A DNA stretch of 64,000 bases. It comes from Pseudodesulfovibrio sp. S3. GTDB taxonomy: Bacteria > Desulfobacterota > Desulfovibrionia > Desulfovibrionales > Desulfovibrionaceae. Positions 1 to 64,000 of the stretch are shown here, piece by piece. The number at the start of each line of letters is the position of its first letter. Within the stretch, counting starts at the first letter, position 1. The stretch covers positions 1-64,000 of the forward strand of contig NZ_QTZO01000010.1 of assembly GCF_004025585.1 (NCBI RefSeq). The letters run 5' to 3'. Below the pieces are notes generated by a model. The model was not told the origin of the DNA. It was given only the letters and a program-made list of their open reading frames with translations, and ran no database searches. A program made the translations under genes and the position numbers.

Positions 1-2
1 AT

Positions 3-260
3 TCCGAGCATCTGGTGCTCAGCGTGAAAAAGGACGGCACCCTGTTCCTTGACGAATACCAGGTGGGCCTGGACGAACTGGAAGAGCACCTCAAGCGGTT
101 GGTATCCAAACAGAAAAAGCAGCTTTTTCTGCGCGCTGACAAGGAGGTGCCTTACGGCACGGTGGTTCAGGTCATGGGCGAAATCAAGGCCGCCGGCATC
201 GACAGGCTGGGCATTGTTGCGGAACAGCCCATTGACCGGAAAAAGAAAGGCCAAGAGTAG
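3..260 (+). CDS. exbD: Biopolymer transport protein ExbD/TolR family, C-terminal part
   Basis: The frame is open to the left edge, so only the last ~85 codons are visible. The residues LFLDEYQVGLDELEEHL and then LRADKEVPYGTVVQVM fit the periplasmic domain of ExbD/TolR, where an RADxxVPYG stretch is characteristic. ExbD works with ExbB as the proton-driven stator that energises a TonB-type transducer across the periplasm. The next gene starts 6 bases downstream and encodes a TonB-like N-terminus, which supports a Ton-type operon whose exbB lies outside the window. Assignment between ExbD and TolR is not possible from this fragment alone. Confidence 0.85.
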   Translation, partial: SEHLVLSVKKDGTLFLDEYQVGLDELEEHLKRLVSKQKKQLFLRADKEVPYGTVVQVMGEIKAAGIDRLGIVAEQPIDRKKKGQE

Positions 261-266
261 GAGTCC

Positions 267-1724
267 ATGCGAAAGGCGTTGAGTTGGTTTCTCTCCATCC
301 TCTTTCACGCCGTGCTGGTGTACGGGTTGATGCAATCAATCGACCTGGAACCGTTTTCGTTGGAAAAACTCATGGAGGTGGACCTGGCCGAAGTGCAGGA
401 ACCCGAAATCATCACTCCCATGCCTGCCCCCCTGCCTGTGCCGCCCCCCGAACCCGTGGCCGACCAGGCCGAAACCGAGGAACTGCCCGCAGCCGCCCCC
501 CTGCCCATGGACAAAACCGTGGTCCTCGACGATTCGCCTCCCCCGCCCGCACCTGCGCCCGAACCGGAACCGGTGCCAGAACCCGAGCCTGAACCGGACG
601 TGGTGGAGATCAGCCCGGTCAAGACCCTGCCGCCCGAAGTGGAATTGGCAGAGGACGGCAAACCGAAAAAGATCATCGTCCGCAAAGATTTCACCGTACA
701 CAGAGGAGCGGAGGCCCGCTTCGGACGGGCCTTGATGGGCGACTATTTTTCCTACTCCTCCAAGGAGTTTTCCGGTCAGTTCAAGACCCGGGACAACCGC
801 ACCATCTCCATTATCGACGCCCGGAACACCAAGTACGGCCGGTTTTTGATTTACGACTCCAAGAACAAGACCCTGCGCCGACTCAAACAGGCCTTCGGCA
901 AATACGTCTACACCATCGGGCCGTCCCTGTACGCGGACGAACCGGTCACCGGCTCCATCACCTTCCTGGCCAAGAACGACCGTATCGAACGGTTCATCCT
1001 GCTCACGGACGACGACCGCATCGCCCACTACCCCATCAAGGTGCACGTCAGGGAGGAGGAGGTCTCCTTCAAAGGGCCGGCCGGCAACATACAGGCCAAC
1101 CTGTCCCGCCCCCCCTATGACGAGGGCCACGCCGGGGTGGTGGTCATTCACGGACCCGACTGCGTGGACCCGGGTCTTGTCCAGGGGTTCACCCGAACCC
1201 TGTCCATGCAGAACCTGGCCACGTTGACCTTCACACCCCGAGGGTGCAACGACGAGGAACAAGCCCCCGGCACCACTGACGAACTGGTTCAGGACACCCT
1301 GGCCGGACTCGAATATCTGACCAACCACCCCCACATTGATGCCGGACAAGTCGGCATCTGGGGCAATGGACCGGGCGTATCCGCTGCCATTGAGGTAGCC
1401 GTGCAGGCGCATCCGAAATACCTGATCTGCCTGCTCACCGACTCCATGGATGTCAAAGATGTCCCCGGCCGAAACGTCCTGACCGCTCTGGACATTCCGG
1501 TGCTGTGGCTGATCACCGGCAGAAACATAACCAGATGGGCCCCCCTTGTCCGCGATCTGGAAGCGCTGCGTGACAAGAACAAGCAGCCTTTCTCCATCAT
1601 CAAGGCTCCTCTCAAAGCCAGCCAGGAAGTGCTCAACGCCCAAGGCGACCAATCGGGCTGGGTTGAACAGGTCACCGACGACCATGCCTCGGTGGCACTT
1701 TCCTGGATTCAGACCCTGAAATAA
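267..1724 (+). CDS. TonB-like transducer with a C-terminal alpha/beta-hydrolase fold domain lacking the nucleophile
   Basis: 485 aa. Residues ~4-23 form one N-terminal membrane anchor (ALSWFLSILFHAVLVYG), followed by a Pro/Glu-rich linker (~45-118) as in TonB. Residues ~140-260 look beta-rich. From ~265 to the end the protein resembles a dienelactone-hydrolase-type alpha/beta hydrolase (VVVIHGPD, then LEYLTNHPHIDAGQVGIWG). The nucleophile elbow reads G366-N-G-P-G370, with Gly368 where GxSxG would have Ser, so hydrolysis looks unlikely. It follows exbD by 6 bases and presumably couples to ExbBD, replacing the usual TonB C-terminal domain. The fusion is seen directly; a scaffold or binding role is inference. 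Confidence 0.7.
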   Translation: MRKALSWFLSILFHAVLVYGLMQSIDLEPFSLEKLMEVDLAEVQEPEIITPMPAPLPVPPPEPVADQAETEELPAAAPLPMDKTVVLDDSPPPPAPAPEPEPVPEPEPEPDVVEISPVKTLPPEVELAEDGKPKKIIVRKDFTVHRGAEARFGRALMGDYFSYSSKEFSGQFKTRDNRTISIIDARNTKYGRFLIYDSKNKTLRRLKQAFGKYVYTIGPSLYADEPVTGSITFLAKNDRIERFILLTDDDRIAHYPIKVHVREEEVSFKGPAGNIQANLSRPPYDEGHAGVVVIHGPDCVDPGLVQGFTRTLSMQNLATLTFTPRGCNDEEQAPGTTDELVQDTLAGLEYLTNHPHIDAGQVGIWGNGPGVSAAIEVAVQAHPKYLICLLTDSMDVKDVPGRNVLTALDIPVLWLITGRNITRWAPLVRDLEALRDKNKQPFSIIKAPLKASQEVLNAQGDQSGWVEQVTDDHASVALSWIQTLK

Positions 1725-1845
1725 CCTCCCGGCCACAAAGATGCAGGAGATTTCCTTTCCAGCCTTCCCATCGGCAAACGATTGCGGTAGGGTAATACTA
1801 TTGTTGCAAATCTTCTGAAACCATTTCCACTGCGCCGGATATACC

Positions 1846-4701
1846 GTGAAAAAAGCGTCCAAAACCCGCCTGGAAACAGAACCCTTCGCCCGCAACCTGG
1901 ACAATGATCCGCACCTCTTTCGACGACTGATCGATGCCACGGGAATGGCTGTCTCCATTCACGACAAAAAACTCGTGCCCCTGTACGGCAACGCAGCCTA
2001 CACAAAATTATGGGGTTATCCCATCGAAGAACTTCAGCGCACTCCTATGGAAACCGTCTTGCCGAAAAAAACGCTGGAAATATACCGAAACGAGGTAGAG
2101 CCTGCCATTGCCGCCGGTCGGCACTGGCAGGGTGAATACGGTATCCGCTCCAAGAACGGGCAGCTGCACAACATAAGAAGCCGATTCGATCCGATACCGG
2201 ACGGTTCGGGCGAAATCACCCACGCCATCTCCATCAATCAAAACGCCCCCGACCTCGAAAGGCCCAGAACCGACATGGAAGCAGCGCGGGAAAGCCTGAA
2301 TTTCATCTCCAACTCCTCCAGCGACATCTTTTTCCGGCTGAAACTCCCAGAAGGAACCTACGACTATCTCAGTCCCTCGGTGGAACGCTTTTCGGGCTAC
2401 AGCCTGGAGGAGTATGATGCAAACCCTCTGCTCATCAGAAACATCATTCATCCGGACTGGCAGGGCTATTTTCAGGAAACCTTCGAAGAACTGCTCAGGG
2501 GCGAGGTCAGGCCGGAATATGAATTCCAGTTCATCCACAAATCCGGTGAACCCCGATGGGCCAGCCAGAGGGTCGTCCTGCTCAAAGACAATGCCGGAAA
2601 AACCCTCGGTATCGAAGGCATTGCCACAGACGTCACCGCCCGCAAACACGCTGAGGAACTGCTCAGGGCCAGTGAAGAAAAATACCGCTTCCTGACCGAG
2701 AACATCACGGACATCATCTGGACCATGGACGACGACTACAAACTGACCTATGCCACGCCGTCCATTGTCGACATCCTGGAGTATTCCTTTGAGGAACTTC
2801 AAGATATTCCGCTGACAAAAATACTCACCCCCGGCTCCGCCAAAGCCATGGAGCGGGCCAAGGAGCAACGGCGCAAGGCCGAGGCCCGAGGCGAATTCGG
2901 CCTGATAAACCAGGTGGAAATGGAGTTCCTCCTCAAGAACGGCGAGACACTGTGGGTGGATACCGTGATCAAACGGTTGTTCGATGCAAAAGGCCAGCCC
3001 AACGGATACCAGGGAGTATCCCGCGACATTACCCAGCGCAGGGAAACCAGGATCGCCATGGCCAAGAGCGAAGCCAGGTTCCGCACTCTTTTCGAGGATT
3101 CACCCATCTCCCTATGGGAAGAAGACCTTTCCCGCCTCAAGACGTATTTCGACGAGCTCAAGGCAGGGGGCGTCACCGATTTCCGCCAATTCTTTTACGA
3201 CAACCCGGACCGCTTGGCCTACTGCGCCACCCTGGTCACGGTGGTGGACGTGAACAAGGCCACCCTGGACCTGCTCGGCGCCTCATCCAAGGAGGACTTG
3301 CTCGGCAACCTGGAAAAAGTCCTGACCGACAGTTCCATGGCCGCCTTTACCGAAGAAATGATCCTGCTCGCTTCCGGGGGCTGCGAATACTGCGGCGAGA
3401 TCACCAATCGCACCCTGCACGGCGAGACCATCTGGGTGATGGTCCACTTCTTCGTACCTGATGAATTCAAGGATACACTGTCACGCGTCATCGTTTCCCT
3501 GCTCAACGTCACACCCCGAAAACGAGCCGAGCAGGCACTCATGGATTCCGAGGAGCGCTACCGAGTGCTGGCGGAAAACTCGCAGGAAGGCGTTGTCGTC
3601 CAGCAGGACGGCAAGCCCATCTACATCAATGAAAGCATGGTGGAAATCGTCGGATACTCCCTGAATGAGCTGAAAGAAATGCATCTCCCGGAGCTGGTCC
3701 ATCCCCAGGACAGGGAATCCTTCAACTACCAGCTTGCGGGCCTGACGGCCGGTGAGGAAAAAGAGGCATTCGCATCATTCAGGATCATCACCAGGCACGA
3801 ACAGGTCCGATGGGTGATGCTGAACGTCAAGCCCATCATGTGGGAAGGCAGAGAGGCGAAGATGGCCATCCTGACCGACGTCACGCATCATAAGGCTCTT
3901 GAAGCGGAACTGCTGACAGCCCACGGACAGATGGAGGACCGGGTCAAGAAGCGGACAACGGAACTGTCCGAAGCCAACACCCAACTCAAGGCCGAAGCCG
4001 AAGAACGGAGCAAGGCCCAGGAACGCATTCTGTCCCTGACCCAAGAGATAATTCGCGTGCAGGAAGACGAACGCCAGCGCATTGCCCGCGACCTGCACGA
4101 CAATGTGGCTCAAGACCTCTCCTCCCTCATGCTGAGAATGGAAACCCTGTTCGACGGTCACTCCCGCGTCGACCTGGAGCTTCACAAACGGGGTATTACC
4201 GTTATGCACGTTCTGCGCGGCGCCATCGCCTCTGTTCGGGACATCGCCTACGGCCTGCGGCCCCCTGCCCTGGACCAACTGGGTCTGGTGAAGGCGCTGG
4301 AGAACCTCTGCACGGAGGCAGGGAGCAGGCACTCTTTCGACGTTGACTTTTTTTCCACAGGAATTCAGGATATTGCCTTGGACTTTGACACGGAAATCAA
4401 CATCTACCGCATGGTCCAGGAGGCGGTAAGGAACATTGCCCGGCACGCCAGGGCCAAGACAGCCACCATCCGCCTCGTCAAAAGTCACCCCGATATCCTC
4501 ATCCGCATCGAGGACAACGGGCAAGGCTTCCTGGTACAGGAACGTTTGACCACAAGTGATTCTGAAAAACGCATGGGGCTGCGGAGCATGGAAGAACGGG
4601 CCCGCCTGATCGGCGGCTCAATGGAAATCCAATCCCTACCCGGAACCGGGACCCGGATCATATTTAAAGTTCCAATCGATAGCGCCAGGAGGCAGGGTTA
4701 A
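1846..4701 (+). CDS. Multi-PAS sensor histidine kinase (NarX/HisKA_3 class)
   Basis: 951 aa, GTG start. It contains about five PAS/PAC units (roughly 25-130, 150-270, 280-400, 410-555, 570-690), a short coiled coil, a HisKA_3 dimerisation helix with the phospho-acceptor in RIARDLHDNVAQ (His751), and a C-terminal HATPase_c with EAVRNIARHARA, DNGQGF and GLRSMEERARLIGG motifs. No transmembrane segment is apparent, so it is probably a cytoplasmic sensor; the PAS ligands are unknown. The cognate regulator starts 1 base after the stop codon. The fourth PAS unit carries a longer insertion (YFDELKAGGVTDFRQFF) often seen in desulfovibrio PAS kinases. The signal cannot be read from sequence. Confidence 0.9.
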   Translation: MKKASKTRLETEPFARNLDNDPHLFRRLIDATGMAVSIHDKKLVPLYGNAAYTKLWGYPIEELQRTPMETVLPKKTLEIYRNEVEPAIAAGRHWQGEYGIRSKNGQLHNIRSRFDPIPDGSGEITHAISINQNAPDLERPRTDMEAARESLNFISNSSSDIFFRLKLPEGTYDYLSPSVERFSGYSLEEYDANPLLIRNIIHPDWQGYFQETFEELLRGEVRPEYEFQFIHKSGEPRWASQRVVLLKDNAGKTLGIEGIATDVTARKHAEELLRASEEKYRFLTENITDIIWTMDDDYKLTYATPSIVDILEYSFEELQDIPLTKILTPGSAKAMERAKEQRRKAEARGEFGLINQVEMEFLLKNGETLWVDTVIKRLFDAKGQPNGYQGVSRDITQRRETRIAMAKSEARFRTLFEDSPISLWEEDLSRLKTYFDELKAGGVTDFRQFFYDNPDRLAYCATLVTVVDVNKATLDLLGASSKEDLLGNLEKVLTDSSMAAFTEEMILLASGGCEYCGEITNRTLHGETIWVMVHFFVPDEFKDTLSRVIVSLLNVTPRKRAEQALMDSEERYRVLAENSQEGVVVQQDGKPIYINESMVEIVGYSLNELKEMHLPELVHPQDRESFNYQLAGLTAGEEKEAFASFRIITRHEQVRWVMLNVKPIMWEGREAKMAILTDVTHHKALEAELLTAHGQMEDRVKKRTTELSEANTQLKAEAEERSKAQERILSLTQEIIRVQEDERQRIARDLHDNVAQDLSSLMLRMETLFDGHSRVDLELHKRGITVMHVLRGAIASVRDIAYGLRPPALDQLGLVKALENLCTEAGSRHSFDVDFFSTGIQDIALDFDTEINIYRMVQEAVRNIARHARAKTATIRLVKSHPDILIRIEDNGQGFLVQERLTTSDSEKRMGLRSMEERARLIGGSMEIQSLPGTGTRIIFKVPIDSARRQG

Positions 4702-4702
4702 C

Positions 4703-5368
4703 ATGAACATCATGATCGTCGACGACCATCCCCTCTTCAGGGAGGGACTCAAGGCCATAATCAGCCGGGATGACAAATTTTCGGTCTGTGCCGAGGCCGG
4801 CAACGGATTGGAGGGCATCCAGCTTGCCAGGACGCACCGGCCCGACATCATGCTGGTGGACATATCCATGCCTGACAAGAGCGGCATTCAGATGATCCGC
4901 GAACTCAAGGAAGAGCTGCCCGAAACTCGATTCGTCATCATCTCCATGCATTCCGAGGCAGACTACATCGTGGAGGCCTTCCGGGCAGGAGCCACGGGAT
5001 ACATGATCAAGGAGTCGGCTTCGGCCCAACTCATTCTCGGCCTGAACACCGTGGCCACGGGAGAACTCTTTCTGGACAAGGGCCTGTCCCAGGAGGTGAT
5101 CTTCAAGCTGCTCCAAAGCAAGAACGACTCCGCCAGCGAACAGGACGACCCCTACTCCACCCTGACTCCCCGCGAGCAGGAGGTGATGCGCATGTTGGCA
5201 GAAGGCCTGACATCCAAGGAAGTCGCACAACAATTGTACATCAGCCCCAAGACCGTGGAGAACCACCGGACAAACCTGATGAAGAAACTCGGACTGAAAA
5301 GCTCGGTGGAACTGGTCCGGTACGCGGCCAGACTCGGACTCATCGATATCGAGACCTGGGCCATCTAG
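4703..5368 (+). CDS. NarL/FixJ-family response regulator
   Basis: 221 aa. The N-terminal receiver domain has the acidic pocket VDDHP (Asp7, Asp8), the phospho-acceptor Asp53 in LVDISMPDKSG, and a conserved Lys in MIKES. The C-terminal LuxR-type HTH is TPREQEVMRMLAEGLTSKEVA followed by SPKTVENHRTNLMKKL. A strong AGGAGG lies inside the kinase 3' end, 9 bases before the ATG, so the two proteins are translationally linked and form a two-component pair. Its target promoters are unknown. A bidirectional hairpin terminator follows. Confidence 0.95.
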   Translation: MNIMIVDDHPLFREGLKAIISRDDKFSVCAEAGNGLEGIQLARTHRPDIMLVDISMPDKSGIQMIRELKEELPETRFVIISMHSEADYIVEAFRAGATGYMIKESASAQLILGLNTVATGELFLDKGLSQEVIFKLLQSKNDSASEQDDPYSTLTPREQEVMRMLAEGLTSKEVAQQLYISPKTVENHRTNLMKKLGLKSSVELVRYAARLGLIDIETWAI

Positions 5369-5388
5369 AAATCACGGCAGACAACAAC

Positions 5389-5422
5389 AAGCCCCCTGAC
5401 AGCAATTGCTGTCAGGGGGCTT
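5389..5422. terminator. Bidirectional rho-independent terminator (34-bp perfect palindrome)
   Basis: The 17-base arm AAGCCCCCTGACAGCAA is followed immediately by its exact reverse complement. It lies between the convergent response regulator and hsp20 genes, so it can end transcripts from both sides; AA and TT at the arm ends supply short U tracts. Confidence 0.8.
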
Positions 5423-5449
5423 GGCTTTGGAAAAAGGGCTGACAGAATC

Positions 5450-5818
5450 CTATCCTGCCGAGATGGTAATCCTCTTGGGCTGAACCTTTTCCACCTTGGG
5501 CAGATACAGCTCCAGCACACCGTTTTCAAGGTTGGCCTTGATCCGTTCCCGGTCAACGATATCCGTTATGGAAATGGAGCGGACGTATTCGCACTCGCCG
5601 AACTGCATTTCCACGAATTTTTCGTCCGGGCTGCGATCCAGGCCGGCTTGGCCGGAGATGGTCAGTTCGCCCTCCTGAAGGTCGATGGCCAGATTCTCCC
5701 TGCTGACGCCGGGCATGTCCATGAATATATGGAATCCGTCTTCGCGCTCCAGGATGTCCGTGGCCGGACGGAAACGGGGCAGTTCCTGCCTGTCTTCTTT
5801 CTTCATGACTTCGCTCAT
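5450..5818 (-). CDS. Hsp20/alpha-crystallin family small heat-shock protein (second of a pair)
   Basis: 122 aa. It has the alpha-crystallin core (DILEREDGFHIFMDMPGVS, then LENGVLELYLPKVE) and the usual C-terminal I-x-I type tail (RITIS). Such proteins are ATP-independent holdases that keep unfolding proteins soluble. A strong GGAGGG precedes the ATG, and the gene lies 12 bases after the other hsp20, giving a two-gene operon. Paired IbpA/IbpB-like genes often form hetero-oligomers; that is inference here. Confidence 0.92.
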   Translation of the reverse strand: MSEVMKKEDRQELPRFRPATDILEREDGFHIFMDMPGVSRENLAIDLQEGELTISGQAGLDRSPDEKFVEMQFGECEYVRSISITDIVDRERIKANLENGVLELYLPKVEKVQPKRITISAG

Positions 5819-5830
5819 GACACCCTCCTT

Positions 5831-6244
5831 CTATCCTACGTCGATGCTGATGGTGCGCGGCTTGATTTCCTCGGACTTGGGCAGGACCACTGTAAGGACG
5901 CCGTCCTTCATGGAAGCGGTCACCTTATCCCTGTCCACCGGCACAGCAATGTTTATAACCCTGTGGAAAACACCCTTCTGGCGTTCCTGTCTGAAGTATT
6001 TTCCTTCGGGCACATTGCGTTCGCCCTTCATGACCAGGGTCTTGTCCGTCAGGGTCAGTTCCACGTCGTCCATGGAGACTCCGGGGACTTCCGCGCGGAC
6101 GTAAATATGCTCGTCGTCATTGCTTAAATTGAGTGGTGGGTAAGCCATACGCCTGTCGTCACCCATGGGTGACCGCAGGAATTCCTCAAACACACGGTCC
6201 AATCTGGACGGGAAATTATACAGCGTATTGAAATCGATAACCAT
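5831..6244 (-). CDS. Hsp20/alpha-crystallin family small heat-shock protein (first of a pair)
   Basis: 137 aa from the ATG at 6244. An in-frame GTG at 6253 exists, but it lies inside the Shine-Dalgarno AAAGGAGGTG and cannot be the start; the ATG sits 9 bases after GGAGG. The N-terminus (MVIDFNTLYNFPSRLDRVF) and core (VRAEVPGVSMDDVELTL, MKDGVLTVVLPKSEE) are typical of Hsp20. It acts as a cytoplasmic holdase and is co-transcribed with the gene at 5450. A TTGACG/TATTTT promoter-like pair lies just upstream. Confidence 0.92.
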   Translation of the reverse strand: MVIDFNTLYNFPSRLDRVFEEFLRSPMGDDRRMAYPPLNLSNDDEHIYVRAEVPGVSMDDVELTLTDKTLVMKGERNVPEGKYFRQERQKGVFHRVINIAVPVDRDKVTASMKDGVLTVVLPKSEEIKPRTISIDVG

Positions 6245-6276
6245 GAACGGCACCTCCTTTTCATTGGTTCAAAATG

Positions 6277-6304
6277 AAAATAGGCACGTTTCATTTGGCG
6301 TCAA
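6277..6304 (-). promoter_or_regulatory. Possible promoter of the hsp20 pair
   Basis: On the minus strand TTGACG (6304-6299) is followed after 16 bases by TATTTT (6282-6277), ~33 bases before the start codon. The preceding C (CTTGAC) also permits a heat-shock sigma factor reading, but the match to a sigma-32 -10 box is weak. No CIRCE element is visible. Confidence 0.35.
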
Positions 6305-6325
6305 GTCCGTCTGTGGAAAAAAAAT

Positions 6326-6349
6326 TCCGCACCCGAAATCGGGTGCGGA
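6326..6349 (-). terminator. Rho-independent terminator of the Trm112-like gene
   Basis: The stem TCCGCACCCG / CGGGTGCGGA has a 4-base loop (6336-6339). On the minus strand it is followed by a run of eight T (6324-6317), so it ends the leftward transcript of the gene at 6378-6566 before the hsp20 promoter. Confidence 0.8.
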
Positions 6350-6377
6350 GCATCAAGACGTCAAGGGTGTTTATCCG

Positions 6378-6566
6378 CTATTTCGAGCCGGCCCACTCCT
6401 TTCCGGGAACAGCCTGGTCCACCAGCATGATCGGTATATCATCCTTGACGGGATAGACCAGGTCGCAGGCGGCACATTCCAGGCCGTCCTCACCAGGCTT
6501 GAACGTCAACGTCCCCTTGCACTTGGGACAGGCCAGAATATCCAAAAGTTCTTTCTTCAGTGTCAT
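6378..6566 (-). CDS. Trm112-family zinc-ribbon protein
   Basis: 62 aa. Four Cys in two CxxC knuckles (LACPKCKGTL and LECAACDLVYP) and the ending VKDDIPIMLVDQA match the Trm112/YcaR (UPF0434) family. Eukaryotic Trm112 activates several methyltransferases; bacterial stand-alone forms are poorly defined and often lie near lipid A or nucleotide-sugar genes, which is not the case here. Zinc binding is expected from the Cys pattern. It is transcribed alone and ends in its own terminator. Confidence 0.85.
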   Translation of the reverse strand: MTLKKELLDILACPKCKGTLTFKPGEDGLECAACDLVYPVKDDIPIMLVDQAVPGKEWAGSK

Positions 6567-6753
6567 GATTTTCTCCTTGCATATTCCAGACTACATTTTG
6601 GTTCGCCAATTGGCAATATTCGCCCGACGATCAGGCAGGGCCCAGCGCATCCGCTCCGTGCCAGGGTTTCTCGCTTTACCTGAAGCCCGCGAGGCTGTAC
6701 CATTCTTGTTGAAAACGCTTGAAAAAGACACACCAAACAACAAGACACATATC

Positions 6754-7614
6754 ATGAGCATAGATCTGCACACCCACACCACCGCTTCCGACGGCACGCT
6801 CTCCCCCACCGAACTGGTCAAGCTGGCCAAGGAATCCGGCCTCGCCGCCGTGGCCATCACCGATCACGACACCTTTCAAGGCGTATCCGAGGCACTTGAG
6901 GCAGGGAGAAAATACGGCATCGAAGTCATCCCCGGCTCGGAACTCAGCCTGGAATCGCCCGAAGGCGCAGGCTGGATTCATGTGGTCGCCCTGTGGCTGC
7001 CCCAAGAGGCCCCGGAGCTGCAAAAGGCCTACGACTGGGTCCAGGAGGGACGCGCCAACCGCAACCATGAAATCGTGGACAAACTCCGCTCGCTGGGCGT
7101 GAACATCACGTATGAAAACGTGGCCGCCCGCGCCAAGGGAACCATCGGCCGTCCGCATTTCGCCCAGGAGATGATTGCACTGGGCGTGGTCTCCTCCATG
7201 GACGAGGCCTTCAAGGTCTGGCTCGGCGACAACGGCAGGGCCTATGTGCCCAAGCGCAAACTCACGCCCGAGCAGGCATTCCCACTCCTGAACGCCATTG
7301 GCGCAACCTCCATTCTGGCCCATCCCTTTGCCATGAACTTGAGCCATGGAGATACGGAAGAGGTCATCAAGGACCTCATGAAACTCGGTCTCGACGGCAT
7401 GGAAGTGTACTACCCCGAACACTCGGACGCTGACACCAAGGCCTATGCGGAAATGGCCGACCGGCTCGGCCTGCTCAAGAGCGGAGGCAGCGACTTCCAC
7501 GGCGCAAACAAGCCCAAGATACGCCTGGGGGTCGGCAAGGGCAGCCTGCACGTGCCCACGGAACTGCTGGATATCATGAAGAAGGACCGCCAATCCAAGG
7601 GACTGCCCGTCTAG
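6754..7614 (+). CDS. PHP-domain phosphoesterase, RNase AM/TrpH family
   Basis: 286 aa from the ATG at 6754, which begins MSIDLHTHTTASDGTLSP; the upstream in-frame extension overlaps the divergent Trm112-like gene and is not protein-like. PHP metal-binding motifs are visible: HTHTTASDG, ITDHDTF, and a C-terminal GSDFHG. Family members hydrolyse 3',5'-nucleoside bisphosphates or act as 5'-3' exoribonucleases on short RNA (RNase AM, formerly TrpH/YciV). The catalytic residues appear complete. No strong Shine-Dalgarno is seen. Exact substrate is inferred from the family. Confidence 0.85.
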   Translation: MSIDLHTHTTASDGTLSPTELVKLAKESGLAAVAITDHDTFQGVSEALEAGRKYGIEVIPGSELSLESPEGAGWIHVVALWLPQEAPELQKAYDWVQEGRANRNHEIVDKLRSLGVNITYENVAARAKGTIGRPHFAQEMIALGVVSSMDEAFKVWLGDNGRAYVPKRKLTPEQAFPLLNAIGATSILAHPFAMNLSHGDTEEVIKDLMKLGLDGMEVYYPEHSDADTKAYAEMADRLGLLKSGGSDFHGANKPKIRLGVGKGSLHVPTELLDIMKKDRQSKGLPV

Positions 7615-7649
7615 AGCATCCTTTCCTTTGAAAAAGAGGAGGTGGTCTG

Positions 7650-7694
7650 ATGTCTTTTCCCGGGATACTTGAAGAGTATGCCGGCATCGGGTGA
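7650..7694 (+). other. Orphan translation start with strong SD (short peptide or broken gene)
   Basis: GAGGAGG precedes an ATG by 7 bases and opens a 14-codon frame (MSFPGILEEYAGIG) ending in TGA at 7692. Skipping one base at the end continues as GDVAGEYVLKGFRSNRSPVP to a TAA at 7750, so this may be a small gene broken by a frameshift. I do not recognise it. Confidence 0.25.
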
Positions 7695-7748
7695 TGTTGC
7701 AGGCGAATATGTGCTCAAGGGCTTCCGTTCGAATCGATCTCCCGTTCC

Positions 7749-9143
7749 CTAATCCTCGCCGTCCATATTCCAGGGTTTCCTGATGAACATGCCGGCCTTG
7801 ATGCCCGGATAGTCGCAAATGAACACACCGCGCTGGCCGGGATGCGATACGTCCAGGCCCGTGCCGTGGTCGTTTTCCAGACCGTAATCTTCTGCGGAAA
7901 GACGGGGACGGATAAGTCCCGGGATGAGCAGTTCAACGTCATCGGATGTGGTCCAGCGGGACTTGGTCTGAACCAGCCAGCGGCCTGAAGCCAGCGGGGT
8001 GAGGATGCGGGCCAGAACCGAACGTTTTTCGCCGGGATCGGGCGGTTGGGCGATGACACCCCGGTTTGCCGGGTCAAAGAACCCGGTGGTCAAGGGCCGG
8101 GTGGCGGCATTGACCAGCTCTGAAAGGTATTTTTCAGGCTGGAACTGGCCTGCAGCGGCATCCACCAGAGCGGTCTTGTACGCGTCCACCACCTGGGCAA
8201 GATAGGCGGAACTCTTGGTCCGGCCTTCGAGTTTCACGGAGGCCACTTTCATGCGCATGAACCATTCCAGGTAATGGAGCAGGCAGAGATCCTCCGCCGC
8301 AAAAAACTTGGTCCAGGAGTCCGTGTCCAGGGCCAGGGACAAGGCCGGGTCGGCCACCGGCTCAGGCACGGGGTCTTCATCATCGAGCGGGGAAAAGGTG
8401 AAATCCTCCGGGGCGTCAAAGATGAAATCGTCCGTCTCCGAACCGTATTCGCGGATTTCCCACATCTTTTCGCCCGGTCGGGTGCGCTCCTCAAAGGTGA
8501 TGGAAGCCGGTCGATATTCGTACCGGCAGGGGTGGGAGCATTCGCCCAGATTGCCGGGTCGGTCGTTGAGCAGGGCGGACATATAGCATCGGCCGGATAT
8601 GGCCATGCACATGGAACCGTGCACAAACACCTCAAGCTCCATATTGGGCATCTGTTTGCGCACCGTATCCAGCATCTCCGACAGCTCGCCGGAGCGCAGT
8701 TCCCGGGCCACGTTGACCCGTCTGGCCCCGTTCTCCCGCCAGAACCGGACAGCTTCGGCATTGGACGTGTTGGCCTGGGTGGAGACATGCACCGGGATTT
8801 CGGGCAATTCCCGCCTGAGCATGCGGATGATGCCGGGGTCAGCGGCAATGACCGCGTCGGGCTTCAGTTCGCCCAGGGCCTCGATGTGTTCCCGGACCTG
8901 ATTCATGTGCGACTGGCGCGGGTATACGTTCAAGGTGTAGTAGACCTTGACATCCGCCTTTCTGGCCCGCTGAATGGCGATGGAAAGACTCTCCTTGTCA
9001 AACCCTCCGGCTCCGGCACGCAGATTCAGCCCCTCGCCGCCCAGATAGACAGCGTCCGCACCATACAGAATGGCGGTTTGCAACTTCTCCATGTCGCCCG
9101 CAGGGGCAAGGAGTTCCGGTCTGAAAGGACGAGCATTGGGCAT
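7749..9143 (-). CDS. Peptidase U32 family protein (TrhP/YegQ-like)
   Basis: 464 aa. The start ELLAPAGDMEKLQTAILYGA, the LGGEGLNLRAGA loop, VHGSMCMAISGRCYMS and the Cys set around LGECSHPCRYEY are signatures of the U32 collagenase-like family. Members now known include TrhP and RlhA, which hydroxylate tRNA and rRNA bases, and UbiU/UbiV, which use an Fe-S cluster for O2-independent hydroxylation; the conserved Cys here would ligate such a cluster. A Pro/Glu-rich acidic insertion (~250-275) precedes a C-terminal U32-type region. The old 'protease' label is probably wrong for this subgroup. Transcribed alone. Confidence 0.85.
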   Translation of the reverse strand: MPNARPFRPELLAPAGDMEKLQTAILYGADAVYLGGEGLNLRAGAGGFDKESLSIAIQRARKADVKVYYTLNVYPRQSHMNQVREHIEALGELKPDAVIAADPGIIRMLRRELPEIPVHVSTQANTSNAEAVRFWRENGARRVNVARELRSGELSEMLDTVRKQMPNMELEVFVHGSMCMAISGRCYMSALLNDRPGNLGECSHPCRYEYRPASITFEERTRPGEKMWEIREYGSETDDFIFDAPEDFTFSPLDDEDPVPEPVADPALSLALDTDSWTKFFAAEDLCLLHYLEWFMRMKVASVKLEGRTKSSAYLAQVVDAYKTALVDAAAGQFQPEKYLSELVNAATRPLTTGFFDPANRGVIAQPPDPGEKRSVLARILTPLASGRWLVQTKSRWTTSDDVELLIPGLIRPRLSAEDYGLENDHGTGLDVSHPGQRGVFICDYPGIKAGMFIRKPWNMDGED

Positions 9144-9415
9144 GGGGCGAGACTACATGAAACAAGATCGATCCGCCAGAGGTGAATCGCGTTCTGCCGG
9201 GATGTTCCAATCTCCCGGGGAATGACGCCTTTTTCGGCATAAAAAGGCTTGTCTGGCACGACCGCCGTACGATACAGCCAAGCAATCGTGGACAACACCC
9301 TTGCCTCCAAGGCGGTTCCCGTCCCCATTGCGCTTCATGCCGACCGTCACCAGCCGCTCCATTCGGCAGATGACATCTGCGATCCATGCTTCTTTGACCT
9401 ATACAGGAGTCCTTC

Positions 9416-10780
9416 ATGACCATCCAAAGTTTGAACCCGGCTACGGGACAGGTGCTCGCCACCTTTGACGAATACGATTCCGCACAGACCCAAGACATCC
9501 TGGCCTCCACGGCAACGACCTGGAAAACATGGCAGGCAACGGCGTTCGACGAACGCGCCGCCTGTCTGCGGCGGGCCGCTGAAACGCTCCGCACACAAAA
9601 CGGACATCTGGCCGAACTCATGGCCCTCGAAATGGGCAAACCCGTGCGCCAGGGCAAGGGCGAAGTCGAAAAATGCGCCGCCGTCTGCGAATATTACGCC
9701 GAGGAAGGCGCTGCCATGCTCGCCCCGCAGCCTGTGGAAGGGCCGGGACGCAAGGCCTTCATCACCTTCCAGCCGCTGGGCACGGTACTCACGGTCATGC
9801 CGTGGAATTTCCCCCTGTGGCAGGTCTTCCGCATTGCTGCGCCCTCCCTCATGGCAGGCAACACCGTGGTCCTCAAACACGCCTCCAACGTGCCCCAATG
9901 CGCCCTGGCCATCGAACAGGTGTTCAGGGAGGCAGACTTCCCGAAAAATGCCTTCCGCACCCTGCTCATCGGCGCGCGTCAGGTGGAAGCCGCGCTGGAC
10001 CACCCGTCCGTATTCGCGGTCAGCCTGACCGGAAGCGAACCGGCAGGCAAGAAAGTAGCCTCTGCCGCCGGAGCCCGGCTCAAGAAATCCGTCATGGAGC
10101 TGGGAGGCAGCGACCCCCTGCTGGTGCTCCCCGATGCGGACCTCGACGAGGCCGTCAGGGTCGCCACCCTGTCCAGATGCGGCAACACCGGCCAGACCTG
10201 CATCGCGGCAAAACGCTTCATCGTTTTCAACGAGATATACGACGACTTCCTTTCCCGCCTGGAAACCAGCATGGCCGCCCTCAAGGTCGGTGATCCGCTC
10301 AGTGAGGACACGGACATGGGGCCCATGTCCTCGGCCGCCCTCCGCTCGGAATTGCAGGAACAGGTCGACCGCTGCGTGCAGGCTGGCGGCACCGTCCGTA
10401 TGGGCGGAACCCTGCCCGAAGGCCCCGGATTCTACTATCCGCCGACCATCATCACCGACATCCCCAAAGATGCCGCGGTCTGCCAAGAGGAGCTGTTCGG
10501 CCCCGTGGCCATGATTTTCCGGGTATCCTCGGTCAACGAGGCCGTGGATCTGGCCAACGACACGCCGTTCGGCCTGGGGGGCTCGGTCTGGTCGCAGGAC
10601 GAGGAAGCAGCCTTTGCCATCGCCACACGCATCACCGCCGGCTGCGTCTTCATCAACGGCCTGGTCCGCAGCGACGTCCGTCTGCCCTTCGGCGGCGTGG
10701 GCAACTCCGGCTATGGTCGCGAACTCGGCACTTACGGCATCCGCGAATTCGTCAACGTCAAACCGATCTGCATAGGCTAG
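9416..10780 (+). CDS. NAD(P)-dependent aldehyde dehydrogenase, succinate-semialdehyde dehydrogenase type
   Basis: 454 aa, full length for the short Sad/GabD1-type ALDH class. The N-terminus SLNPATGQVLATF, the cofactor loop VMPWNFPLWQVFR, the general base Glu228 (VMELGGSDPLLV) and the nucleophile Cys262 (GNTGQTCIAAKRF) are all present. It oxidises an aldehyde, most likely succinate semialdehyde or a related C4-C5 semialdehyde, to the acid in the cytoplasm. The start ATG has AGGAG upstream. No metabolic neighbours narrow the substrate. A large hairpin element follows the stop. Confidence 0.85.
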   Translation: MTIQSLNPATGQVLATFDEYDSAQTQDILASTATTWKTWQATAFDERAACLRRAAETLRTQNGHLAELMALEMGKPVRQGKGEVEKCAAVCEYYAEEGAAMLAPQPVEGPGRKAFITFQPLGTVLTVMPWNFPLWQVFRIAAPSLMAGNTVVLKHASNVPQCALAIEQVFREADFPKNAFRTLLIGARQVEAALDHPSVFAVSLTGSEPAGKKVASAAGARLKKSVMELGGSDPLLVLPDADLDEAVRVATLSRCGNTGQTCIAAKRFIVFNEIYDDFLSRLETSMAALKVGDPLSEDTDMGPMSSAALRSELQEQVDRCVQAGGTVRMGGTLPEGPGFYYPPTIITDIPKDAAVCQEELFGPVAMIFRVSSVNEAVDLANDTPFGLGGSVWSQDEEAAFAIATRITAGCVFINGLVRSDVRLPFGGVGNSGYGRELGTYGIREFVNVKPICIG

Positions 10781-10786
10781 TGAAGA

Positions 10787-10875
10787 ATGCCTCCGGCGGC
10801 CAGAGGGGGAAACTCTTGAAAGAGTTTCCCCCTCCGGACTCCCCCTTCAGAACTTTTTGGTGCCGCTTCGCGGTT
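10787..10875 (+). repeat. Intergenic hairpin element, copy A (also terminator of the aldehyde dehydrogenase)
   Basis: It begins ATGCCTCCGGCGGCC, contains the hairpin AGGGGGAAACTCTT / AAGAGTTTCCCCCT (10804-10833) and ends near AACTTTTTGGTGCCGCTTCG. The same 5' box and an AAACTTTTT-CGCTT 3' box recur inverted at 30056-30170. The position after a stop codon suggests it acts as a terminator; the shared layout marks it as a dispersed element. Confidence 0.6.
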
Positions 10876-10945
10876 GGTGTGCGAGCTGGTTGGTCAAACA
10901 CCCGCCCCGAACGCAGCGGGCGATGGGATGCTTGAGGCGCTCCCC

Positions 10946-13900
10946 CTATTCCTTCCCTCCGTACAGGGCGTAATATCCGCTGGGCACGACCACCAACGTG
11001 AACAGCGTCGATGCCACCAACCCGAAGATGAGCGCCCAGGCCAGGCCCGAGAAGATCGGATCCAGGGTGATGGGCCAGGCTCCCAGGGCAGTGGTCAGGG
11101 CGGTCAGCACGATGGGGCGCATACGCACGGCCCCGGACTGGACAATGGCTTCCTTGAGCGGCTTGCCCGCCTGGACTTCGGACTGGATGAATTCGATGAG
11201 CACCAGCGAATTGCGGATGACGATGCCGCCCAGCGCGATCATGCCGATCATGGACGTGGCCGTAAAAAAGACCGGATCGCCAAAACCGCCCACAGTGCCG
11301 CCCGCAACAAGATTGAGCAGCCAAAATCCGGGCAGGATGCCGAGCATGGTCAAGGGGATGGCGGACATGATCAAAAGCGGCATGACAAACGAGCCGGTCT
11401 GCCCCACCAGCAGGATGAAGATGCCTATCAGGGCGGCGGCAAAGGCCAGGCCGAGATCACGGAACACATCCAGGGTGATCTTCCATTCTCCCTCGCCAGC
11501 CCATTCGGCCTCGACGCCGGGCGGCAAGGGGTCAGCCTTCAGCCTGGCCTTGAGGTCGAGCACGGCCTCGCCCGGCGGCACCCCGGCGGTGTCGGCGAAA
11601 ACATAGGCCACGCGCTTCAGGTTCTTGTGGTAGATGGGCTGTGCTGACGGAACCTCGCGAAAACTGCCCAGTTCGGCCAGGGGGACCATGCTCCCTGACG
11701 CGGTCTTCATGCGCAGCTCGCCCAGGGCGTCCGGGCCGGTACGCAGGGAAACAGGCAGGACCATGCGCACGGGCAGGGCCTGGCGTTCATGGGCCATGTG
11801 CACCGAAGCAGGCGAGGTGCCGGTCAGGGCCAGGCGCAGGGTTTCCACCACATCGGCCGTGCTGACTCCATGCAAGGCTGCCTTTTCCTTATCTAAAACA
11901 AAATCGATCATTGTCCGATACGTTTCCGATGAATCGTCCAGATCAACCAGGCCGGGCAGGGTCTCCATGAGCGATTCCACATGCTTGGCACCGAGTATGA
12001 GCGCCCCGTAATCCAGACCGGGCCGACCGTATATCTCGGCGGTCAGGGTGGCTATGACCGGCGGGCCGGGGGGAGCCTCCACGAGCTTGAGTATCGCGCC
12101 ATGGTTTCGGGCAATGGCCTGCAAATCGCTGCGTAACCTGAGCCCGATACTGTGGGACTGCATGTCCCGGTCGGCCTTGTCGGCCAGATTGACGCGAATG
12201 TCGGCAAAATTGGGTTGTTCGCGCCAATAATAGTGACGGACCATGCCGTTGAAATCCATGGGCGAGGGCGACCCGGCATAGGTGACGAAGTTGGTCACCT
12301 CGGGCACCGAGCGGAGGTACGCCTCAAAATCACGCACGGCCCTGTCGGTCCGTTCCAACGTGGTGCCTTCAGGCATGTCCACCAGGAGCTGAAGCTCATT
12401 CTTGTTGTCAAAGGGCAGCATCTTGAGCGGCACCAGGCGCAGGAGCACCAATCCCGCGCACAGGCCGAGACCCGCAAGTATGGCAAACAACAGCAAACGG
12501 CGATGACGCGCCTTTTCCAAAAAAGGCGTAATGACCTTTGCATAGGCAGCCTGGAGGCGGGAACTGACTTTCTTTTCGGGTTTTTTCTGCTGTCCAGCCC
12601 GGTCAGGGGCACGATTTCGAAGCAGCAGATAGGCCATCCACGGCACCACGGTCAGGGCGGCCACGGTGGAGAAGGTCACGGTCAGGGGCACGTTGGCGGC
12701 CATGGGAGCCATGTAGGGTCCCATCATTCCGGTAATGAAGAAGAGCGGCGTAAAGGAAACGATGATGGCCAGTGTGGACATGATCACCGGCGGCAGGACC
12801 TCCTTCACGGCATGGAGGGTGGCCTCAAGGGGGGTGCGCAACCCCATGCGGATATGCCGCTGGATGTTGTCCACATTGGTGATCGGGTCATCCACCACCA
12901 ACCCCAGCGACAGGATCAGGGCGAACAGGGTCACCCGGTTAATGGTGTAGCCGAAGAGATAGTTGACAAAGAGCGCCAGGGAAAAACTCATGGGCACGGC
13001 CAGGGCCACTACCAGGGCTTCGCGCCAGCCCAGGGTAAAGGCGAGCAGGGCGATCACGGTGATGACGGCAAAAAACAGGGAAGAGAGCAGTTCATTGACC
13101 TTGGCGTGGGCGGTTTCCCCGTAGTTGCGGGTCACGGTGGCGGTCACCCCCTGCGGCAGGACCTTGCGCTCCAGTTCCCGCAGTTTGGCAATGACCGCAT
13201 CGGCCACGGCCACGGCATTGACCCCTTTCTTCTTGGCCAGGCCGATGGTCACGGCCGGACGCGACACGGTCTCGGCCTGCTGCTTGATGTCCATCATATA
13301 GACATCGGAAAAGCCGATGCGCGAATAGCTTGCCGGTTCCTGCGGGCCGTCGATGATCTCGGCCACGTCGCGCAGGTAGACCGGTTTGTTGCCGAACACG
13401 CCCACCACCAGGGAGGCGGCATCGTCCGCCTTGAGCAGGAAGGACTGGCTGACCACCTGGGTCTCCACGTCGCGCACCACGAAACGGCCTGCGGACAGGG
13501 AGCTGTCAGCCCCCTTGAGCGCACGGAATATTTCCTGCGGCGACACGTTGAAGCCGGCCATGCGATCGGGCTGCACCTCCACGCGCACCTCGCGCGACCG
13601 CCCTGAATGCAGGGAAATGCGCGAGACATCCTCCACCTCGGCCAGCCGGTGGAAGAGTTCCTCGGCCATGCGCCGCAGATCATAGTCGGAATAGCGGTCC
13701 TCATATCCGTGTTCCGCATGCAGGGTCAGGGCCACGATGGGAACGTCGTCGATCTCCACGGGCTTGACCACCCAGCCGGATACGATGGTCGGAGCAAGAT
13801 CCTGGTTCTTGAGGATGGTGTTGTGCAGTTTGATGAGCGAATCCTCGCGGTCCTCGCCCACAAAAAACCGGACCGTGACCGCAGTCCGGTCCTTGCTGGA

Positions 13901-14185
13901 CATGGAGTAAACATACTCCACCCCGTCAATCTGCCAGAGCAGCCGCTCCAGAGGCGTGGTCACAAGCTTTTCCACCTCCTCTGCGGAAGCGCCCGGCACC
14001 TGGACCAGGACATCGGCCATGGGAACCACTATCTGCGGCTCTTCCTCGCGCGGGGTGACCATGATGGCGGCGATTCCCATCAACAGCGCGGCCATGGCCA
14101 GGATGATCGACATCTGCGAAGTCAGGAAATATCGGACAATGGCCGGCAGAAAACCGGTGACCTTCGTGGAATCCGCACCCATCAC
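10946..14185 (-). CDS. RND efflux permease (AcrB/MexF superfamily)
   Basis: 1079 aa, the expected length for an RND pump: TM1 (~15-40), a large periplasmic loop, a TM2-6 bundle from ~350, a second loop, then TM7-12. The TM4 proton-relay acidic pair is visible in LGLVVDDPITNVDN, and the GWREALVVALAVPMS region is typical. It uses the proton motive force to expel small molecules through an outer-membrane channel. The adaptor gene overlaps its start by 4 bases (ATGA). No outer-membrane factor or regulator is adjacent, so it may borrow a TolC encoded elsewhere. Substrate unknown. Confidence 0.93.
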   Translation of the reverse strand: MMGADSTKVTGFLPAIVRYFLTSQMSIILAMAALLMGIAAIMVTPREEEPQIVVPMADVLVQVPGASAEEVEKLVTTPLERLLWQIDGVEYVYSMSSKDRTAVTVRFFVGEDREDSLIKLHNTILKNQDLAPTIVSGWVVKPVEIDDVPIVALTLHAEHGYEDRYSDYDLRRMAEELFHRLAEVEDVSRISLHSGRSREVRVEVQPDRMAGFNVSPQEIFRALKGADSSLSAGRFVVRDVETQVVSQSFLLKADDAASLVVGVFGNKPVYLRDVAEIIDGPQEPASYSRIGFSDVYMMDIKQQAETVSRPAVTIGLAKKKGVNAVAVADAVIAKLRELERKVLPQGVTATVTRNYGETAHAKVNELLSSLFFAVITVIALLAFTLGWREALVVALAVPMSFSLALFVNYLFGYTINRVTLFALILSLGLVVDDPITNVDNIQRHIRMGLRTPLEATLHAVKEVLPPVIMSTLAIIVSFTPLFFITGMMGPYMAPMAANVPLTVTFSTVAALTVVPWMAYLLLRNRAPDRAGQQKKPEKKVSSRLQAAYAKVITPFLEKARHRRLLLFAILAGLGLCAGLVLLRLVPLKMLPFDNKNELQLLVDMPEGTTLERTDRAVRDFEAYLRSVPEVTNFVTYAGSPSPMDFNGMVRHYYWREQPNFADIRVNLADKADRDMQSHSIGLRLRSDLQAIARNHGAILKLVEAPPGPPVIATLTAEIYGRPGLDYGALILGAKHVESLMETLPGLVDLDDSSETYRTMIDFVLDKEKAALHGVSTADVVETLRLALTGTSPASVHMAHERQALPVRMVLPVSLRTGPDALGELRMKTASGSMVPLAELGSFREVPSAQPIYHKNLKRVAYVFADTAGVPPGEAVLDLKARLKADPLPPGVEAEWAGEGEWKITLDVFRDLGLAFAAALIGIFILLVGQTGSFVMPLLIMSAIPLTMLGILPGFWLLNLVAGGTVGGFGDPVFFTATSMIGMIALGGIVIRNSLVLIEFIQSEVQAGKPLKEAIVQSGAVRMRPIVLTALTTALGAWPITLDPIFSGLAWALIFGLVASTLFTLVVVPSGYYALYGGKE

Positions 14186-15318
14186 CGGCCTCCGTCAGCA
14201 GCCGGACCGATGCCCACGACCTCGCCGCCGGACAGGCCGGACAGGATCTCCACCCGGTGGTCCACGAGTTGGCCCGTGCGCACGTACATCGGCTGCCAGC
14301 CCTGCTCGGTCTTGACCATGACCGTCTCCAGTTGCCCCACGCGGACGACCGCCCCCTCGGGAACGAGCACCGTCTGTTCCTCGCCCAACGGAACCATGAG
14401 CCGTCCGAACATGCCGGGATACAGTCCGGGGCGCTCGGGCAGACGGACCTTGACCAGGAAGGAACGGGTCAGGGGATCGGCCAGAGGCTCGATCTCCTCC
14501 ACCACGCCGGACAGGGGCTCGTCACCGGACAGGGCGTCCACCCTGACGGCCAGGGCCTGGCCCAGCCTGATCTGGGCTATGAGCGATTCGCGCACCATGG
14601 CCTCCAGGTGCAGGGAACCGCCCGTATGCAGCGTCAGCAGCTCCTTGCCGGGAAAGGCCAGATCACCTGGCTCGGCCAGCCGTCTGGCGACCTCTCCGGA
14701 ATCCTGGGCCGTGACAGTGGTATACCCCAAATCAATCTCGGCTTCCTGAACCAGTTTGCCTGCTTCGCGGGCCCGTGCCTGGGCAGCGGTCACGCCCTGC
14801 TCGGCCTGATTCAACCCCGCCTTGGCCTGAAGGTAGTCTGATTCGGCCTTTTCCACTTCCTCGGCCGTGACCACCTTCTGCTCGAAAAGCTGGCTCATGC
14901 GCCTATAGGTTGATTCGGCCTTGTCATGGGCGGCCTTGGCCGAGGCCAGGGCGTCTTTGGCCTGCCCCGTCATGCTGGTTGCAGAAGCCTGGGCCTGGCG
15001 GGAACGTTCAAGACGGGTTCGGGAGGCCCGGTCATCCAGCACCACAAGCTGGTCGCCCTTGGCAACCTTGTCGCCGGGCCGCACCAGAACCTCAAGCACC
15101 CTGCCGGTCACCTGAGCCTCCACCCGGACGTCGGTCTTGGCCTGGACCGTGCCCACGGCATCGTACAGCCGGGGCAATGTGGTCAGCTCGGCTGTGGCCG
15201 TGCTTTCCGGTTCAGCCAATATCCCCTTCTGTCCGGTGGGGGCCGGGTCCGAACCGCAGCCCGCCTGCAAGGCAACAACCACGACAATCGACAACATGTT
15301 CATGATTATCTTTCTCAT
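14182..15318 (-). CDS. RND periplasmic adaptor lipoprotein (membrane fusion protein)
   Basis: 378 aa with a lipoprotein signal (lipobox LQAG-Cys at ~21), so it is anchored in the inner membrane on the periplasmic side. The biotinyl-lipoyl half (VEAQVTGRVLEVLVRPGDKV), a long alpha-helical hairpin (~105-185) and the second half (DLGYTTVTAQDSGEVARR) are in standard MFP order. It bridges the RND permease to an outer-membrane channel. GAGAGG precedes the ATG. The 4-base overlap with the permease indicates coupled translation. Confidence 0.92.
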   Translation of the reverse strand: MRKIIMNMLSIVVVVALQAGCGSDPAPTGQKGILAEPESTATAELTTLPRLYDAVGTVQAKTDVRVEAQVTGRVLEVLVRPGDKVAKGDQLVVLDDRASRTRLERSRQAQASATSMTGQAKDALASAKAAHDKAESTYRRMSQLFEQKVVTAEEVEKAESDYLQAKAGLNQAEQGVTAAQARAREAGKLVQEAEIDLGYTTVTAQDSGEVARRLAEPGDLAFPGKELLTLHTGGSLHLEAMVRESLIAQIRLGQALAVRVDALSGDEPLSGVVEEIEPLADPLTRSFLVKVRLPERPGLYPGMFGRLMVPLGEEQTVLVPEGAVVRVGQLETVMVKTEQGWQPMYVRTGQLVDHRVEILSGLSGGEVVGIGPAADGGR

Positions 15319-15485
15319 GCGCCTCTCTTAACACAAAAGGCTTTGCGTCCGCCACGGTCAACTCACGCGAGCCAAGGTTTTCACGGCCAGGACCTGTGCA
15401 TTGAGACCGCGGGGCAAATTGCCCTGGCCCGAAAATAAGGCTATTGAAGATATTCCGACAACCAAATCACTCCGCGAGGGACTCC

Positions 15486-16436
15486 ATGGACCATTTTTCC
15501 GTCACCCTGAATCAGGTACTGCCCATCCTGCTGCTGATCATCCTCGGCAACCAGCTCAGGAAACGGCAGTGGATCAAGGAATCCACGGTGGAGGACCTCA
15601 AATGGCTGGCCGTGAACATCGCCCTGCCTTCGGTCCTGTTCACTTCGTTCCTCAATCTGGAACTCAAAATATCCTACCTGGCGGTCATGGGGGTCATCTT
15701 CGGATTATGCGTGGTCATGTACGGGCTGGGCTGGGGAGTGCAGCGTCTTTTCAAGATCAACCACCCCTATTTCCCGCTGCTGGTCACCGGGTTCGAGTTC
15801 GGCATGCTCGGCGTATCCCTGTTCGGCACGTCCTACGGCATGGAGGCTATTGGCTATATCGCGGTCATCGGCCTGGGGCACGAATTCTTCATCTGGTTCC
15901 CGTTCTTGTCCATCCTGTTGATAAAGAGGGACAATGTCCGGGACGTGACCAAACTGGCCACGGCCTTTCTCAAGGCGCCGCCCATCATCGCCATCATGCT
16001 CGGCGTGGCCCTGAACCTGCTGGGCGCCCGCGAACCGCTCTACGCCTGGCCCGTGATGGGCGGGGCCATGGCCACCCTGAAATTTACCGGCCAAATGACC
16101 ATCCCCCTGATCCTGATCATCGTGGGGTACGGATTCAGGCTGGAGGCCCACGGATTGCGCGATGTCCTGGCCACGGTGGCCTTCCGCATGGTCTGCCTCA
16201 TCCCCCTGGCCCTGATGCTCAACGCCTGGTTCCTGCGCGACATGCTCCACCTGCACCCCGCTTTCCAGGCCGGGCTGTTCACCATGCTCATCCTGCCGCC
16301 GCCGTTCATCGTCCCGTTGTTCATGCGGCCCGAGGACCGGGAGGAACGGCGGTACGTAAACAACGTGCTGACCGTGAACACCGTGGTCTCACTGGCGGTC
16401 TTCGTGGTGTACCTGACCTTCAATCCCACGCTGTAG
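15486..16436 (+). CDS. AEC-family (auxin efflux carrier-like) transporter
   Basis: 316 aa from ATG 15486 (MDHFSVTLNQVLPILLLIIL), chosen because GAGGG lies just upstream; an in-frame ATG 14 codons earlier lacks this. It is strongly hydrophobic with about ten predicted membrane helices, including the family feature LAVNIALPSVLFTSF near the N-terminus (helix-breaking Pro in TM2) and a related repeat in the second half. Bacterial AEC proteins export or import organic anions such as malate, malonate or amino-acid derivatives; the substrate here is unknown. It is divergent from the RND adaptor across a 167-base region. Confidence 0.88.
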   Translation: MDHFSVTLNQVLPILLLIILGNQLRKRQWIKESTVEDLKWLAVNIALPSVLFTSFLNLELKISYLAVMGVIFGLCVVMYGLGWGVQRLFKINHPYFPLLVTGFEFGMLGVSLFGTSYGMEAIGYIAVIGLGHEFFIWFPFLSILLIKRDNVRDVTKLATAFLKAPPIIAIMLGVALNLLGAREPLYAWPVMGGAMATLKFTGQMTIPLILIIVGYGFRLEAHGLRDVLATVAFRMVCLIPLALMLNAWFLRDMLHLHPAFQAGLFTMLILPPPFIVPLFMRPEDREERRYVNNVLTVNTVVSLAVFVVYLTFNPTL

Positions 16437-16846
16437 CCATTCGGATGTAAGGATTTTTCCAGCCGGGAAGGGGCTGACGCAAGGCGCAAAAAAAGGCCAG
16501 TCCCCATGCGCATTCCGCAGCCGGAGATGGCTTTCCGCGGCACTGGCTCATGGCCCAAGGCCGCAAAAAAAGTGCGCTGCCCGATTTCCCGGAGATCCCT
16601 GGCTGTTTTCCCCTCAGCCGTGGGTATCATGCGCACACTAATGTTTTGCTAAGAGCGACTCGTTTCGCTGATATATGGTTTTATGTGGCTTAACGGGTCT
16701 CACCCTCCGTTGAGGTTATCCTGCAATATGTCATGGGCCAATCCCTTGCGGGCTTTTTCCTTATGGTCACTTTTGGACATACATAAGATAAGCATCCAAA
16801 GGCGAATGTCCATACCCGGCAAAACGAAAACCAAGGATGAGGAGGG
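16437..16846. other. Intergenic region with a minus-strand structured terminator
   Basis: No coding frame is convincing. On the minus strand an inverted repeat (GAGCCAGT near 16549-16542 with ACTGGCC at 16501-16495) encloses a GC-rich, foldable segment and is followed by seven T (16494-16488). This could terminate the leftward operon that ends at 16847, or be the 3' end of a small RNA. I see nothing else in the rest. Confidence 0.4.
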
Positions 16847-17512
16847 TTATTTGACCCGTTTGATGACGGCCCCGGCCTCTCTGTCGGGCACCAGTTCGAA
16901 GATACGGTCTGCTGACCCGGCGAACAGGTCCAGGGGGTGGTGGCTGATGATCAGGAGCTGCAAGTTCAGCCGCACGGCGATTTCCTGAATCAGCTTCATG
17001 AATTTGGGGATCAGTCCGGGCTTGAGCCAGCAGTCCTGCTCGTCCAGGACCAGGAAGGGGCGGTGATTCGCTTCCGGCAGCTGGGACAGGGCAATGAGCC
17101 GCAACCCCACGGACAAGATGTTGCAGACAGAACCGCCCTGGCCGGTCATGATGTCCTCTATCTCATCCTCGCGGCCCTGGTTGCGGATCAGGAAATGGAT
17201 GTGCAGCCGATTGGACTTGACCTCGCGCTCGGACACGACCACCCGGTCCTGACCGAGGATTTCTCGGATGGCGTGGGTTAGGTTGGCCTCCACCTCGTCC
17301 AGGATCTTGCCGAACAGGGCCGTGGACAACTCTTCCAGGGTATCCCGCGCCTTGGGAGCAAGGACCAGAAAGTCCCGTACTGAGGCAAGGGACCGGCGCA
17401 CCCGCCCGTGTTCGGAGTGCAGCCGTTCTGCCAGGGCGGACAGGCGGTGTATGCGGCCCTGGGCCTGCCTGCGCGCCTCGCGAAGGTCAATCAACTCCTG
17501 ACGCAGGGGCAC
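16847..17512 (-). CDS. Split Rad50/SbcC-like ATPase, C-terminal half (signature, Walker B, H-loop)
   Basis: 221 aa from a GTG one base after the stop of the preceding gene. The longer reading would lie inside that gene. Residues 5-60 form a coiled coil. Then come an ABC/SMC signature-like TGQGGSV (123-129), the Walker B strand FLVLDEQD (153-160, Asp157, Glu158) and an H-loop IISHHP (His191). There is no Walker A. These are the motifs of the C-terminal lobe of Rad50/SbcC/SMC proteins. The missing Walker A lobe and hook are encoded by the gene at 18776-20134 in the same operon, so the two chains probably assemble into one nucleotide-binding domain. Role in DNA end processing is inference. Confidence 0.75.
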   Translation of the reverse strand: MPLRQELIDLREARRQAQGRIHRLSALAERLHSEHGRVRRSLASVRDFLVLAPKARDTLEELSTALFGKILDEVEANLTHAIREILGQDRVVVSEREVKSNRLHIHFLIRNQGREDEIEDIMTGQGGSVCNILSVGLRLIALSQLPEANHRPFLVLDEQDCWLKPGLIPKFMKLIQEIAVRLNLQLLIISHHPLDLFAGSADRIFELVPDREAGAVIKRVK

Positions 17513-17513
17513 G

Positions 17514-17837
17514 CTAGTCTCCCTCCACCGCGTTCTCAACCTCGGCGAGATCGGTTTGAATCTGTTGGATATGCTTGCGGTACTTGGCAACAACCTCTTC
17601 ATTTTGTTGCCTCTTATCCTCCAACAACTGTTGCAGAGCCTTGATATCGCTGGTCCCGTACTCGGCCTCGGCCTGGGTTTTCAAGGCCTGCAACTGGTGG
17701 GAGAGCTGGGCCACGGCCTCCTCGGTGCGGACCTTGCGGTCACGCAGTCGCTCATACTGCTCCCGCAGCTCATTAAGCTCCCGTTCCACCTGGGAATCCC
17801 TGTTTGTCCCTGTTTGGTTGGGGTTGTTATTCACCAT
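17514..17837 (-). CDS. Small coiled-coil protein of the split Rad50-like operon
   Basis: 107 aa from the ATG at 17837, 6 bases after a strong GAGGAGG; it overlaps the end of the nuclease gene by 11 bases. Apart from a short polar N-terminus (VNNNPNQTGTNRD), residues ~20-105 are one long charged heptad-like helix (ELNELREQYERLRDRKV, LEDKRQQNEEVVAKY). No catalytic motif. Lying between the nuclease and the Walker B half, it may supply a coiled-coil segment or a bridging subunit for the complex. I do not recognise a named family. Confidence 0.75.
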   Translation of the reverse strand: MVNNNPNQTGTNRDSQVERELNELREQYERLRDRKVRTEEAVAQLSHQLQALKTQAEAEYGTSDIKALQQLLEDKRQQNEEVVAKYRKHIQQIQTDLAEVENAVEGD

Positions 17838-18786
17838 GTATGACCTCCTCATAGAGTTCCCAGATGAGTTTGCCTTCCGGGGTCTTGTTGCTCAAATTTT
17901 CTTCCAGAAATTGCTTCAGGCCGGTCCCCTCATGGGTCCGCTGCCACGCAAGCCGCTCCAACCCCTTGATGAAATTGGATTCTCCTTCGATCTCCTGCTC
18001 CTCCGGCGGCAGCTCCTGATCCGGGAAGACCTGATCAAAGGGGAGAAAGGGCACGACCCACCGCTCCAGCTCGGAGCATCCGGGCGTCCAGATGGCGGCG
18101 GCTGGCTCGCGCTCCATGGACCGCCGGGAAAAGGTCAGCCGGGTGATGTTGCCGGGGTTGGCCCAGACGGTCTGTCCCTTGACCACGGTCGGCTGGGGGC
18201 GGTGGATATGCCCGTTCACCAGCCAGTCGATGCCGGGCAGTTCCTTGATGGAATAGGCCCGCTCGATGAACTCGGGAAACTGGATATTATGATGGGTGAG
18301 CCAGATGACCGTTTCCGGATCACCCTCCTCGCGGTCATACCCCTTGGGCAAAGGGGTGCCGTCCGGGCTGGCGCAGACCATGACCGGTCCTTGCCCGGTC
18401 TCAAGCACGAACTGAGGGCCGCCTTCCTTCATGAGCCGGACCACGCCCGCCGTCTCCAAGACCGCAAGGGACACGTCATCGGTAAACCGGGACTGGTACT
18501 TGTCATGGTTGCCGACCAGTATCCAGACCGCCCCATCGCCGGTGCGCGCAGCGAAAAGCCGGATCAAATCCACAAGCATCTTGTTGGAGTTGTCGCGGGG
18601 CCAGTGAAAGAGGTCCCCCAGGATGACCGGAACCATGCCGAGCGCCTCTGCACGGTCCAGGCAGGCCGCAAGCTTGCTCATGATCTGCTCGAGATAACCA
18701 ACAAGGCGCTGGCCCGGCGGATGGTCCGCCAGATGCGGGTCCGCGACCATGAACAGTCCTTTGCCCCGTATCCTGTCAAGCATCAT
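17827..18786 (-). CDS. SbcD/Mre11-like calcineurin-type phosphoesterase (predicted nuclease)
   Basis: About 319 aa from ATG 18786; a TTG six codons upstream is also in frame. Metallophosphatase motifs appear in order: VADPHL (Asp16, His18), VILGDLFHW, VGNHDKY, a His pair in WLTHHN, and NGHIHRP. The second motif has His where many SbcD proteins have a second Asp. The family binds two Mn ions and cuts DNA ends or hairpins with a Rad50-type ATPase. The gene starts inside the 3' end of the Walker A half gene and overlaps the coiled-coil gene, which supports a complex. It is somewhat shorter than E. coli SbcD; the capping domain was not identified. Confidence 0.82.
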   Translation of the reverse strand: MMLDRIRGKGLFMVADPHLADHPPGQRLVGYLEQIMSKLAACLDRAEALGMVPVILGDLFHWPRDNSNKMLVDLIRLFAARTGDGAVWILVGNHDKYQSRFTDDVSLAVLETAGVVRLMKEGGPQFVLETGQGPVMVCASPDGTPLPKGYDREEGDPETVIWLTHHNIQFPEFIERAYSIKELPGIDWLVNGHIHRPQPTVVKGQTVWANPGNITRLTFSRRSMEREPAAAIWTPGCSELERWVVPFLPFDQVFPDQELPPEEQEIEGESNFIKGLERLAWQRTHEGTGLKQFLEENLSNKTPEGKLIWELYEEVIHGE

Positions 18787-20134
18787 GTCGGCACCCGTGA
18801 TCAAGGAAGGTTGCGGTTGTCAGATCGCCGCCGCAGGTGGGGCAGCAGCCGAACTCCTTGATGCGCCTATCCATGGCATCCACAATTTCCCGCAAGTCTT
18901 TCTCCAATCCATCCAGCATCTGCTGTCGCTCACCCAACCCGGCTTCGAGAGCAGCCAGTTCGGCAACGGTTGCGCCCAATGCGCCGACCGGTTCCGGCAA
19001 CGGTGGTTCCGCAACATTCCGCAAAAGCTCGTCCCATCGGGCCAGACGGGTGTGGCGGTAGTACATGGCTATGAATTCATCCAAAAAATCAGCGAGTTCC
19101 TTTGATTCTTCCCTGGCGGGAACATCAACCAGACCATCCAGGACGGTCTTCTGATCCGCAGCCTTCCGCAAAACCCGTCCCTTGGCAGAGACGGATTCAA
19201 CAAGCCGGAGCAGGGAACCGGTGTCCTCGGTCTCGGGCAGACCTGCCAGGGGAGCCAGAACGGCCCTGGTTTTCCGGGCCGCTGCAAGCTGCCGTTCCGC
19301 AAAGGACATGGAGTGAATTGCACCATTCAACGAACTGACTTGATTGAGTTTCGGCGGCGCGCCGGTCTTTGCAAGAACCCTTGCGGCAGCCGAAGCTCTC
19401 TGCACGCTTACGGTCAAATTTCCACGCTCGGCCAATACTGATTCAAGAGCCGGAACCGCACTTTCAAGGGTGATGGCCGCCTGTTCCAGCTCCTGGACCG
19501 TTTCCATCTGCAACTCGATGTCCGGCAGGGGCGAGAGTTCGTCGACTTCAGCGAAAATCCGCTGAACCCGAATCTCCAGATCGCGCTCCTCCCGCTTGGC
19601 GTCCTGGGTCCGGCGCTTGAGCAGGTTCTGCATGGCCAGCAGATGGGCGCTTTCCGTGGACGCAGCGAAAAAGGCGGCCATGGCCGAATCGGACTTGTTG
19701 AGCAAAAAAATAGGTTCACGCTGATTGCCGATATGGATGTCCACGGGATCCTTGCCGTTCTCCAGTTCCACCAGATCGAGCCTGAGGGCCTTGGATATAT
19801 CTTCGGGCACCCTGCCCTGGAGCTTGTGGTACTCCTCCGGTTCCTCGGCACCCGGCGTCCACAGCTCATACATGGCCCACCGCTTGGTACGGACCCAGGC
19901 CACTCTGGTGCCGTCGTCCAGCACGACCTCCACCCGCGCCTCCTTGGCACCGTGACGGATGTACAAGGCGGGGTTGGGATTGCGGGCAGGGTTGGTGGCC
20001 ACGCAGCGCAACGCCTCCACCACAGCGGATTTCCCGGTGTTGTTGCTGCCTGTCAGGATGGTCACGCCCGGCCCGAGTTCCATCTCGGTGTGTTCGTGAG
20101 CCATAAAATTATCGATTATGATTTTTTCAATCAT
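18776..20134 (-). CDS. Split Rad50/SbcC-like ATPase, N-terminal half (Walker A plus zinc-hook CxxC)
   Basis: 452 aa. The N-terminus IIIDNFMAHEHTEMEL and the P-loop TGSNNTGKSAVVEALR (Lys35, Ser36) are those of RecF/Rad50/SMC ATPases. A long, partly coiled-coil region follows (~160-420), and the chain stops shortly after a Rad50-type hook motif, C431-P-T-C434-GG. The polypeptide therefore holds the Walker A lobe and one coil arm up to the hook, but no signature or Walker B. Those are in the gene at 16847-17512. It starts 3 bases after the Cys-rich gene and overlaps the nuclease gene. A frameshifted full-length SbcC is unlikely because two intact genes separate the halves. Confidence 0.8.
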   Translation of the reverse strand: MIEKIIIDNFMAHEHTEMELGPGVTILTGSNNTGKSAVVEALRCVATNPARNPNPALYIRHGAKEARVEVVLDDGTRVAWVRTKRWAMYELWTPGAEEPEEYHKLQGRVPEDISKALRLDLVELENGKDPVDIHIGNQREPIFLLNKSDSAMAAFFAASTESAHLLAMQNLLKRRTQDAKREERDLEIRVQRIFAEVDELSPLPDIELQMETVQELEQAAITLESAVPALESVLAERGNLTVSVQRASAAARVLAKTGAPPKLNQVSSLNGAIHSMSFAERQLAAARKTRAVLAPLAGLPETEDTGSLLRLVESVSAKGRVLRKAADQKTVLDGLVDVPAREESKELADFLDEFIAMYYRHTRLARWDELLRNVAEPPLPEPVGALGATVAELAALEAGLGERQQMLDGLEKDLREIVDAMDRRIKEFGCCPTCGGDLTTATFLDHGCRHDA

Positions 20135-20137
20135 TAT

Positions 20138-21043
20138 TTATGGATATCTTGGCTTATCTTTGAGTTTCCGAAACCATTCGTCCACGCCGGACGTTTGCAT
20201 TTTCTCGTTGTTCCCACGCCAGATTCCGGCCAGCCTCTCCGGCATGCCATGCTGGTCGCAGGGGAACTCCTGGCACTGAAAGCAATACGTCACCCCGTGC
20301 TCTTTGACGCAAGGGGCGACCTTGCAGGCCTGGAACAGACATCCCTGCTCCCGACATCCGGCGCACGACCCCGAGGCCAAAAAGTCGAGCAGTTCGGCAA
20401 AGACGGGATACTTCTTGAAAACCGGGTTCATCCCCTCGAATCGCCGGGCGTACCCGCTGAAGTTCGGTCCCAGTTCACGCCGCAATTCCGAACCCAAGTG
20501 CCGGACCGGACCGTCCGAAAAGGCGACACATTTGCCGCACATGAGCCCACATGGCGCCAGCCGTGACCGGATGAAAGCATCCTCTGCAGGAAGGTAGCCG
20601 TGTTCCCGGAGAATGGAAAGGGCGGATTCAGCGGCGTGAACGGCCATGCTGCGACATTCCCGCTTGAGATCATTGGCTTTATAGCGCTCCTTGCCCTCCA
20701 CCGTGGTGAAGTCGCATCCGATCAGCTCAAAACAGTTGCTGGAACCGTATTGCTCGCTGAACCGCGCCAGGAATTCCTGGACCATGGCATAGCAGGATTC
20801 GTGATCCCCGCCCGGTTCGGCCCGGCCCGCATACAACCCGATGCCCATGACGGCACCACTTACCACGCCGCACTGGCCGCAGGTACGCGAGACACCGCTG
20901 CAAAATCCGGTGGCCGCACGAGTAAGGTCGTCCGACTCCCTGCCTCCTGCTTCGGCGATCACCTTGACCACGGATTCTGCGCACAGCAACCCGCCATCGC
21001 CAAACAACTCGTGTATCCTGTTGTTCACATACTCGCTCGCCAT
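20138..21043 (-). CDS. C_GCAxxG_C_C family redox protein fused to a DUF3795-like Cys-rich domain
   Basis: 301 aa. The first ~150 residues show the C_GCAxxG_C_C pattern (SRTCGQCGVVSGAVMGIGLYAG, then paired Cys further on). The second half carries LAPCGLMCGKCVAF followed by a Cys-dense block (CAGCREQGCLFQACKV, YCFQCQEFPCD), as in DUF3795. Both families are common in anaerobes and are thought to bind metals or do redox chemistry, without a firm function. It has no signal peptide. It sits in a leftward operon between the trmN6-like gene (19 bases) and the Walker A half of the split ATPase (3 bases). Confidence 0.75.
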   Translation of the reverse strand: MASEYVNNRIHELFGDGGLLCAESVVKVIAEAGGRESDDLTRAATGFCSGVSRTCGQCGVVSGAVMGIGLYAGRAEPGGDHESCYAMVQEFLARFSEQYGSSNCFELIGCDFTTVEGKERYKANDLKRECRSMAVHAAESALSILREHGYLPAEDAFIRSRLAPCGLMCGKCVAFSDGPVRHLGSELRRELGPNFSGYARRFEGMNPVFKKYPVFAELLDFLASGSCAGCREQGCLFQACKVAPCVKEHGVTYCFQCQEFPCDQHGMPERLAGIWRGNNEKMQTSGVDEWFRKLKDKPRYP

Positions 21044-21062
21044 ACCCTTTTTCTCCGGCTTA

Positions 21063-21803
21063 TCACTTCAGAAACGGACAGAATTCCACGGCCTGTGCGG
21101 TCAACCGGGTCTCTTTCCCCCGGCCTTCATGCAGTATCAGCGGCGGCTCCACCTTGAGGCCAGCGCCCCCGGCCTTCATTGTTTCCACCAGCACAATCTT
21201 GGCGTTTTCATCCGCCCGGCCATGGACCAGGCGCATGCGCTTGGGCGTCAACCCGGCTTCCGTCACCTGGACCAACAATTCGGGCAACCGCTCGGACAGA
21301 TGCACGAAGGCAAACCTGCCTCGGGTCTTGAGGGCCAGGGCCGCGCACCGGGCAAACTGGGAAAAGGTGGCCGCGTCCTCGAAGCGCGCGGTCTTGCGGT
21401 CCTGATCCCGGCTCGACCGCCCCCTGCCAAGCTCACGGTATGGAGGGTTGGACACCACAAAATCCACCACCCGTTCCGGCCGCCAACCCGCCACATCACC
21501 CTGCTGCACCGTAAACTTATCGGTAAGATGCAAATTAACCGTATTCTCTTCGGCAACTATTACAGTTTCTGGATTAATCTCCAATCCAGTTATTGACAAA
21601 TCAGGCTGACGAAGCACCATTCCCAAGGCAACCACCCCGCAACCGCAGCCCAGGTCCACGCCCTGCTGACCCCGACCGGCATGGGCGAAACAGGCCAGAA
21701 GCAGCGAATCCTGAGAGAAACGGAAGCCGTTTTCGGGCTGGACCAGACCGCGCGGAAAAAACTCACGCCGCTCAAGGATTGCCTGGGTATCAATGGAGTT
21801 CAT
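21063..21803 (-). CDS. tRNA1(Val) adenine(37)-N6-methyltransferase family (TrmN6/YfiC-like)
   Basis: 246 aa. The start ATG shares its A with the murJ TGA stop (TGATG), which fixes it over a GTG one codon earlier. SAM-binding motif I is VDLGCGCGVVALGM, and the N6-adenine catalytic motif is VSNPPYRELG; the opening FRFSQDSLLLACFA is typical of the family, as is a C-terminal MRLVHG region. TrmN6 methylates A37 of tRNA1(Val), but relatives modify other RNAs, so substrate is inferred. Translationally coupled to murJ. Confidence 0.82.
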   Translation of the reverse strand: MNSIDTQAILERREFFPRGLVQPENGFRFSQDSLLLACFAHAGRGQQGVDLGCGCGVVALGMVLRQPDLSITGLEINPETVIVAEENTVNLHLTDKFTVQQGDVAGWRPERVVDFVVSNPPYRELGRGRSSRDQDRKTARFEDAATFSQFARCAALALKTRGRFAFVHLSERLPELLVQVTEAGLTPKRMRLVHGRADENAKIVLVETMKAGGAGLKVEPPLILHEGRGKETRLTAQAVEFCPFLK

Positions 21804-23356
21804 CACGCGCCCCTGAGCTTACGCCGCACCCTGGACCGAATCAGTTCCACGAACAGGCGGGCCTCATCCAGCCTGAGCAGGAAGGCCAGAAGGACATACA
21901 CGACGATCCACACAGGGATGAGCAACAGCCACCAGGGGTGCCACCCGGCACTTGCATAAGCTCCCCAGCCGACGAGCGTTGCGAGCGCCCCTATCTTGAG
22001 GGCGGCAACCACAGGCAGTATTCGGGAGCCTCGCTTGCGGGCCAGAAGCAGATACAACAGCGTAAAATTGAGCAACGATGAGAGACTGACGGCCAGGGCC
22101 AGGCCCACGTGGGCCATGAACTGCATAAGCAGAACGCCTATACCGATGTTGGCGGCCAGACAGGCCACGGCAATCTTGACCGGGGTGCGCGTGTCCTCCA
22201 GGGCATAGAAGCCCGCCACCAGGGGACGGGAGAGGGCTATGAAGGGAAGGCCCACGGCATAGGCCACCAGGGCCGAGGCCGTGGCCGCCACGGCTTCACT
22301 CGTGAACGCGCCCCGCTCGAAAAGCAGGCCGATGATCGGTTCTGCCAGCCCGACAAGCCCTGCTGCGGCAGGCAGTGCAATGAACAGCGTCAGCCCCATG
22401 GCCGAGGACATGGTCCCGTCGAACTCCTCCATCTCGCCCTTGGCCGCCAGCCTGGACAGGGACGGCAGGGCCGCAGTGCTGACCGCGATCCCGAACACCC
22501 CGAGCGGGAATTGCACCAGCCGGTCCGCATAATAGAGATAGGACACGGACCCGACCGGCAGAAACGAAGCCAGCAGGGTGCCGAGCAGGATGTTGATCTG
22601 ATAGACCGCGGCCCCGAACACCGTGGGCAGCATGAGCAGTCCCATGCGGGCCACACCCTTGTTGTGCCAGGACCACGAACCGCGCCAGGAGAAACCCACC
22701 TTTGTCAGGAAGGGCTGTTGCAGGAACCACTGGGCCACGCCACCGATCAGCACACCGTAGGCCATGGAATAAGCCACATTAAAACCGGTGAAATAACCGA
22801 ACAGCGCGGCCCCGATCAAAGCCGCATTCAAGGCCACCGGGGCAAGAGCCGGAGCAAGAAAATGGTTGCGGGAGTTCAGGATGCCCATGCACAGGGCCAC
22901 TCCGCAAATGAATATGACATACGGGAAACAGATGCGGACCAGGTCAACGGTCACCCTGAACTGTTCGGCATTGTCCAGAAAACCGGGGGCAATGGCCATG
23001 GTCAGAGGCCGGGCCAGCAACTCCACCAGCACGGTGATGCCGACGAGTACCGCCACGAGCCAGATCATGGCCGAACGGGCCATGGCCTGGGCAGCCTCTT
23101 CGCCCTCGTCCTCCATAATCCGCGAATAAATAGGTATAAACGCCATGGTCAGCGAGCCTTCACCAAAGAGCCTGCGCAACAGGTTCGGAATGCGGAAGGC
23201 CACGAAAAAGGCGTCGGCAAACAACCCGGCCCCCAAGGCAAAGGCCACGATGATGTCTCTAACAAACCCCAAGATACGTGAAACCAGGGTCGCGCCAGCC
23301 ACCACAGCGGCATTTTTCACTATGCTTCTACCGTGCTTACTCACTTTTATTCCCAT
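21803..23356 (-). CDS. murJ: Lipid II flippase MurJ
   Basis: 517 aa, polytopic with about 14 helices. The N-terminal VAGATLVSRILGFVRDIIVA, the FRIPNLLRRLFGEGSLTMAFIP loop and later LLFERGAFT are diagnostic of MurJ/MviN. It flips lipid II across the inner membrane for peptidoglycan synthesis. The ATG at 23356 lacks a clear Shine-Dalgarno; a GTG four codons later (after GGGA) is an alternative. It heads a leftward run through trmN6, the Cys-rich protein and the split Rad50-like genes. Confidence 0.95.
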   Translation of the reverse strand: MGIKVSKHGRSIVKNAAVVAGATLVSRILGFVRDIIVAFALGAGLFADAFFVAFRIPNLLRRLFGEGSLTMAFIPIYSRIMEDEGEEAAQAMARSAMIWLVAVLVGITVLVELLARPLTMAIAPGFLDNAEQFRVTVDLVRICFPYVIFICGVALCMGILNSRNHFLAPALAPVALNAALIGAALFGYFTGFNVAYSMAYGVLIGGVAQWFLQQPFLTKVGFSWRGSWSWHNKGVARMGLLMLPTVFGAAVYQINILLGTLLASFLPVGSVSYLYYADRLVQFPLGVFGIAVSTAALPSLSRLAAKGEMEEFDGTMSSAMGLTLFIALPAAAGLVGLAEPIIGLLFERGAFTSEAVAATASALVAYAVGLPFIALSRPLVAGFYALEDTRTPVKIAVACLAANIGIGVLLMQFMAHVGLALAVSLSSLLNFTLLYLLLARKRGSRILPVVAALKIGALATLVGWGAYASAGWHPWWLLLIPVWIVVYVLLAFLLRLDEARLFVELIRSRVRRKLRGA

Positions 23357-23605
23357 TTTGAGCTGTTTTGCAACCCATTGAAATCATACATGTCCAATTG
23401 TCTAGATCTTTTATAGAGATTTCCATTTCACTCTGGAATAATTCATTATTCATTCCATAAATCCTGAAAAGCCCCCTGGTCGGCAAAACCACCCATCAGC
23501 CCGGTTTGAGCCGAACCGAAAGCATACGGCCCAAACGCCATCGGTCCGGCCGAATGACCGCCCCGAAACCGCAACCGTCTACAAAAGTGATTGCGGTTGA
23601 AAGAA

Positions 23606-24424
23606 TCAGCGCTTGGACTGGCATTCCGGACAAAAGGTGGAGGTTCTGCCCGCCACTTTCACGGCCTGCAACGTGCTTCCGCATTCTTTACATTTCTGCC
23701 CTTTCCTGCCGTACACATTGAAACTGTTCTGAAAAGCCCCGGCATCCCCATGGGCGTTCACATAGTCGGAAATGGAACTGCCATTTTCATTGATGGCCTG
23801 CTGCAACACCGCCTGCAATTCGGTGAACAGCCTCACGGCCCGGTCCTTGCCGATGCGGCTTCCCTTGGTCTGCGGGTGTATGCCCGCCCGAAACAGGGAT
23901 TCATCCGCATAGATGTTGCCCACCCCGGCCACCACGGACTGGTTGAGCAGCAGCCCCTTGACCGCGGTGTTGCGTCCCTTGATCCGCCCGGCCAGATCCT
24001 CGGGCGATGTTTCCAGCGGTTCCGGCCCGACCTTGGCCAGGAAATCCCAGTCCTCCAGTTCCTGCGGCGTGAAGGAACAGACATAGCCGAATTTGCGCAT
24101 GTCGGAAAACGTGAGCTGCGTTCCGTCGTCGAGCATAAACAGGATGCGATCGTGCTTATGCACAGGCCGACGCGGGCCATGGACCACCCGTCCGGTCATT
24201 TTCAGATGAAAGGCCATGGTCGAGCCGTCATCCATTTCAATGAGCAACACCTTGGCCCGGCGGTACACGCGCGCGAAAGTGCGCCCCAATGTCTTCGGCA
24301 CCAGGGTTTCAGCGCATTCACTGAGCCGCGTCAGTCCCGGGACTTCGGCTGTTATGACGGATCGCCCGTGCAAGGTCCGGTCAAGACCGCGGGCGATGAC
24401 TTCCACTTCAGGCAATTCCGGCAT
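23606..24424 (-). CDS. mutM: Formamidopyrimidine-DNA glycosylase (Fpg/MutM)
   Basis: 272 aa. The catalytic N-terminus is PELPEVEVIARGLDR (Pro2 and Glu3 of the mature enzyme). The H2TH region (LLNQSVVAGVGNIYADESL) and the C-terminal zinc finger with CKECG and CPECQ follow. It excises 8-oxoguanine and FapyG from DNA and cuts the backbone by beta,delta-elimination. All key residues are present. It is transcribed alone, 250 bases upstream of murJ; that gap shows only AT-rich promoter-like sequence. Confidence 0.96.
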   Translation of the reverse strand: MPELPEVEVIARGLDRTLHGRSVITAEVPGLTRLSECAETLVPKTLGRTFARVYRRAKVLLIEMDDGSTMAFHLKMTGRVVHGPRRPVHKHDRILFMLDDGTQLTFSDMRKFGYVCSFTPQELEDWDFLAKVGPEPLETSPEDLAGRIKGRNTAVKGLLLNQSVVAGVGNIYADESLFRAGIHPQTKGSRIGKDRAVRLFTELQAVLQQAINENGSSISDYVNAHGDAGAFQNSFNVYGRKGQKCKECGSTLQAVKVAGRTSTFCPECQSKR

Positions 24425-24462
24425 GGTTTGGTGAGTACCTGAAAACGGCAGACGTGAAAAGC

Positions 24463-24487
24463 TCCCGACCGCTGTCTGCGGTCGGGA
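24463..24487 (-). terminator. Hairpin terminator after the small membrane-protein operon
   Basis: The stem TCCCGACCGC / GCGGTCGGGA has a 5-base loop (24473-24477). On the minus strand it is followed by GCTTTTC, a short T run. It lies between the stop of the membrane-protein gene and mutM. Confidence 0.6.
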
Positions 24488-24512
24488 ATTTTAATGAAGG
24501 GTGTTGGTGAAA

Positions 24513-24965
24513 TCAATTCCGTCCGGACGAACAGCGGCAACACGGAAGCAGGGTCAGGGCCGCAGCAAAAAGCAAAACACCGCAGGTCACCAAAACCATG
24601 GTCATCGGCGGCCGGGCCGTAGTATGTTGCATGATGGAGCACATCATGACAACCAGCATGCCCGACACGGCCAACCCGATACCGGGCAGGGTAAGGTCTG
24701 CCCATCGCTCTCCCCGTCTGAAGGGAACAAACAGCATGACGAGCATGGCTGCGGACACGCAAATAAAACCGACGCCCACACCGTTCATGAACAGCAGAAA
24801 CATGAACCGAAGCGTTTCCGGCAGGGTCTCCCACGGAACGCCGATGGCCTCCAGATGATAGGGCATGAGCTCCCCTCCGAAATAGTACCTGATCCCGAAG
24901 CCCATCAGCAACAGGCTCACGCCCAGGTAACAGACAAAGGCTATTCTGCGTTTCATCGTCATCAT
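24513..24965 (-). CDS. Four-helix inner-membrane protein of unknown function
   Basis: 150 aa from ATG 24965, which follows AGGAG by 4-5 bases; a longer frame to 25052 has no such signal. About four hydrophobic helices are evident (IAFVCYLGVSLLLMGFG; FMFLLFMNGVGVGFICVSAA; an LTLPGIGLAVSGMLVVMM helix; MVLVTCGVLLFAAALTLL), ending in a Cys-rich tail (CCRCSS). It overlaps the preceding 48-codon gene by 4 bases (ATGA), and both follow the SDR gene. I do not recognise the family. Confidence 0.65.
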   Translation of the reverse strand: MMTMKRRIAFVCYLGVSLLLMGFGIRYYFGGELMPYHLEAIGVPWETLPETLRFMFLLFMNGVGVGFICVSAAMLVMLFVPFRRGERWADLTLPGIGLAVSGMLVVMMCSIMQHTTARPPMTMVLVTCGVLLFAAALTLLPCCRCSSGRN

Positions 24966-25108
24966 GATGCTCCTTTCACGGAACGGCATTTTCCCGCCCC
25001 GGCCAAATTGAATCGTGAAGTGTCGGACACAACAAACAAGACGGACAACCATTGCAGCAAGGCAACAACGGCTATGCCCAAGATGGCGATCAAAATGATA
25101 TCGGTCAT
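24962..25108 (-). CDS. 48-aa single-helix membrane peptide
   Basis: A start ATG at 25108 lies 5 bases after a perfect AGGAGGG. The product starts MTDIILIAILGIAVVALLQW and is one hydrophobic helix (~3-27) followed by a polar, basic tail. The stop overlaps the start of the next gene (ATGA). The strong ribosome site and coupling argue that it is translated. It may be a small partner of the four-helix protein. It begins 10 bases after the SDR stop. Confidence 0.65.
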   Translation of the reverse strand: MTDIILIAILGIAVVALLQWLSVLFVVSDTSRFNLAGAGKCRSVKGAS

Positions 25109-25118
25109 GAATACCCTC

Positions 25119-25898
25119 CTAGGCGTTCATGTAAAAACGGGTCACAGCATGAACAACGCAACGGGGCAGCATGGAAACCAGGCGCATCTGCAAGGCGTTG
25201 AAGCACCCCGCAACGACCACGGAACGTTTGCGGACATACGCCCTGTACCCGATCCGGGCCACGTCTTCGGCTGTCATCGGCATGTATCGGGCCACGCGCG
25301 TTTGTCCTGTGCCGGCCCTTGAGGAAAAGCCGGTGCTGGTGTTTCCGGGCAGAAGGGCCGTTGCCTGCACCCCGGATCCGCGCAATTCCACGGACAACGC
25401 CTCGGAAAAACTGAGCACGTAAGCCTTGGCCGCACAATAGACCGCCAGATTGGGGCAAGGGAGCAACGAACCTGTGGAGCCCACGTTGATGACGCCCCCC
25501 CGACCGCGTTCCAACATGCCGGGCAGGAAAAGGTAGGCAAGCTGCGTCACCGACGCGACAAGAACCCGAATCATGGCCTCGCTCTCTTCGGCATCGATTT
25601 CGATGAAACGACCGTATGCACCGAACCCTGCGTTGTTGACCAGAAGGTCCACCTCCATGCCTGCATCGGAGCAGGCCTGCTGAATCCGCCCGGGGGCATC
25701 AATGTCCGCCAGATCAGCGGCCACCCAACGGACCTCCACCCCACTGTCCCGCCCCAGAGCCCCTGCCAGTTCGGCAAGCCGCCTTTCGCTGCGCGCCGTC
25801 AGCATCAGGTCAAAGCCCTTCCCGGCGAGCAGCCGGGCAAACGCCGCACCTATGCCGTTGGATGCGCCAGTGACCAGCGCAACTCGTCTGTTCTGCAT
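25119..25898 (-). CDS. Short-chain dehydrogenase/reductase (DltE/YqjQ-like)
   Basis: 259 aa from ATG 25898 (MQNRRVALVTGASNGIGAAF), supported by AAAGGAGA upstream. The cofactor-binding TGASNGIG, the NNAGFG turn and the active-site YCAAK with an upstream Ser (NVGSTGSLLP) are intact, so it is a classical NAD(P)H-dependent SDR. Substrate unknown. It is the first gene of a three-gene operon with two membrane proteins. A perfect TTCGACA-AC-TGTCGAA operator lies 20-35 bases upstream and the ArsR-type gene next door is the likely repressor. Confidence 0.88.
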   Translation of the reverse strand: MQNRRVALVTGASNGIGAAFARLLAGKGFDLMLTARSERRLAELAGALGRDSGVEVRWVAADLADIDAPGRIQQACSDAGMEVDLLVNNAGFGAYGRFIEIDAEESEAMIRVLVASVTQLAYLFLPGMLERGRGGVINVGSTGSLLPCPNLAVYCAAKAYVLSFSEALSVELRGSGVQATALLPGNTSTGFSSRAGTGQTRVARYMPMTAEDVARIGYRAYVRKRSVVVAGCFNALQMRLVSMLPRCVVHAVTRFYMNA

Positions 25899-25917
25899 CG
25901 ACTTCTCCTTTGTACAC

Positions 25918-25933
25918 TTCGACAACTGTCGAA
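25918..25933. promoter_or_regulatory. Operator of the SDR operon (ArsR-type inverted repeat)
   Basis: TTCGACA, a 2-base AC spacer, and TGTCGAA form a perfect inverted repeat just upstream of the SDR start. A half site TTCGACA recurs at 25990-25996, and a related 20-base site lies upstream of arsR at 26369-26388. Confidence 0.65.
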
Positions 25934-26027
25934 TGGTTTGCCCACACGCATTCGCCACATTTACAAATGCGCCTATCTTACAATGACATTTCGACAACAA
26001 TCAAACTGTTTGGCAAAAAAAGGGGAG

Positions 26028-26351
26028 CTACAGTCTGCAACCGAGATTCTCAAGCAGGTCCTGGACCTCGCCCACCACCTGTGTATTCACACGGGCCACC
26101 AGGAACTTTCCCTGACGCTCCGTTTCGATAAGCCCGGCATTGCTGAGCTCCTTGAGGTGGTGCGACACCGTAGGCGCGCCGATCTTCATGCGCTTGACTA
26201 TTTCGCTGACAAAACAATCGCACTCGCACCCGGCCTCATAACTGCGTTCCCCGCTCCCGTTGGCTATTTCCAGAAAAAGTTCCAGCCTGTTGGGATTGGA
26301 CAAAGCCTTCATCACGGCGGCCATCCGCTTTGTGTCTACCACTGTCTTCAT
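26028..26351 (-). CDS. ArsR-family winged-helix repressor
   Basis: 107 aa. The winged-helix core is ALSNPNRLELFLEIAN, then IVKRMKIGAPTVSHHLKELSNAGLI (recognition helix TVSHHLKEL) and ETERQGKFLVARV (wing). A Cys-rich stretch, AGCECDC (~42-48), could bind a metal(loid) or sense thiol/redox state, as in ArsR relatives. It lies directly upstream of, and co-directional with, the SDR operon. Matching TGTCGAA operators sit before both genes, implying autoregulation. The inducer is unknown. Confidence 0.88.
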   Translation of the reverse strand: MKTVVDTKRMAAVMKALSNPNRLELFLEIANGSGERSYEAGCECDCFVSEIVKRMKIGAPTVSHHLKELSNAGLIETERQGKFLVARVNTQVVGEVQDLLENLGCRL

Positions 26352-26368
26352 TGCGTCCTCGTCATAAC

Positions 26369-26388
26369 AATTTGATACCTGTCGAATT
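26369..26388. promoter_or_regulatory. Putative autoregulatory operator of the ArsR gene
   Basis: AATTTGATA-CC-TGTCGAATT is an imperfect inverted repeat (7 of 9 pairs) with the same TGTCGAA half and 2-base spacer as the SDR operator. It lies 18-37 bases upstream of the arsR start codon. Confidence 0.6.
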
Positions 26389-26425
26389 GAACCCCGTCAA
26401 GCACAGACTCAGATCTCTTGCCGGC

Positions 26426-27142
26426 CTATTCGACATCCGCCAGGGAAAAACGCCAGGCACAGGCAAAAGTTTCAGGATGCGGGTCGGGCGGACAGGCAAC
26501 ACACTCGCAACGCAAACGGCTGTCAATCTCACGGGCAAAACCGGTATATTCCGTGGTGCCGCCGGATTTGCATGGGTAATCGTCAAGGCCGCGTCGTTTG
26601 CGCGCCGTCTGCACACGACAATCCGTCATACGAAAAACAATACTATCAATAGTCTCTTCTGCAAACTCCCACTCATTGAGGTGGCCGTACATGCGCGCGG
26701 CCAGCCCGGCCTTCAGGGCCGGGATGCCCCCCAAGTCCGGAAGCCCCAGCCGGGCCTTGATCCGCCGGGCCTCAAGGGGCGCGAACCGGGCCCAGCAGGT
26801 GTCGTTCACCCGCTTGGCCGCATCCATGCCCGCCTGCCGCTCAACGGCCTGGAACCAGACTCCGTCCGCAGCCAGCCAGGCCGTGCGCAACGCCTGGGCC
26901 GTCTGCTCCAGAACCTCGAGGTCCACATCGGCAAGGAGCCCCCCCGGCTCATGCCCGAGCGTCCGTTCCAGCTTGCCGGTCAGGATACCCACAAGCCTGT
27001 CCCCTGCCACGGCCTCGGCATCCAGGGCCGCATCCAGACCGAGCTGGTGCACGGTTTCAGCCAGCCACAGGCCATAATGCGCCGCCAGTTGACGGATGAT
27101 CTCGGCCAAAACAACGGCTTGCTCCTCATGTGTGTCTGCCAT
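26426..27142 (-). CDS. DUF6125-like cytosolic protein
   Basis: 238 aa from an ATG with AAGGAG upstream. It is mostly helical, with a Trp/Glu-rich middle and a C-terminal Cys-containing block (FRMTDCRVQTARKRRG, YPCKSGG, then RLRCECVACPPD) resembling DUF6125 proteins and the C-terminal part of L-2-amino-thiazoline-4-carboxylate hydrolase-like proteins. The conserved Cys suggest metal or Fe-S binding; no enzymatic activity can be assigned. It is found mainly in anaerobes as I recall. Transcribed leftward alone. Confidence 0.55.
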   Translation of the reverse strand: MADTHEEQAVVLAEIIRQLAAHYGLWLAETVHQLGLDAALDAEAVAGDRLVGILTGKLERTLGHEPGGLLADVDLEVLEQTAQALRTAWLAADGVWFQAVERQAGMDAAKRVNDTCWARFAPLEARRIKARLGLPDLGGIPALKAGLAARMYGHLNEWEFAEETIDSIVFRMTDCRVQTARKRRGLDDYPCKSGGTTEYTGFAREIDSRLRCECVACPPDPHPETFACAWRFSLADVE

Positions 27143-27466
27143 GCATACTCCTTGGGCTTTCCGGGAGCACTACCCGGAATCAACGCCCCAAGGCAAGGGG
27201 TGATCCGATCAAAGGGCATCCGACTCGCACACGTTCGGAGAATTCCTTTTCGGGAGCCAAGGCGCAAGGGGCATCGACCCGCAACATTATTTGCGCGGGG
27301 ACGCGGATTGCCCGCAGCAACGCAGGCATCACCATTCTGCCGATGAATTTTAGCGAGCATAAATTCGGGAGGCCAAGGCGCAAGGGGAATACGAACCGCA
27401 GCGTATTCTTTTATACGCGAGGATGCGGATTGCCCGCAGCAACGCAGGCATCACGGATTTATGCCG
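27143..27466. repeat. Tandem hairpin-bearing direct repeats in an intergenic region
   Basis: Two copies (27251-27332 and 27366-27454) share the 5' box CCAAGGCGCAAGGGG and an identical 30-base 3' box (27303-27332 and 27425-27454). Between the boxes each carries a different hairpin: CGCAA-CATTAT-TTGCG in the first and GCGTAT-TCTTTT-ATACGC in the second, so pairing is kept while sequence changes. A fainter CCAAGGCAAGGGG lies at ~27188. No gene is visible here. Confidence 0.6.
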
Positions 27467-28009
27467 CTAAAACCGGTAGCCCAGGCGGAGGCCGACATTG
27501 TCCATGCCTTCGTTCTCGTTGGCGAGATAGGCGTTTGACATGTGCTCGAACTGGATGGATACGTTGACTTTTTCCGTCACATTATACCCCAGGGCCGCGC
27601 CCAGGCGGAAGAGGACGGGCGAGCCCAGGGATTTGCGATCCGGGTCGTCGGTGTCACGCCGGCCGTCGTTCACGGACAGGCCGAGGTTGCCGTCCACAAA
27701 GAAGCCGCTCGAAAACAGGGGGTATTCCCAGGTCAATCCGGCATAGGCGTGGGAGGTGTTGCCCGAGGTATTGACGGTAGCCCCCAGGTGGGGACGCGGC
27801 GACCAGAGGCATTCCAGAAAGGACGGAGACACGAACAGGACTTCGCCATTGACGTCAATGCCATCCTCACGATGAAAGCTCCAAAAGCTTATGTCGTGGG
27901 CATAGAGACCGCCACGGACCTCCGAAACGATCTTTTCCCCGGCAAGAACCGGAGAAAACATGAGGGTTACGATCAACGCCAGGGCGCATGTGACAACGCT
28001 TTTTTTCAT
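27467..28009 (-). CDS. pagL: Outer-membrane lipid A 3-O-deacylase, PagL family
   Basis: 180 aa from ATG 28009, chosen because AAAGGA is well spaced to it; an ATG three codons upstream abuts that site. Signal peptide ~1-23 (ending SPVLAG). The mature part is an eight-stranded barrel-like sequence ending with aromatic RLGYRF. The catalytic signature FEHMSNA (His-Ser pair) is followed by ENEGMDNVG. PagL removes the 3-linked acyl chain from lipid A at the outer membrane, which weakens recognition of lipopolysaccharide. It is divergent in sequence, as is usual for this family. Confidence 0.8.
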   Translation of the reverse strand: MKKSVVTCALALIVTLMFSPVLAGEKIVSEVRGGLYAHDISFWSFHREDGIDVNGEVLFVSPSFLECLWSPRPHLGATVNTSGNTSHAYAGLTWEYPLFSSGFFVDGNLGLSVNDGRRDTDDPDRKSLGSPVLFRLGAALGYNVTEKVNVSIQFEHMSNAYLANENEGMDNVGLRLGYRF

Positions 28010-28079
28010 GTCGGCCATCCTTTCTCACGAATTACGCCATCATTACAGAGAAAAGCAGCATGCTGTCAACGTGGAGCGG

Positions 28080-28556
28080 TCAGCGGCAAAATGCGTCCAG
28101 AAGGCGCTGCCCGTCACCCGGTTGCGCGCTCACCCACCAGGCCAGATCGCCGCTGGCCCAGAGGAGATGGACCTGGCCCATGCCTGAAAACCGGTACACG
28201 GCTACGCCGTTGTGCTCCAACCGGGCCGGATTCCTGAAGGGCGACTTCGGATTTTCATACATCCTGTGCACCATAAGCCCGATCTGGCGCCGCGCCTCGG
28301 CTTCTGATTCCACACGGGAAATCCAGACCTCGGCAGGACGCTCCCCGGAACGGGCATACCGGCCGACGGCGCTGGCCTCGGCCTGAAGCGCCTTGCCGTG
28401 CAGTTGATCCACCTCGGCCTGGGCCGCAAGCCCGGTCAGGAGTTGCGTCCGGCTGAGGTCGCCCACGTTGTCAGGCAGCAAACCGGAAAGATCGTCTGCG
28501 GAGACAGGAGTGCACAAAAACAACACGCACATCGCGGCAAGAAAGACTCGTTTCAT
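28080..28556 (-). CDS. Secreted protein of unknown function, coupled to the ChaN-like gene
   Basis: 158 aa with a signal peptide (MKRVFLAAMCVLFLCTPVSA) and predicted export to the periplasm. The mature part starts DDLSGLLPDNVGDL and contains VGRYARSGERPAEVWISRVE and a terminal WWVSAQPGDGQRLLDAF. No Cys pairs or catalytic motif. It overlaps the ChaN-like gene by 4 bases (ATGA), so the two are co-translated and probably act together in the envelope. Confidence 0.7.
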   Translation of the reverse strand: MKRVFLAAMCVLFLCTPVSADDLSGLLPDNVGDLSRTQLLTGLAAQAEVDQLHGKALQAEASAVGRYARSGERPAEVWISRVESEAEARRQIGLMVHRMYENPKSPFRNPARLEHNGVAVYRFSGMGQVHLLWASGDLAWWVSAQPGDGQRLLDAFCR

Positions 28557-29812
28557 CTACTCCCCTCCGCTGCCGGGGCAGTGTCCGGTTTTTTCTCGGC
28601 TGCGGGCACTCCGAGTTTGCCCACGTTGGCCAAAAAGGCCTGATCGCCCCGTTTGACCGTGAAAACCAATTCTTCATCCGCTTCATGCACCTTGGTCCCG
28701 GCCATGTGCAGGCTGAAAAGGTGTTCGAGGGGCACGCCCGAGGCATCCACAAGGATATCGCCGGGGCGCAGCCCGGCCTCGGCCGCACGCGATCCCCGCT
28801 TGACGGACTCCACCAGGATGCCCCCAGTGGACAGGCCCGTCAGGAGCGCGCCCATGCGGGACTGGTACGAATCCGGGGAATAGAAAAAGACGTCGCCCTC
28901 CTCGGGATCGAATTCGCCTCCGCGCCAGGGCATGACGGTCAGGACACGCGCGCCCGGGTCAAACCACTGTATGCGCTTGGCAATGCCCCAACCCAACTCC
29001 ACATGGGCGGACCCGGCAACAACCAGGACCGGCCAGTCATACTTGCGGCGAATCCGCACAGCCTCCTCGGCCATTTTGGAATCCCATATGGACTGCACCA
29101 GATAAAATCGCTCCCGCTGCTCGGGATCATCCCCATCCAGTCCCTCATGCTGCCCGAAAACCGTATCCAGAAAGGTCCGCTGCCCGGTTGAAGGCGGGAC
29201 TATCTCATTGGGAAGAAAAGCTTTTTCCTCATCGGAAAGGCTCTCTATACCATCCTTGGATATCTTCCGGGTGATCTTTGTCGGCACGTTCAACCCGGCC
29301 ACAGGCACACTGTAGCGCAGGGCAATGGCAAAATGGTCGCGGAACTGGGAAAAGTCGTATCCCCACCTTGAAGTCCATTGCAGCTCCTCCGCCAGATCGT
29401 CCAGCTCGACCTGGCCTTGGCCGAAATCATCGAGCACCGGCTGCATGTCCACGGCCACCATCTCCAACCCCAGCGAGACCCCGTTCCCGGACTCGGAAAG
29501 CGCCTTCAAAACAATTTGCTGAACCTTGTGGTCCCATGGATTCCGATGCCCTTCTCCCATAAGGATATAATCGTAACCATCTGCCATCGTTGTGATCTCT
29601 TCAATTGTGAGTTGATCACCATACTTGGAGATGAATTCGCCCTTCTGCGGGAGGAAAGTCACGGTCAGCGGCGGGTGGTTCACCACCTCGGGCGCTGTTT
29701 CGGGCATGGTTTCTGGCGCATTTTTCACACACGCCCCCAAAAACAGCAGGCACAGCAGACCAAGCGGGATCACGCCGCACATCTTTGCGGTTCGAAGATT
29801 GTATTTCATCAT
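28553..29812 (-). CDS. ChaN-family lipoprotein with a C-terminal PDZ domain
   Basis: 419 aa from ATG 29812. The lipobox is LFLGAC (~21). The central domain has ILMGEGHRNPWDH, LGLEMVAVDMQPVLDDF and VVAGSAHVELGWGI, matching the ChaN/Tiki-like superfamily (haem-binding iron-regulated lipoprotein ChaN, metal-dependent Tiki proteases). The conserved E-H and final H are kept. A PDZ domain follows (~310-395, GGILVESVKRGSRAAEAGLR, PGDILVDASG), an uncommon addition that may recruit peptides. Membrane-anchored in the envelope; translationally coupled to the secreted protein at 28080. Confidence 0.78.
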   Translation of the reverse strand: MMKYNLRTAKMCGVIPLGLLCLLFLGACVKNAPETMPETAPEVVNHPPLTVTFLPQKGEFISKYGDQLTIEEITTMADGYDYILMGEGHRNPWDHKVQQIVLKALSESGNGVSLGLEMVAVDMQPVLDDFGQGQVELDDLAEELQWTSRWGYDFSQFRDHFAIALRYSVPVAGLNVPTKITRKISKDGIESLSDEEKAFLPNEIVPPSTGQRTFLDTVFGQHEGLDGDDPEQRERFYLVQSIWDSKMAEEAVRIRRKYDWPVLVVAGSAHVELGWGIAKRIQWFDPGARVLTVMPWRGGEFDPEEGDVFFYSPDSYQSRMGALLTGLSTGGILVESVKRGSRAAEAGLRPGDILVDASGVPLEHLFSLHMAGTKVHEADEELVFTVKRGDQAFLANVGKLGVPAAEKKPDTAPAAEGSR

Positions 29813-30055
29813 GGCGTCCTCGGATACACTCTTAATGTCATCTTTCCACGGGCTGTACCCCCAAGGCTCAACCCGTGCTGTCCCATTACATATACTCCAT
29901 ACGCGCCCAAAACGCATTATGTCAGCACCCATCTCCCCGTCTGCCCCAACAGGATAAAGATAACCCTTTAAAAAAAACAGCAACACCTCAACATAAAAAC
30001 TCATTTGACCAACCGCAAAGTTACCGATCATAATAAATCATCCAGCTCGCTCCCT

Positions 30056-30170
30056 GCCAAGCGGAAAGAAAAAGTTTCGGAGGGGAAAGGGGATGGGGTA
30101 CGGGGAAGGGGAGAGCGGGACCCCTTCGAAAAGGGCTTCCACACTCCCCTTCCCCGGCCGCCGGAGGCAT
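30056..30170 (-). repeat. Intergenic hairpin element, copy B (inverted relative to copy A)
   Basis: Read on the minus strand it starts ATGCCTCCGGCGGCC exactly like copy A at 10787, passes through GGGAAGGGG repeats and an AAGCCCTTTTCGAAGGGGT hairpin, and ends in AAACTTTTTCTTTCCGCTT. The middle differs from copy A while the outer boxes are kept. Confidence 0.55.
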
Positions 30171-30176
30171 ATAAAG

Positions 30177-30204
30177 ACCCCGCCCGACACATGCCGGACG
30201 GGGT
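30177..30204 (-). terminator. Terminator of the PaaK-like gene
   Basis: The near-perfect stem ACCCCGTCCGGC / CGGGCGGGGT lies 26 bases after the stop codon on the minus strand and is followed by CTTTATAT. Confidence 0.6.
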
Positions 30205-30229
30205 TAATACCTTTTAGAGCGCGGGAGGG

Positions 30230-31495
30230 TTAGTCCCAGGTGCGCTTATCTTCGATGGGCCGGATCTGCGGAGGCAGGGTTCCGGGGGCAAGCACCTTGA
30301 GGATGGGACGCAATTTGATCTTTTCGCGGAACAGATGGAGCAGCTCGTCTTCCTGGTTGAACTGACCGGCCTCGATGGACAGAATCATCTCGTCGATGCC
30401 ACCGGGGTTGGTGACTTCGATCTGCCAGCGCTTGACCTCTTCAAAACGGGCCATGACCTGCTCGACCTGATGCGGGTACACGAACATGCCCTTGATGCGG
30501 GCAGTGGTGTCCACGCGACCGACAATGCCGCCCAGGCGAGGGCTGGTACGGCCGCAGGCGCAGGGCGAGCGGTCCAGATACCCGAGATCGCCGGTAGCCA
30601 GACGGATGAGCGGATAGGTGCGGTTGAATGCGGTGACCACGATTTCGCCGACCTCGCCGTCCTTGAGCGGAATGCCGGTGTCGGGATGGCAGATCTCCAC
30701 AAAGGCGCGGTTGGACAAATGCAGACCATTTTTGTGGAAACATTCGTAACCGATACAACCCACGTCCGCCGTGCCGTAACCCTGGCGCATGATGCAGTCG
30801 AATTTCTTTTCCAGTGTGGAGCGCAGCTTCTCGGAGAACTTCTCGCCGGTGACGAACGCCACTTCCAGAAAGAGGTCACGGCGCAGGGACAGGCCTGCCT
30901 CCTCGGCCTTCTGGGCCAGATGCATGAGATAGCTCGGCGTGCCGACATAGCCGGTGACGCGCAGTTTCTGCATGATCTCGATCTGGGAGTTGGTGTTGCC
31001 GGGACCGGCGGGCACCACGGCACAGGAGAGGTTGCGCAGGGGTTCTTCGAACATCAGCCCGGCGGGTGCCAGATGATAGTTGAAAGTGATCTGCGCCAGA
31101 TCGCCGGAACGGAAGCCGGCGGCATAAAAGCCTTCAGTCCAGCCCCAGTAGTCCTCGGAACGGTCTTCGGGGTCGAAGATGGGGCCGGGAGACAGGAACA
31201 CGCGCTGGAGTTCACCCAGATCCTTGGTCAGCAATCCGCCGAGGCGGGGGCCCATGGACTGGAGGAAAATGAGTTCCTTTTTCTTGATGATGGGAATATG
31301 CTTGAGGTCGTTCAGTACGCGGAACTTGTCCACGTTGAACTGCGAACGGTCGAACCGCTTCTTGACGTCCTCGGAATAACGGTAGGCATAGGAGAGCAAC
31401 TCCTTGAGCTGTAGCTGGCAATACTGGCGGCGCTCGGATTCATCGAGCACTTCGCGGCGGGAATAAATCCCCTCGGTGCGGTCTTTTCTGGTCAT
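30230..31495 (-). CDS. Phenylacetate-CoA ligase / coenzyme F390 synthetase-like protein
   Basis: 421 aa from ATG 31495, preceded by AAGGAG. The order of conserved regions is that of PaaK-like adenylating enzymes: YVGTPSYLMHLAQKAEEAG, a FVTGEKFSEKLR helix, QGYGTADVGCIGYEC, DGEVGEIVVTAFNR, LIRLATGDLGYLD and a C-terminal KGMFVYPHQVEQVM with RPIEDKRTW. The usual P-loop (SSGTTGxP) is replaced by LSPGPIFDPE, so activation chemistry may differ. Family members adenylate a carboxylate and form a CoA thioester. The acid substrate is unknown; these genes are frequent in sulfate reducers and methanogens. Confidence 0.8.
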   Translation of the reverse strand: MTRKDRTEGIYSRREVLDESERRQYCQLQLKELLSYAYRYSEDVKKRFDRSQFNVDKFRVLNDLKHIPIIKKKELIFLQSMGPRLGGLLTKDLGELQRVFLSPGPIFDPEDRSEDYWGWTEGFYAAGFRSGDLAQITFNYHLAPAGLMFEEPLRNLSCAVVPAGPGNTNSQIEIMQKLRVTGYVGTPSYLMHLAQKAEEAGLSLRRDLFLEVAFVTGEKFSEKLRSTLEKKFDCIMRQGYGTADVGCIGYECFHKNGLHLSNRAFVEICHPDTGIPLKDGEVGEIVVTAFNRTYPLIRLATGDLGYLDRSPCACGRTSPRLGGIVGRVDTTARIKGMFVYPHQVEQVMARFEEVKRWQIEVTNPGGIDEMILSIEAGQFNQEDELLHLFREKIKLRPILKVLAPGTLPPQIRPIEDKRTWD

Positions 31496-31647
31496 ATGTA
31501 GACTCCTTGGTGACTGATTTCCCATTCAGGACAGGGAGCGGGACTATAACACGGCAGACGAATTTTGCAAGAAATATTTTATTTCGACTGGCATTCCAAG
31601 CGTTTATCTGGCATTTTACCATCCCTGTGCCAAATTCCAATTTGTAC

Positions 31648-31676
31648 TTGACACTTGAATTTCAAATGGATAGTGA
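31648..31676 (+). promoter_or_regulatory. Promoter of the tRNA-Lys/tRNA-Glu unit
   Basis: TTGACA (31648-31653), a 17-base spacer and TAGTGA (31671-31676) lie 18 bases before the first tRNA. The -35 box is perfect; the -10 box is weak. Confidence 0.5.
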
Positions 31677-31693
31677 TACCCTTCTTTGAACGC

Positions 31694-31769
31694 GGGTCGT
31701 TAACTCAGTTGGTAGAGTATCTGCCTTTTAAGCAGAGAGTCACTGGTTCGAGCCCAGTACGACCCACCA
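31694..31769 (+). tRNA. tRNA-Lys (anticodon TTT)
   Basis: 76 bases with encoded CCA. The acceptor stem GGGTCGT pairs with ACGACCC, the anticodon loop reads CTTTTAA (anticodon TTT), and the T-arm GGTTCGAGCCC is normal. It is followed 4 bases later by tRNA-Glu. Confidence 0.95.
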
Positions 31770-31773
31770 AAGT

Positions 31774-31849
31774 GTCCCCATCGTCTAGTGGCCTAGGACT
31801 CCGGCCTCTCACGCCGGCAACAGGGGTTCAAACCCCCTTGGGGACGCCA
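31774..31849 (+). tRNA. tRNA-Glu (anticodon CTC), integration target
   Basis: 76 bases with encoded CCA. The acceptor stem GTCCCCA pairs with TGGGGAC and the anticodon stem-loop CCGGC-CTCTCAC-GCCGG gives anticodon CTC. Its last 44 bases are repeated exactly at 47776-47819, so the integrated element uses this 3' end as attB and restores the gene on insertion. Confidence 0.95.
31806..31849 (+). repeat. attL: 44-bp core repeat at the tRNA-Glu 3' end
   Basis: Bases 31806-31849 are identical to 47776-47819. Beyond the core the similarity resumes for ~45 bases (terminator stem-loop of the tRNA and its T tract) on both sides. This marks the left boundary of the ~16 kb element. Confidence 0.9.
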
Positions 31850-31860
31850 TTGAATTTCAA

Positions 31861-31897
31861 CGGGTTACAGTTAACGCTGTAGTCCGTTTTTCTTTTG
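31861..31897 (+). terminator. Terminator of the tRNA unit (island-side copy)
   Basis: The stem CGGGTTACAG / CTGTAGTCCG (with G-U pairs) is followed by TTTTTCTTTT. A nearly identical structure lies at 47831-47867 beyond attR, so the element carries its own terminator for the rebuilt tRNA gene. Confidence 0.7.
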
Positions 31898-31918
31898 CGT
31901 GTCGATTTACGTGTCGAT
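31898..31918. promoter_or_regulatory. Putative integrase arm site, left end
   Basis: CGTGTCGAT occurs twice with a 3-base gap (TTA). The same pair with a 2-base gap (TA) is at 47661-47680 near the right end, and a variant (GTGTAAATCTACGTGTAA) is at 46942-46959. Confidence 0.45.
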
Positions 31919-31926
31919 AGACGCGA

Positions 31927-31960
31927 AAAAGCCCCGGAATCCAGTGACTCCGGGGCTTTT
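31927..31960. terminator. Terminator of the integrase gene
   Basis: AAAAGCCCCGGA and TCCGGGGCTTTT flank a 10-base loop. On the minus strand it follows the integrase stop by 2 bases and ends in TTTTT; the symmetric A/T ends make it potentially bidirectional. Confidence 0.75.
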
Positions 31961-31962
31961 CA

Positions 31963-32967
31963 TTATTCTTCGTCTTCACCGAAGATGTCTTCAAGATCAT
32001 TTTCCATGATACCCAATCGGTGAATGTAGATGGTAGTGGTCATTAGGTTCTTATGTCTCAGAATCGCCTGAATCTTCGCCATATCCTTACCCCCCTCCGC
32101 CATTAATGACGCTGTTAGGTGACGAATTGCGTGAAAGGTGAAGTGTTTAACCCCGGCCCTCTCACACAGGATCTTCATGAGATGCTGCCGCCACTTGTAC
32201 GGAGAGCCATCAGAACGGCAAAACACCAACTCGGACGTCCTATCCTTGAAGTGTTCCTCAAGCTCACGCCGGAGACGCTTAGTCAGAGGTAGCCAATCGT
32301 ACTCCTTGCCACCTGTGCGCTTCCGGGTCCAAAGACGAATCTTTCCATTATCAAGGTCCACGTCATCCCATTTGAGTTTAAGCAGTTCTCCGCGCCTTGC
32401 TGCTGTATGAAGCATGGTCAACAAGAACACCTGATCTTTGGGACGTGCAACCGCGTGTGTCTTCCAGAAGTCCTCAAAAGGCGGTACATACTTGGGTTGT
32501 TGCTCCACCGGAAACAGGTCCACGTCAGCGAAAGGGTTGTCCTTTGGCAACTTCAATACCTTTATACCCCAATTCCAGGCCGCCAGCAGGTTCTTGCGGT
32601 CCTTATTAGCTGCATTGCCGCTCCGGTGCTTGGCTTGGGTCATAAGCATTCTCTGACAGTCGGCCACGGAAAGCCTATCCACAGTAAGGGCTGATGACAC
32701 AAACTCAAAGAGCCGATTGAACGCTGGAACCTTTTCCTCTTTTAAGGTCTTCGGAACGAACTTCTCTTCTGCATATTCAAGATATTCAACACTCCATTCA
32801 GCCAGAGAGGGATAACTTATATTTTCTTGCTCGGTCTTCCAGAGTTCGACGGTCTGATCTTCTTCCCACCGGATTGCCTGCCTTTCGGTTTTGAAGGTCT
32901 TTGTTCTTTTTTCGTAATCGATTATCTTGACTCCTCGCCACTTTCCGTTCTTTTCTCTGTAGGCCAT
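31963..32967 (-). CDS. Tyrosine recombinase (integrase) of the island
   Basis: 334 aa. The catalytic set is visible: Arg191 in TAARRGELLKLKW, His279 and Arg282 in HAIRHLTAS, His305 in LRHKNLM, and Tyr314 in TTIYIH. The N-terminus (AYREKNGKWRGVKI) is a typical arm/DNA-binding start, followed by a SAM-like core-binding region (~55-140). It would catalyse site-specific insertion into the tRNA-Glu 3' end adjacent to its stop codon. It overlaps the excisionase-like gene by 170 bases in another frame. Confidence 0.93.
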   Translation of the reverse strand: MAYREKNGKWRGVKIIDYEKRTKTFKTERQAIRWEEDQTVELWKTEQENISYPSLAEWSVEYLEYAEEKFVPKTLKEEKVPAFNRLFEFVSSALTVDRLSVADCQRMLMTQAKHRSGNAANKDRKNLLAAWNWGIKVLKLPKDNPFADVDLFPVEQQPKYVPPFEDFWKTHAVARPKDQVFLLTMLHTAARRGELLKLKWDDVDLDNGKIRLWTRKRTGGKEYDWLPLTKRLRRELEEHFKDRTSELVFCRSDGSPYKWRQHLMKILCERAGVKHFTFHAIRHLTASLMAEGGKDMAKIQAILRHKNLMTTTIYIHRLGIMENDLEDIFGEDEE

Positions 32968-33139
32968 TATTATTCCTCATGTATTCCTTAATGTCGTTTT
33001 CAAAGAACAAGATTTTACCTCCCTCACAGGCCTGGAAGCCGCCAAAGAGGTTCTTGTATTTATAGACGTAGTTCGTGGACACCTCTAGAAATGCTGCCAC
33101 TTCCTTGGCTGTCAATATAGCGTCAGAGGAAGTCATCAT
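32798..33139 (-). CDS. Excisionase-like HTH protein overlapping the integrase start
   Basis: 113 aa. Residues ~8-54 (LTAKEVAAFLEVSTNYVYKY, then FFENDIKEYMR) match the MerR/HTH_17 excisionase-type domain. The remaining ~58 residues are highly basic and are read in the integrase N-terminal coding region in a different frame. The HTH part ends almost at the integrase ATG, so the basic tail may be a by-product of the lost stop codon or a real extension. A strong GGAGGAAG precedes the ATG pair. Probable role is control of excision or integrase expression. Confidence 0.65.
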   Translation of the reverse strand: MMTSSDAILTAKEVAAFLEVSTNYVYKYKNLFGGFQACEGGKILFFENDIKEYMRNNNGLQRKERKVARSQDNRLRKKNKDLQNRKAGNPVGRRSDRRTLEDRARKYKLSLSG

Positions 33140-34032
33140 TTCTTCCTCCTTTTTGACTGCTTGAGTCGGGCCAATTTGCGCTTGATCTTTTTAGCTAGGG
33201 TCGGATCATTAATGATGTGCAGACCAGAGCCAGCATTCATTACCTTATGGTCGTGGTCGCACAGGTATGAATCAGAAGTGCGCTTGCTATCCTCGTGGGT
33301 GTTTAAGGCTATGAGTTTCCGAATCTCTGGGAAATCACCCAATGAGACATTTAGGCTCTCAGACCGGGCGTATTTAACATTGTGCTTATTGAAACACCCA
33401 AAGGAATGCTTGTTTCCCAAGTGACTCGTAACGCGAAGATGGTCGTTAAACTTATCGCCTTTGAGCAGGTATGAGCAGGCCTTATGCGAAGCCTGCATAG
33501 TGCGGAGACGGCCAACTTTTATTAAATGCTTCTCAGTGGATTGAAGACGACTCGTCCACCATTGAGGAAAGGCCTTCTTAATTCGGAGCTTTTTGAGCTT
33601 ACGTGGAGCCTTTCCGGCCCGCCCGAATAGATGGATGTGAAAACCAGCATCACCAGAGTAGTCAATCAGATAAAAGAAGTAGCCCTTGGGGTACTCTTTC
33701 CGGATTTTTCTACCAAGGTACGCAAGGTCGCTTTTGATTTTCTCAGGCGTGACTTCATACGCTATACTGTATGGGTACACGAGCGAGATCATCCAAAAAG
33801 GTCTCCTTTTTAGTGCGAACAGACACTTGAGAAGTCCCTTGCGTCTGCGCTTGGTTTTCAGAATCATTTTTACAGCGGCAGGATGGTTCGCATATTCACC
33901 ACCACCCGCAGGGACGCATGGGCGTTTTTTACGAGATTTCTTGTAGTACCAAGTTAAAACTCTCCCACGGGTTTCAACCACAAAACTCTCAGATTCGGGT
34001 TCAATAATCTTCCATGGATTTTTCCAAGCCAT
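33136..34032 (-). CDS. HUH-type replication initiator (Rep) protein
   Basis: 298 aa from ATG 34032 (AAAGG upstream). The Rep fold is suggested by FWMISLVYPYSIAYEVTP (motif 1 strand), a metal-binding FHIHLFGR (His132-Ile-His134; motif 2) and the nicking motif SYLLKGDK (Tyr188, Lys191; motif 3). Such enzymes nick one strand at an origin and start rolling-circle replication, as in small plasmids and inovirus-like elements. It is strongly basic at the C-terminus. It faces a 350-base region with hairpins and repeats, a likely origin. Its stop overlaps the start of the excisionase-like gene. Confidence 0.7.
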   Translation of the reverse strand: MAWKNPWKIIEPESESFVVETRGRVLTWYYKKSRKKRPCVPAGGGEYANHPAAVKMILKTKRRRKGLLKCLFALKRRPFWMISLVYPYSIAYEVTPEKIKSDLAYLGRKIRKEYPKGYFFYLIDYSGDAGFHIHLFGRAGKAPRKLKKLRIKKAFPQWWTSRLQSTEKHLIKVGRLRTMQASHKACSYLLKGDKFNDHLRVTSHLGNKHSFGCFNKHNVKYARSESLNVSLGDFPEIRKLIALNTHEDSKRTSDSYLCDHDHKVMNAGSGLHIINDPTLAKKIKRKLARLKQSKRRKK

Positions 34033-34379
34033 ATTGGGCCTTTCACACATGAGTAAAAGTGACGAATGCACGACCCACACCTCAGTGTGCGAGGTGAAAA
34101 TCTACATCGCTACCCACAACAATTGTGAACAGGCGCATTCAAACGAAACGGCTTGAGTGCGGATTTCAGGTCAAAATCCGACTAGAATGGGTGATTCCGT
34201 GGAAATTCATTATTTATATATTCATGCAAAACCTCTAAGAATTGGCAATGCACCCTCTCTTAGAGCCAGCCCTTACCTTCCACCCCTTAGAACTGCACAA
34301 AGAGCACATCTTAGATATAAATATTGACAGACAACATTCTAAGAGAGACAATAAGAGAGATTCTAAGAATGGAGAAACT
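34033..34379. other. Divergent regulatory/origin region between rep and the RHH gene
   Basis: No gene. It contains a perfect hairpin CGGATTT-CAGGTCA-AAATCCG (34160-34180), a smaller stem CACAA-CAA-TTGTG near 34115, and AT-rich DNA. In the right half the motif TCTAAGA or its complement TCTTAGA occurs at 34234, 34258, 34309, 34338 and 34362, plus a partial CTTAGA at 34286. The hairpin is a candidate nick site; the motif array is a candidate operator or iteron set. Confidence 0.5.
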
Positions 34380-34820
34380 ATGAAAGAAATGAAACCAACC
34401 AAGAGCTACATATTAACCCCGGAAGCGATCGAAGCGATTAATGCCCTTGATGAGAAAATTGAAGGAAAATTCAAATCCGAGATCGTCAGTGAGGCCATTG
34501 TCCAATACGCCCTTGCCCATAAGATCAAGGTAAAAGGGCGTAAAAAGAAGGATACAATCGAGGGGGTAGCCAAGCGAGCTGCGGAGCTTGAGCGGACAGT
34601 TCGGGCCTTATGCAGAGTAGTCTTTGATTACGAATGCGATCTTCAAAAACAACGAGACGAGGCCAAAAGAGTTCTCACTGAAGCAGTCGATTCGGACACT
34701 CCACGGAATGCAGAAGTTTTGTGGAAGGAAAAGGAGGAATATCTCCCCGAGTGTATGCAGGATAAAAACATATTCATGATCTACCTTGGTGGCTACGGCA
34801 TACCCAAAAAGAAGAGCTGA
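34380..34820 (+). CDS. Putative RHH-type DNA-binding protein
   Basis: 146 aa from ATG 34380, 5 bases after GGAG; the longer open frame upstream runs through the repeat array and is not protein-like. Residues ~8-45 (SYILTPEAIEAINALDEK, then FKSEIVSEAIVQYALAH) fit a ribbon-helix-helix or copy-control domain. The rest is helical and charged (VAKRAAELERTVRAL, then QKQRDEAKRVLTEAV) with no motif I know. Its start codon is preceded by the TCTAAGA array, the last copy directly before the ribosome site, so it probably represses itself and may control rep. Confidence 0.5.
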   Translation: MKEMKPTKSYILTPEAIEAINALDEKIEGKFKSEIVSEAIVQYALAHKIKVKGRKKKDTIEGVAKRAAELERTVRALCRVVFDYECDLQKQRDEAKRVLTEAVDSDTPRNAEVLWKEKEEYLPECMQDKNIFMIYLGGYGIPKKKS

Positions 34821-34876
34821 AAGAAGGACCTGCGCCGGGGCAGCCAGCACAGGCCCCATTCGATACTGTCGCCTAG

Positions 34877-35452
34877 TTATTTATATATGGCATTGAGGAT
34901 GGCTTCGTCATTGTAGACGTAGTTCTTGTCAGCACCATAGGGACGGACGAGAGGTCCCCACACATCGTTGTCAATGTATGCTAGGGAGAAACGTTCACCG
35001 TCTGGTGTGACAAACCACTGGAAAACCGCTTCCTGCCCAACAACCTTGCGGAGGGCAGCGTCAAACAGAATTCGATACACTTCATTTACTGGCGTAGTCC
35101 CTTCCCCTGAAGACCCCTCATATATTTGTTGGTACTCTGGTTCAGACAGTACCGCCTGTGCATAGCTATGCTGAATGTTCGGGTCATTTGCTATGCCTCC
35201 CATCAAGTCCAACAGAACCGCTTTCGTGATCTTCCCGGAAAACTCCACGACCCTTTTGCCTTTTTCACCAACAAACTCAGACCATTTCGGGTTATCGAAA
35301 CTGGCATCAAATGCAGCCCCGACCGTAGTTGCCTGGTAGCCGTTCATAGTGCCGTCTTTGACAATATCGACATCATTCTGGGTGCAGGCCACCATGAGCA
35401 GGACGAGCAACGAAAACATGAGAACATTTCGTTTATTATGAAAAGTATTCAT
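34877..35452 (-). CDS. Lipoprotein of unknown function
   Basis: 191 aa from ATG 35452, which follows GGAGA; an earlier ATG at 35473 overlaps the stop of the previous gene (ATGA) and is possible. The signal is lipoprotein-type (FSLLVLLMVAC, Cys ~22). The mature part has no Cys and reads VDIVKDGTMNGYQATTVGAAFDAS and later RFSLAYIDNDVWGPL, a layout seen in small island-borne lipoproteins. It follows the two-helix membrane protein at 35470 and may be expressed with it. Confidence 0.65.
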   Translation of the reverse strand: MNTFHNKRNVLMFSLLVLLMVACTQNDVDIVKDGTMNGYQATTVGAAFDASFDNPKWSEFVGEKGKRVVEFSGKITKAVLLDLMGGIANDPNIQHSYAQAVLSEPEYQQIYEGSSGEGTTPVNEVYRILFDAALRKVVGQEAVFQWFVTPDGERFSLAYIDNDVWGPLVRPYGADKNYVYNDEAILNAIYK

Positions 35453-35469
35453 ATCTATAAGTCTCCAGA

Positions 35470-35757
35470 TCATTTAACAATAATGGCGATTATTCCAAGC
35501 GTAGCCATATACACAACGGCGTGGACAAATGCCACGCAAATGGCTTTGGGCCAATCAAAGGGCTGCTTTCCAACAGGAAGGTCTTTCTTCCCCTTGATTC
35601 CTGCAAACAGGTGCACAAACAATCCCGGAACCAGGAATAGTCCGGTGATTGCCCCCATGATGATGCCTTTGCCTAACTCACCATATCCGGCGTAGTAGGC
35701 CCCGCCGAAAAGCAGTCCCATCCAACTGAACCCTTTTTTCTCCTCAACCTGAGTCAT
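35470..35757 (-). CDS. Small two/three-helix membrane protein
   Basis: 95 aa from ATG 35757, 5 bases after a perfect AGGAGG. Hydrophobic helices are WMGLLFGGAYYAGYG, IIMGAITGLFLVPGLFVHLF and ICVAFVHAVVYMATLGIIAI. It starts with a charged TQVEEKKGFSW segment. It resembles small ribosomally coded membrane proteins that accompany lipoproteins in mobile islands. No family recognised. Overlaps or abuts the downstream lipoprotein gene. Confidence 0.6.
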   Translation of the reverse strand: MTQVEEKKGFSWMGLLFGGAYYAGYGELGKGIIMGAITGLFLVPGLFVHLFAGIKGKKDLPVGKQPFDWPKAICVAFVHAVVYMATLGIIAIIVK

Positions 35758-35857
35758 AAAGCCTCCTTTTGCCCCGGTCACGCAGCCGGAACATGATTAA
35801 TGATACGTCGAGACTGCCCCGCACCATGCGGGACATTCTCTATAGTTTTGATCGTTA

Positions 35858-35890
35858 TGTAGAATATATTCTGTAGTTATATATTCTACA
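35858..35890. promoter_or_regulatory. Inverted repeat upstream of the XRE regulator
   Basis: TGTAGAATATA (35858-35868) and its exact reverse complement TATATTCTACA (35880-35890) are separated by 11 bases and lie ~40 bases before the GTG start. This is the expected position and form for a self-binding operator. Confidence 0.6.
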
Positions 35891-35927
35891 AGTCAAGCAC
35901 AGTGAAACCCTTAGAAAAGGAGTCACG

Positions 35928-36176
35928 GTGCCTACCAACAATTCTCAAAAATACTCTGCGAAAGAGCAGGAAGTGATGAAAAGGCTTGGGATTCGAATGC
36001 GCCAGCTTCGGGACGAGGCCGGCCTGTCCCAAGAAAAACTCGCGGAATTGGCCGAAGTTCATCGAACCTACATCAGCACGATTGAACGGGGGCAACAGAA
36101 CATCTCCCTGACCGTGATGATCAAACTCGCGAATGTGTTCCAAATCAGCTTAGATGAACTCTTTGCGGAAATATAA
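35928..36176 (+). CDS. XRE/Cro-type HTH regulator (controller-protein-like)
   Basis: 82 aa from a GTG start with AAGGAG 7 bases upstream. The HTH_3 domain is MRQLRDEAGLSQEKLAELAE, then RTYISTIERGQQNISL and ANVFQISLDELF. Size and layout match the controller (C) proteins that time expression of restriction-modification genes and many small phage repressors. A perfect 11-base inverted repeat lies just upstream. It could regulate the R-M operon 2 kb away or only itself; sequence does not decide. Confidence 0.85.
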   Translation: MPTNNSQKYSAKEQEVMKRLGIRMRQLRDEAGLSQEKLAELAEVHRTYISTIERGQQNISLTVMIKLANVFQISLDELFAEI

Positions 36177-36208
36177 AAGAAGGGGAAGCCGGAGCCTCCC
36201 CATTCTGA

Positions 36209-36454
36209 TTAGATGATTTCGAGGTCTTCAAGCAGTGACTCTACAGCATTACGAACAGCGGTAGCAACGGCTCTGTCCGGCTGTTGTTCGCCAATGACCA
36301 GAGCATTTTCAAAGCTATTGGCAATAATAGTATTGCCCGGACTAGTGCCTTGCCCCCGGAGTTTCGCCAACCCACGTTGCAGAGTTTTCACGTTTGAACC
36401 TTTGTCTTGCTGACCGACGGAGATGTCGTCAGCGGAAACAGAAACCATTTTCAT
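36209..36454 (-). CDS. Small protein of unknown function
   Basis: 81 aa from ATG 36454, preceded by GGAGGAG. The product is mixed in composition (VSVSADDISVGQQDKGSNVK, TIIANSFENALVIGEQQP) with a helical acidic C-terminus (VRNAVESLLEDLEII). No Cys, no membrane helix, no known motif. It is convergent with the XRE gene and follows the C39-like protease gene on the same strand. The strong ribosome site is the best argument that it is real. Confidence 0.55.
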   Translation of the reverse strand: MKMVSVSADDISVGQQDKGSNVKTLQRGLAKLRGQGTSPGNTIIANSFENALVIGEQQPDRAVATAVRNAVESLLEDLEII

Positions 36455-36583
36455 AGCTCCTCCGTTGTTGTCGATGAATAACAAGTATGTCCGTCACGCT
36501 ATGCAACCGACATGCGACCACTTCACGACAATAAACTGCCGCCAGTCAGAATAAGGACCGTGCTGTACACGAAGAGGAAAGGG

Positions 36584-37108
36584 TTAAAGCTTTATAATGT
36601 TCGCGTAACTAATTGGACGGAGCCTCCACCAATCACGCCGCCGCTCGGTTTTCACGTCTGGAAATGGATCAAGAACGTACCTGTCGAGGGCGCACTTGAT
36701 AAGCAACACCCAATGATTGTAAATGCCAGATCGTTCAATCTCCAACACACATAAAGGGCTGACCGAATCGTATGACTTGAAAGGTGTCCACCGAAGCACC
36801 CCATACCCGTACCAATCAAGCATGTATCGAAGGTCGTCCAGATCAGTGTAGAATGGACCGATCGAATCAAAGCCTAGATGTTCGACGGCAAGACTGCGGA
36901 CCTCGGCATAAGGCACCCTCGCCACCATCGCCACACAAGCAAGGCCGCATCCAGTAGCATTTTCTTGAATTACGCGCTCCATGACCATCGCAATCGGCAC
37001 GTTGCCAGATTCTCGGCGTTCTTTGGCGGGGCCAACGAGTCCTTGCACCAACACGGCGGCATGACAGCGAGGACTGACCAACACACCCTTAGGACGCAAA
37101 TACGGCAC
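36584..37108 (-). CDS. Stand-alone C39-like cysteine peptidase domain protein
   Basis: 174 aa from GTG 37108, 3 bases after the stop of the upstream gene with GGAG suitably placed; an internal ATG at 36988 would leave only the domain. The papain-like triad is suggested by ENATGCGLACVAMVARV (Cys after CGLA), NHWVLLIKC (His) and VLDPFPD (Asp). C39 peptidases normally remove double-glycine leaders from secreted peptides inside ABC exporters; here there is no transporter and no obvious GG-leader substrate nearby. It may process a partner protein from the same island. Confidence 0.6.
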   Translation of the reverse strand: MPYLRPKGVLVSPRCHAAVLVQGLVGPAKERRESGNVPIAMVMERVIQENATGCGLACVAMVARVPYAEVRSLAVEHLGFDSIGPFYTDLDDLRYMLDWYGYGVLRWTPFKSYDSVSPLCVLEIERSGIYNHWVLLIKCALDRYVLDPFPDVKTERRRDWWRLRPISYANIIKL

Positions 37109-37111
37109 ATT

Positions 37112-37324
37112 TCATCTCTCTCCGGGTATGATGATCAACCGGAACGCACTACCATCCAGAAATTCAACCTCAACGCCATCAATGGCTACTGCGCCACCAC
37201 TATCACTAAGGCACCAAGCGTATCTAATTTTCCCGGCATCCATGAGGATATCAGCCTTCTCAGAGTCCGTAATTTGCGGATCAAACAGACTCACCAGAAG
37301 GTCTTCCATGTCGCGTATTTCCAT
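37112..37324 (-). CDS. Small protein of unknown function
   Basis: 70 aa from ATG 37324, 7 bases after GGAG. It starts MEIRDMEDLLVSLFDPQITD and ends EFLDGSAFRLIIIPGER; acidic, no Cys pair, no membrane helix. Its stop overlaps a potential start for the C39-like gene, so the two are probably co-translated. The sequence just upstream repeats the 3' end of the DUF2958 gene. Confidence 0.5.
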   Translation of the reverse strand: MEIRDMEDLLVSLFDPQITDSEKADILMDAGKIRYAWCLSDSGGAVAIDGVEVEFLDGSAFRLIIIPGER

Positions 37325-37530
37325 GAACTTTCTCCAAATATCGGGCAATTGCTTGTTTTCATACAATATTCACAATGCGGCATTGAGCTAGAGTGCTGCA
37401 ATTTCCATCTTTTCCAGAGCCAGGCGCACCTACCCCTACCAGCACTATTTTTTACAATTTCGATTTTCATAAAATCCGGAAACTGAACATCAAAACGGCT
37501 TTTCTGGCAATTTCCACGTTCCAACATTCA

Positions 37531-37854
37531 TCATGAATCCCTCCAAATATCGGGGATTTCACTGGCACGCTTCACGGCCCAGATCTGCTCAGTTTCACAG
37601 TCGACCTCGACCCAGCCAACCCGTAGCCGCTTAAGTTCTTCGAAAGAGATGTATCCCCACTCAGCATTCCAATAGTCACCATTGAGGATGGCGTAGCCAA
37701 AGAAGATATCCTCACCATCAAACTCGGCCACGTACCAATCGCAGCCGCCAATGAAGAAATGCAGATGAATCGACTTGTTTTCGAGCAAAATATCCTCGGT
37801 TGCATACAGCCGGGGAATCTTATCCAGCCGCGACTGTGAAGGTTCGTTCCACAT
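37531..37854 (-). CDS. DUF2958 family protein
   Basis: 107 aa from ATG 37854, 6 bases after AGGAGG. The motifs LYATEDILLENKSIHLHFF, GCDWYVAEFDGEDIFFGYAI and WGYISFEELKRL fit DUF2958, a small alpha/beta protein common on plasmids and integrative elements, often with anti-restriction or DNA-transfer genes. No activity is established. Its position between the putative protease genes and the R-M operon fits mobile-element cargo. Confidence 0.75.
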   Translation of the reverse strand: MWNEPSQSRLDKIPRLYATEDILLENKSIHLHFFIGGCDWYVAEFDGEDIFFGYAILNGDYWNAEWGYISFEELKRLRVGWVEVDCETEQIWAVKRASEIPDIWRDS

Positions 37855-38156
37855 GGGAAGCCTCCTGTTCGTAGGACGCAACAAAGCCCACGGCTGCCGC
37901 AGCAGGTCGAAGAGTGGTGTTCGTCCGGGTTATGGAATGGGATGCCGAACCGTGTTTATGGTTCGGTGAAAAATGACGTATACATTATAGCATAAATTCA
38001 AAAAAAGTCAATGTGTTTAAACACATCAGAGTGGTGTCGTGGTGAGATATGACGGCAGACGCCTGCCTATACGATACGACATCACCTGTTTCCTTCCGTT
38101 GCTATTCAAGCTACAACCTCCCCCAACATTCATTCACAAGCATACAGGAAACTCAT
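37855..38156. promoter_or_regulatory. Divergent promoter region of the hsd operon with a 16-bp palindrome
   Basis: ATGTGTTTAAACACAT (38011-38026) is a perfect palindrome ~130 bases before hsdM and lies beside AT-rich promoter-like DNA (CATTATAGCAT). A hairpin CCGAACC / GGTTCGG sits at 37944-37965. No gene is visible here. The palindrome is a good candidate operator for control of the R-M operon. Confidence 0.5.
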
Positions 38157-39635
38157 ATGGTTACCGGGACACTGAAATCCAAGATAGATAACGTTTGGAA
38201 TGCCTTCTGGTCGGGGGGCGTTACCAATCCGCTGACGGTTATTGAGCAGATTTCGTATCTGCTGTTTATTCGCAGGCTTGATGAAATGCACACCGCGAAG
38301 GAGATGCAGGCAAGCATTCTGGGCGGTGAGATCAAGAACCCCATCTTTACGGGCGATCAGGAGGAATTCCGATGGTCCGCATTGAGGGATAAAGCTCCTG
38401 CCGAGATGTTCGACATCATGATCCGGCCGGAAGGATTGTTCCAGTTCATCAAGACCATGAACGGCAATGGTACGGCCTATGCCCGGTTCATGAAGGATGC
38501 CGTGTTCGTCATCCCCAACGCGGGGCTGCTTTCCAAGGTTGTGGACCTCATCGACGATATCCCCATGGATGACCGGGACACCAAGGGCGACCTTTACGAA
38601 TATCTGCTTTCCAAGCTGACCACGGCCGGAGTGAACGGGCAATTCCGCACGCCGCGCCATATCATCAAGATGATGGTCGAGATGCTGGAGCCGACGCCGG
38701 AAGACACCATCTGTGACCCGGCCTGTGGCACGGCTGGTTTCCTCATGGCTGCCGGGGAATATATGCGCGAGACGCACCCGGAACTGTTCCAGGACGACCG
38801 GCTGCGCAAGCACTTCAATGGCACAATGTTCGCGGGTTTTGATTTCGACTCATCCATGCTGCGCATCGCGGTCATGAACATGGTCCTGCACGGCGTGGAA
38901 AATCCACACATTGAGGCGCGGGATTCCCTGACCCAGGAAAGCGAAGGCATCAGCGGTATCTGCACTAAGCTCTATGCCAACCCGCCTTTCAAAGGGTCGC
39001 TGGATAACGACATCGTGGCCTCGGACCTGCTCAAGCCGGTGTCGAGCAAGAAGACGGAACTCCTGTTCATCAACCTGTTCCTGCGCCTCTTGAAGATCGG
39101 CGGGCGTTGCGCGTGCATCGTACCGGACGGCGTGCTGTTCGGCTCGACTAAGGCGCATATGGCTATCCGTAAGCGGCTAGTGGATGAACAAAAATTGGAC
39201 GCGGTCATCTCCATGCCTTCGGGCGTGTTCAAGCCGTATGCGGGCGTATCTACGGCCATCTTGATTTTCACGAAAACCGACTCCGGGGGCACGGACAACG
39301 TCTGGTTCTACGACATGCGGGCCGACGGATTCAGCCTGGACGATAAGCGCACCCCGCTCACTGGTGGCAAGCATGAGAACGACAACATCCCTGATATCCT
39401 GACACGCTGGAAATCACTGGTAACCGAAGCGGAGCGGGCGCGCACCGAGCAGAGCTTCCTGGTCCCGCATGAGGAGATCGCCGGGAACAAGTACGACTTG
39501 TCCATCAACCGCTACAAGGAACTGGTCTACGCGGAAGAGAAGTACGACCCGCCCAGGGAGATTCTGGGACGAATGAAGGAGTTGGAGCGCGAGATTCTGG
39601 CAGACCTTGATGAGCTTGAGGGGATGTTGGGATGA
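38157..39635 (+). CDS. hsdM: Type I R-M modification subunit HsdM
   Basis: 492 aa from ATG 38157 (MVTGTLKSKIDNVW), with AGGAA upstream; the longer frame is not conserved in character. SAM motif I is DPACGTAGF (from Asp187) and the adenine catalytic motif is NPPF (Asn275). It methylates N6-adenine in the sequence chosen by HsdS and forms the M2S core. The stop overlaps the hsdS start (ATGA). All motifs intact, so methylation should be active. Confidence 0.95.
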   Translation: MVTGTLKSKIDNVWNAFWSGGVTNPLTVIEQISYLLFIRRLDEMHTAKEMQASILGGEIKNPIFTGDQEEFRWSALRDKAPAEMFDIMIRPEGLFQFIKTMNGNGTAYARFMKDAVFVIPNAGLLSKVVDLIDDIPMDDRDTKGDLYEYLLSKLTTAGVNGQFRTPRHIIKMMVEMLEPTPEDTICDPACGTAGFLMAAGEYMRETHPELFQDDRLRKHFNGTMFAGFDFDSSMLRIAVMNMVLHGVENPHIEARDSLTQESEGISGICTKLYANPPFKGSLDNDIVASDLLKPVSSKKTELLFINLFLRLLKIGGRCACIVPDGVLFGSTKAHMAIRKRLVDEQKLDAVISMPSGVFKPYAGVSTAILIFTKTDSGGTDNVWFYDMRADGFSLDDKRTPLTGGKHENDNIPDILTRWKSLVTEAERARTEQSFLVPHEEIAGNKYDLSINRYKELVYAEEKYDPPREILGRMKELEREILADLDELEGMLG

Positions 39636-40807
39636 AGATGGTTGAGCTTGGAAAAGTTATAGACATCAACCCCCGGCTGCCGCGTGGGACAGACCATAAT
39701 ACCGAGGCCTCCTTTATTGCGATGGCAGATGTTGGGGAGGACGGCAGTTGGAGCGTTTCCGAAACCAAAACAGTAGGCGAGTTGAAAAAAGGATACACGT
39801 ATTTTGCCAAGAATGACGTTGTATTCGCTAAAATTACCCCTTGTTTCGAGAATGGTAAGGCTGCCTATTTTTCAGGCCTTCCAACAGAAATAGGATTTGG
39901 TTCTACAGAGTTTCATGTACTACGCCCTAACAAAGACGTGGATGGACAATATCTTTATTATACGGTTTGGAATCCAGACTTTAGAGCTTACGGTACATGG
40001 CGGATGTCTGGAGCCGTTGGGCAAAAACGAGTAACAACTGATTTTCTCAAGAAGTACGAAATCCCCCTTCCGCCGCTCTCCGAGCAGAAGCGCATCGCGG
40101 CCATTCTGGACAAGGCGGACGCTATCCGGCGCAAGCGAAAAGCCGCGCTGGACATGGCGGACGAGTTTTTGCGGGCTACCTTTCTGGATATGTTTGGTGA
40201 CCCTGTGACGAATCCCAAGGGGTGGGATGTGAAGCCGTTGGGGAGACTCATAAAGTCTAACCCTAAAAATGGCACTATCACCCCGGCAAAAGAGGGTGGT
40301 GCTTTGCAGGTGGTAAAAGTCGGCCAGCTTGGAAGGTACTGGATTGATCAAGAGAACTGCCAAGAGATTGATTTGTCGGATAAAGATCGAGACCGATTCT
40401 CCCTTGAAATTGGAGACATCCTGCTGGCACGAGCAATCGGCAGCCAGAGCCATCTTGGGAAAGCGTCAATAGTATCAGAAGATGAAACAAATTTGGTCTT
40501 CGACTCACATGTTATGCGAGTCCGTTTTGATCATGAACAAATTAATCCAAGCTATTTTTGGTTCTGGCTAAAAACAAATGGTGGTCGGACCCTTTTCCTG
40601 AAGCAGTCGAGTCAGACAGCAGTGCAATTTAATATCAATGGGAAGCAAATAGCTAAACTCCCGGTGACAACACCTCCAATGAGAGAGCAAGAAAAATTTG
40701 TTGGCATCCTGAATAAGGTTTTTGAAAGATTCAATGTCGGCGAATCAGGAGAAGAGGATGACCTCTTCGCCTCCCTCTCTCAACGGGCATTTCGCGGCGA
40801 ACTCTAA
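39632..40807 (+). CDS. hsdS: Type I R-M specificity subunit HsdS
   Basis: 391 aa with two target-recognition domains (approximately 1-150 and 195-350), each followed by a conserved helical spacer. The central spacer starts LPPLSEQKRIAAILDKADAI and the C-terminal one follows TTPPMREQEKFVGILNKVF. It recognises a bipartite DNA site and connects HsdM and HsdR. The first recognition domain is more AT-rich than the spacer, as expected from recombination between TRDs. Target sequence cannot be predicted here. Confidence 0.93.
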   Translation: MKMVELGKVIDINPRLPRGTDHNTEASFIAMADVGEDGSWSVSETKTVGELKKGYTYFAKNDVVFAKITPCFENGKAAYFSGLPTEIGFGSTEFHVLRPNKDVDGQYLYYTVWNPDFRAYGTWRMSGAVGQKRVTTDFLKKYEIPLPPLSEQKRIAAILDKADAIRRKRKAALDMADEFLRATFLDMFGDPVTNPKGWDVKPLGRLIKSNPKNGTITPAKEGGALQVVKVGQLGRYWIDQENCQEIDLSDKDRDRFSLEIGDILLARAIGSQSHLGKASIVSEDETNLVFDSHVMRVRFDHEQINPSYFWFWLKTNGGRTLFLKQSSQTAVQFNINGKQIAKLPVTTPPMREQEKFVGILNKVFERFNVGESGEEDDLFASLSQRAFRGEL

Positions 40808-40819
40808 CCTCTTCAAGCC

Positions 40820-42634
40820 ATGGATCACATCATCACAAAAGCAGAGCTTGAAGCCTGCCCCTGGAAAGACATCTTGTCGGAAGCTGATGAAGAGCTTTCC
40901 GACTACTTCCACGCAGCCTTCAGCGCAAGATTCAACGATTACAAAGGCACAGATCACGAAGGAGCCGTGCACCTATTGATGCACATAGCTTCCATGATGC
41001 TCCAACGAGACGATGATGGGGCGCCGCACCTTGGCCCAATCTGGATCGGCCCCAAAGGTCGCTCTTTCCTTCCTGAAGACCTGAGCGAAGAACAGGCTCT
41101 CGCACTCCATGAGTTCTTACCTTCCGTTGACATACCGGAATTCAAAGCTCGAATCGCAGACACCCTCTGGACCGCCAAGGTCCACAAAGACAAGCATCTC
41201 GCCGCAATTGAAGCGGCAAAATCCTATGTTGAATCTGGAATACTGTTAGCCAAGAAGCATCAGTTTGGTTTTCCTAAACGCTTTGCGCGCGCAACAACAA
41301 TTGCCCTCCAATTAGGCAAAGGAGCAGCGGACGAGTACAAGGCTGCCATAGCTGCAATCGAAGAAGCCCTGGATGATTATAAATCCCAAGAGCCAAGTGC
41401 GACTCAGATTCAACTGTTGCAGGAGATGCTCAAACGGCGCGAAGGTGATGTGGGCAAGTACATCGCGTACTGTGACGGCATGGCAGAACAAGCTGAAAAG
41501 GATAAACACATACACCTCGCTCGGGACTTCTGGGAGCTTCATGCAAAATGGTGTGTGCGAGCATCAAATGAGGAGTGTGAAAAATACGCACGCAAAAGAA
41601 TCGCTGAAACGTATCTCACAGAAGCCAGCATGGCAGGGAATGCCATAGTAGAAGCCAAGGCTCTCCAGTCTGCAATTGAATGCCTTCGTCAATTAGGACA
41701 GGAGACCGAAGAGCTACATAAGCGTTTATTGTCCGTTCAGAAGAAGGCCGTCGGCGAGATGCAGACTCATGAAAGCGAGCCAATCGACATTTCAGAAATC
41801 GTCTCTCGGTCTATCGCCCAGGTCGCGGGGAAAAACATACGCGATGCACTTGTTGCGCTTGCCATTATCACGCACCCAGAAGACCCGACACGCTTACGGG
41901 CACAAGTCGAAGAGCTTGCATCGAAATATCCACTGTCTCGAATTGTCGGTGCTACGCATATGACAGGAAAAGGGAAAACGGCTGCCACCACTCCCGCGAT
42001 AGGCGATGATGAAGACGCCAATGAAACAGCCACACTGCACGATATGCACAAGCATTTCGGAATACACGTTGGCCTTGCTGTCCAGGGTGGCATTCGGCCA
42101 GCACTAGATCAGTTTAATAAAGAACACGCCATACAGGTGGGCGACCTCTTTCACATTGTGTCCAACAATCCATTTATACCTGAGGGTAGAGAGATCATTT
42201 TCGCCAGAGGGCTTAAAGCAGGGTTTGATGGGGACTACCTTGTTGCATGCCACTTACTGATTCCACAAATCGAAAATTGCTTCCGACACGTTGTTGAAAG
42301 AGGAGAAGGCATCACATCATCCCTCAACTCCAATGGGACCCAACGCGAGCAAGGCCTTGATGTCATGCTAGAAAAAGATGTCGTTAAGCAGCAATTCGCA
42401 CCCGCGACTTTATTCGCCCTGAAAACTCTTCTTATTGAGCAAACAGGATCAAACCTCAGACACGAAACCTGCCACGGCCTATTACACCAACAGGCTTTCT
42501 ACTCTGATCCAGCGATATACACATGGTGGCTCGTCCTGCGAATTTGCTGCTTGCCTCTCATCAATCACGCGACCCAAGAGCAGGAAACGGCGGAACCTGC
42601 AACATCTATTGAAAAAAACGGGGAAGACGGGTAG
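40820..42634 (+). CDS. DUF4209/HEPN-like protein embedded between hsdS and hsdR
   Basis: 604 aa starting 12 bases after hsdS. The N-terminal ~370 residues are helical and TPR-like (KSYVESGILLAKKHQFGFPK, EYKAAIAAIEEALDDYK). The C-terminal ~200 match DUF4209: ARGLKAGFDGDYLVACHLLI, PQIENCFRHVVE, then TLLIEQTGSNLRHETCHGLL. The block R547-H-E-T-C-H552 fits the HEPN RNase motif Rx4H. Known relatives in R-M operons act as toxic RNases released when restriction is inhibited (for example the PrrC principle), but no function is shown for this family. It would be a second, possibly abortive, arm of the system. Confidence 0.65.
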   Translation: MDHIITKAELEACPWKDILSEADEELSDYFHAAFSARFNDYKGTDHEGAVHLLMHIASMMLQRDDDGAPHLGPIWIGPKGRSFLPEDLSEEQALALHEFLPSVDIPEFKARIADTLWTAKVHKDKHLAAIEAAKSYVESGILLAKKHQFGFPKRFARATTIALQLGKGAADEYKAAIAAIEEALDDYKSQEPSATQIQLLQEMLKRREGDVGKYIAYCDGMAEQAEKDKHIHLARDFWELHAKWCVRASNEECEKYARKRIAETYLTEASMAGNAIVEAKALQSAIECLRQLGQETEELHKRLLSVQKKAVGEMQTHESEPIDISEIVSRSIAQVAGKNIRDALVALAIITHPEDPTRLRAQVEELASKYPLSRIVGATHMTGKGKTAATTPAIGDDEDANETATLHDMHKHFGIHVGLAVQGGIRPALDQFNKEHAIQVGDLFHIVSNNPFIPEGREIIFARGLKAGFDGDYLVACHLLIPQIENCFRHVVERGEGITSSLNSNGTQREQGLDVMLEKDVVKQQFAPATLFALKTLLIEQTGSNLRHETCHGLLHQQAFYSDPAIYTWWLVLRICCLPLINHATQEQETAEPATSIEKNGEDG

Positions 42635-42669
42635 ACACTTCTTAAACTGTTTATTGAAAGGTCGGTATA

Positions 42670-45600
42670 GTGTCGAACTTCTCCTTCCTCAAATCTGAAT
42701 GGCCAGACCTTTTTGATGCCGCCCGCGAAGCCGAGCAGCAGGTGCAAACCGCCCCTCGTTCTTGCCTTTTTTCCTGCCGTTACGCCCTGGAACGCGCCAC
42801 CCACTGGCTATACAAGCACGACGACTACCTGAAACAGCCCTACAACGACAATCTGGGCGCGCTCATCCATGAGCCGACGTTCCGCGAGAACATGCCGCCC
42901 GAATTGTTCGCCAAGGTCAAGGTCATCCATACCAGCGGCAACCTTGCGGCCCACAGCGGCAAGCAGCCCTCTGCGCTGGACTCCTACCGTTGCCTGAAAG
43001 AGCTTTTCCATTTCCTGTACTGGCTGTACCGCAGCTATTCCGAGGTCGAACCGCAGGAATTCGAATTTCGCTCCGACCTGTTGCCAGTCAAGGATACGGC
43101 CAAGGCTGACCGCACTCAGGAGCAAGTTCTAGCCCTGAAAAAGGAGATGGAGGAGCGGGACAAACAACTCGCTGAAAAGGAAGCCGAACACACCGCCGCC
43201 CTTGAGGAGCTGACCGAACTCAAGAAGCAGATTCAGGCCGCTAAGGAACGCAACGCCGAAATCCCGGACACCCACGACTATTCCGAGGCCGATACCCGCG
43301 CCTACATCATCGACCTGCTGCTCCGTGAAGCCGGATGGGACATCGAAGCCAAGGACGTGCGCGAATTCCCCGTGACCGGGATGCCCAACCAGAGCGGCAA
43401 GGGCAACGTCGATTACGTGCTCTGGGGCGATGACGGCAAACCGCTGGCCGTGGTCGAGGCCAAGCGCACCACCGTGGACGCCAAGAAAGGCAGGACGCAG
43501 GCCGAGCGGTACGCCAACTGCCTTGAAGCCATGTATGGACGCCGCCCGTTCATCTATTACACCAATGGGTATGAAACGAATTTCTGGGACGATACCGCCT
43601 ACCCGCCGCGCCCGGTGCAGGGTTTTCACAAAAAGGTCGAATTGGAGCGGCTCATGCTCCGCCGCACACAGGTCAGGGAACTGGCTAGCGTCGAACTGAA
43701 CAAGGATATAGCAGGCGGCAAGCGGCCATACCAGGAAGAGGGCATCCGCCGCGTTACCGAGGATTTCACGGACAAACGTCGCAAGGCTCTGGTGGTCATG
43801 GCGACCGGAACCGGCAAGACGCGGTTCTCCATTGCCTTATCCGACATCCTGCAACGCGCTGGCTGGGCTAAGCGCATCCTGTTCCTGGCCGATCGCAACG
43901 CATTGGTGAAGCAGGCCAAGAACGCTTTCCTCCAACACCTGCCGGACAGCAACCCCGTGGACATCCGTCAGGCTCGCGGCGAAGGCCAGACCGCCCGCGT
44001 GGTGCTTTCCACCTACCCAACCATGATGGGCGTCATTGACGAAATGGAAGACGGGGAACGGCGATTCGGCATCGGTCATTTCGATCTCGTCATCATCGAC
44101 GAGGCGCACCGCTCGGTCTATCAGAAATACCGCGCCATCTTCGAATATTTCGATTCCCTGCTCCTCGGTCTGACCGCTACTCCGCGCGACGAAGTGGACC
44201 ACAACACATACTCTCTTTTCGAGCTGGAAGACGGCGTGCCGACCTTCCACTATGAACTCGATAAGGCTGTGGATGAAGGCTGGCTCGTCCCGCCCAAATG
44301 CATATCCGTGCCGCTCAAGTTTCAGCGCGAAGGCATCAAGTACGACGATCTGAGCGATGAGGAGAAAAAGGAGTTCGAAGCGACCTTCTGGGACGAGGAA
44401 GGCAACGGCGTCCGCGAAGTGGACAAGTCCATGCTCAATAAGTGGCTGTTCAACAAAGATACCGTAGACAAGGTGCTCAAACACCTGATGAGCAACGGCC
44501 TCAAGGTTGAAGGTGGCGACCGGCTCGGCAAGACCATCCTCTTTGCCGCCAACCATAAGCACGCCGAATTCATTCAAAAGCGGTTCGACGCCAATTTCCC
44601 TAAACACGCCGGAAAGTTCGCTCGCGTCATCGACAGTCACGACGCCTGCGCCCAAGACCTGCTGGAAAAATTCGAGGTGGCAAACAATGCCCCACACCTC
44701 GCCATTTCCGTGGACATGCTCGACACTGGGGTGGACGTCCCCGAAGTGCTGAACCTCGTCTTTTTCAAGCGCGTCTACTCCAAGGTCAAATTCCACCAGA
44801 TGATAGGACGCGGCACCCGGCTGTGCGAAGACCTATTCGCACCGGGCGAGCACAAAGCTGAATTCCTGATCTTCGATTTCTGCGAAAATTTCGAGTTCTT
44901 CAACGCGCAACCCGATGGTTTCATCAACACGGCCAGTGCGCCCCTGCATCAACGGATATTCCTCAAACGACTGGACCTGTTGCTCTCCCTGTCACGCCAA
45001 GATTCAGAACCTGAATTCAAGAAGTCCGTGAAAGAGTCTTTGTACCGCACGGTCAGCGGCATGAACCTCGACAGCTTCATGAATCGCCCGGCGCGCGAAT
45101 ACGTGGAGCGATACGCTGACCTGTCCCGCTGGGACTCCCTGACTCAAGAAGACGAGGCGAACATCGTGGAGCACCTCGCCCCCCTGCAATCGGAGTTAGC
45201 CGAGGGTGACATATTCTGCCGCCGCTTCGATCTACTCATCCTCAACGCCCAGACCGAACTGCTTGCGGGAGACAAGGCTTTCGAAGGCCGTAAAGCCGCA
45301 CTCATGGGTATTGCTGAAAAGCTGGTCGAAAAGCGCACTGTCCCGCAGGTTGCGCAAAATATCGACTTGCTCGAAGCCATGCAGGATGCAGATTTTTGGG
45401 CCGAACCGTCATGCAGCCTGTTGGAGCAGATACGGCTCATCGTCCGGGAACTGGTCCGCTTCCTCGACAAGTCCGATCAAAAGCCGGTGTATACTGACTT
45501 CGAGGACAAAATCGGCAAGGGTAACGAGGTAGAACTTCCCGGCAATGCGGGCAGCATGGCTCGCTACCGTCTGAAGGTGCAGCAGTATCTCCGCGAGCAC

Positions 45601-46029
45601 CAGGACCACATCACCATCCACAAGCTCCGCATGAACAAGCCCATCACAGGCTCGGACATCAAGGAGTTGGAGCGTATGCTCGATGAGGCCGAAGAGGTGG
45701 GTGGCAAGGATCGCCTGGAGCATGCGTTTAAAAACGGGAGTTCACTTGGAGAATTGATACGCGGTTTGGTCGGTCTGGATCGAGCTGCGGCTCAGGTGGC
45801 TTTCGCCGACTTCCTGGAGGATGGCCGATACAACTCCAACCAGATTCATTTCGTCAATTTGATCATCGACCATCTGACCCAAACCGGTACTATGGACCCA
45901 AAACTGCTTTTCGAGTCTCCGCCGTTCACTGATGACCATTCGTCCGGGGTGGCCGGGGTATTCCCGATCGAGGATGCCAGAAAAGTGGTGGAATGCTTGC
46001 AAAACGTGAACAGTAACGCCGTAGCATAA
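42670..46029 (+). CDS. hsdR: Type I restriction endonuclease subunit HsdR with N-terminal DUF4145 domain
   Basis: 1119 aa, GTG start. Residues 1-125 form a DUF4145-type (HEPN-like) domain (FSCRYALERATHWLYKHD, KVIHTSGNLAAHSGKQP). A coiled coil (~150-200) leads to the nuclease domain with VVEAKRTT (Glu263, Lys265). The SF2 motor follows: Walker A ATGTGKT (Lys383), DEAH box (477-480), LLGLTATP and later GRGTRLCED. It cuts DNA distant from unmethylated sites after ATP-driven translocation. All motifs are intact. Confidence 0.93.
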   Translation: MSNFSFLKSEWPDLFDAAREAEQQVQTAPRSCLFSCRYALERATHWLYKHDDYLKQPYNDNLGALIHEPTFRENMPPELFAKVKVIHTSGNLAAHSGKQPSALDSYRCLKELFHFLYWLYRSYSEVEPQEFEFRSDLLPVKDTAKADRTQEQVLALKKEMEERDKQLAEKEAEHTAALEELTELKKQIQAAKERNAEIPDTHDYSEADTRAYIIDLLLREAGWDIEAKDVREFPVTGMPNQSGKGNVDYVLWGDDGKPLAVVEAKRTTVDAKKGRTQAERYANCLEAMYGRRPFIYYTNGYETNFWDDTAYPPRPVQGFHKKVELERLMLRRTQVRELASVELNKDIAGGKRPYQEEGIRRVTEDFTDKRRKALVVMATGTGKTRFSIALSDILQRAGWAKRILFLADRNALVKQAKNAFLQHLPDSNPVDIRQARGEGQTARVVLSTYPTMMGVIDEMEDGERRFGIGHFDLVIIDEAHRSVYQKYRAIFEYFDSLLLGLTATPRDEVDHNTYSLFELEDGVPTFHYELDKAVDEGWLVPPKCISVPLKFQREGIKYDDLSDEEKKEFEATFWDEEGNGVREVDKSMLNKWLFNKDTVDKVLKHLMSNGLKVEGGDRLGKTILFAANHKHAEFIQKRFDANFPKHAGKFARVIDSHDACAQDLLEKFEVANNAPHLAISVDMLDTGVDVPEVLNLVFFKRVYSKVKFHQMIGRGTRLCEDLFAPGEHKAEFLIFDFCENFEFFNAQPDGFINTASAPLHQRIFLKRLDLLLSLSRQDSEPEFKKSVKESLYRTVSGMNLDSFMNRPAREYVERYADLSRWDSLTQEDEANIVEHLAPLQSELAEGDIFCRRFDLLILNAQTELLAGDKAFEGRKAALMGIAEKLVEKRTVPQVAQNIDLLEAMQDADFWAEPSCSLLEQIRLIVRELVRFLDKSDQKPVYTDFEDKIGKGNEVELPGNAGSMARYRLKVQQYLREHQDHITIHKLRMNKPITGSDIKELERMLDEAEEVGGKDRLEHAFKNGSSLGELIRGLVGLDRAAAQVAFADFLEDGRYNSNQIHFVNLIIDHLTQTGTMDPKLLFESPPFTDDHSSGVAGVFPIEDARKVVECLQNVNSNAVA

Positions 46030-46052
46030 CTATATCTTCTCGTGAGGTTTCT

Positions 46053-46922
46053 GTGCACAATACCCCCCTGATGCAACCTTATTCAATCAAAATATTCTTG
46101 CCGGATGGAGACCCCGATGGCCTCCGGCTGATCGAAAAATCAAACTGGACAGGCCTCGGCGTGGTGTTTTCCCGGTCTGGGTATAAAGATGCATTAAAAC
46201 GGGAAGAGTTCCAGCGTACAGGCGTATACGTTTTGGTCGGCTCGTCTGAGGACAGTAGCTTGCCAACCCTCTACATTGGTGAAGGCGATCCCGTGCGTCC
46301 GAGACTGGATAACCATTATGCAAAAAAAGATTTTTGGAACTGGGGCGTATTCTTCGTAACTAGCAATCTAAGCCTGAACAAGGCACACGTTAAATACCTG
46401 GAAAGCCGCCTCATCCAGTTGGCCAAGGACGTCAAACAGTGCAACTTAGATAACTCCAACGACTCAAGCCAACCGAACCTGTCCGAAGCCGATGTTGCGG
46501 ACATGGAGAGCTTTATCCAAGATATGCTCAAGGTCTTCCCTCTCCTAGGCCTGTCAGTTTTTGAAAAGCCGGACCAGGTGCAAGGGGAAAGGCATCTGCT
46601 TTACATCAAGACCAAGGGAATCAAGGCAAAAGGCTATGAGACCAGTAAAGGCTTTGTTGTCCTTGAAGGCTCGGAGGGAGTGATCGAGGAAGTACCGTCC
46701 ATCCACCAATATCTCACCAGCCTCAGAAGCGACCTCGTCAAGAAGAATGTCCTGCAAGTTCAGGATGGACACTACATTTTCACTGAAGATTACGCCTTCT
46801 CCTCTCCTAGCACCGCAGCGGGGGTTATCCAAGGCCGAAGCTCAAACGGTAGGACATGCTGGAAAGACTCAAAGGGTAACACCCTTAAGACAATCCAAAC
46901 GGCGAGCACAATGGAAAGCTAG
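46053..46922 (+). CDS. GIY-YIG nuclease-domain protein with C-terminal DUF4357
   Basis: 289 aa from a GTG start (GAGG upstream), 23 bases after hsdR. The GIY-YIG core has GVY (57-59) and YIG (74-76), Arg84, and the catalytic Glu117 in YLESRL. The C-terminus (SPSTAAGVIQGRSSNGRT, then CWKDSKGNTLK) is DUF4357, a domain often attached to R-M subunits. It could nick DNA or serve as an accessory endonuclease of the R-M system. No function has been shown for the combination as far as I know. Confidence 0.82.
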   Translation: MHNTPLMQPYSIKIFLPDGDPDGLRLIEKSNWTGLGVVFSRSGYKDALKREEFQRTGVYVLVGSSEDSSLPTLYIGEGDPVRPRLDNHYAKKDFWNWGVFFVTSNLSLNKAHVKYLESRLIQLAKDVKQCNLDNSNDSSQPNLSEADVADMESFIQDMLKVFPLLGLSVFEKPDQVQGERHLLYIKTKGIKAKGYETSKGFVVLEGSEGVIEEVPSIHQYLTSLRSDLVKKNVLQVQDGHYIFTEDYAFSSPSTAAGVIQGRSSNGRTCWKDSKGNTLKTIQTASTMES

Positions 46923-46940
46923 TCACCGAGAGTTCCCTTG

Positions 46941-47040
46941 TGTGTAAATCTACGTGTAAAACACTACGCCAGAATATGGACGATTTAGATTCACAAGACC
47001 ACAAATCCCTTGCAGCAAGCCGCTTAACGCCTGAGCTACC
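46941..47040. repeat. Imperfect direct repeat upstream of parDE (left copy)
   Basis: The segments GTGTAAATCTACGTGTAA, CACAAGACCACAAATCCC and CTTGCAGCAAGCCGCTTAA recur, diverged, at 47661-47755. The pair flanks the toxin-antitoxin module, so parDE seems to sit between two copies of an attachment-proximal sequence. Confidence 0.5.
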
Positions 47041-47069
47041 GTAAAAATCCGGTCTTTCTTCTAAGCCGA

Positions 47070-47348
47070 CTATCGCTTCTGCGCAGAATGAAAGATATTC
47101 AGAATCTCAACGCAATCGTCTTTGATTCGGTAAGGGATGATGTAGGGAAGAGCCAGCACTTCGCGGGTCATGGGGACTCGGCCGGGACGACCGCTTTCGG
47201 GGAACTCTTTGAGGCGTTGGCAGCCATCCCAGATGCGTTGAGCTTCGGAGAGGACAACATCCTCGCCCGCACTCTCTGCTAGGTAGACTCGGACTCGATC
47301 AAGGTCTTGGAGGGCGTTGGGAGTCCACTTAATTCTAGTCAGCGTCAA
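47070..47348 (-). CDS. parE: ParE/RelE-superfamily toxin
   Basis: 92 aa with a TTG start (GGGGG upstream) inside the end of the antitoxin gene. RIKWTPNALQDLDRVRVYL, then SGRPGRVPMTREVLAL and YRIKDDCVEILNIFHSAQ are typical of ParE/RelE. ParE-type toxins poison DNA gyrase; RelE-type cut mRNA, and sequence alone does not fully separate them. The overlap with the antitoxin gene (14 bases) gives coupled translation, with the antitoxin made first. Confidence 0.88.
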   Translation of the reverse strand: MTLTRIKWTPNALQDLDRVRVYLAESAGEDVVLSEAQRIWDGCQRLKEFPESGRPGRVPMTREVLALPYIIPYRIKDDCVEILNIFHSAQKR

Positions 47349-47580
47349 CGGTCAGCCCCCACTTGGCGAAGGCTTGCTTGACCTCAGAGTCAGTTGCAAA
47401 CTCGCCAGCATCGGCTTGGGCAACACTTTCATTGATTCTGGAGACCTGCCATGCCTGTTCGTCAAGGAATTGCTCCAAGGCGTTGGCAACAAGAAATGAC
47501 TTGCTGCGATTGGTGGCCTTGGCCAGATCGTTCAACTTAGTGGCTGTCTCTTCCGGGATACGGGCTGTAACTGTACTCAT
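47335..47580 (-). CDS. parD: RHH-type antitoxin (ParD/CopG-like)
   Basis: 81 aa from ATG 47580 with GAGGAG upstream. The N-terminal ribbon-helix-helix is STVTARIPEETATKLNDLAK, then RSKSFLVANALEQFL. The C-terminal part (EVKQAFAKWG) would wrap the toxin. It should repress its own operon as a dimer and neutralise ParE. The pair stabilises the mobile island by killing cells that lose it. Confidence 0.88.
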   Translation of the reverse strand: MSTVTARIPEETATKLNDLAKATNRSKSFLVANALEQFLDEQAWQVSRINESVAQADAGEFATDSEVKQAFAKWGLTVDAD

Positions 47581-47660
47581 GATCAACTCCTCGAATACAA
47601 GATAAACATTGTGTACATTGTAGTCAACGCCTTTCTGCTTCGTTCACTTGAGATCGGTCA

Positions 47661-47755
47661 CGTGTCGATTACGTGTCGATCAGACTCAAAAAAGAAGGGT
47701 AAAACGGCAACACAAGATTATAAAACCCTTGCAGTAAGCCGCTTAAGGCCGTGAG
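47661..47755. repeat. Imperfect direct repeat (right copy) with integrase arm-site-like pair
   Basis: CGTGTCGAT-TA-CGTGTCGAT at its left end matches the pair at 31898-31918, while its right end CCCTTGCAGTAAGCCGCTTAA matches 47007-47027. It leads directly into attR. Confidence 0.5.
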
Positions 47756-47775
47756 TGCCATCCAGAGCGACAGTT

Positions 47776-47819
47776 CTCTCACGCCGGCAACAGGGGTTCA
47801 AACCCCCTTGGGGACGCCA
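47776..47819 (+). repeat. attR: 44-bp copy of the tRNA-Glu 3' end
   Basis: Identical to 31806-31849, the last 44 bases of tRNA-Glu including CCA. It is a truncated tRNA fragment and not a functional gene; the 5' part of the tRNA is missing. It marks the right end of the island. Confidence 0.9.
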
Positions 47820-47830
47820 AGCTATTTCAA

Positions 47831-47867
47831 CGGGTTACAGTGAAAGCTGTAGCCCGTTTTTCTTTTG
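47831..47867 (+). terminator. Chromosomal copy of the tRNA-Glu terminator beyond attR
   Basis: The stem CGGGTTACAG / CTGTAGCCCG is followed by TTTTTCTTTT, as after the intact tRNA-Glu. This is probably the original tRNA terminator displaced by the insertion. Confidence 0.65.
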
Positions 47868-48111
47868 TGTATAAAAATCCCGAGAACCAATACCCACGCG
47901 GCTTCTCTCTTTATTTGTCTCGCTTGATAAAATCAGGAAGGTCTCCCCATTTTTTGCCATAGAATGACATCGCTCCGGCCAAGAGGTTGCAGAATCCTAG
48001 AGAAAGAGGCATGGGGAAAGCCTGCGCCAGAGAGCGGAGCCAAGCCAGGAAAGGCCGCCGCAAAATCAAAAGAAGCTGGAAGGAATTCCAGCACAAGATG
48101 GGCCGTTATTC
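47868..48111. other. Intergenic region after attR
   Basis: A minus-strand frame (47911-48096, TTG start or ATG at ~48014) encodes a short hydrophobic peptide ending FYGKKWGDLPDFIKRDK, with no good ribosome site. It may be a remnant of a chromosomal gene. Nothing else is evident. Confidence 0.3.
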
Positions 48112-48999
48112 ATGAATAAAATAATAAAAACCGAATCTGTTGAAATCTGCGCCAAGGCATTCGGCAACCTTGACAACACCCCCGTATTATTGATCGCAGG
48201 GGCAATGGCGCCAGCAGTTTTTTGGGAAACAAAGTTTTGTGAATCACTGTCCGCCCGTGGATATTGCGTAATACGATTTGACAACAGGGACATTGGAAGA
48301 TCAACACATTTTCCTCAAAATGCGCCCGGAAGTGGGATTGAATTGCCATATACGATTTATGATATGGTTACTGATGCAAAAAATGTTCTTGAAAGCATCA
48401 CAGACAAAAGCTGTCATATCATTGGCCACTCTTTGGGTGGGGCGATCGCACAATTGTTTGCAGTAACATATCCGGAAAAAATCATTTCGCTCACAGCCAT
48501 TTCCAGCCCAATACTGGCGAAAGGAAATATCCCTTTTGTCGAAACCGACCCACGCATTACAGAGGAGCTATGGGGTATATTGATGGCAAACCCGATGTAT
48601 CAAGACGTTAACAAAGGGCTTCGAGAATTCCAAAAAATTTGGCGGGCATTAAATGGTGATTGGGTTTTAGACGAAGAGATGGCTGAAAAATATACCCGCA
48701 CCATTTACGAAACGGAAATTATTGGTCCCGCATGGAATCATACCAATGTTCAGTCGGGGATTCGAGATATTTTCCAAGAGCTAAAAGAAATTGATAAACC
48801 ACTTTTATTTATACATGGAGAAAAAGACTATTTGCCATCAAATCCAGAAAACACAAAAAGACTTGCCAAGTCTTTGCCAACTGCCGATTTTTTTCTCCTG
48901 AAAAAAGCTGGCCACATGTTTTTCAGCAAGGATATTTGGCTAATTCTTATTGAACGAATCCATGAACACCTGCAAAAAGGGCATAACAAAACCAATTAA
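48112..48999 (+). CDS. Alpha/beta hydrolase
   Basis: 295 aa. The oxyanion region LLIAGAMAPAVFW, FDNRDIGRSTHFP, the nucleophile elbow GHSLGG (Ser107), the acid region LLFIHGEKDYLPS and the catalytic His in KAGHMFF complete an esterase/lipase-type fold. No signal peptide. Substrate unknown. The gene is AT-rich with many A/T-ending codons, unlike the GC-rich backbone, which points to recent transfer. The start ATG lacks a strong Shine-Dalgarno. Confidence 0.85.
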   Translation: MNKIIKTESVEICAKAFGNLDNTPVLLIAGAMAPAVFWETKFCESLSARGYCVIRFDNRDIGRSTHFPQNAPGSGIELPYTIYDMVTDAKNVLESITDKSCHIIGHSLGGAIAQLFAVTYPEKIISLTAISSPILAKGNIPFVETDPRITEELWGILMANPMYQDVNKGLREFQKIWRALNGDWVLDEEMAEKYTRTIYETEIIGPAWNHTNVQSGIRDIFQELKEIDKPLLFIHGEKDYLPSNPENTKRLAKSLPTADFFLLKKAGHMFFSKDIWLILIERIHEHLQKGHNKTN

Positions 49000-49086
49000 A
49001 TCGGATGCGAATTTCGCTACGCTCCATTTACATCGTTTTTTACGGTGTTAGTGGAGATATTCCAATAAGCAAAAGAAAGAGGGAAC

Positions 49087-49254
49087 ATGAAAGATCTTGT
49101 GAAAATCATATGCGCAATAATATTCCCACCTGTGGCTGCTTTCATCCAAGTCGGTTTTGGAAAACATTTTTGGATAAATATTATCTTAACAGTATTGGGC
49201 GTTGTCCCTGGAATAGTTCATGCTGTTTGGATTATTGTTAAAAACAAAAAATGA
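49087..49254 (+). CDS. Pmp3/YqaE (UPF0057) small membrane protein
   Basis: 55 aa from an ATG with GAGGG upstream. The sequence KDLVKIICAIIFPPVAAFIQ, then GFGKHFWINIILTVLGVVPG and IVHAVWIIVKNKK is the full two-helix Pmp3 pattern (PPVA and LGxxPGxxHA). These proteins sit in the inner membrane and are linked to membrane potential and salt or cold stress. A larger frame in another register (49005-49241) is only a shadow. AT-rich like its neighbours. Confidence 0.85.
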   Translation: MKDLVKIICAIIFPPVAAFIQVGFGKHFWINIILTVLGVVPGIVHAVWIIVKNKK

Positions 49255-49505
49255 TTTAACCAAACCCTTAACGCACCTTTGCTTAAATTCTCATCAGAAA
49301 ATCCAACCATCAAAAGCAATCTGATGCCGCTCGAATGTACCATCCATGCCGGGCAATTGCCCGGCATGGATGGACCTGAAAAACAGGGAACCTGCATAAA
49401 GCCCTGGCCCTAAAAAAGGAACCCATCAAAGCCAAGGATCTTAAAGGACTTCCTGTTTGTTGGGGCGCCAAATCTCCAAATTAACTGCTGATTTTGATAA
49501 GCCTC
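49255..49505. other. Intergenic region with a 34-bp perfect palindrome
   Basis: CCATCCATGCCGGGCAA and its exact reverse complement (49340-49373) form a strong hairpin between convergent genes; no long T tract follows, but it is placed to act as a terminator. A 30-codon open stretch (ending at a TAA near 49484) looks like a gene remnant and cannot be named. Confidence 0.5.
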
Positions 49506-50429
49506 CTACAGCCCAAGCTTATCCATCAATGGTTTTTCGTATTCGTCACTTTCTGCAGGATAACGCAATCCATTAACACCCTGTTGTTTTGCCAAAGCCC
49601 AAAGAATACTCTCGCCTGCAGGTAACCCTGTCAATTCCATGGCGTAAAGAGGGTCTTCGTATGCTGAGTCTGGAGAGATAATCTCCCATCCATTTGATTT
49701 GTACATAGTAATGATATCGGGCAAAAATGCAGCGTTAATGGCGTTGGTATGTAAAAGAATAATATGTTTTACGCTTCTCTTCAGCGTTTTTTCAGATAAA
49801 GAATCGTAATACATAGTACGGTTCCACAAGTGTTTTAGATAGGCAGTGCGAAACGAAGACACATCTTCGTCAGGGTGAGCTTTAATCCACTCCAGATATC
49901 GTTTGTTGTAGTACCAGTCGCTGGCGTCAACACTGACAGCTCCTGATTTATATCCGTGATTCGTCAACCAACTTTTGAATCCGTCACGTTTCGATGCCGT
50001 TTCGCCTTCTTTAAGATAAGGAAAACGAAATCGCTTTGTCCAACCTGGAATACCTTTTAACAACACTTCATTTTTTTCTGTGTCAGCAATGAATTGCTCA
50101 AGCGTAACCTGCTTTGATCCAAAGTTTGCATGGGAATAGGTGTGATTGGCAATCACGTGACCTGCATTGCCCCAGTCTTTTACCAACCTGAGGCCAGCGG
50201 GGGAGTCGACTCGCTTTCCTGCAGCAAACAAGATGGACGTAACTTGTGCTTTTGACAACGCTGTTAAAATGGATGAATTCCACGAAGCGGCCATCGGCTG
50301 ACTCCGTGGGTCCAGGCCGTCATCGAATGAAAGAGCTATACTCTTTGCCTGACCAATTGCGGGCAGGCAAAGTGAGAGAACTGTCAGGAATGTGATCAAT
50401 AGTCTTTGTGGAATATGTACTTTTTTCAT
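49506..50429 (-). CDS. Secreted polysaccharide deacetylase-family protein
   Basis: 307 aa from ATG 50429 (AGAGGAAA upstream) with a signal peptide (~1-28, ending GQAKS). The NodB motifs are ALSFDDG (Asp36, Asp37) and the metal-binding HTYSH (His96, His100), then FRFPYLKEG and a late HIILLHTNAIN. It would remove acetyl groups from a periplasmic or extracellular polysaccharide or peptidoglycan. AT-rich, probably acquired with the neighbouring block. Confidence 0.88.
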   Translation of the reverse strand: MKKVHIPQRLLITFLTVLSLCLPAIGQAKSIALSFDDGLDPRSQPMAASWNSSILTALSKAQVTSILFAAGKRVDSPAGLRLVKDWGNAGHVIANHTYSHANFGSKQVTLEQFIADTEKNEVLLKGIPGWTKRFRFPYLKEGETASKRDGFKSWLTNHGYKSGAVSVDASDWYYNKRYLEWIKAHPDEDVSSFRTAYLKHLWNRTMYYDSLSEKTLKRSVKHIILLHTNAINAAFLPDIITMYKSNGWEIISPDSAYEDPLYAMELTGLPAGESILWALAKQQGVNGLRYPAESDEYEKPLMDKLGL

Positions 50430-51003
50430 TTTTTCCTCTTGATAGGCTCTGCTGAATCTCACAAGTACGGAGCACTGTGGAATTTATCTTCGAGTAAATC
50501 CTGTCCGGTTGGCATTAATGAATTATGTGTTCTCAAAAAAATGAATGTTATATAAACACTCTCTTGAATAAGCATTCCTCCCACTTTGAATGTAGATTCA
50601 TCACATCACCTTAAAGGTGAAGGGGCATTTCAACTCAAGAATTCGCGAGTTCGATTTTATCCAGATCAACCGCATAAAATCATCAAGGGCATGGAATATA
50701 ATAAAAAACGAAACAAGTCTAACAACGTGAACGGTGTCCCCCCCGCAAAAAAGTAGTTCTGAAAAGTAGAATTTTCTCGCAATCAAAATGCAGGAGATTT
50801 TACAGGAAGATGACAGCCAGATTCTGAGTATTCTGAAACAAGCCGAAAACAACGTACCAGTGGTTGCGCTTCGGATTAGGAGGACACACTACCGAATTCA
50901 AATTTATCAATAATATCAAAAGAATTTCCCAATCCCATTTTCCTCAGGCACTCCGCATCAGTTCACGGACAGAAGCATTCTACCGTATGCCAAGGGGGTG
51001 GCG
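50430..51003. other. Intergenic region, no confident gene
   Basis: AT-rich in its first half. A minus-strand frame (50601-50852) and a short plus-strand frame ending ~50755 (with KIIKGMEYNKKRNKSNN) lack ribosome sites and recognisable motifs. No terminator or repeat is obvious apart from short T runs. Confidence 0.4.
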
Positions 51004-54000
51004 TTAAAAAAATGCCCGCAAGGTGGTGGCGGCGGCTTCCAGTTCCCGACGGAGGGGCGTGTCTTCAAGGCAGTTGGCCAGTACAAAGTCAGCAGTGACC
51101 AGGACCTTCTGCCAGCGGGGTTTTTGGGGCAGAAGCTCGGAGTCGAGGTACTTGTCCAGGGTTTGCGTTCTGAAGTATCCGTCCCGTTCCATATAGACAT
51201 TCCACAAGCCGGACTGTTCTGCCATGTCGGCCTTGGTTGTTCCGGTGGCTGCCGTCCAGCAGTTCACGGCAAGGTTCACCACATGGACAGCCATGGAACG
51301 TTTGTCCTGCATGTCCGCACGGGAGCCGAGGCGTGAACTGAGGCTTGCCAGAAGCTCGTCGAACGCCTTCACATTCTCCAGGACATGATGCTGGCTTTCG
51401 AGGTCCTTCGAATCCAGCGAAAGCATGGTCTCTTCCAGGCTCAAAATCCGCTGTCGATTCTCGCTCAGCTCACGGATCAGTTTCGAAGAGAGCGCGCCCC
51501 CGCCATCCCTGTCACGGATTCCCTCGGGATATACCGACAACAAGAACAGCGTTTCTTCCTCAATCTCGACCACATTGCACCAGATGGAGGCCTCAATCTC
51601 TTCCTTCTCGGAAACCAGAGGGACCTTGTCAAAAAGCGCCGGGCTTCCGTCCCCTTCGAATCCGCCCGCCATGAACTCGAGAAAGGCCGCTGTCTGCCGT
51701 TCTCCGGCGTCGATCAATATGGATGTCAAGGGATTGCCGAGAAGGGATTCACTGTCTCTGCCCACAAGGGCTTGAAGGGGCTTGTTGCAAAAGGCGATTT
51801 CATTGCTCAGATTCACCCCGACAATGGCTTCGTCGAGTGAATCGAGAATCGTGGCCAGCCGCGCCTGCATGAAACGAAGGCCGCTCTCCGTCTTCCTGCG
51901 CAGCTCCAATTCCCGCTTGAGTTCCAGGTTCTCTTCCAAAACCCCATAGGCTTCCTTCAGTTTCAGCTGGATTGCGACACGCGCACCGAGCTCTTCCCGT
52001 GCGAACGGCTTGGTAAGATAGTCGTTGGCCCCGGCAGAAAACCCTTCCACAATATCTTCAACGCGGTTCTTCACCGTCAAAAGGACCACGGGCAGGACCG
52101 AAGCCGGGTATTGCCTGCGCAGTTCCCGGCAGACCGCATAGCCGCTCATGTCCGGCATCATCACATCAAGCAGGACCATATCCGGCCGGTCGCCGTTCTC
52201 AATCATACGCAGGGCCGTGGAGCCATTTTCCGCAGTGCGAAAGGAAATGCCCTCGATATTCAGTATGGAGGCCACCACTTGCAGGTTCACCGGCTCGTCG
52301 TCCACCACAAGCACTTGGTATTCACCGTTTGCGGTATCGGCTGAACTCGACAACGATTCAGCGGAAACAACGGAAGACAGATTGTCCCTCAAGGAAGATT
52401 CGTGGAGGGCCGAAAACGGCACGGAGGAAGTACCCGAAACGACGCACTGCTCAACGGAATCCGGCACAAAACCTTCCGCCGGAGGAAGTGTAAAGAAGAA
52501 CCTGCTCCCAACGCCCCTTTCCGACTGCACGCCAAGTACGCCGCCGTGCAACTCCACAAGATAACGGGAAATGGAAAGCCCCAGGCCGGTACCGCCGGCG
52601 CCCGGAGATGTCCCTTGCTCATAGGCGTTGAAAATGCGTTCCTGATCCTCCGGGGCAATACCGCATCCGGTGTCGGTGACTGCGACCTCCACGCGGCCAC
52701 CCTGACTGGCTGCTGCAATGGCAATATGCCCGCCTTCCGTGCACTTGAGACTGTTCCCTATCAGGTTGAACAACACTTGCTCCAGACGATCCGGGTCAGC
52801 CATGACCTTGGGGAAATCCACAGGAATCTCGTTGATGAGGAGCGTGTTCTTCCCTCCCATCATCGCCTGGGCCAAGGCCAGGACGCGCTGGGCGGAAGCG
52901 TAGAGACTCACGACCTCCAATTTCAAGGCAATGTCCTGATGCTTCAACCTCGAGAGGTCCTGCACGTCGTTGATAAGGTTGGAAAGACGTTTCCCGCTGT
53001 GGGCGATGACATTCAGATGGGCGGCGGCAGCCTCGGACATCCCCCCTTCTGCCCCTGCTATCAGGGACTCGGCAATGCCGACCATGCCTGCAAGGGGCGT
53101 CTTCAGCTCGTGGGTAGTGTTCGCCAGAAACTCGTCTTTCAGCCTGTCGAGCTGCAACAGACGGATATTCTTCTGTTCCAGCTCCCTGGACAGGGTTTCC
53201 GTCCTGGTAAAAGCACTGGAAAAACGGAACGCAAGGTAGAACGCATAGGAAAGGATGAAAATGAACACCCCGAGCGGACGAAGCGATGCAACATCAATGA
53301 TGTTGAGGTCAAAGAACATGTCATCCAGCTCCGCGAACCCAAGCGCCAGGTATCCCAGCATAAGGATGGCAATGCCCCTCTCCCCTCGGACCAGGTCCAA
53401 TGAATAGCAGGCGAACATGTACACCAAAGCCAGGCCGCTGACACTAAAATAGGCAAGCAGAACCACATCGTATGCATTGGGCGGCGTCGCGAGGATATAG
53501 GCCATGTACACCAGGCCGAAGCCCAAATACACCCGCTCCACGATCTTCCCGTATTTTTTGGGGAACAGGCTGTGGTAAAACAAGAGCATGAACGGGATGG
53601 TCACCCCATACGGCAAGATGGACCAGGTGATATACCAATCCCACGGGATTGCCGGGACAAGAACCGTCATCAGGAACCCGGAAGACGGACTGAAGAGAAT
53701 AGCCATGCACCAAAACAGACAGAACAGCCCGAAGTACAGATTCTCTCTGCTCGAACGACGCATGTAGAAAAGGGTGACATACAAGAGGGCCAGACAAAAC
53801 AATGCCCCGCCCATGCACGCCCCGAGGAGTCGCGGTATGCCGTAAAAGCCGTTAATCTGCGGGGACAAACCGAGCAGGACATCGCCGTTCAGCCCGCCCT
53901 GCACATTGTGGTGATTCGAAACCCGGAGCATGATATCCATGAGCCGCCAGGATTCCGGGCATTCTGCGATCACATAATGGTCTCGAGGCTTTTCACTCTG

Positions 54001-54459
54001 TTCATCAAAACCGACCGTCCCGCTGGCCGCCATTTTTGAACCGTTGATCCATATCTCGCAGGTCGACAGCCCACCGGCCACCAACACCGCCATCTGCTCG
54101 GGATGATTATCAGGCATGCGAACCCGCAAACGATACACCGCACTCCCCATGGGAGCCAGCTCGCGACCCTCGGCGGTCCGCCCATGCCACAGGCTCGGAA
54201 CCGGAAAAAAGTCTTTCTTCTCGCCGTCTTTTGCGAGCCTTGCAGGGTCGGCTTGCGCATCCCACTGGAATTCCCACTCACCGAAAAGACGCACCGGCCC
54301 ACTGGCACTGAAATCCCAGGAGGAAAAATCAATCACTCCAGCCACGACTCGCGGGGGATTCTCCTTCGGGGAACAACCGACAAGAAAAAGCGTCATGCTC
54401 AAGACGAGCAGGATGAAACAGATTGAGGGCAGCCGAGACTTCATTGCAGACAGGATCAT
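51004..54459 (-). CDS. 7TM (7TMR-DISM-like) hybrid sensor histidine kinase with receiver and PAS domains
   Basis: 1151 aa from ATG 54459 (GGAA upstream). An N-terminal lipoprotein-like signal (LSMTLFLVGCSP) precedes a jelly-roll sensor domain (~40-190), then seven membrane helices (~205-400). The kinase core has HELKTPLAG (His450), NLIGNSLKCTEGG, DTGCGIAPED and GTGLGLSISRYLVELHGG. A receiver follows with Asp765 (VLLDVMMPDMSG), a PAS domain (~875-1000) and an unassigned helical tail. The C-terminal position of the receiver suggests an internal phosphorelay; the output partner is unknown. It lies 237 bases downstream of the export operon and may control it. Confidence 0.88.
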   Translation of the reverse strand: MILSAMKSRLPSICFILLVLSMTLFLVGCSPKENPPRVVAGVIDFSSWDFSASGPVRLFGEWEFQWDAQADPARLAKDGEKKDFFPVPSLWHGRTAEGRELAPMGSAVYRLRVRMPDNHPEQMAVLVAGGLSTCEIWINGSKMAASGTVGFDEQSEKPRDHYVIAECPESWRLMDIMLRVSNHHNVQGGLNGDVLLGLSPQINGFYGIPRLLGACMGGALFCLALLYVTLFYMRRSSRENLYFGLFCLFWCMAILFSPSSGFLMTVLVPAIPWDWYITWSILPYGVTIPFMLLFYHSLFPKKYGKIVERVYLGFGLVYMAYILATPPNAYDVVLLAYFSVSGLALVYMFACYSLDLVRGERGIAILMLGYLALGFAELDDMFFDLNIIDVASLRPLGVFIFILSYAFYLAFRFSSAFTRTETLSRELEQKNIRLLQLDRLKDEFLANTTHELKTPLAGMVGIAESLIAGAEGGMSEAAAAHLNVIAHSGKRLSNLINDVQDLSRLKHQDIALKLEVVSLYASAQRVLALAQAMMGGKNTLLINEIPVDFPKVMADPDRLEQVLFNLIGNSLKCTEGGHIAIAAASQGGRVEVAVTDTGCGIAPEDQERIFNAYEQGTSPGAGGTGLGLSISRYLVELHGGVLGVQSERGVGSRFFFTLPPAEGFVPDSVEQCVVSGTSSVPFSALHESSLRDNLSSVVSAESLSSSADTANGEYQVLVVDDEPVNLQVVASILNIEGISFRTAENGSTALRMIENGDRPDMVLLDVMMPDMSGYAVCRELRRQYPASVLPVVLLTVKNRVEDIVEGFSAGANDYLTKPFAREELGARVAIQLKLKEAYGVLEENLELKRELELRRKTESGLRFMQARLATILDSLDEAIVGVNLSNEIAFCNKPLQALVGRDSESLLGNPLTSILIDAGERQTAAFLEFMAGGFEGDGSPALFDKVPLVSEKEEIEASIWCNVVEIEEETLFLLSVYPEGIRDRDGGGALSSKLIRELSENRQRILSLEETMLSLDSKDLESQHHVLENVKAFDELLASLSSRLGSRADMQDKRSMAVHVVNLAVNCWTAATGTTKADMAEQSGLWNVYMERDGYFRTQTLDKYLDSELLPQKPRWQKVLVTADFVLANCLEDTPLRRELEAAATTLRAFF

Positions 54460-54600
54460 GAATCGTTCCGATGGTACTCCGTTGAATCTTCGCAACAGTT
54501 TAACTCCATGGCGTGCAAACACAATAAAGTCCAGTTTTTCAAATAGAAAAATGATAAAAAAGTGAAATGAACCATCCCCTGCCGCGTACTCGGTGCACAA

Positions 54601-54628
54601 GAGCCACCGGACATTCGCCCGGTGGCTC
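54601..54628. terminator. Hairpin at the end of the export operon
   Basis: GAGCCACCGG and CCGGTGGCTC flank an 8-base loop, 68 bases after the lipoprotein stop on the minus strand. The T tract is weak, so this is a hairpin of probable but unproven terminator role. Confidence 0.45.
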
Positions 54629-54695
54629 CTACTCTTCACTGACAATCCGACACGGTTATCCGTTTCATGGAAAAGATATCCACCATCGACCCAAC

Positions 54696-55784
54696 TTACT
54701 GCGTCGGAACAGTCAGTTGGAGTTGCGAATCTTGCGAACCTTTGTCCATCAAAGTAAAAGCGAGCATAATAAATGAGAATACCTTTTTTGTTCTGAGATC
54801 GAAGTCATCGACCCAAAACCAGTTTCCTCGATATTGCACCGATACGAAAGCTTCTTCAGGCTTGATCTTCGATGACCGGACCATACCCTCTCTGAACAGT
54901 CCGTCATCTTCCGATGTGGGCATTCCTGGCAACGCCCTATGTGAGGCCACATCGCCTTCGGGCATGTCCACCCGCCCGGAAACCGAAGCAAGCACCTGCG
55001 CAAGCGAATACGTTTGCAACATAATCGTCTTGTCGCCATTGGCGGTTGCCCCGAATCCTAAAACGAAACTGTTCGTGTCCGGATCCAGCCCAAGAAGCCC
55101 TTTGAGATCTTTCACCTGAGCCGCTTCCACAAGGTCTTCATTATTCGATCCAAAACGGAGTCGAAGGCATGGAGGGGCACCAGGTTCTGAGATTGCCCGA
55201 TCCACATGCAGGGCATTGGCACTTTGCAGGCTGGCAAGAAGCTTCACGGCCTGGACGAATCGGGAATCAACCGCCCGATATCCAGTCGAGGTTATGGTTT
55301 CATTGCGCAGTCCGTTAATGCTGCGAACGCCCAAACGGAGCAGGAACTCTACAGAAACGCCGGACTCGATGCTCATAAGCACGTGCAGCAGCGGCATGGG
55401 CGACATTATTCCCCTGAAAAATGCCAGCCCTGTCAATGGACGATATGTGATGGTAGGCCGATCCGTGTATTTTGCTGTGGCGCCAAGGTCAAACAAGGCG
55501 GTGTCACCCGCTCCCGAGAACAGATTAAACGAGCTTCCGGCACTTCCCCCGGTCTCCAAGGAATACGCTGAGACTATTTCACCGACATCAATGAATGAAA
55601 GAGGTTCAACATACCGAATCCTTACAACATTCAGAAGAATCTGTCGCTTCCAGGAATCAGCCATCGACAGAGTGTATTCGATGCGATCTCTTTCCACATG
55701 CTTCGGGCCAAGTCCGGCACAGCCGGCCACCAGGACCGACATCAGCATTCCGAGCAAGGCAATACGAGAGAGACGTTTCATCAT
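54696..55784 (-). CDS. Outer-envelope lipoprotein of unknown function
   Basis: 362 aa with lipobox LVAGC (~22). The mature start HVERDRIEYTLSMADSWKRQ, then ILLNVVRIRYVEPLSFIDVG belongs to an uncharacterised lipoprotein group whose members carry a similar 'LLLNxVRLRY' region. Later parts (LSLEGLSFVLGFG-like strands) are beta-rich. It has no catalytic motif. Its gene is the last of the leftward operon, 19 bases after the hydrolase gene, so it may help anchor or deliver the exported product at the outer membrane. Confidence 0.65.
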   Translation of the reverse strand: MMKRLSRIALLGMLMSVLVAGCAGLGPKHVERDRIEYTLSMADSWKRQILLNVVRIRYVEPLSFIDVGEIVSAYSLETGGSAGSSFNLFSGAGDTALFDLGATAKYTDRPTITYRPLTGLAFFRGIMSPMPLLHVLMSIESGVSVEFLLRLGVRSINGLRNETITSTGYRAVDSRFVQAVKLLASLQSANALHVDRAISEPGAPPCLRLRFGSNNEDLVEAAQVKDLKGLLGLDPDTNSFVLGFGATANGDKTIMLQTYSLAQVLASVSGRVDMPEGDVASHRALPGMPTSEDDGLFREGMVRSSKIKPEEAFVSVQYRGNWFWVDDFDLRTKKVFSFIMLAFTLMDKGSQDSQLQLTVPTQ

Positions 55785-55803
55785 CCGACTTCCCCTTCAA
55801 TGG

Positions 55804-57060
55804 CTATTGAAATACCGTATCCAGCCAGTCGAACAGAACCAGGCCAACCATGCTGCGATTCTCCATAAGACAATGGTTTGTAGCCCCTTCATCGGAAGGA
55901 GTGACAATTATTGTGCTCCGGGGATCACGGAAACCAACCAATGCAATCTTCTGCTGACGTTGTACTTCCTTGCTGCGGTATTCCCCTTCACCCATCAGGA
56001 GCAGGGCCGGTGCCGCGATCTTCGTTGAATCAAAGACATTGCCTCGATTGGCTTCAATGAGCTGCGATGGCTTGTCCACGCCGTATCGCCAGCAGATGGA
56101 GCTGACAACGCCTGCATGAAACGGGGTCCACGACTGCATCTCTTTTTGCGACGCAAAGGCCGCAGGCATGGTGGCAAACAGAGCATGGGCATCCACAACC
56201 GCAGAACTCATGGCTATGGCCTTGAAGCGGGAGTCGTGCATGGCCGCCTGCGGGATGAACAGTCCTCCACCGCTGAAGCCATAGGCAGCGAATTTGTCCG
56301 GATCGACTTCAGGACGACTGAGGGCATAGTCCACAACCGCCTTCATCGGAACATTCGTATCGGTGCGGAAGACATGACCGGAATGTGGCAACATGCCCTG
56401 GCCCGGCAGATCGACAGTCATGAAATTATACCCTCGATCATGCGATTGCGGGGCGATGTAGAAGAAAAGATCTTCGATGTATGTCTCGCCCCCGCCAATC
56501 ATCAGCAGTGTTTTTGCGGGTTTGCCGGAATTATCCGCCTTGCGGAAAAACCCCGGAAGCACCGTATCCTCGAAAGGTATTTCAAAATACTCAAGGGGCG
56601 GATCAAAAAGCGCTCCTGCCTGTTTCATGAGGCTGCGGCACTTCAGCCCCCGCTTCTCCATCTCGGGGTTGTCCGCCTGCATGGCCAGCAAGGAAATACG
56701 GTAGTAATAGGCGGCTCGAAGCAATTGGTCACGCGCGCTCACGGTGTGACCGTCTTTCAGCGCCTTGGCACCACGGGCTTCCACTCGCCCTGCAAGCTCA
56801 TACCATGCAGACTGCCAGCTTGCCGCATCGCCGTCCTTGATCTGCGAGGCGGCATAAAAGGCCTCGCCGATCTCGACGCCCCCGTTCTTGGCTGACCCGA
56901 GAATGAGATTGCCGAAATGAAAATCCATATCCGCATCTTTGAAGAAATAGCTGAAACTGGTGGCGTGAGCGTCAAAGGCCTTGCCGCCTTCCTCTGCCCG
57001 AACACCGCTCAGGGGCATGAGCAGGACCGCAACGCTCGCTATGAACAGGATTAACCTCAT
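55804..57060 (-). CDS. Exported alpha/beta hydrolase (FrsA/2,6-dihydropseudooxynicotine hydrolase-like)
   Basis: 418 aa with a signal peptide (~1-22). A helical cap region (~30-155) precedes the hydrolase core: LLMIGGGETYIED, VDLPGQGMLP, the nucleophile Ser263 in YGFSGGGLFIP and a late GATNHCL (His). The layout with an N-terminal helical cap resembles the FrsA/DHPON hydrolase group. Substrate unknown. It shares the arrangement ADNSGKPAKTLL/ADNSGRKRPLL with the gene at 57070, so the two are paralogues and are co-transcribed (9 bases apart). Confidence 0.8.
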   Translation of the reverse strand: MRLILFIASVAVLLMPLSGVRAEEGGKAFDAHATSFSYFFKDADMDFHFGNLILGSAKNGGVEIGEAFYAASQIKDGDAASWQSAWYELAGRVEARGAKALKDGHTVSARDQLLRAAYYYRISLLAMQADNPEMEKRGLKCRSLMKQAGALFDPPLEYFEIPFEDTVLPGFFRKADNSGKPAKTLLMIGGGETYIEDLFFYIAPQSHDRGYNFMTVDLPGQGMLPHSGHVFRTDTNVPMKAVVDYALSRPEVDPDKFAAYGFSGGGLFIPQAAMHDSRFKAIAMSSAVVDAHALFATMPAAFASQKEMQSWTPFHAGVVSSICWRYGVDKPSQLIEANRGNVFDSTKIAAPALLLMGEGEYRSKEVQRQQKIALVGFRDPRSTIIVTPSDEGATNHCLMENRSMVGLVLFDWLDTVFQ

Positions 57061-57069
57061 GGTGCCCTC

Positions 57070-58791
57070 CTACCGCAACTGCGGCATGGCCCGTTCATCG
57101 AGCCAGTTTAAAATGCGTTCGCTGGAAACAAAAGGCGCGCCGGACTGACAATGGAACTGCGCCCCCTGGTCGGCGGTGAATTCATGGTAGGTCTTCATGG
57201 ATTCCAGGCCGTTATAGAATTTCTTTGCCTGTGCATTGGACCCGGCTATCTGGTCGTCACTTGAATTGAGCACGAACATTTCAGTGTCTATTTCTCCAAG
57301 GACTTTTCCCATGCTGTATTTCTTCAACTCGGTGAACAACTCGAACGGGGAATCCGCATCAAAGGTCCAGAGCATCTGGTTGATGAACTGCTTCAGGTCG
57401 GGATGCTTTTCCATTTCCGCATAGGCCAGCGCGTTCACCTTCTCCTTGCGACTTGCTTTGCCGACATCTTCTTTCAATTCTGCGGGAAACTTGGTCATGG
57501 TGCCGTCAAATACACTGTAGACGCCGCCGTCGACAATGCCCCAGCGGATACGCTTTTCATGGGCAAGAGCGCGTGGCACAAGGTACCCGCCCATGGAGTA
57601 GCCGATAATGGCGAGACGATCGGCATCGACTTCTGAACGGGTCAGGGCATAGTCAACCACAGGGGTGACGACCTTTTCCCAGTCGTGACGGAACGGCAGT
57701 TTCTGCACGGCGATGGCTTCACCCTGCCCCGGCCCTTCGTAGATAAGACAATTGTAGCCACGCTTGGCGGCGTGCACACCAAGAACCAAATAGAGGTCTT
57801 CGGCAGTACCGTCGAGCCCGGTCTGGATGAGCAACAGCGGGCGTTTCCTGCCGCTATTGTCTGCCTTGACAAAATATCCGGGAAGTGTGGTTTTCTCGTA
57901 GGGAATTCGAACTGGTTCGATCAAACCACCCGACAGCTTGGCAGCCTTGAGAAAGGTATTTCGCCCCTGTTCCCAGGCCACATGTTTGCGCGGATCATTT
58001 GGCGGGAGATAGACTTCACTGGCGCGATAGTAGTTGGTTGCCCGGAAATACGCCTCCCTGGCACTGCGGGCATGCAGTGTTGATGCAAACTCATCACCCA
58101 TGGCACGCACTTTATCTGCCATGGAAGTCCACGACGTGTACCAGCTCTCCTTGTCGAAATCCTGGATACGGCTGGTGACGGTCAGAAGTTCGCCAAGGTC
58201 GGCTCCCCCCGAGGCAATCACGCCGAACCGCCAGAGACACTGAAAAACAAAGGAAGCATCGTTGAACTGAAATTTGTTCAGGGCACGCTCTTCAATGGCA
58301 CGGGGGGCATTGCTGGGCTTGCCCCGATACGTATCCCAGTTGGTGACGGAGCCACTGATGTAGACCTGTCCCGGCAACGGGAAATGCGTATGGATAAACA
58401 CCCAATTCCGCTCGATGCCAGCATGCTTCACAAGGGCGTCCGCTATGGCATTGAGCATGCCCCGGACGTCGGCGTCACTGAAAAAGCCAGGGACATACAG
58501 ATCGACGAACAACGGCTTGGTTCTTTCCTTGCCTTCATACACGATGTGATCGAACGTCTGCCAATAGTAGGTTATGAAGGATTCCCCGATACCCGTGTCT
58601 CTACTGACGTCCTTGCTGACAGCGGCCAAAACCTTGTGGATATCCAGATCACAGGGTGCCGAAGTGACCCTCACCATAGGGTCGGCAGGGTCGATACCCC
58701 CGGACGCCAGGACCACTGCGTGGCACAATACGACTGCGACGCACAGCACAAGAGGCGCAAGCCATTTCCCTGAAATATTACGATGATCCAT
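57070..58791 (-). CDS. Exported alpha/beta hydrolase with an N-terminal tautomerase-like domain
   Basis: 573 aa. A signal-like hydrophobic segment (~10-30) precedes a region of ~55-155 that resembles a MIF/4-oxalocrotonate tautomerase fold (FVDLYVPGFFSDADVRGMLN, then HAGIERNWVFIHTHFPL), though the usual N-terminal catalytic proline is absent at the fusion point. From ~165 it parallels the hydrolase at 55804: LLIQTGLDGTAEDLYL, YEGPGQGEAI, Ser399 in IGYSMGGYLVP, and a late GAQFHCQ (His). The fusion is unusual and its substrate unknown. It follows the MacB-like permease gene by 54 bases. Confidence 0.75.
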   Translation of the reverse strand: MDHRNISGKWLAPLVLCVAVVLCHAVVLASGGIDPADPMVRVTSAPCDLDIHKVLAAVSKDVSRDTGIGESFITYYWQTFDHIVYEGKERTKPLFVDLYVPGFFSDADVRGMLNAIADALVKHAGIERNWVFIHTHFPLPGQVYISGSVTNWDTYRGKPSNAPRAIEERALNKFQFNDASFVFQCLWRFGVIASGGADLGELLTVTSRIQDFDKESWYTSWTSMADKVRAMGDEFASTLHARSAREAYFRATNYYRASEVYLPPNDPRKHVAWEQGRNTFLKAAKLSGGLIEPVRIPYEKTTLPGYFVKADNSGRKRPLLLIQTGLDGTAEDLYLVLGVHAAKRGYNCLIYEGPGQGEAIAVQKLPFRHDWEKVVTPVVDYALTRSEVDADRLAIIGYSMGGYLVPRALAHEKRIRWGIVDGGVYSVFDGTMTKFPAELKEDVGKASRKEKVNALAYAEMEKHPDLKQFINQMLWTFDADSPFELFTELKKYSMGKVLGEIDTEMFVLNSSDDQIAGSNAQAKKFYNGLESMKTYHEFTADQGAQFHCQSGAPFVSSERILNWLDERAMPQLR

Positions 58792-58845
58792 TTGGAATCT
58801 CCTCTTCCGTAAAAAACATGTTTAACAAATTTTTATGAGTACTTA

Positions 58846-60027
58846 TTAAGACCGCAGGGCATCAATGGGACTCATGCGAGCCGCCTGTCGGGCCGGATAA
58901 TACCCAAAGAACACACCGACAGCCGCAGACACGCCGATGCCAAGAATCGCCGCTATTCGGGAAACAAAGAATTCCCATCCTGTAAAACGGCAGATGATGG
59001 CGACGGCCCCGACACCCAGCGCCAGTCCGATGATCCCGCCCGCAAAGGACAACAGCACGGATTCGATGATGAACTGGAACTGGATGTCACTTTGCTCGGC
59101 CCCGATGGCCCTGCGAATGCCGATCTCCCTGCGCCGTTCGGAAACAGAGACCAGCATGACGTTCATGACCCCCACCCCGCCGACAATGAGTGAAATCGAT
59201 CCGATGGCCCCCAGCAACAGCGTGAACATGCGCATCTGCCGATCCATCTGGGCCACCAGTTCCTCGGCACTGGTCATGCGAACACCCTGCCGGGAGGAAT
59301 ACTGAAAATACTCCTTCAATTGACGGTCGGCCTCACTGCTGACCCCATGCCCGGTCATGCGCGCGCCGAACATATTGACCTGTGGACGATCCGAACTGCG
59401 CATGGCCGCACCGATGGGCACCATGACACCTTCATTGATCTCATAGGGGCTGAATGTCCCTGAGGGGACCGCTCCGGCAACGCCGACCACAATGAACAAC
59501 TTGTCGGCAAACACGACCTCTTTACCGACGGGATCATCCACCCCTTGTTCTGCCAGCCACTGGGCCTTGCTGCTGCCCAAAACACAAAAATTCGCATTCC
59601 CGTCAAGATTGGAAATGAACCGGCCCGACACAACAGGCACCTTGAATATATCCTTGAACTCTTCCGTCACCCCCAATCCGGGAGAAGAGGTCCTTTTGCC
59701 GCCATAGGTCAGCCGGGAATACAGCGAAACATAGGGAGCCGTGGTCTTGATCGTCGAGCATCGCTCCGGGACATTGAGAACAGCCTCAAGGTTCATGCCT
59801 TTGCTTTGGACACGCTGCCCACCCGCCACTGCCAGCCGAACCAGACAAACATCCGTGCCCATTTCTCGAAACTGCCTGATGGCTTCGTTTTCAACGATCT
59901 GCCCTACCGTCACCATGGCGATGACCGAACCGATACCGATAACAATACCGATCAGCGCAAGCAGGGAGCGCTGCTTGGCGCTCCACAGCGAACGCATTGA
60001 CTCCTGTACGTTCTCACCGAAAATCAT
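58846..60027 (-). CDS. MacB-like ABC transporter permease (FtsX superfamily)
   Basis: 393 aa from ATG 60027, which overlaps the ATPase stop by 4 bases (ATGA). TM1 is SLLALIGIVIGIGSVIAMVT, followed by a large periplasmic MacB_PCD domain (~45-250), then three C-terminal helices (GAIGSISLIVGGVGVMNVML and SERRREIGIRRAIGA between). The ATPase is on a separate chain, unlike MacB proper. With the adaptor and TolC-like protein it forms a mechanotransmission-type exporter driven from the cytoplasm, moving a periplasmic substrate outward. Substrate unknown. Confidence 0.9.
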   Translation of the reverse strand: MIFGENVQESMRSLWSAKQRSLLALIGIVIGIGSVIAMVTVGQIVENEAIRQFREMGTDVCLVRLAVAGGQRVQSKGMNLEAVLNVPERCSTIKTTAPYVSLYSRLTYGGKRTSSPGLGVTEEFKDIFKVPVVSGRFISNLDGNANFCVLGSSKAQWLAEQGVDDPVGKEVVFADKLFIVVGVAGAVPSGTFSPYEINEGVMVPIGAAMRSSDRPQVNMFGARMTGHGVSSEADRQLKEYFQYSSRQGVRMTSAEELVAQMDRQMRMFTLLLGAIGSISLIVGGVGVMNVMLVSVSERRREIGIRRAIGAEQSDIQFQFIIESVLLSFAGGIIGLALGVGAVAIICRFTGWEFFVSRIAAILGIGVSAAVGVFFGYYPARQAARMSPIDALRS

Positions 60028-60692
60028 CGTGGTTCCACCAATCCATCCTGCATGAGCACGGACCGACCGCACAGCCTGGCGAGTCCCGGGTCATGAGTGA
60101 TGATGATGACGGTGATGCCTTCATCGGCGTTCAGCGAAAGAAACAATTCCATGATTTCGGAGCTGGTGACAGTATCCAGCGCCCCGGTAGGTTCATCCGC
60201 CAGAATGAGCGACGGACTGCCGCACAAGGCGCGCGCGATGGCAACCCGCTGCTGCTGGCCGCCGGACAACTCGCCGGGCCGGTGGTCCTCCCTGTCGCTC
60301 ATGCCCACCTTGGAGAGCATTTCACGCCCCCGCTCCACGCGATCCTTCATGCGTATGCCCCGATACAGCAAGGGAAGGCAGACGTTATCCAGGGCCGTCA
60401 GCTTGGGGAGCAGGTTGAATTGCTGGAAGACAAAACCGATCCGGCTGTTGCGGATACGCGACAGCTCGTTGTCGGCAAGGCCGTCAGCGCAACGCCCTTC
60501 AAAAAAATACTCGCCGGATGTCGGCTGGTCCAGGAATCCGAGGATGTTCATCAGCGTGCTCTTGCCGCAACCGGATGATCCCAGAACAGCCAGCATCTCC
60601 CCCTGGTCCACGCGCATGTCCACGCCTTTGAGGATCTCGACATCCATTGAACCAAGCCGGTACGATTTATGGATATTCTTGAGATCAATCAC
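60024..60692 (-). CDS. ABC transporter ATP-binding protein (MacB/LolD type)
   Basis: 222 aa. Walker A GSSGCGKST, Q-loop FVFQQFNLLPKL, signature ELSGGQQQRVAIARAL, Walker B LILADEPTGALD and the H-loop ITHD are complete. It dimerises on the cytoplasmic face and drives the FtsX-like permease encoded next. It follows the adaptor gene by 8 bases. Confidence 0.95.
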   Translation of the reverse strand: MIDLKNIHKSYRLGSMDVEILKGVDMRVDQGEMLAVLGSSGCGKSTLMNILGFLDQPTSGEYFFEGRCADGLADNELSRIRNSRIGFVFQQFNLLPKLTALDNVCLPLLYRGIRMKDRVERGREMLSKVGMSDREDHRPGELSGGQQQRVAIARALCGSPSLILADEPTGALDTVTSSEIMELFLSLNADEGITVIIITHDPGLARLCGRSVLMQDGLVEPR

Positions 60693-60700
60693 GACAATCC

Positions 60701-62440
60701 CTACTGTGCCGGACCAATGAGGATGGTCGCACCGGGCTTGAGTCCGGAAACGATTTCAACCTCGGTCAGTGTGGTGTATCCCGTCTCCACGGCCGTCTCC
60801 GCCACGTTTCCGTCACCCTCCACAACGCGGACCATGCTGCCCTCACCGGCCCGATGGACAGCAGTCAAAGGCACAAGCAGCGCCTCCGGATTGGAGTAGG
60901 TCTCAACCTGCATATTGGCGGTCATGCCCAGGCGTACCGTCTTCTCCACGTCGTCGGGAAGATCACGCAGCCGTATGGTCGTGGTAAAGGTCGGCACCTG
61001 CCCATCATTGGCCTGTGAGGATATCTGCGAAATACGCCCCTTGAGTTGGATGCCGGGAAAGGCATCGCCCGACACCAGCACAGGCTGCCCTTTCTCAAGG
61101 TTGTTGATATCCAGCTCATCGACTTCGGTGGTGATGGAAAGCCCCTCAAGACTGCCGACGGAAAGCAGGGCCTGCCCCTCGTTCACGGACATCCCTGCAG
61201 TAACGTTGTTCGCATCCTTGTCCTTGGAACTTGGCCGAATGGCTATCCCCGAAACCGGCGCCCTGATCTCGGTCTGTGCCAGCTTTTCTTCTGCCGCCTT
61301 CATCTTTGCCTCGGCGTTCTCCATTTCCATTTGGGCGATCTCGCGATATTCGTCGTCCCCCTTGTCCAAAGTCGACTGCAGGCTCTCCTCACTGGCCACA
61401 TATTGCATCTTCTTGTCCTGCACATCCTCAACCGAAGAATCGTACTCGCTTCTGGGTATGATTCCCTGTTCATACAGCGTCTTGTCCTCAAGGACCTTGT
61501 CCTGCGCCTTCCTGAGCTGACTTTTGGCCTGGCTCAAGGCCCGTTTGGCCTTGGCGACATCAGGCGTCCTGTCCCACCCTTCGAGCTCCAGGGACTTCTT
61601 TTTGGCCTTGATATACGCTGCGCGTGCATCCCGAACCTTGGCGGCCATATCCGCTGTATCCAAAACAAGGAGGAGCTGATCACGCTCCACCCTGTCGCCA
61701 TAAAAGAACAGCTTGCGCTCGACCTTGGCCTGAAACGGGGCCGCCAGGATCACTTCTTCCAAAGGAGCCACGATCCCGGAAAGGGAAATGCTCCGCGTCA
61801 CTGGACGGGGGTTGACGATCATGGAATTCTGCTGCCCGGAATCGCCGCTTCGCGCAGCGGTCAACGCCCCGGAACCAAAGGTGGAAGGACTGCCTACCCA
61901 ATAATATATCCCGAGGCCGAGAAACAGAATCAGGATGGCCGCAGTGAGCCAATTGCGAATCTTTTGCCCCTGCTGGAGAGATGCCTCCAACGCTTTTCCG
62001 TTCTCATCGGCCTGGCGCAGGGCGGCTTTCAGTTCGTCGTTCAAGGCACACTCGCTCGCCTTGAGTTTCTCCATCTCCGTGGCATCGCGCAGGACCAGGA
62101 AGGCGCCCTCTATTTTCCCGGTCTCATTGCGCAGGTGGGAGGCGGTCACGGCGAGAAAACGCGTTGAGCCGTCCGGGCGGACATAGTCGAGAAACCGGTC
62201 GCGTATCGCGGTCCCTTCGTAAACAGAATCCAGCAGAACCTGCAAAAAGGCGTCGTTGCCTTCTTCTTCAAGGACTATCCTGGCAAGGGTCAGGTTGCCC
62301 TCTCCCAGGTCGATCCCCATAATCGAGGACGCAGCGGCGTTCCCCCCGACGATCTCCCCTTCGGCGCTGAGGACCATGACCCCTTCACCCATGTGTTGCA
62401 GGATGCTGTCTGTAACAACTTTTTTCCAATCAATTCCCAT
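60701..62440 (-). CDS. MacA-like adaptor (HlyD family) with an N-terminal cytoplasmic PAS domain
   Basis: 579 aa from ATG 62440, 2 bases after the tolC-like stop; an ATG six codons upstream is less likely. Residues ~10-120 are a PAS/PAC domain (MGEGVMVLSAEGEIVGGNAA, then FLAVTASHLRNETGKIEGAF). A short coiled coil leads to one membrane helix (~162-182). The periplasmic part is a MacA/HlyD adaptor: APFQAKVERKLFFYGDRVER, a long alpha-hairpin (~240-370), then KMKAAEEKLAQTEIRAPVSG and GMTANMQVETYSN. The PAS is on the cytoplasmic side, so the exporter may sense an internal cue. This fusion is rare to my knowledge. Confidence 0.82.
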   Translation of the reverse strand: MGIDWKKVVTDSILQHMGEGVMVLSAEGEIVGGNAAASSIMGIDLGEGNLTLARIVLEEEGNDAFLQVLLDSVYEGTAIRDRFLDYVRPDGSTRFLAVTASHLRNETGKIEGAFLVLRDATEMEKLKASECALNDELKAALRQADENGKALEASLQQGQKIRNWLTAAILILFLGLGIYYWVGSPSTFGSGALTAARSGDSGQQNSMIVNPRPVTRSISLSGIVAPLEEVILAAPFQAKVERKLFFYGDRVERDQLLLVLDTADMAAKVRDARAAYIKAKKKSLELEGWDRTPDVAKAKRALSQAKSQLRKAQDKVLEDKTLYEQGIIPRSEYDSSVEDVQDKKMQYVASEESLQSTLDKGDDEYREIAQMEMENAEAKMKAAEEKLAQTEIRAPVSGIAIRPSSKDKDANNVTAGMSVNEGQALLSVGSLEGLSITTEVDELDINNLEKGQPVLVSGDAFPGIQLKGRISQISSQANDGQVPTFTTTIRLRDLPDDVEKTVRLGMTANMQVETYSNPEALLVPLTAVHRAGEGSMVRVVEGDGNVAETAVETGYTTLTEVEIVSGLKPGATILIGPAQ

Positions 62441-62442
62441 TA

Positions 62443-64000
62443 TTACCACCATGTCCATACGAGCGGTCTGACCTCGTCGTTCAACTCTTTTTCCAACGCG
62501 GCATCGTCATGTTTGAATTCTACCTTCCACGTATCCATGGTCGTGCCGAGCAATTGATCCAGTTCCAGAAGGGACTGAAGGTAGGAGATGGAACTGGCGA
62601 CTTCATCCTGTTGCGCCTGAACCAACTGGTCCTGATAGGTGACCACCTGAAAGTTGGTGGAACGCCCTGTCATGAGCTTGGTGTTCTCATTGTCCAACTG
62701 CTTGGCCTTAAGTTCGGAATTGCGTTTCGCCAACGTGATGAACTTGAGCCGCATATTCACATTGCGGACCGTGTTCGCAACCGAGGTTTGAAGGTCGGTT
62801 TCCGCTTTTTGCAACTCGATCTTGGAACGGCGCTTGTCCGAAACGGCCTGCAGGAGAGCCTGCTTCCGATTCAGGTAGTCTTCGCCCCACAGGTTGATGG
62901 GAGCACTGAGCTCCAGGCCCGCCTTGAACTCGGTGTCGGTATGGTTGTAACCGGGGTTGTCATTGGAATAGGCTTCGCCATACCCGCCCTTGAGCGACAG
63001 GTCCCACATACGTTCGTTCTCGGCCATCATGAACCGGGTTTCCGCCTCGGTCACGGCAAAGACCTTATCCAGATAGGCCTGATTGTTCTTCACGGCCACG
63101 ACCATGCACGCGTCCAGGTCAGGAGTGACGATCCGGTAGTCCGTCTTCACCGGATCAATGACAAGGTTCGGTTCAAGGTTCAGAAAATTCAACAGATTGC
63201 GCCTGGCATCATCAAAGCTGTTTCGGGTCTGCTCCAGGGACAGCTCCTGCGAGGCCTCATCGGCTTCGGCCTGGACCACGTCGCTTTGCGACATCCGCCC
63301 CAGCTCCATCTTGAGACGGTTGGTCTCCAGCAGCCGTTTGGATCGTTCAAGCGCCTGTCTCTGGATTTCCAGGTTTTCCTTTGCCTGAACAAAGGTAAAA
63401 AAATGATTTACGCCTTCATTTATCAAACCGCTCAGGGAATCGCGCAAACTCAATATGTTGCGTTGCTCCTGGATACGAGCAAGCTGGATGGAGGCCATGT
63501 TATAGTCGATACCGCCTCCCTTGAGGAGGGGCTGGGTGACATTGATGCTCCAGGAGGACTGTTGCCCGCCCGACCTGCTGCTGTCGCGGTCGATCTTTCC
63601 GGCCGCGCTGTCATAGGAAAGACTTCCGTCGGTGTTGTCATTGTGGGTATTGTCCCAAGTGAATGTCAGGGTGGCCCCTGTCGGAACCTTTTGGTCCACG
63701 GTCGCCGTGGCTCCGACACCCGCCGTTGTCGAAGATGCCCTTTGGGACTGTCCCCGCATCCGCTTTCTCTTCTCGATGGCTTCAAGATTGACCGTGCCGT
63801 CGACATTGACATTGGGCTCGAACTTGGCTTCAGCCTGTTCAAGATTGAACTTCTGCAGGACACGGCTCAAATAAGAGGTCTGCACATTCAGGTTGTTGCG
63901 CAGCACCAACCCGACCACATCTCCCATATTCAGCTGCAGCACCACAGGTTCCACGGCGTCGGGCGTTTCCTCTGCCAGAGATTGCCCGGCACTGGCCAAC
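62443..64000 (-). CDS. TolC-like outer-membrane efflux protein (5' end outside window)
   Basis: 519 codons are visible and the frame is open to the right edge; the true start is beyond it. The TolC repeat pattern is present: long helices with heptads (RIQEQRNILSLRDSLSGLIN, LFLQVAKNTVRNVNMRL-like segments), Ala/Gln/Glu-rich stretches and two similar halves. TolC forms the outer-membrane exit duct for the MacA/MacB components encoded next. It ends 2 bases before the adaptor ATG, so the genes are translationally coupled. Confidence 0.88.
   Translation of the reverse strand, partial: LASAGQSLAEETPDAVEPVVLQLNMGDVVGLVLRNNLNVQTSYLSRVLQKFNLEQAEAKFEPNVNVDGTVNLEAIEKRKRMRGQSQRASSTTAGVGATATVDQKVPTGATLTFTWDNTHNDNTDGSLSYDSAAGKIDRDSSRSGGQQSSWSINVTQPLLKGGGIDYNMASIQLARIQEQRNILSLRDSLSGLINEGVNHFFTFVQAKENLEIQRQALERSKRLLETNRLKMELGRMSQSDVVQAEADEASQELSLEQTRNSFDDARRNLLNFLNLEPNLVIDPVKTDYRIVTPDLDACMVVAVKNNQAYLDKVFAVTEAETRFMMAENERMWDLSLKGGYGEAYSNDNPGYNHTDTEFKAGLELSAPINLWGEDYLNRKQALLQAVSDKRRSKIELQKAETDLQTSVANTVRNVNMRLKFITLAKRNSELKAKQLDNENTKLMTGRSTNFQVVTYQDQLVQAQQDEVASSISYLQSLLELDQLLGTTMDTWKVEFKHDDAALEKELNDEVRPLVWTWW

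Follow-up and report, generated by a model that had tools for sequence, protein, structure and literature searches.

A four-gene operon of Pseudodesulfovibrio probably encodes a split Mre11-Rad50-like complex kept in several bacterial phyla and in phages

A four-gene operon of Pseudodesulfovibrio sp. S3 (contig NZ_QTZO01000010.1, minus strand, positions 16847-20134 of the 64,000-nucleotide stretch analysed here, hereafter the window) most probably encodes a split Mre11-Rad50 (SbcCD-like) complex, a reading to which we give a probability of about 0.8. Rad50 and SMC proteins known so far are single chains that hold the two ATPase lobes and fold back at an apex, whereas here the lobes lie in two chains, the hook sits at a chain end and a coil subunit is added. 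The shared features are the SMC-type head lobes, the CPxCG hook and a calcineurin-type nuclease in the same operon. This anatomy, its motifs and the split itself are kept across phyla and phages; the arrangement is better described as a family of many bacteria and phages than as a local oddity. The original prediction of a heteromeric DNA-end processing complex of new architecture is thus supported, as the lobe folds match Rad50/SMC and the split is recurrent; the four products would form a complex, and a role in DNA-end processing is suggested by the family motifs and by the finding that the system and SbcCD almost exclude each other. An open-access literature search listed no account of a Rad50 that is split in nature, and none of the family models searched here names the system.

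The genes are ordered on the minus strand as N-lobe half (gene 1, 18776..20134, 452 aa), nuclease (gene 2, 17827..18786, 319 aa), coil protein (gene 3, 17514..17837, 107 aa) and C-lobe half (gene 4, 16847..17512, 221 aa, GTG start). As had been claimed from the sequence, a phosphoesterase and a 107-aa coil protein lie between the ATPase halves and all neighbours overlap or are one base apart, with overlaps of 11 nt between genes 1 and 2 and between genes 2 and 3, and a gap of 1 nt between genes 3 and 4. Conservation was assessed for genes 1, 2 and 4 in alignments of 32 chosen rows each, the gene 1 set being multi-phylum and built without locus L212, the one known N-half that lacks a CxxC.

Gene 1 was assigned to AAA_23 (Pfam, E 2.5e-10). 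It carries the Walker A motif GSNNTGKS at residues 29-36 (20027..20050) and CPTCGG at residues 431-436, and ends, as foreseen, soon after the terminal CPTC (residues 431-434, 18833..18844), with 18 residues beyond it. Invariant positions were G29, N31, N32, G34, K35, S36, both hook cysteines and the Q-loop residue Q138 (19721..19723). The AlphaFold2 (AF2) model (pLDDT 71, pTM 0.33, pLDDT < 50 at residues 121-162) matched Rad50 N-lobes in Foldseek (3av0_B, E 3.7e-6; 1f2u_C, E 4e-6) with modest TM-scores of about 0.2-0.26 by query length, and profile comparison with SbcC-type N-lobes from four loci gave a probability of 95.7 (E 1e-8).

Gene 4 holds the complementary motifs that had been read from it (GQGGS, FLVLDEQD and ISHH): the signature at residues 124-128 (17129..17143), Walker B FLVLDE with its catalytic Glu intact at 153-158 (17039..17056) and the H-loop SHH at 190-192 (16937..16945), with G124, G126, G127, S128, D157, E158, S190, H191 and H192 invariant; it has no Walker A of its own. 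All head motifs of Rad50/SbcC (Walker A, Q-loop, signature, Walker B, H-loop) are conserved, distributed over two chains. The fold search on the AF2 model returned SMC/Rad50 C-lobes (5h66_B, E 3.6e-7; 9a9j_B, E 2.1e-6; 1f2u_B, E 1.1e-5) with modest TM-scores of about 0.4 and rmsd of 6-10, while comparison with the canonical SbcC C-lobe profile gave no significant match (E 0.24, against a template with an Neff of 1.4). Matches were also obtained to PDB heads that are divided into N- and C-lobe fragments (1f2u_A/C with gene 1, 1f2u_B/D with gene 4) and were reportedly co-expressed. A gene 4 homologue with its own Walker A, named beforehand as evidence against the split, was found neither in the main set of loci (0/112; a set that includes one false match, L127, and several genomes counted twice) nor in the viral loci (0/28), and wherever both lobes were found they were separate genes, unlinked loci included.

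Gene 2 was recognised as Metallophos (Pfam, E 1.4e-6), and its invariant residues D16, H18, D58, N93, H94, D95, H165, H193 and H195 comprise the phosphoesterase metal ligands of Mre11/SbcD. Its profile matched SbcD weakly (E 0.002, probability 13; E 0.009 in PDB), and at only 319 aa it is, like the C-lobe, remote in sequence from its counterpart in canonical SbcCD. A conserved C-terminal part (residues 270-315) could correspond to the helix-loop-helix by which Mre11/SbcD binds the Rad50 coil, and the product would act as a DNA-end nuclease.

The suggestion that the return arm is reduced to a separate short coil held only in part: the gene 3 coil exists, but it cannot be the whole return arm because gene 4 has its own predicted helix of 84 residues (residues 3-86). 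Gene 3 was present in 34/34 genus loci and measured 97-124 aa over 100 complete unique loci, and it may well form part of the returning coil. A placement outside the arm, as a regulator or loader at the head, is a serious though less probable alternative: the length of gene 3 barely tracks that of the arm (slope 0.02 aa per arm residue, Spearman 0.26), and its coil composition and steady association with genes 1 and 2 speak against such a placement without being decisive.

The gene 1 arm was predicted as six helices (residues 160-428, 18851..19657) broken at Pro-rich turns, and the hook position in gene 1 homologues is quantised with a period of 39.5 residues. Since the arm steps by this amount while the coil protein holds its length, it does not behave as a plain Rad50 coil but is built of Pro-bounded helical modules of about 39.5 residues, a further difference from SbcCD. 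At its end, 14-42 residues follow the CxxC in 99 of the 100 unique complete loci, a position close to the chain end that differs from the mid-chain apex of Rad50/SbcC. The terminal CxxC might instead be one half of an intramolecular zinc finger completed by a His-rich tail, the arm end then being a cap at which complexes do not meet. His makes up 8.5% of the tail compared with 2.3% ahead of the CxxC, at least one His occurs in the tail of 87/99 unique N-halves, and an HxH lies beyond the CxxC in 36/99 (at offset 13 in 21 of these 36). Twelve of the 99 tails have no His at all, however, the second motif residue is Pro in 92/99 and the residue after the motif is Gly in 94/99, as in Rad50 hooks, and the gene 1 profile matched the Rad50 zinc-hook chains 6zff_A and 1l8d_A, with the alignment stopping at the hook. 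We consider a cap unlikely, and a zinc-binding hook is the reading we retain.

The four-gene order, which was to be sought in other genomes, recurs widely and in several phyla. Gene 1 was present in 34/35 genus relatives, and all 34 loci fetched have the four genes as individual ORFs arranged as in strain S3, with overlaps of 8-11 and 8-17 nt at the first two junctions and a third that ranges from 4 overlapping to 14 apart; an order kept in 34/34 loci, with junctions maintained within a few codons, is not a chance layout. The same order was seen in 27/32 further family loci and 69/80 genome-contig loci (two sets that share genomes), the remainder being contig-end cuts, unlinked genes or the one false match, and 100 complete unique loci had the four-part layout. 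Carriers were other Desulfovibrionaceae, other classes of sulfate reducers, Planctomycetota (10/196 sampled genomes, the centre genome of the sample included) and single contigs of Sumerlaeia and Parachlamydiaceae. Genes 1-3 lie together with gene 4 unlinked in 4 genomes, a count from which G071 was left out because its genes 3 and 4 sit some 130 bases or less from the ends of contigs, which points to an assembly break. In two genomes (G318, G331) gene 4 was present and gene 1 was not found.

Divergent split versions were reached in phages through tblastn matches and a phage C-lobe query; a search of viral contigs with profile A4 found no relative. A separate C-lobe and a phosphoesterase were present in 28/28 viral loci and a coil in 27/28, the N-chain extended 5-16 residues beyond the CPxC in all 28, and the nuclease was mostly last, after the C-lobe. 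The phage N-half, coil and C-lobe fall into phrog_16465, phrog_18563 and phrog_15167, and PHROG annotates the phage parts separately as exonuclease, unknown and ATPase. A Tenacibaculum phage match (H7) was rejected by eye as an ATPase and a next gene without the other parts, and in a Microbacterium phage the gene ahead of the C-lobe did not look coil-like.

The relation to SbcCD was examined over 297 genomes of the order, 88 of which carry gene 4 (G268, a partial match at E 3e-5 without signature or Walker B, was left out). SbcD (NCBIfam TIGR00619) was over the curated cut-off in 1/88 of these genomes versus 60/209 of the others, and at E ≤ 1e-7 in 2/88 versus 177/209; at E ≤ 1e-3, 10/88 had a TIGR00619 match, and in the sole gene 4 genome over the cut-off a transposase-like ORF breaks up SbcC. 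Outside the family, SbcD was over the cut-off in 1/43 gene 4 genomes and some TIGR00619 match at E ≤ 1e-3, mostly weak, occurred in 20/43. The genome of strain S3 had no TIGR00619 match at E ≤ 1e-3 (8/14 controls were over the cut-off) and none to TIGR00618 (SbcC), a model whose cut-off was reached by 0/297 genomes and only 1/14 controls. Weak SbcD matches of YhaO-like size were frequent in genomes without gene 4. In what we take to be a YhaO/YhaN-like pair, a phosphoesterase beside a large SMC-like ATPase, the ATPase is a single frame of 1176-1216 aa in the 3 cases with neighbours in both lists (G037, G044, G052). The rpoB tree gave 3 supported contrasts, in none of which the two systems went in the same direction (sign test, p 0.25-0.5 under three codings), and three sampled genomes had neither system; with so few independent events the exclusion is statistically not significant. 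Replacement of SbcCD by the split complex is supported but not proven.

An anti-phage or anti-plasmid defence ATPase-nuclease (Lamassu-, Gabija- or ABC-three-component-like), in place of housekeeping repair, seems improbable. Gene 1 was matched by 93 PADLOC models at E ≤ 0.1, with AriA, GajA and LmuB among the best 25, mostly over its first 40-75 residues and in one LmuB model over residues 2-439, and both the patchy occurrence in Planctomycetota and the carriage of divergent versions by phages would suit such a role. Against it stand the near exclusion with SbcCD, the status of gene 1 as genus core and the stable neighbours, with murJ in the fetched region of 32/34 genus loci and a methyltransferase gene in 33/34. 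In Lamassu, LmuB is a single chain and there is a variable effector. The Lamassu ATPase is Rad50-like, with a CPxCG hook in many members, is accompanied by a small subunit and generally has its Walker B Glu changed to Gln (PMC10586767); the split system has two chains, an intact E158 in all 32 chosen rows and a phosphoesterase beside gene 1 in every complete locus. Mimivirus and others have Mre11/Rad50 fusion proteins with nuclease and ATPase in one chain, and two such fusions lacked an observable copy of one of the SbcC NTPase segments, according to PMC3175470; these are likewise an unusual arrangement of the same two activities, but in the operon the ATPase is divided and the four parts are separate.

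That a frameshift joins the halves, or that their separation is recent and they act as an ordinary SbcC, can be dismissed: in most of the 34 genus loci genes 3 and 4 do abut or share 1 or 4 bases, but the order N-lobe, nuclease, coil, C-lobe leaves a simple frameshift unable to join the lobes, an RNB-domain gene (L126) or a CAAX-protease-like gene (L110) can separate genes 3 and 4, several phyla and phages share the split, and fusion is refuted outright where gene 4 is unlinked.

As a split Mre11-Rad50 complex, gene 1 would provide ATPase lobe I with Walker A and Q-loop, followed by an arm of helical modules that closes with a zinc hook. Lobe II, with signature, Walker B and H-loop, would come from gene 4 together with the base of the second arm, while gene 3 would add a part of the returning coil and gene 2 the nuclease. 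One SMC-type head would be formed in trans from lobes I and II, a pair of heads would clamp ATP and DNA, a nuclease dimer below them would cut DNA ends, hairpins or protein-blocked ends upon ATP hydrolysis, and two gene 1 chains would meet at the hook. A bolder proposal, which we put forward tentatively and regard as rather doubtful, sees here a large superfamily of four-subunit split Rad50-Mre11 machines that has gone unrecognised and has passed between phages and bacteria. In every member the head would be put together in trans, and arms would evolve through gain or loss of helical modules of about 39.5 residues. If true, the trans-assembled head would be a third gate absent from canonical SMC rings, and DNA could be loaded or released through exchange of the C-lobe/coil subunits while the hook is kept closed. 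A conserved natural split would show the covalent return arm to be dispensable, its halves would be separately tunable for single-molecule studies of ring opening, and the stepwise arm lengths would offer a means to test the effect of arm length in DNA tethering. For the sulfate reducers, many of which have no detected SbcCD and carry the split system, an apparent gap would be filled.

The cassette in the window consists of four open reading frames on the minus strand: gene 1, the N-lobe half of the ATPase (18776-20134, 452 aa), with Walker A near its start and a CPTC motif 18 residues from its end; gene 2, a phosphoesterase (17827-18786, 319 aa); gene 3, a coil protein (17514-17837, 107 aa); and gene 4, the C-lobe half of the ATPase (16847-17512, 221 aa, GTG start), with the signature, Walker B and H-loop. 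Overlaps of 11 nt join genes 1 and 2 as well as genes 2 and 3, while genes 3 and 4 are separated by 1 nt. The reading of frames and motifs bore out the four genes, motifs and junctions of the original prediction. In the Pfam search, gene 1 was over the cut-off to AAA_23 (E 2.5e-10) and AAA_15, gene 2 matched Metallophos (E 1.4e-6), and genes 3 and 4 had no match over the cut-off; none of the four genes had one in the NCBIfam search.

The split of the ATPase into two chains is real, as four lines of evidence show. The nuclease gene sits between the two lobe genes. Genes 3 and 4 can be separated by an unrelated gene (an RNB-domain gene in locus L126, a CAAX-protease-like gene in L110). Genes 1-3 are found together with gene 4 apart in four genomes (G144, G238, G319, G323): in the single-contig genome G144 gene 4 is about 5.5 kb distant on the opposite strand, and in the other three it is on a different contig, with at least 3.3 kb before it free of genes 1-3. 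Finally, in the 112 listed loci, of which one is a false match, every gene 4 was scanned from the start of the profile and none showed a Walker A pattern, so that the predicted split architecture is supported on this point as well. In G150, 6 kb upstream of gene 4 are free and gene 1 is present only as a fragment at a contig end, and gene 1 was not found in the gene-4 genomes G318 and G331. G071 was rejected as a case of unlinked gene 4, being an assembly break, and was left out of the count.

Alignments of 32 chosen rows across phyla showed invariant Walker A residues, Q138 and both hook cysteines in gene 1, invariant nuclease metal ligands in gene 2, and an invariant signature, Walker B (including its Glu) and H-loop in gene 4. 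AlphaFold2 modelled gene 1 as an N-lobe, six helices with breaks at about 200, 260, 300, 340 and 380, and a final hook (pLDDT 71, pTM 0.33), and gene 4 as a helix (3-86) followed by the C-lobe (pLDDT 80, pTM 0.54). The best PDB matches in Foldseek were Rad50 N-lobes for gene 1 and SMC/Rad50 C-lobes for gene 4, with modest TM-scores. The gene-1 profile matched SMC and Rad50 heads together with two zinc-hook chains of Rad50, 6zff_A and 1l8d_A; in 1l8d_A the match covers residues 5-60 of the 112 and so stops at about the middle. Against PDB sequences the gene-4 profile found SMC and ABC-transporter C-lobes (best E 9e-5). In profile comparisons gene 1 was significantly similar to SbcC-type N-lobes (E 1e-8), and gene 4 showed no significant match to the C-lobes of canonical SbcC (E 0.24).

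The arm between head and hook is modular. Hook positions in 99 unique loci cluster around residues 345, 378-393, 417-431, 458-469, 495-508 and 535-547, and the intervals between clusters are empty; among 39 representatives, which share no more than 70% gene-4 identity, the best period was 39.5 residues, a regularity equalled in 0 of 5000 uniform draws, and Pro-containing turns separate the modules in the gene-1 alignment. Gene 3 encodes 97-124 aa throughout and grows by only 0.02 residue per arm residue, and with its length nearly constant while the arm grows, full-length pairing of the arm with a second strand, as known for Rad50, could not occur. The arm modules would instead pack against themselves or form a stack, and genes 3 and 4 would account for the head-proximal portion alone. 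The tail behind the gene-1 CxxC (18776-18832 in the window) is enriched in His, often with HxH, which follows CxxC in 36 of the 99 tails; the terminal CxxC may either dimerise or fold as a finger with this His-rich tail. The 754-aa gene-1 homologue of L212 (genome G336) has lost the CxxC, and its end is formed by a hydrophobic segment plus a long tail.

Gene 1 was detected in 34 of 35 genus relatives, the exception being an 82% complete genome, and the search for the same gene order recovered all four genes as separate frames, in unchanged order and with junctions within a few codons, in all 34 genus loci fetched, and also beyond the genus. The fetched region included the flanking murJ in 32 of these loci and a flanking methyltransferase gene in 33; a C_GCAxxG_C_C/DUF3795 gene, which in the window lies immediately upstream of the cassette (20138-21043), was present in 29. 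In the order Desulfovibrionales, where gene 4 served as the marker and genes 1-3 were checked in fetched loci only, its profile found relatives in 89 of 297 sampled genomes (88 counted, one partial match being dropped), all in the family Desulfovibrionaceae; 27 of 32 further loci of the family held all four genes in order. A search of genome_contigs gave 124 relatives, and 69 of the best 80 of them had all four genes in order, with hosts in Desulfovibrionaceae, Syntrophobacteraceae, Desulfobacca, Desulfobacterales and many Planctomycetota. Single Sumerlaeia and Parachlamydiaceae bins also carried the cassette, and in a Clostridiales bin the beginning of a contig holds genes 2 to 4, though bins can be contaminated. 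The distribution was patchy within the phylum that contains Rhodopirellula rubra (10 of 196 genomes sampled, counting the centre genome). Pooling gave 146 loci, 122 of them unique by gene 4 and 100 with all four genes complete; the remaining 22 ran into contig ends, had unlinked genes or did not pass the start filter. In L124 (genome G227) and L181 the matches to cassette genes were spread over two frames, apparent frameshifts known from a single assembly each, where sequencing error is possible. Distances of genes 1, 2 and 4 were correlated among themselves (r 0.91-0.95), and in a quick tree of genes 2 and 4 (100 loci, SH-aLRT only) four Desulfobacteria rows stood among Planctomycetota, which suggests, without proving, transfer.

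Phages carry the split as well. Microcystis phage Mvi-JY20 has the bacterial order (an N-half of 332 aa in which CSQC is followed by 14 residues, a phosphoesterase of 319 aa, a coil of 94 aa and a C-lobe of 205 aa). In Bacillus phage vB_BboS-125 the N-half ends 9 residues after CPLC, and behind it come an AP2 gene, a coil of 78 aa, the C-lobe and a phosphoesterase ORF (about 7109-8224 of L308); the only gene annotated there in the record, of 118 aa, overlaps the ORF start. A C-lobe query of viral contigs returned 27 loci, vB_BboS-125 among them; with one jumbo phage record these make a set of 28 (L312-L339) including many near-copies. All 28 have an N-half with 5-16 residues after CPxC, a phosphoesterase and a separate C-lobe free of any Walker A pattern, and 27 have the coil. 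The phosphoesterase gene is second in bacteria and Mvi-JY20; in 27 of the 28 viral loci it follows the C-lobe, and in the jumbo phage (L339) the two halves flank it. The vB_BboS-125 N-half scored 124 bits against the bacterial gene-1 profile (positions 2-428 of 444), three phage C-lobes scored 32-63 bits against the gene-4 profile, and the phage versions are therefore divergent homologues, split alike.

Of the 297 order genomes, 61 had an SbcD (TIGR00619) match over the cut-off and 195 had one at E<=1e-3. Among the 88 genomes with gene 4 the counts were 1 (over the cut-off), 2 (E<=1e-7) and 10 (E<=1e-3), with some matches possibly being gene 2 itself; in the remaining 209 genomes they were 60, 177 and 185 (Fisher p 1e-9, 1e-44 and 2e-38, respectively, relatives not being independent). 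As 8 of 14 control genomes passed this cut-off, the lack of a match over it does not equal the lack of SbcD. Outside the family, where the search covered 43 of the 51 loci L169-L219, SbcD was over the cut-off in 1 of 43 cassette genomes (that of L212) and matched at E<=1e-3 in 20. G012, alone among the gene-4 genomes of the order in having SbcD over the cut-off, has its canonical SbcC (L247, 2316-8159) broken by a transposase-like ORF, named by eye, inside the frame, and in G151 only a remnant of SbcCD with a stop was found. An rpoB tree was built from 60 chosen genomes, 3 of which showed neither system at the sensitivity used. On it the cassette needs 4 changes and gives three supported independent contrasts. 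Over random pairings, SbcD (or, in its place, a weak YhaO-like match) at no time changed in the same direction as the cassette, and the two changed oppositely in 2.2-2.5 of the 3 contrasts (median p 0.25, or 0.5 with two uniform codings). Two genomes of genus g14 of the order (G060, G118) lie inside the cassette clade without the cassette or any SbcD match, and their sisters have canonical SbcD. With so few contrasts and p of 0.25-0.5, the data are consistent with the cassette standing in for SbcCD in its hosts, a replacement that is statistically unproven.

In the open-access literature, most subscription papers lying outside this scope, we found no report of a naturally split Rad50/SbcC; 'split Rad50', 'split SbcC' and 'Rad50-like ATPase' were absent among the matches listed, and the available parts of the compared papers (including PMC1193525, PMC10586767, PMC8093625, PMC12474458, PMC12153180, PMC7824862 and PMC5468394) report none. 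The nearest report describes Mre11-Rad50 fusions, in two of which, one from a Bacillus phage, one SbcC NTPase segment was not observed (PMC3175470); there nuclease and ATPase are joined, the opposite of the cassette's split. According to two further papers, SbcCD cleaves DNA ends, hairpins and blocked ends (PMC6265447), and the Rad50 hook is a stable dimerisation interface that can be replaced by an SMC hinge (PMC6969161). The ATPase head would be completed in trans from the gene-1 and gene-4 chains, and the hook would join two N-chains. By analogy with SbcCD, the product would most likely be an ATP-gated nuclease at DNA ends, in keeping with the heteromeric DNA-end processing complex originally proposed. 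The evidence supports the four-gene split architecture as a family, extending to other bacteria and phages.
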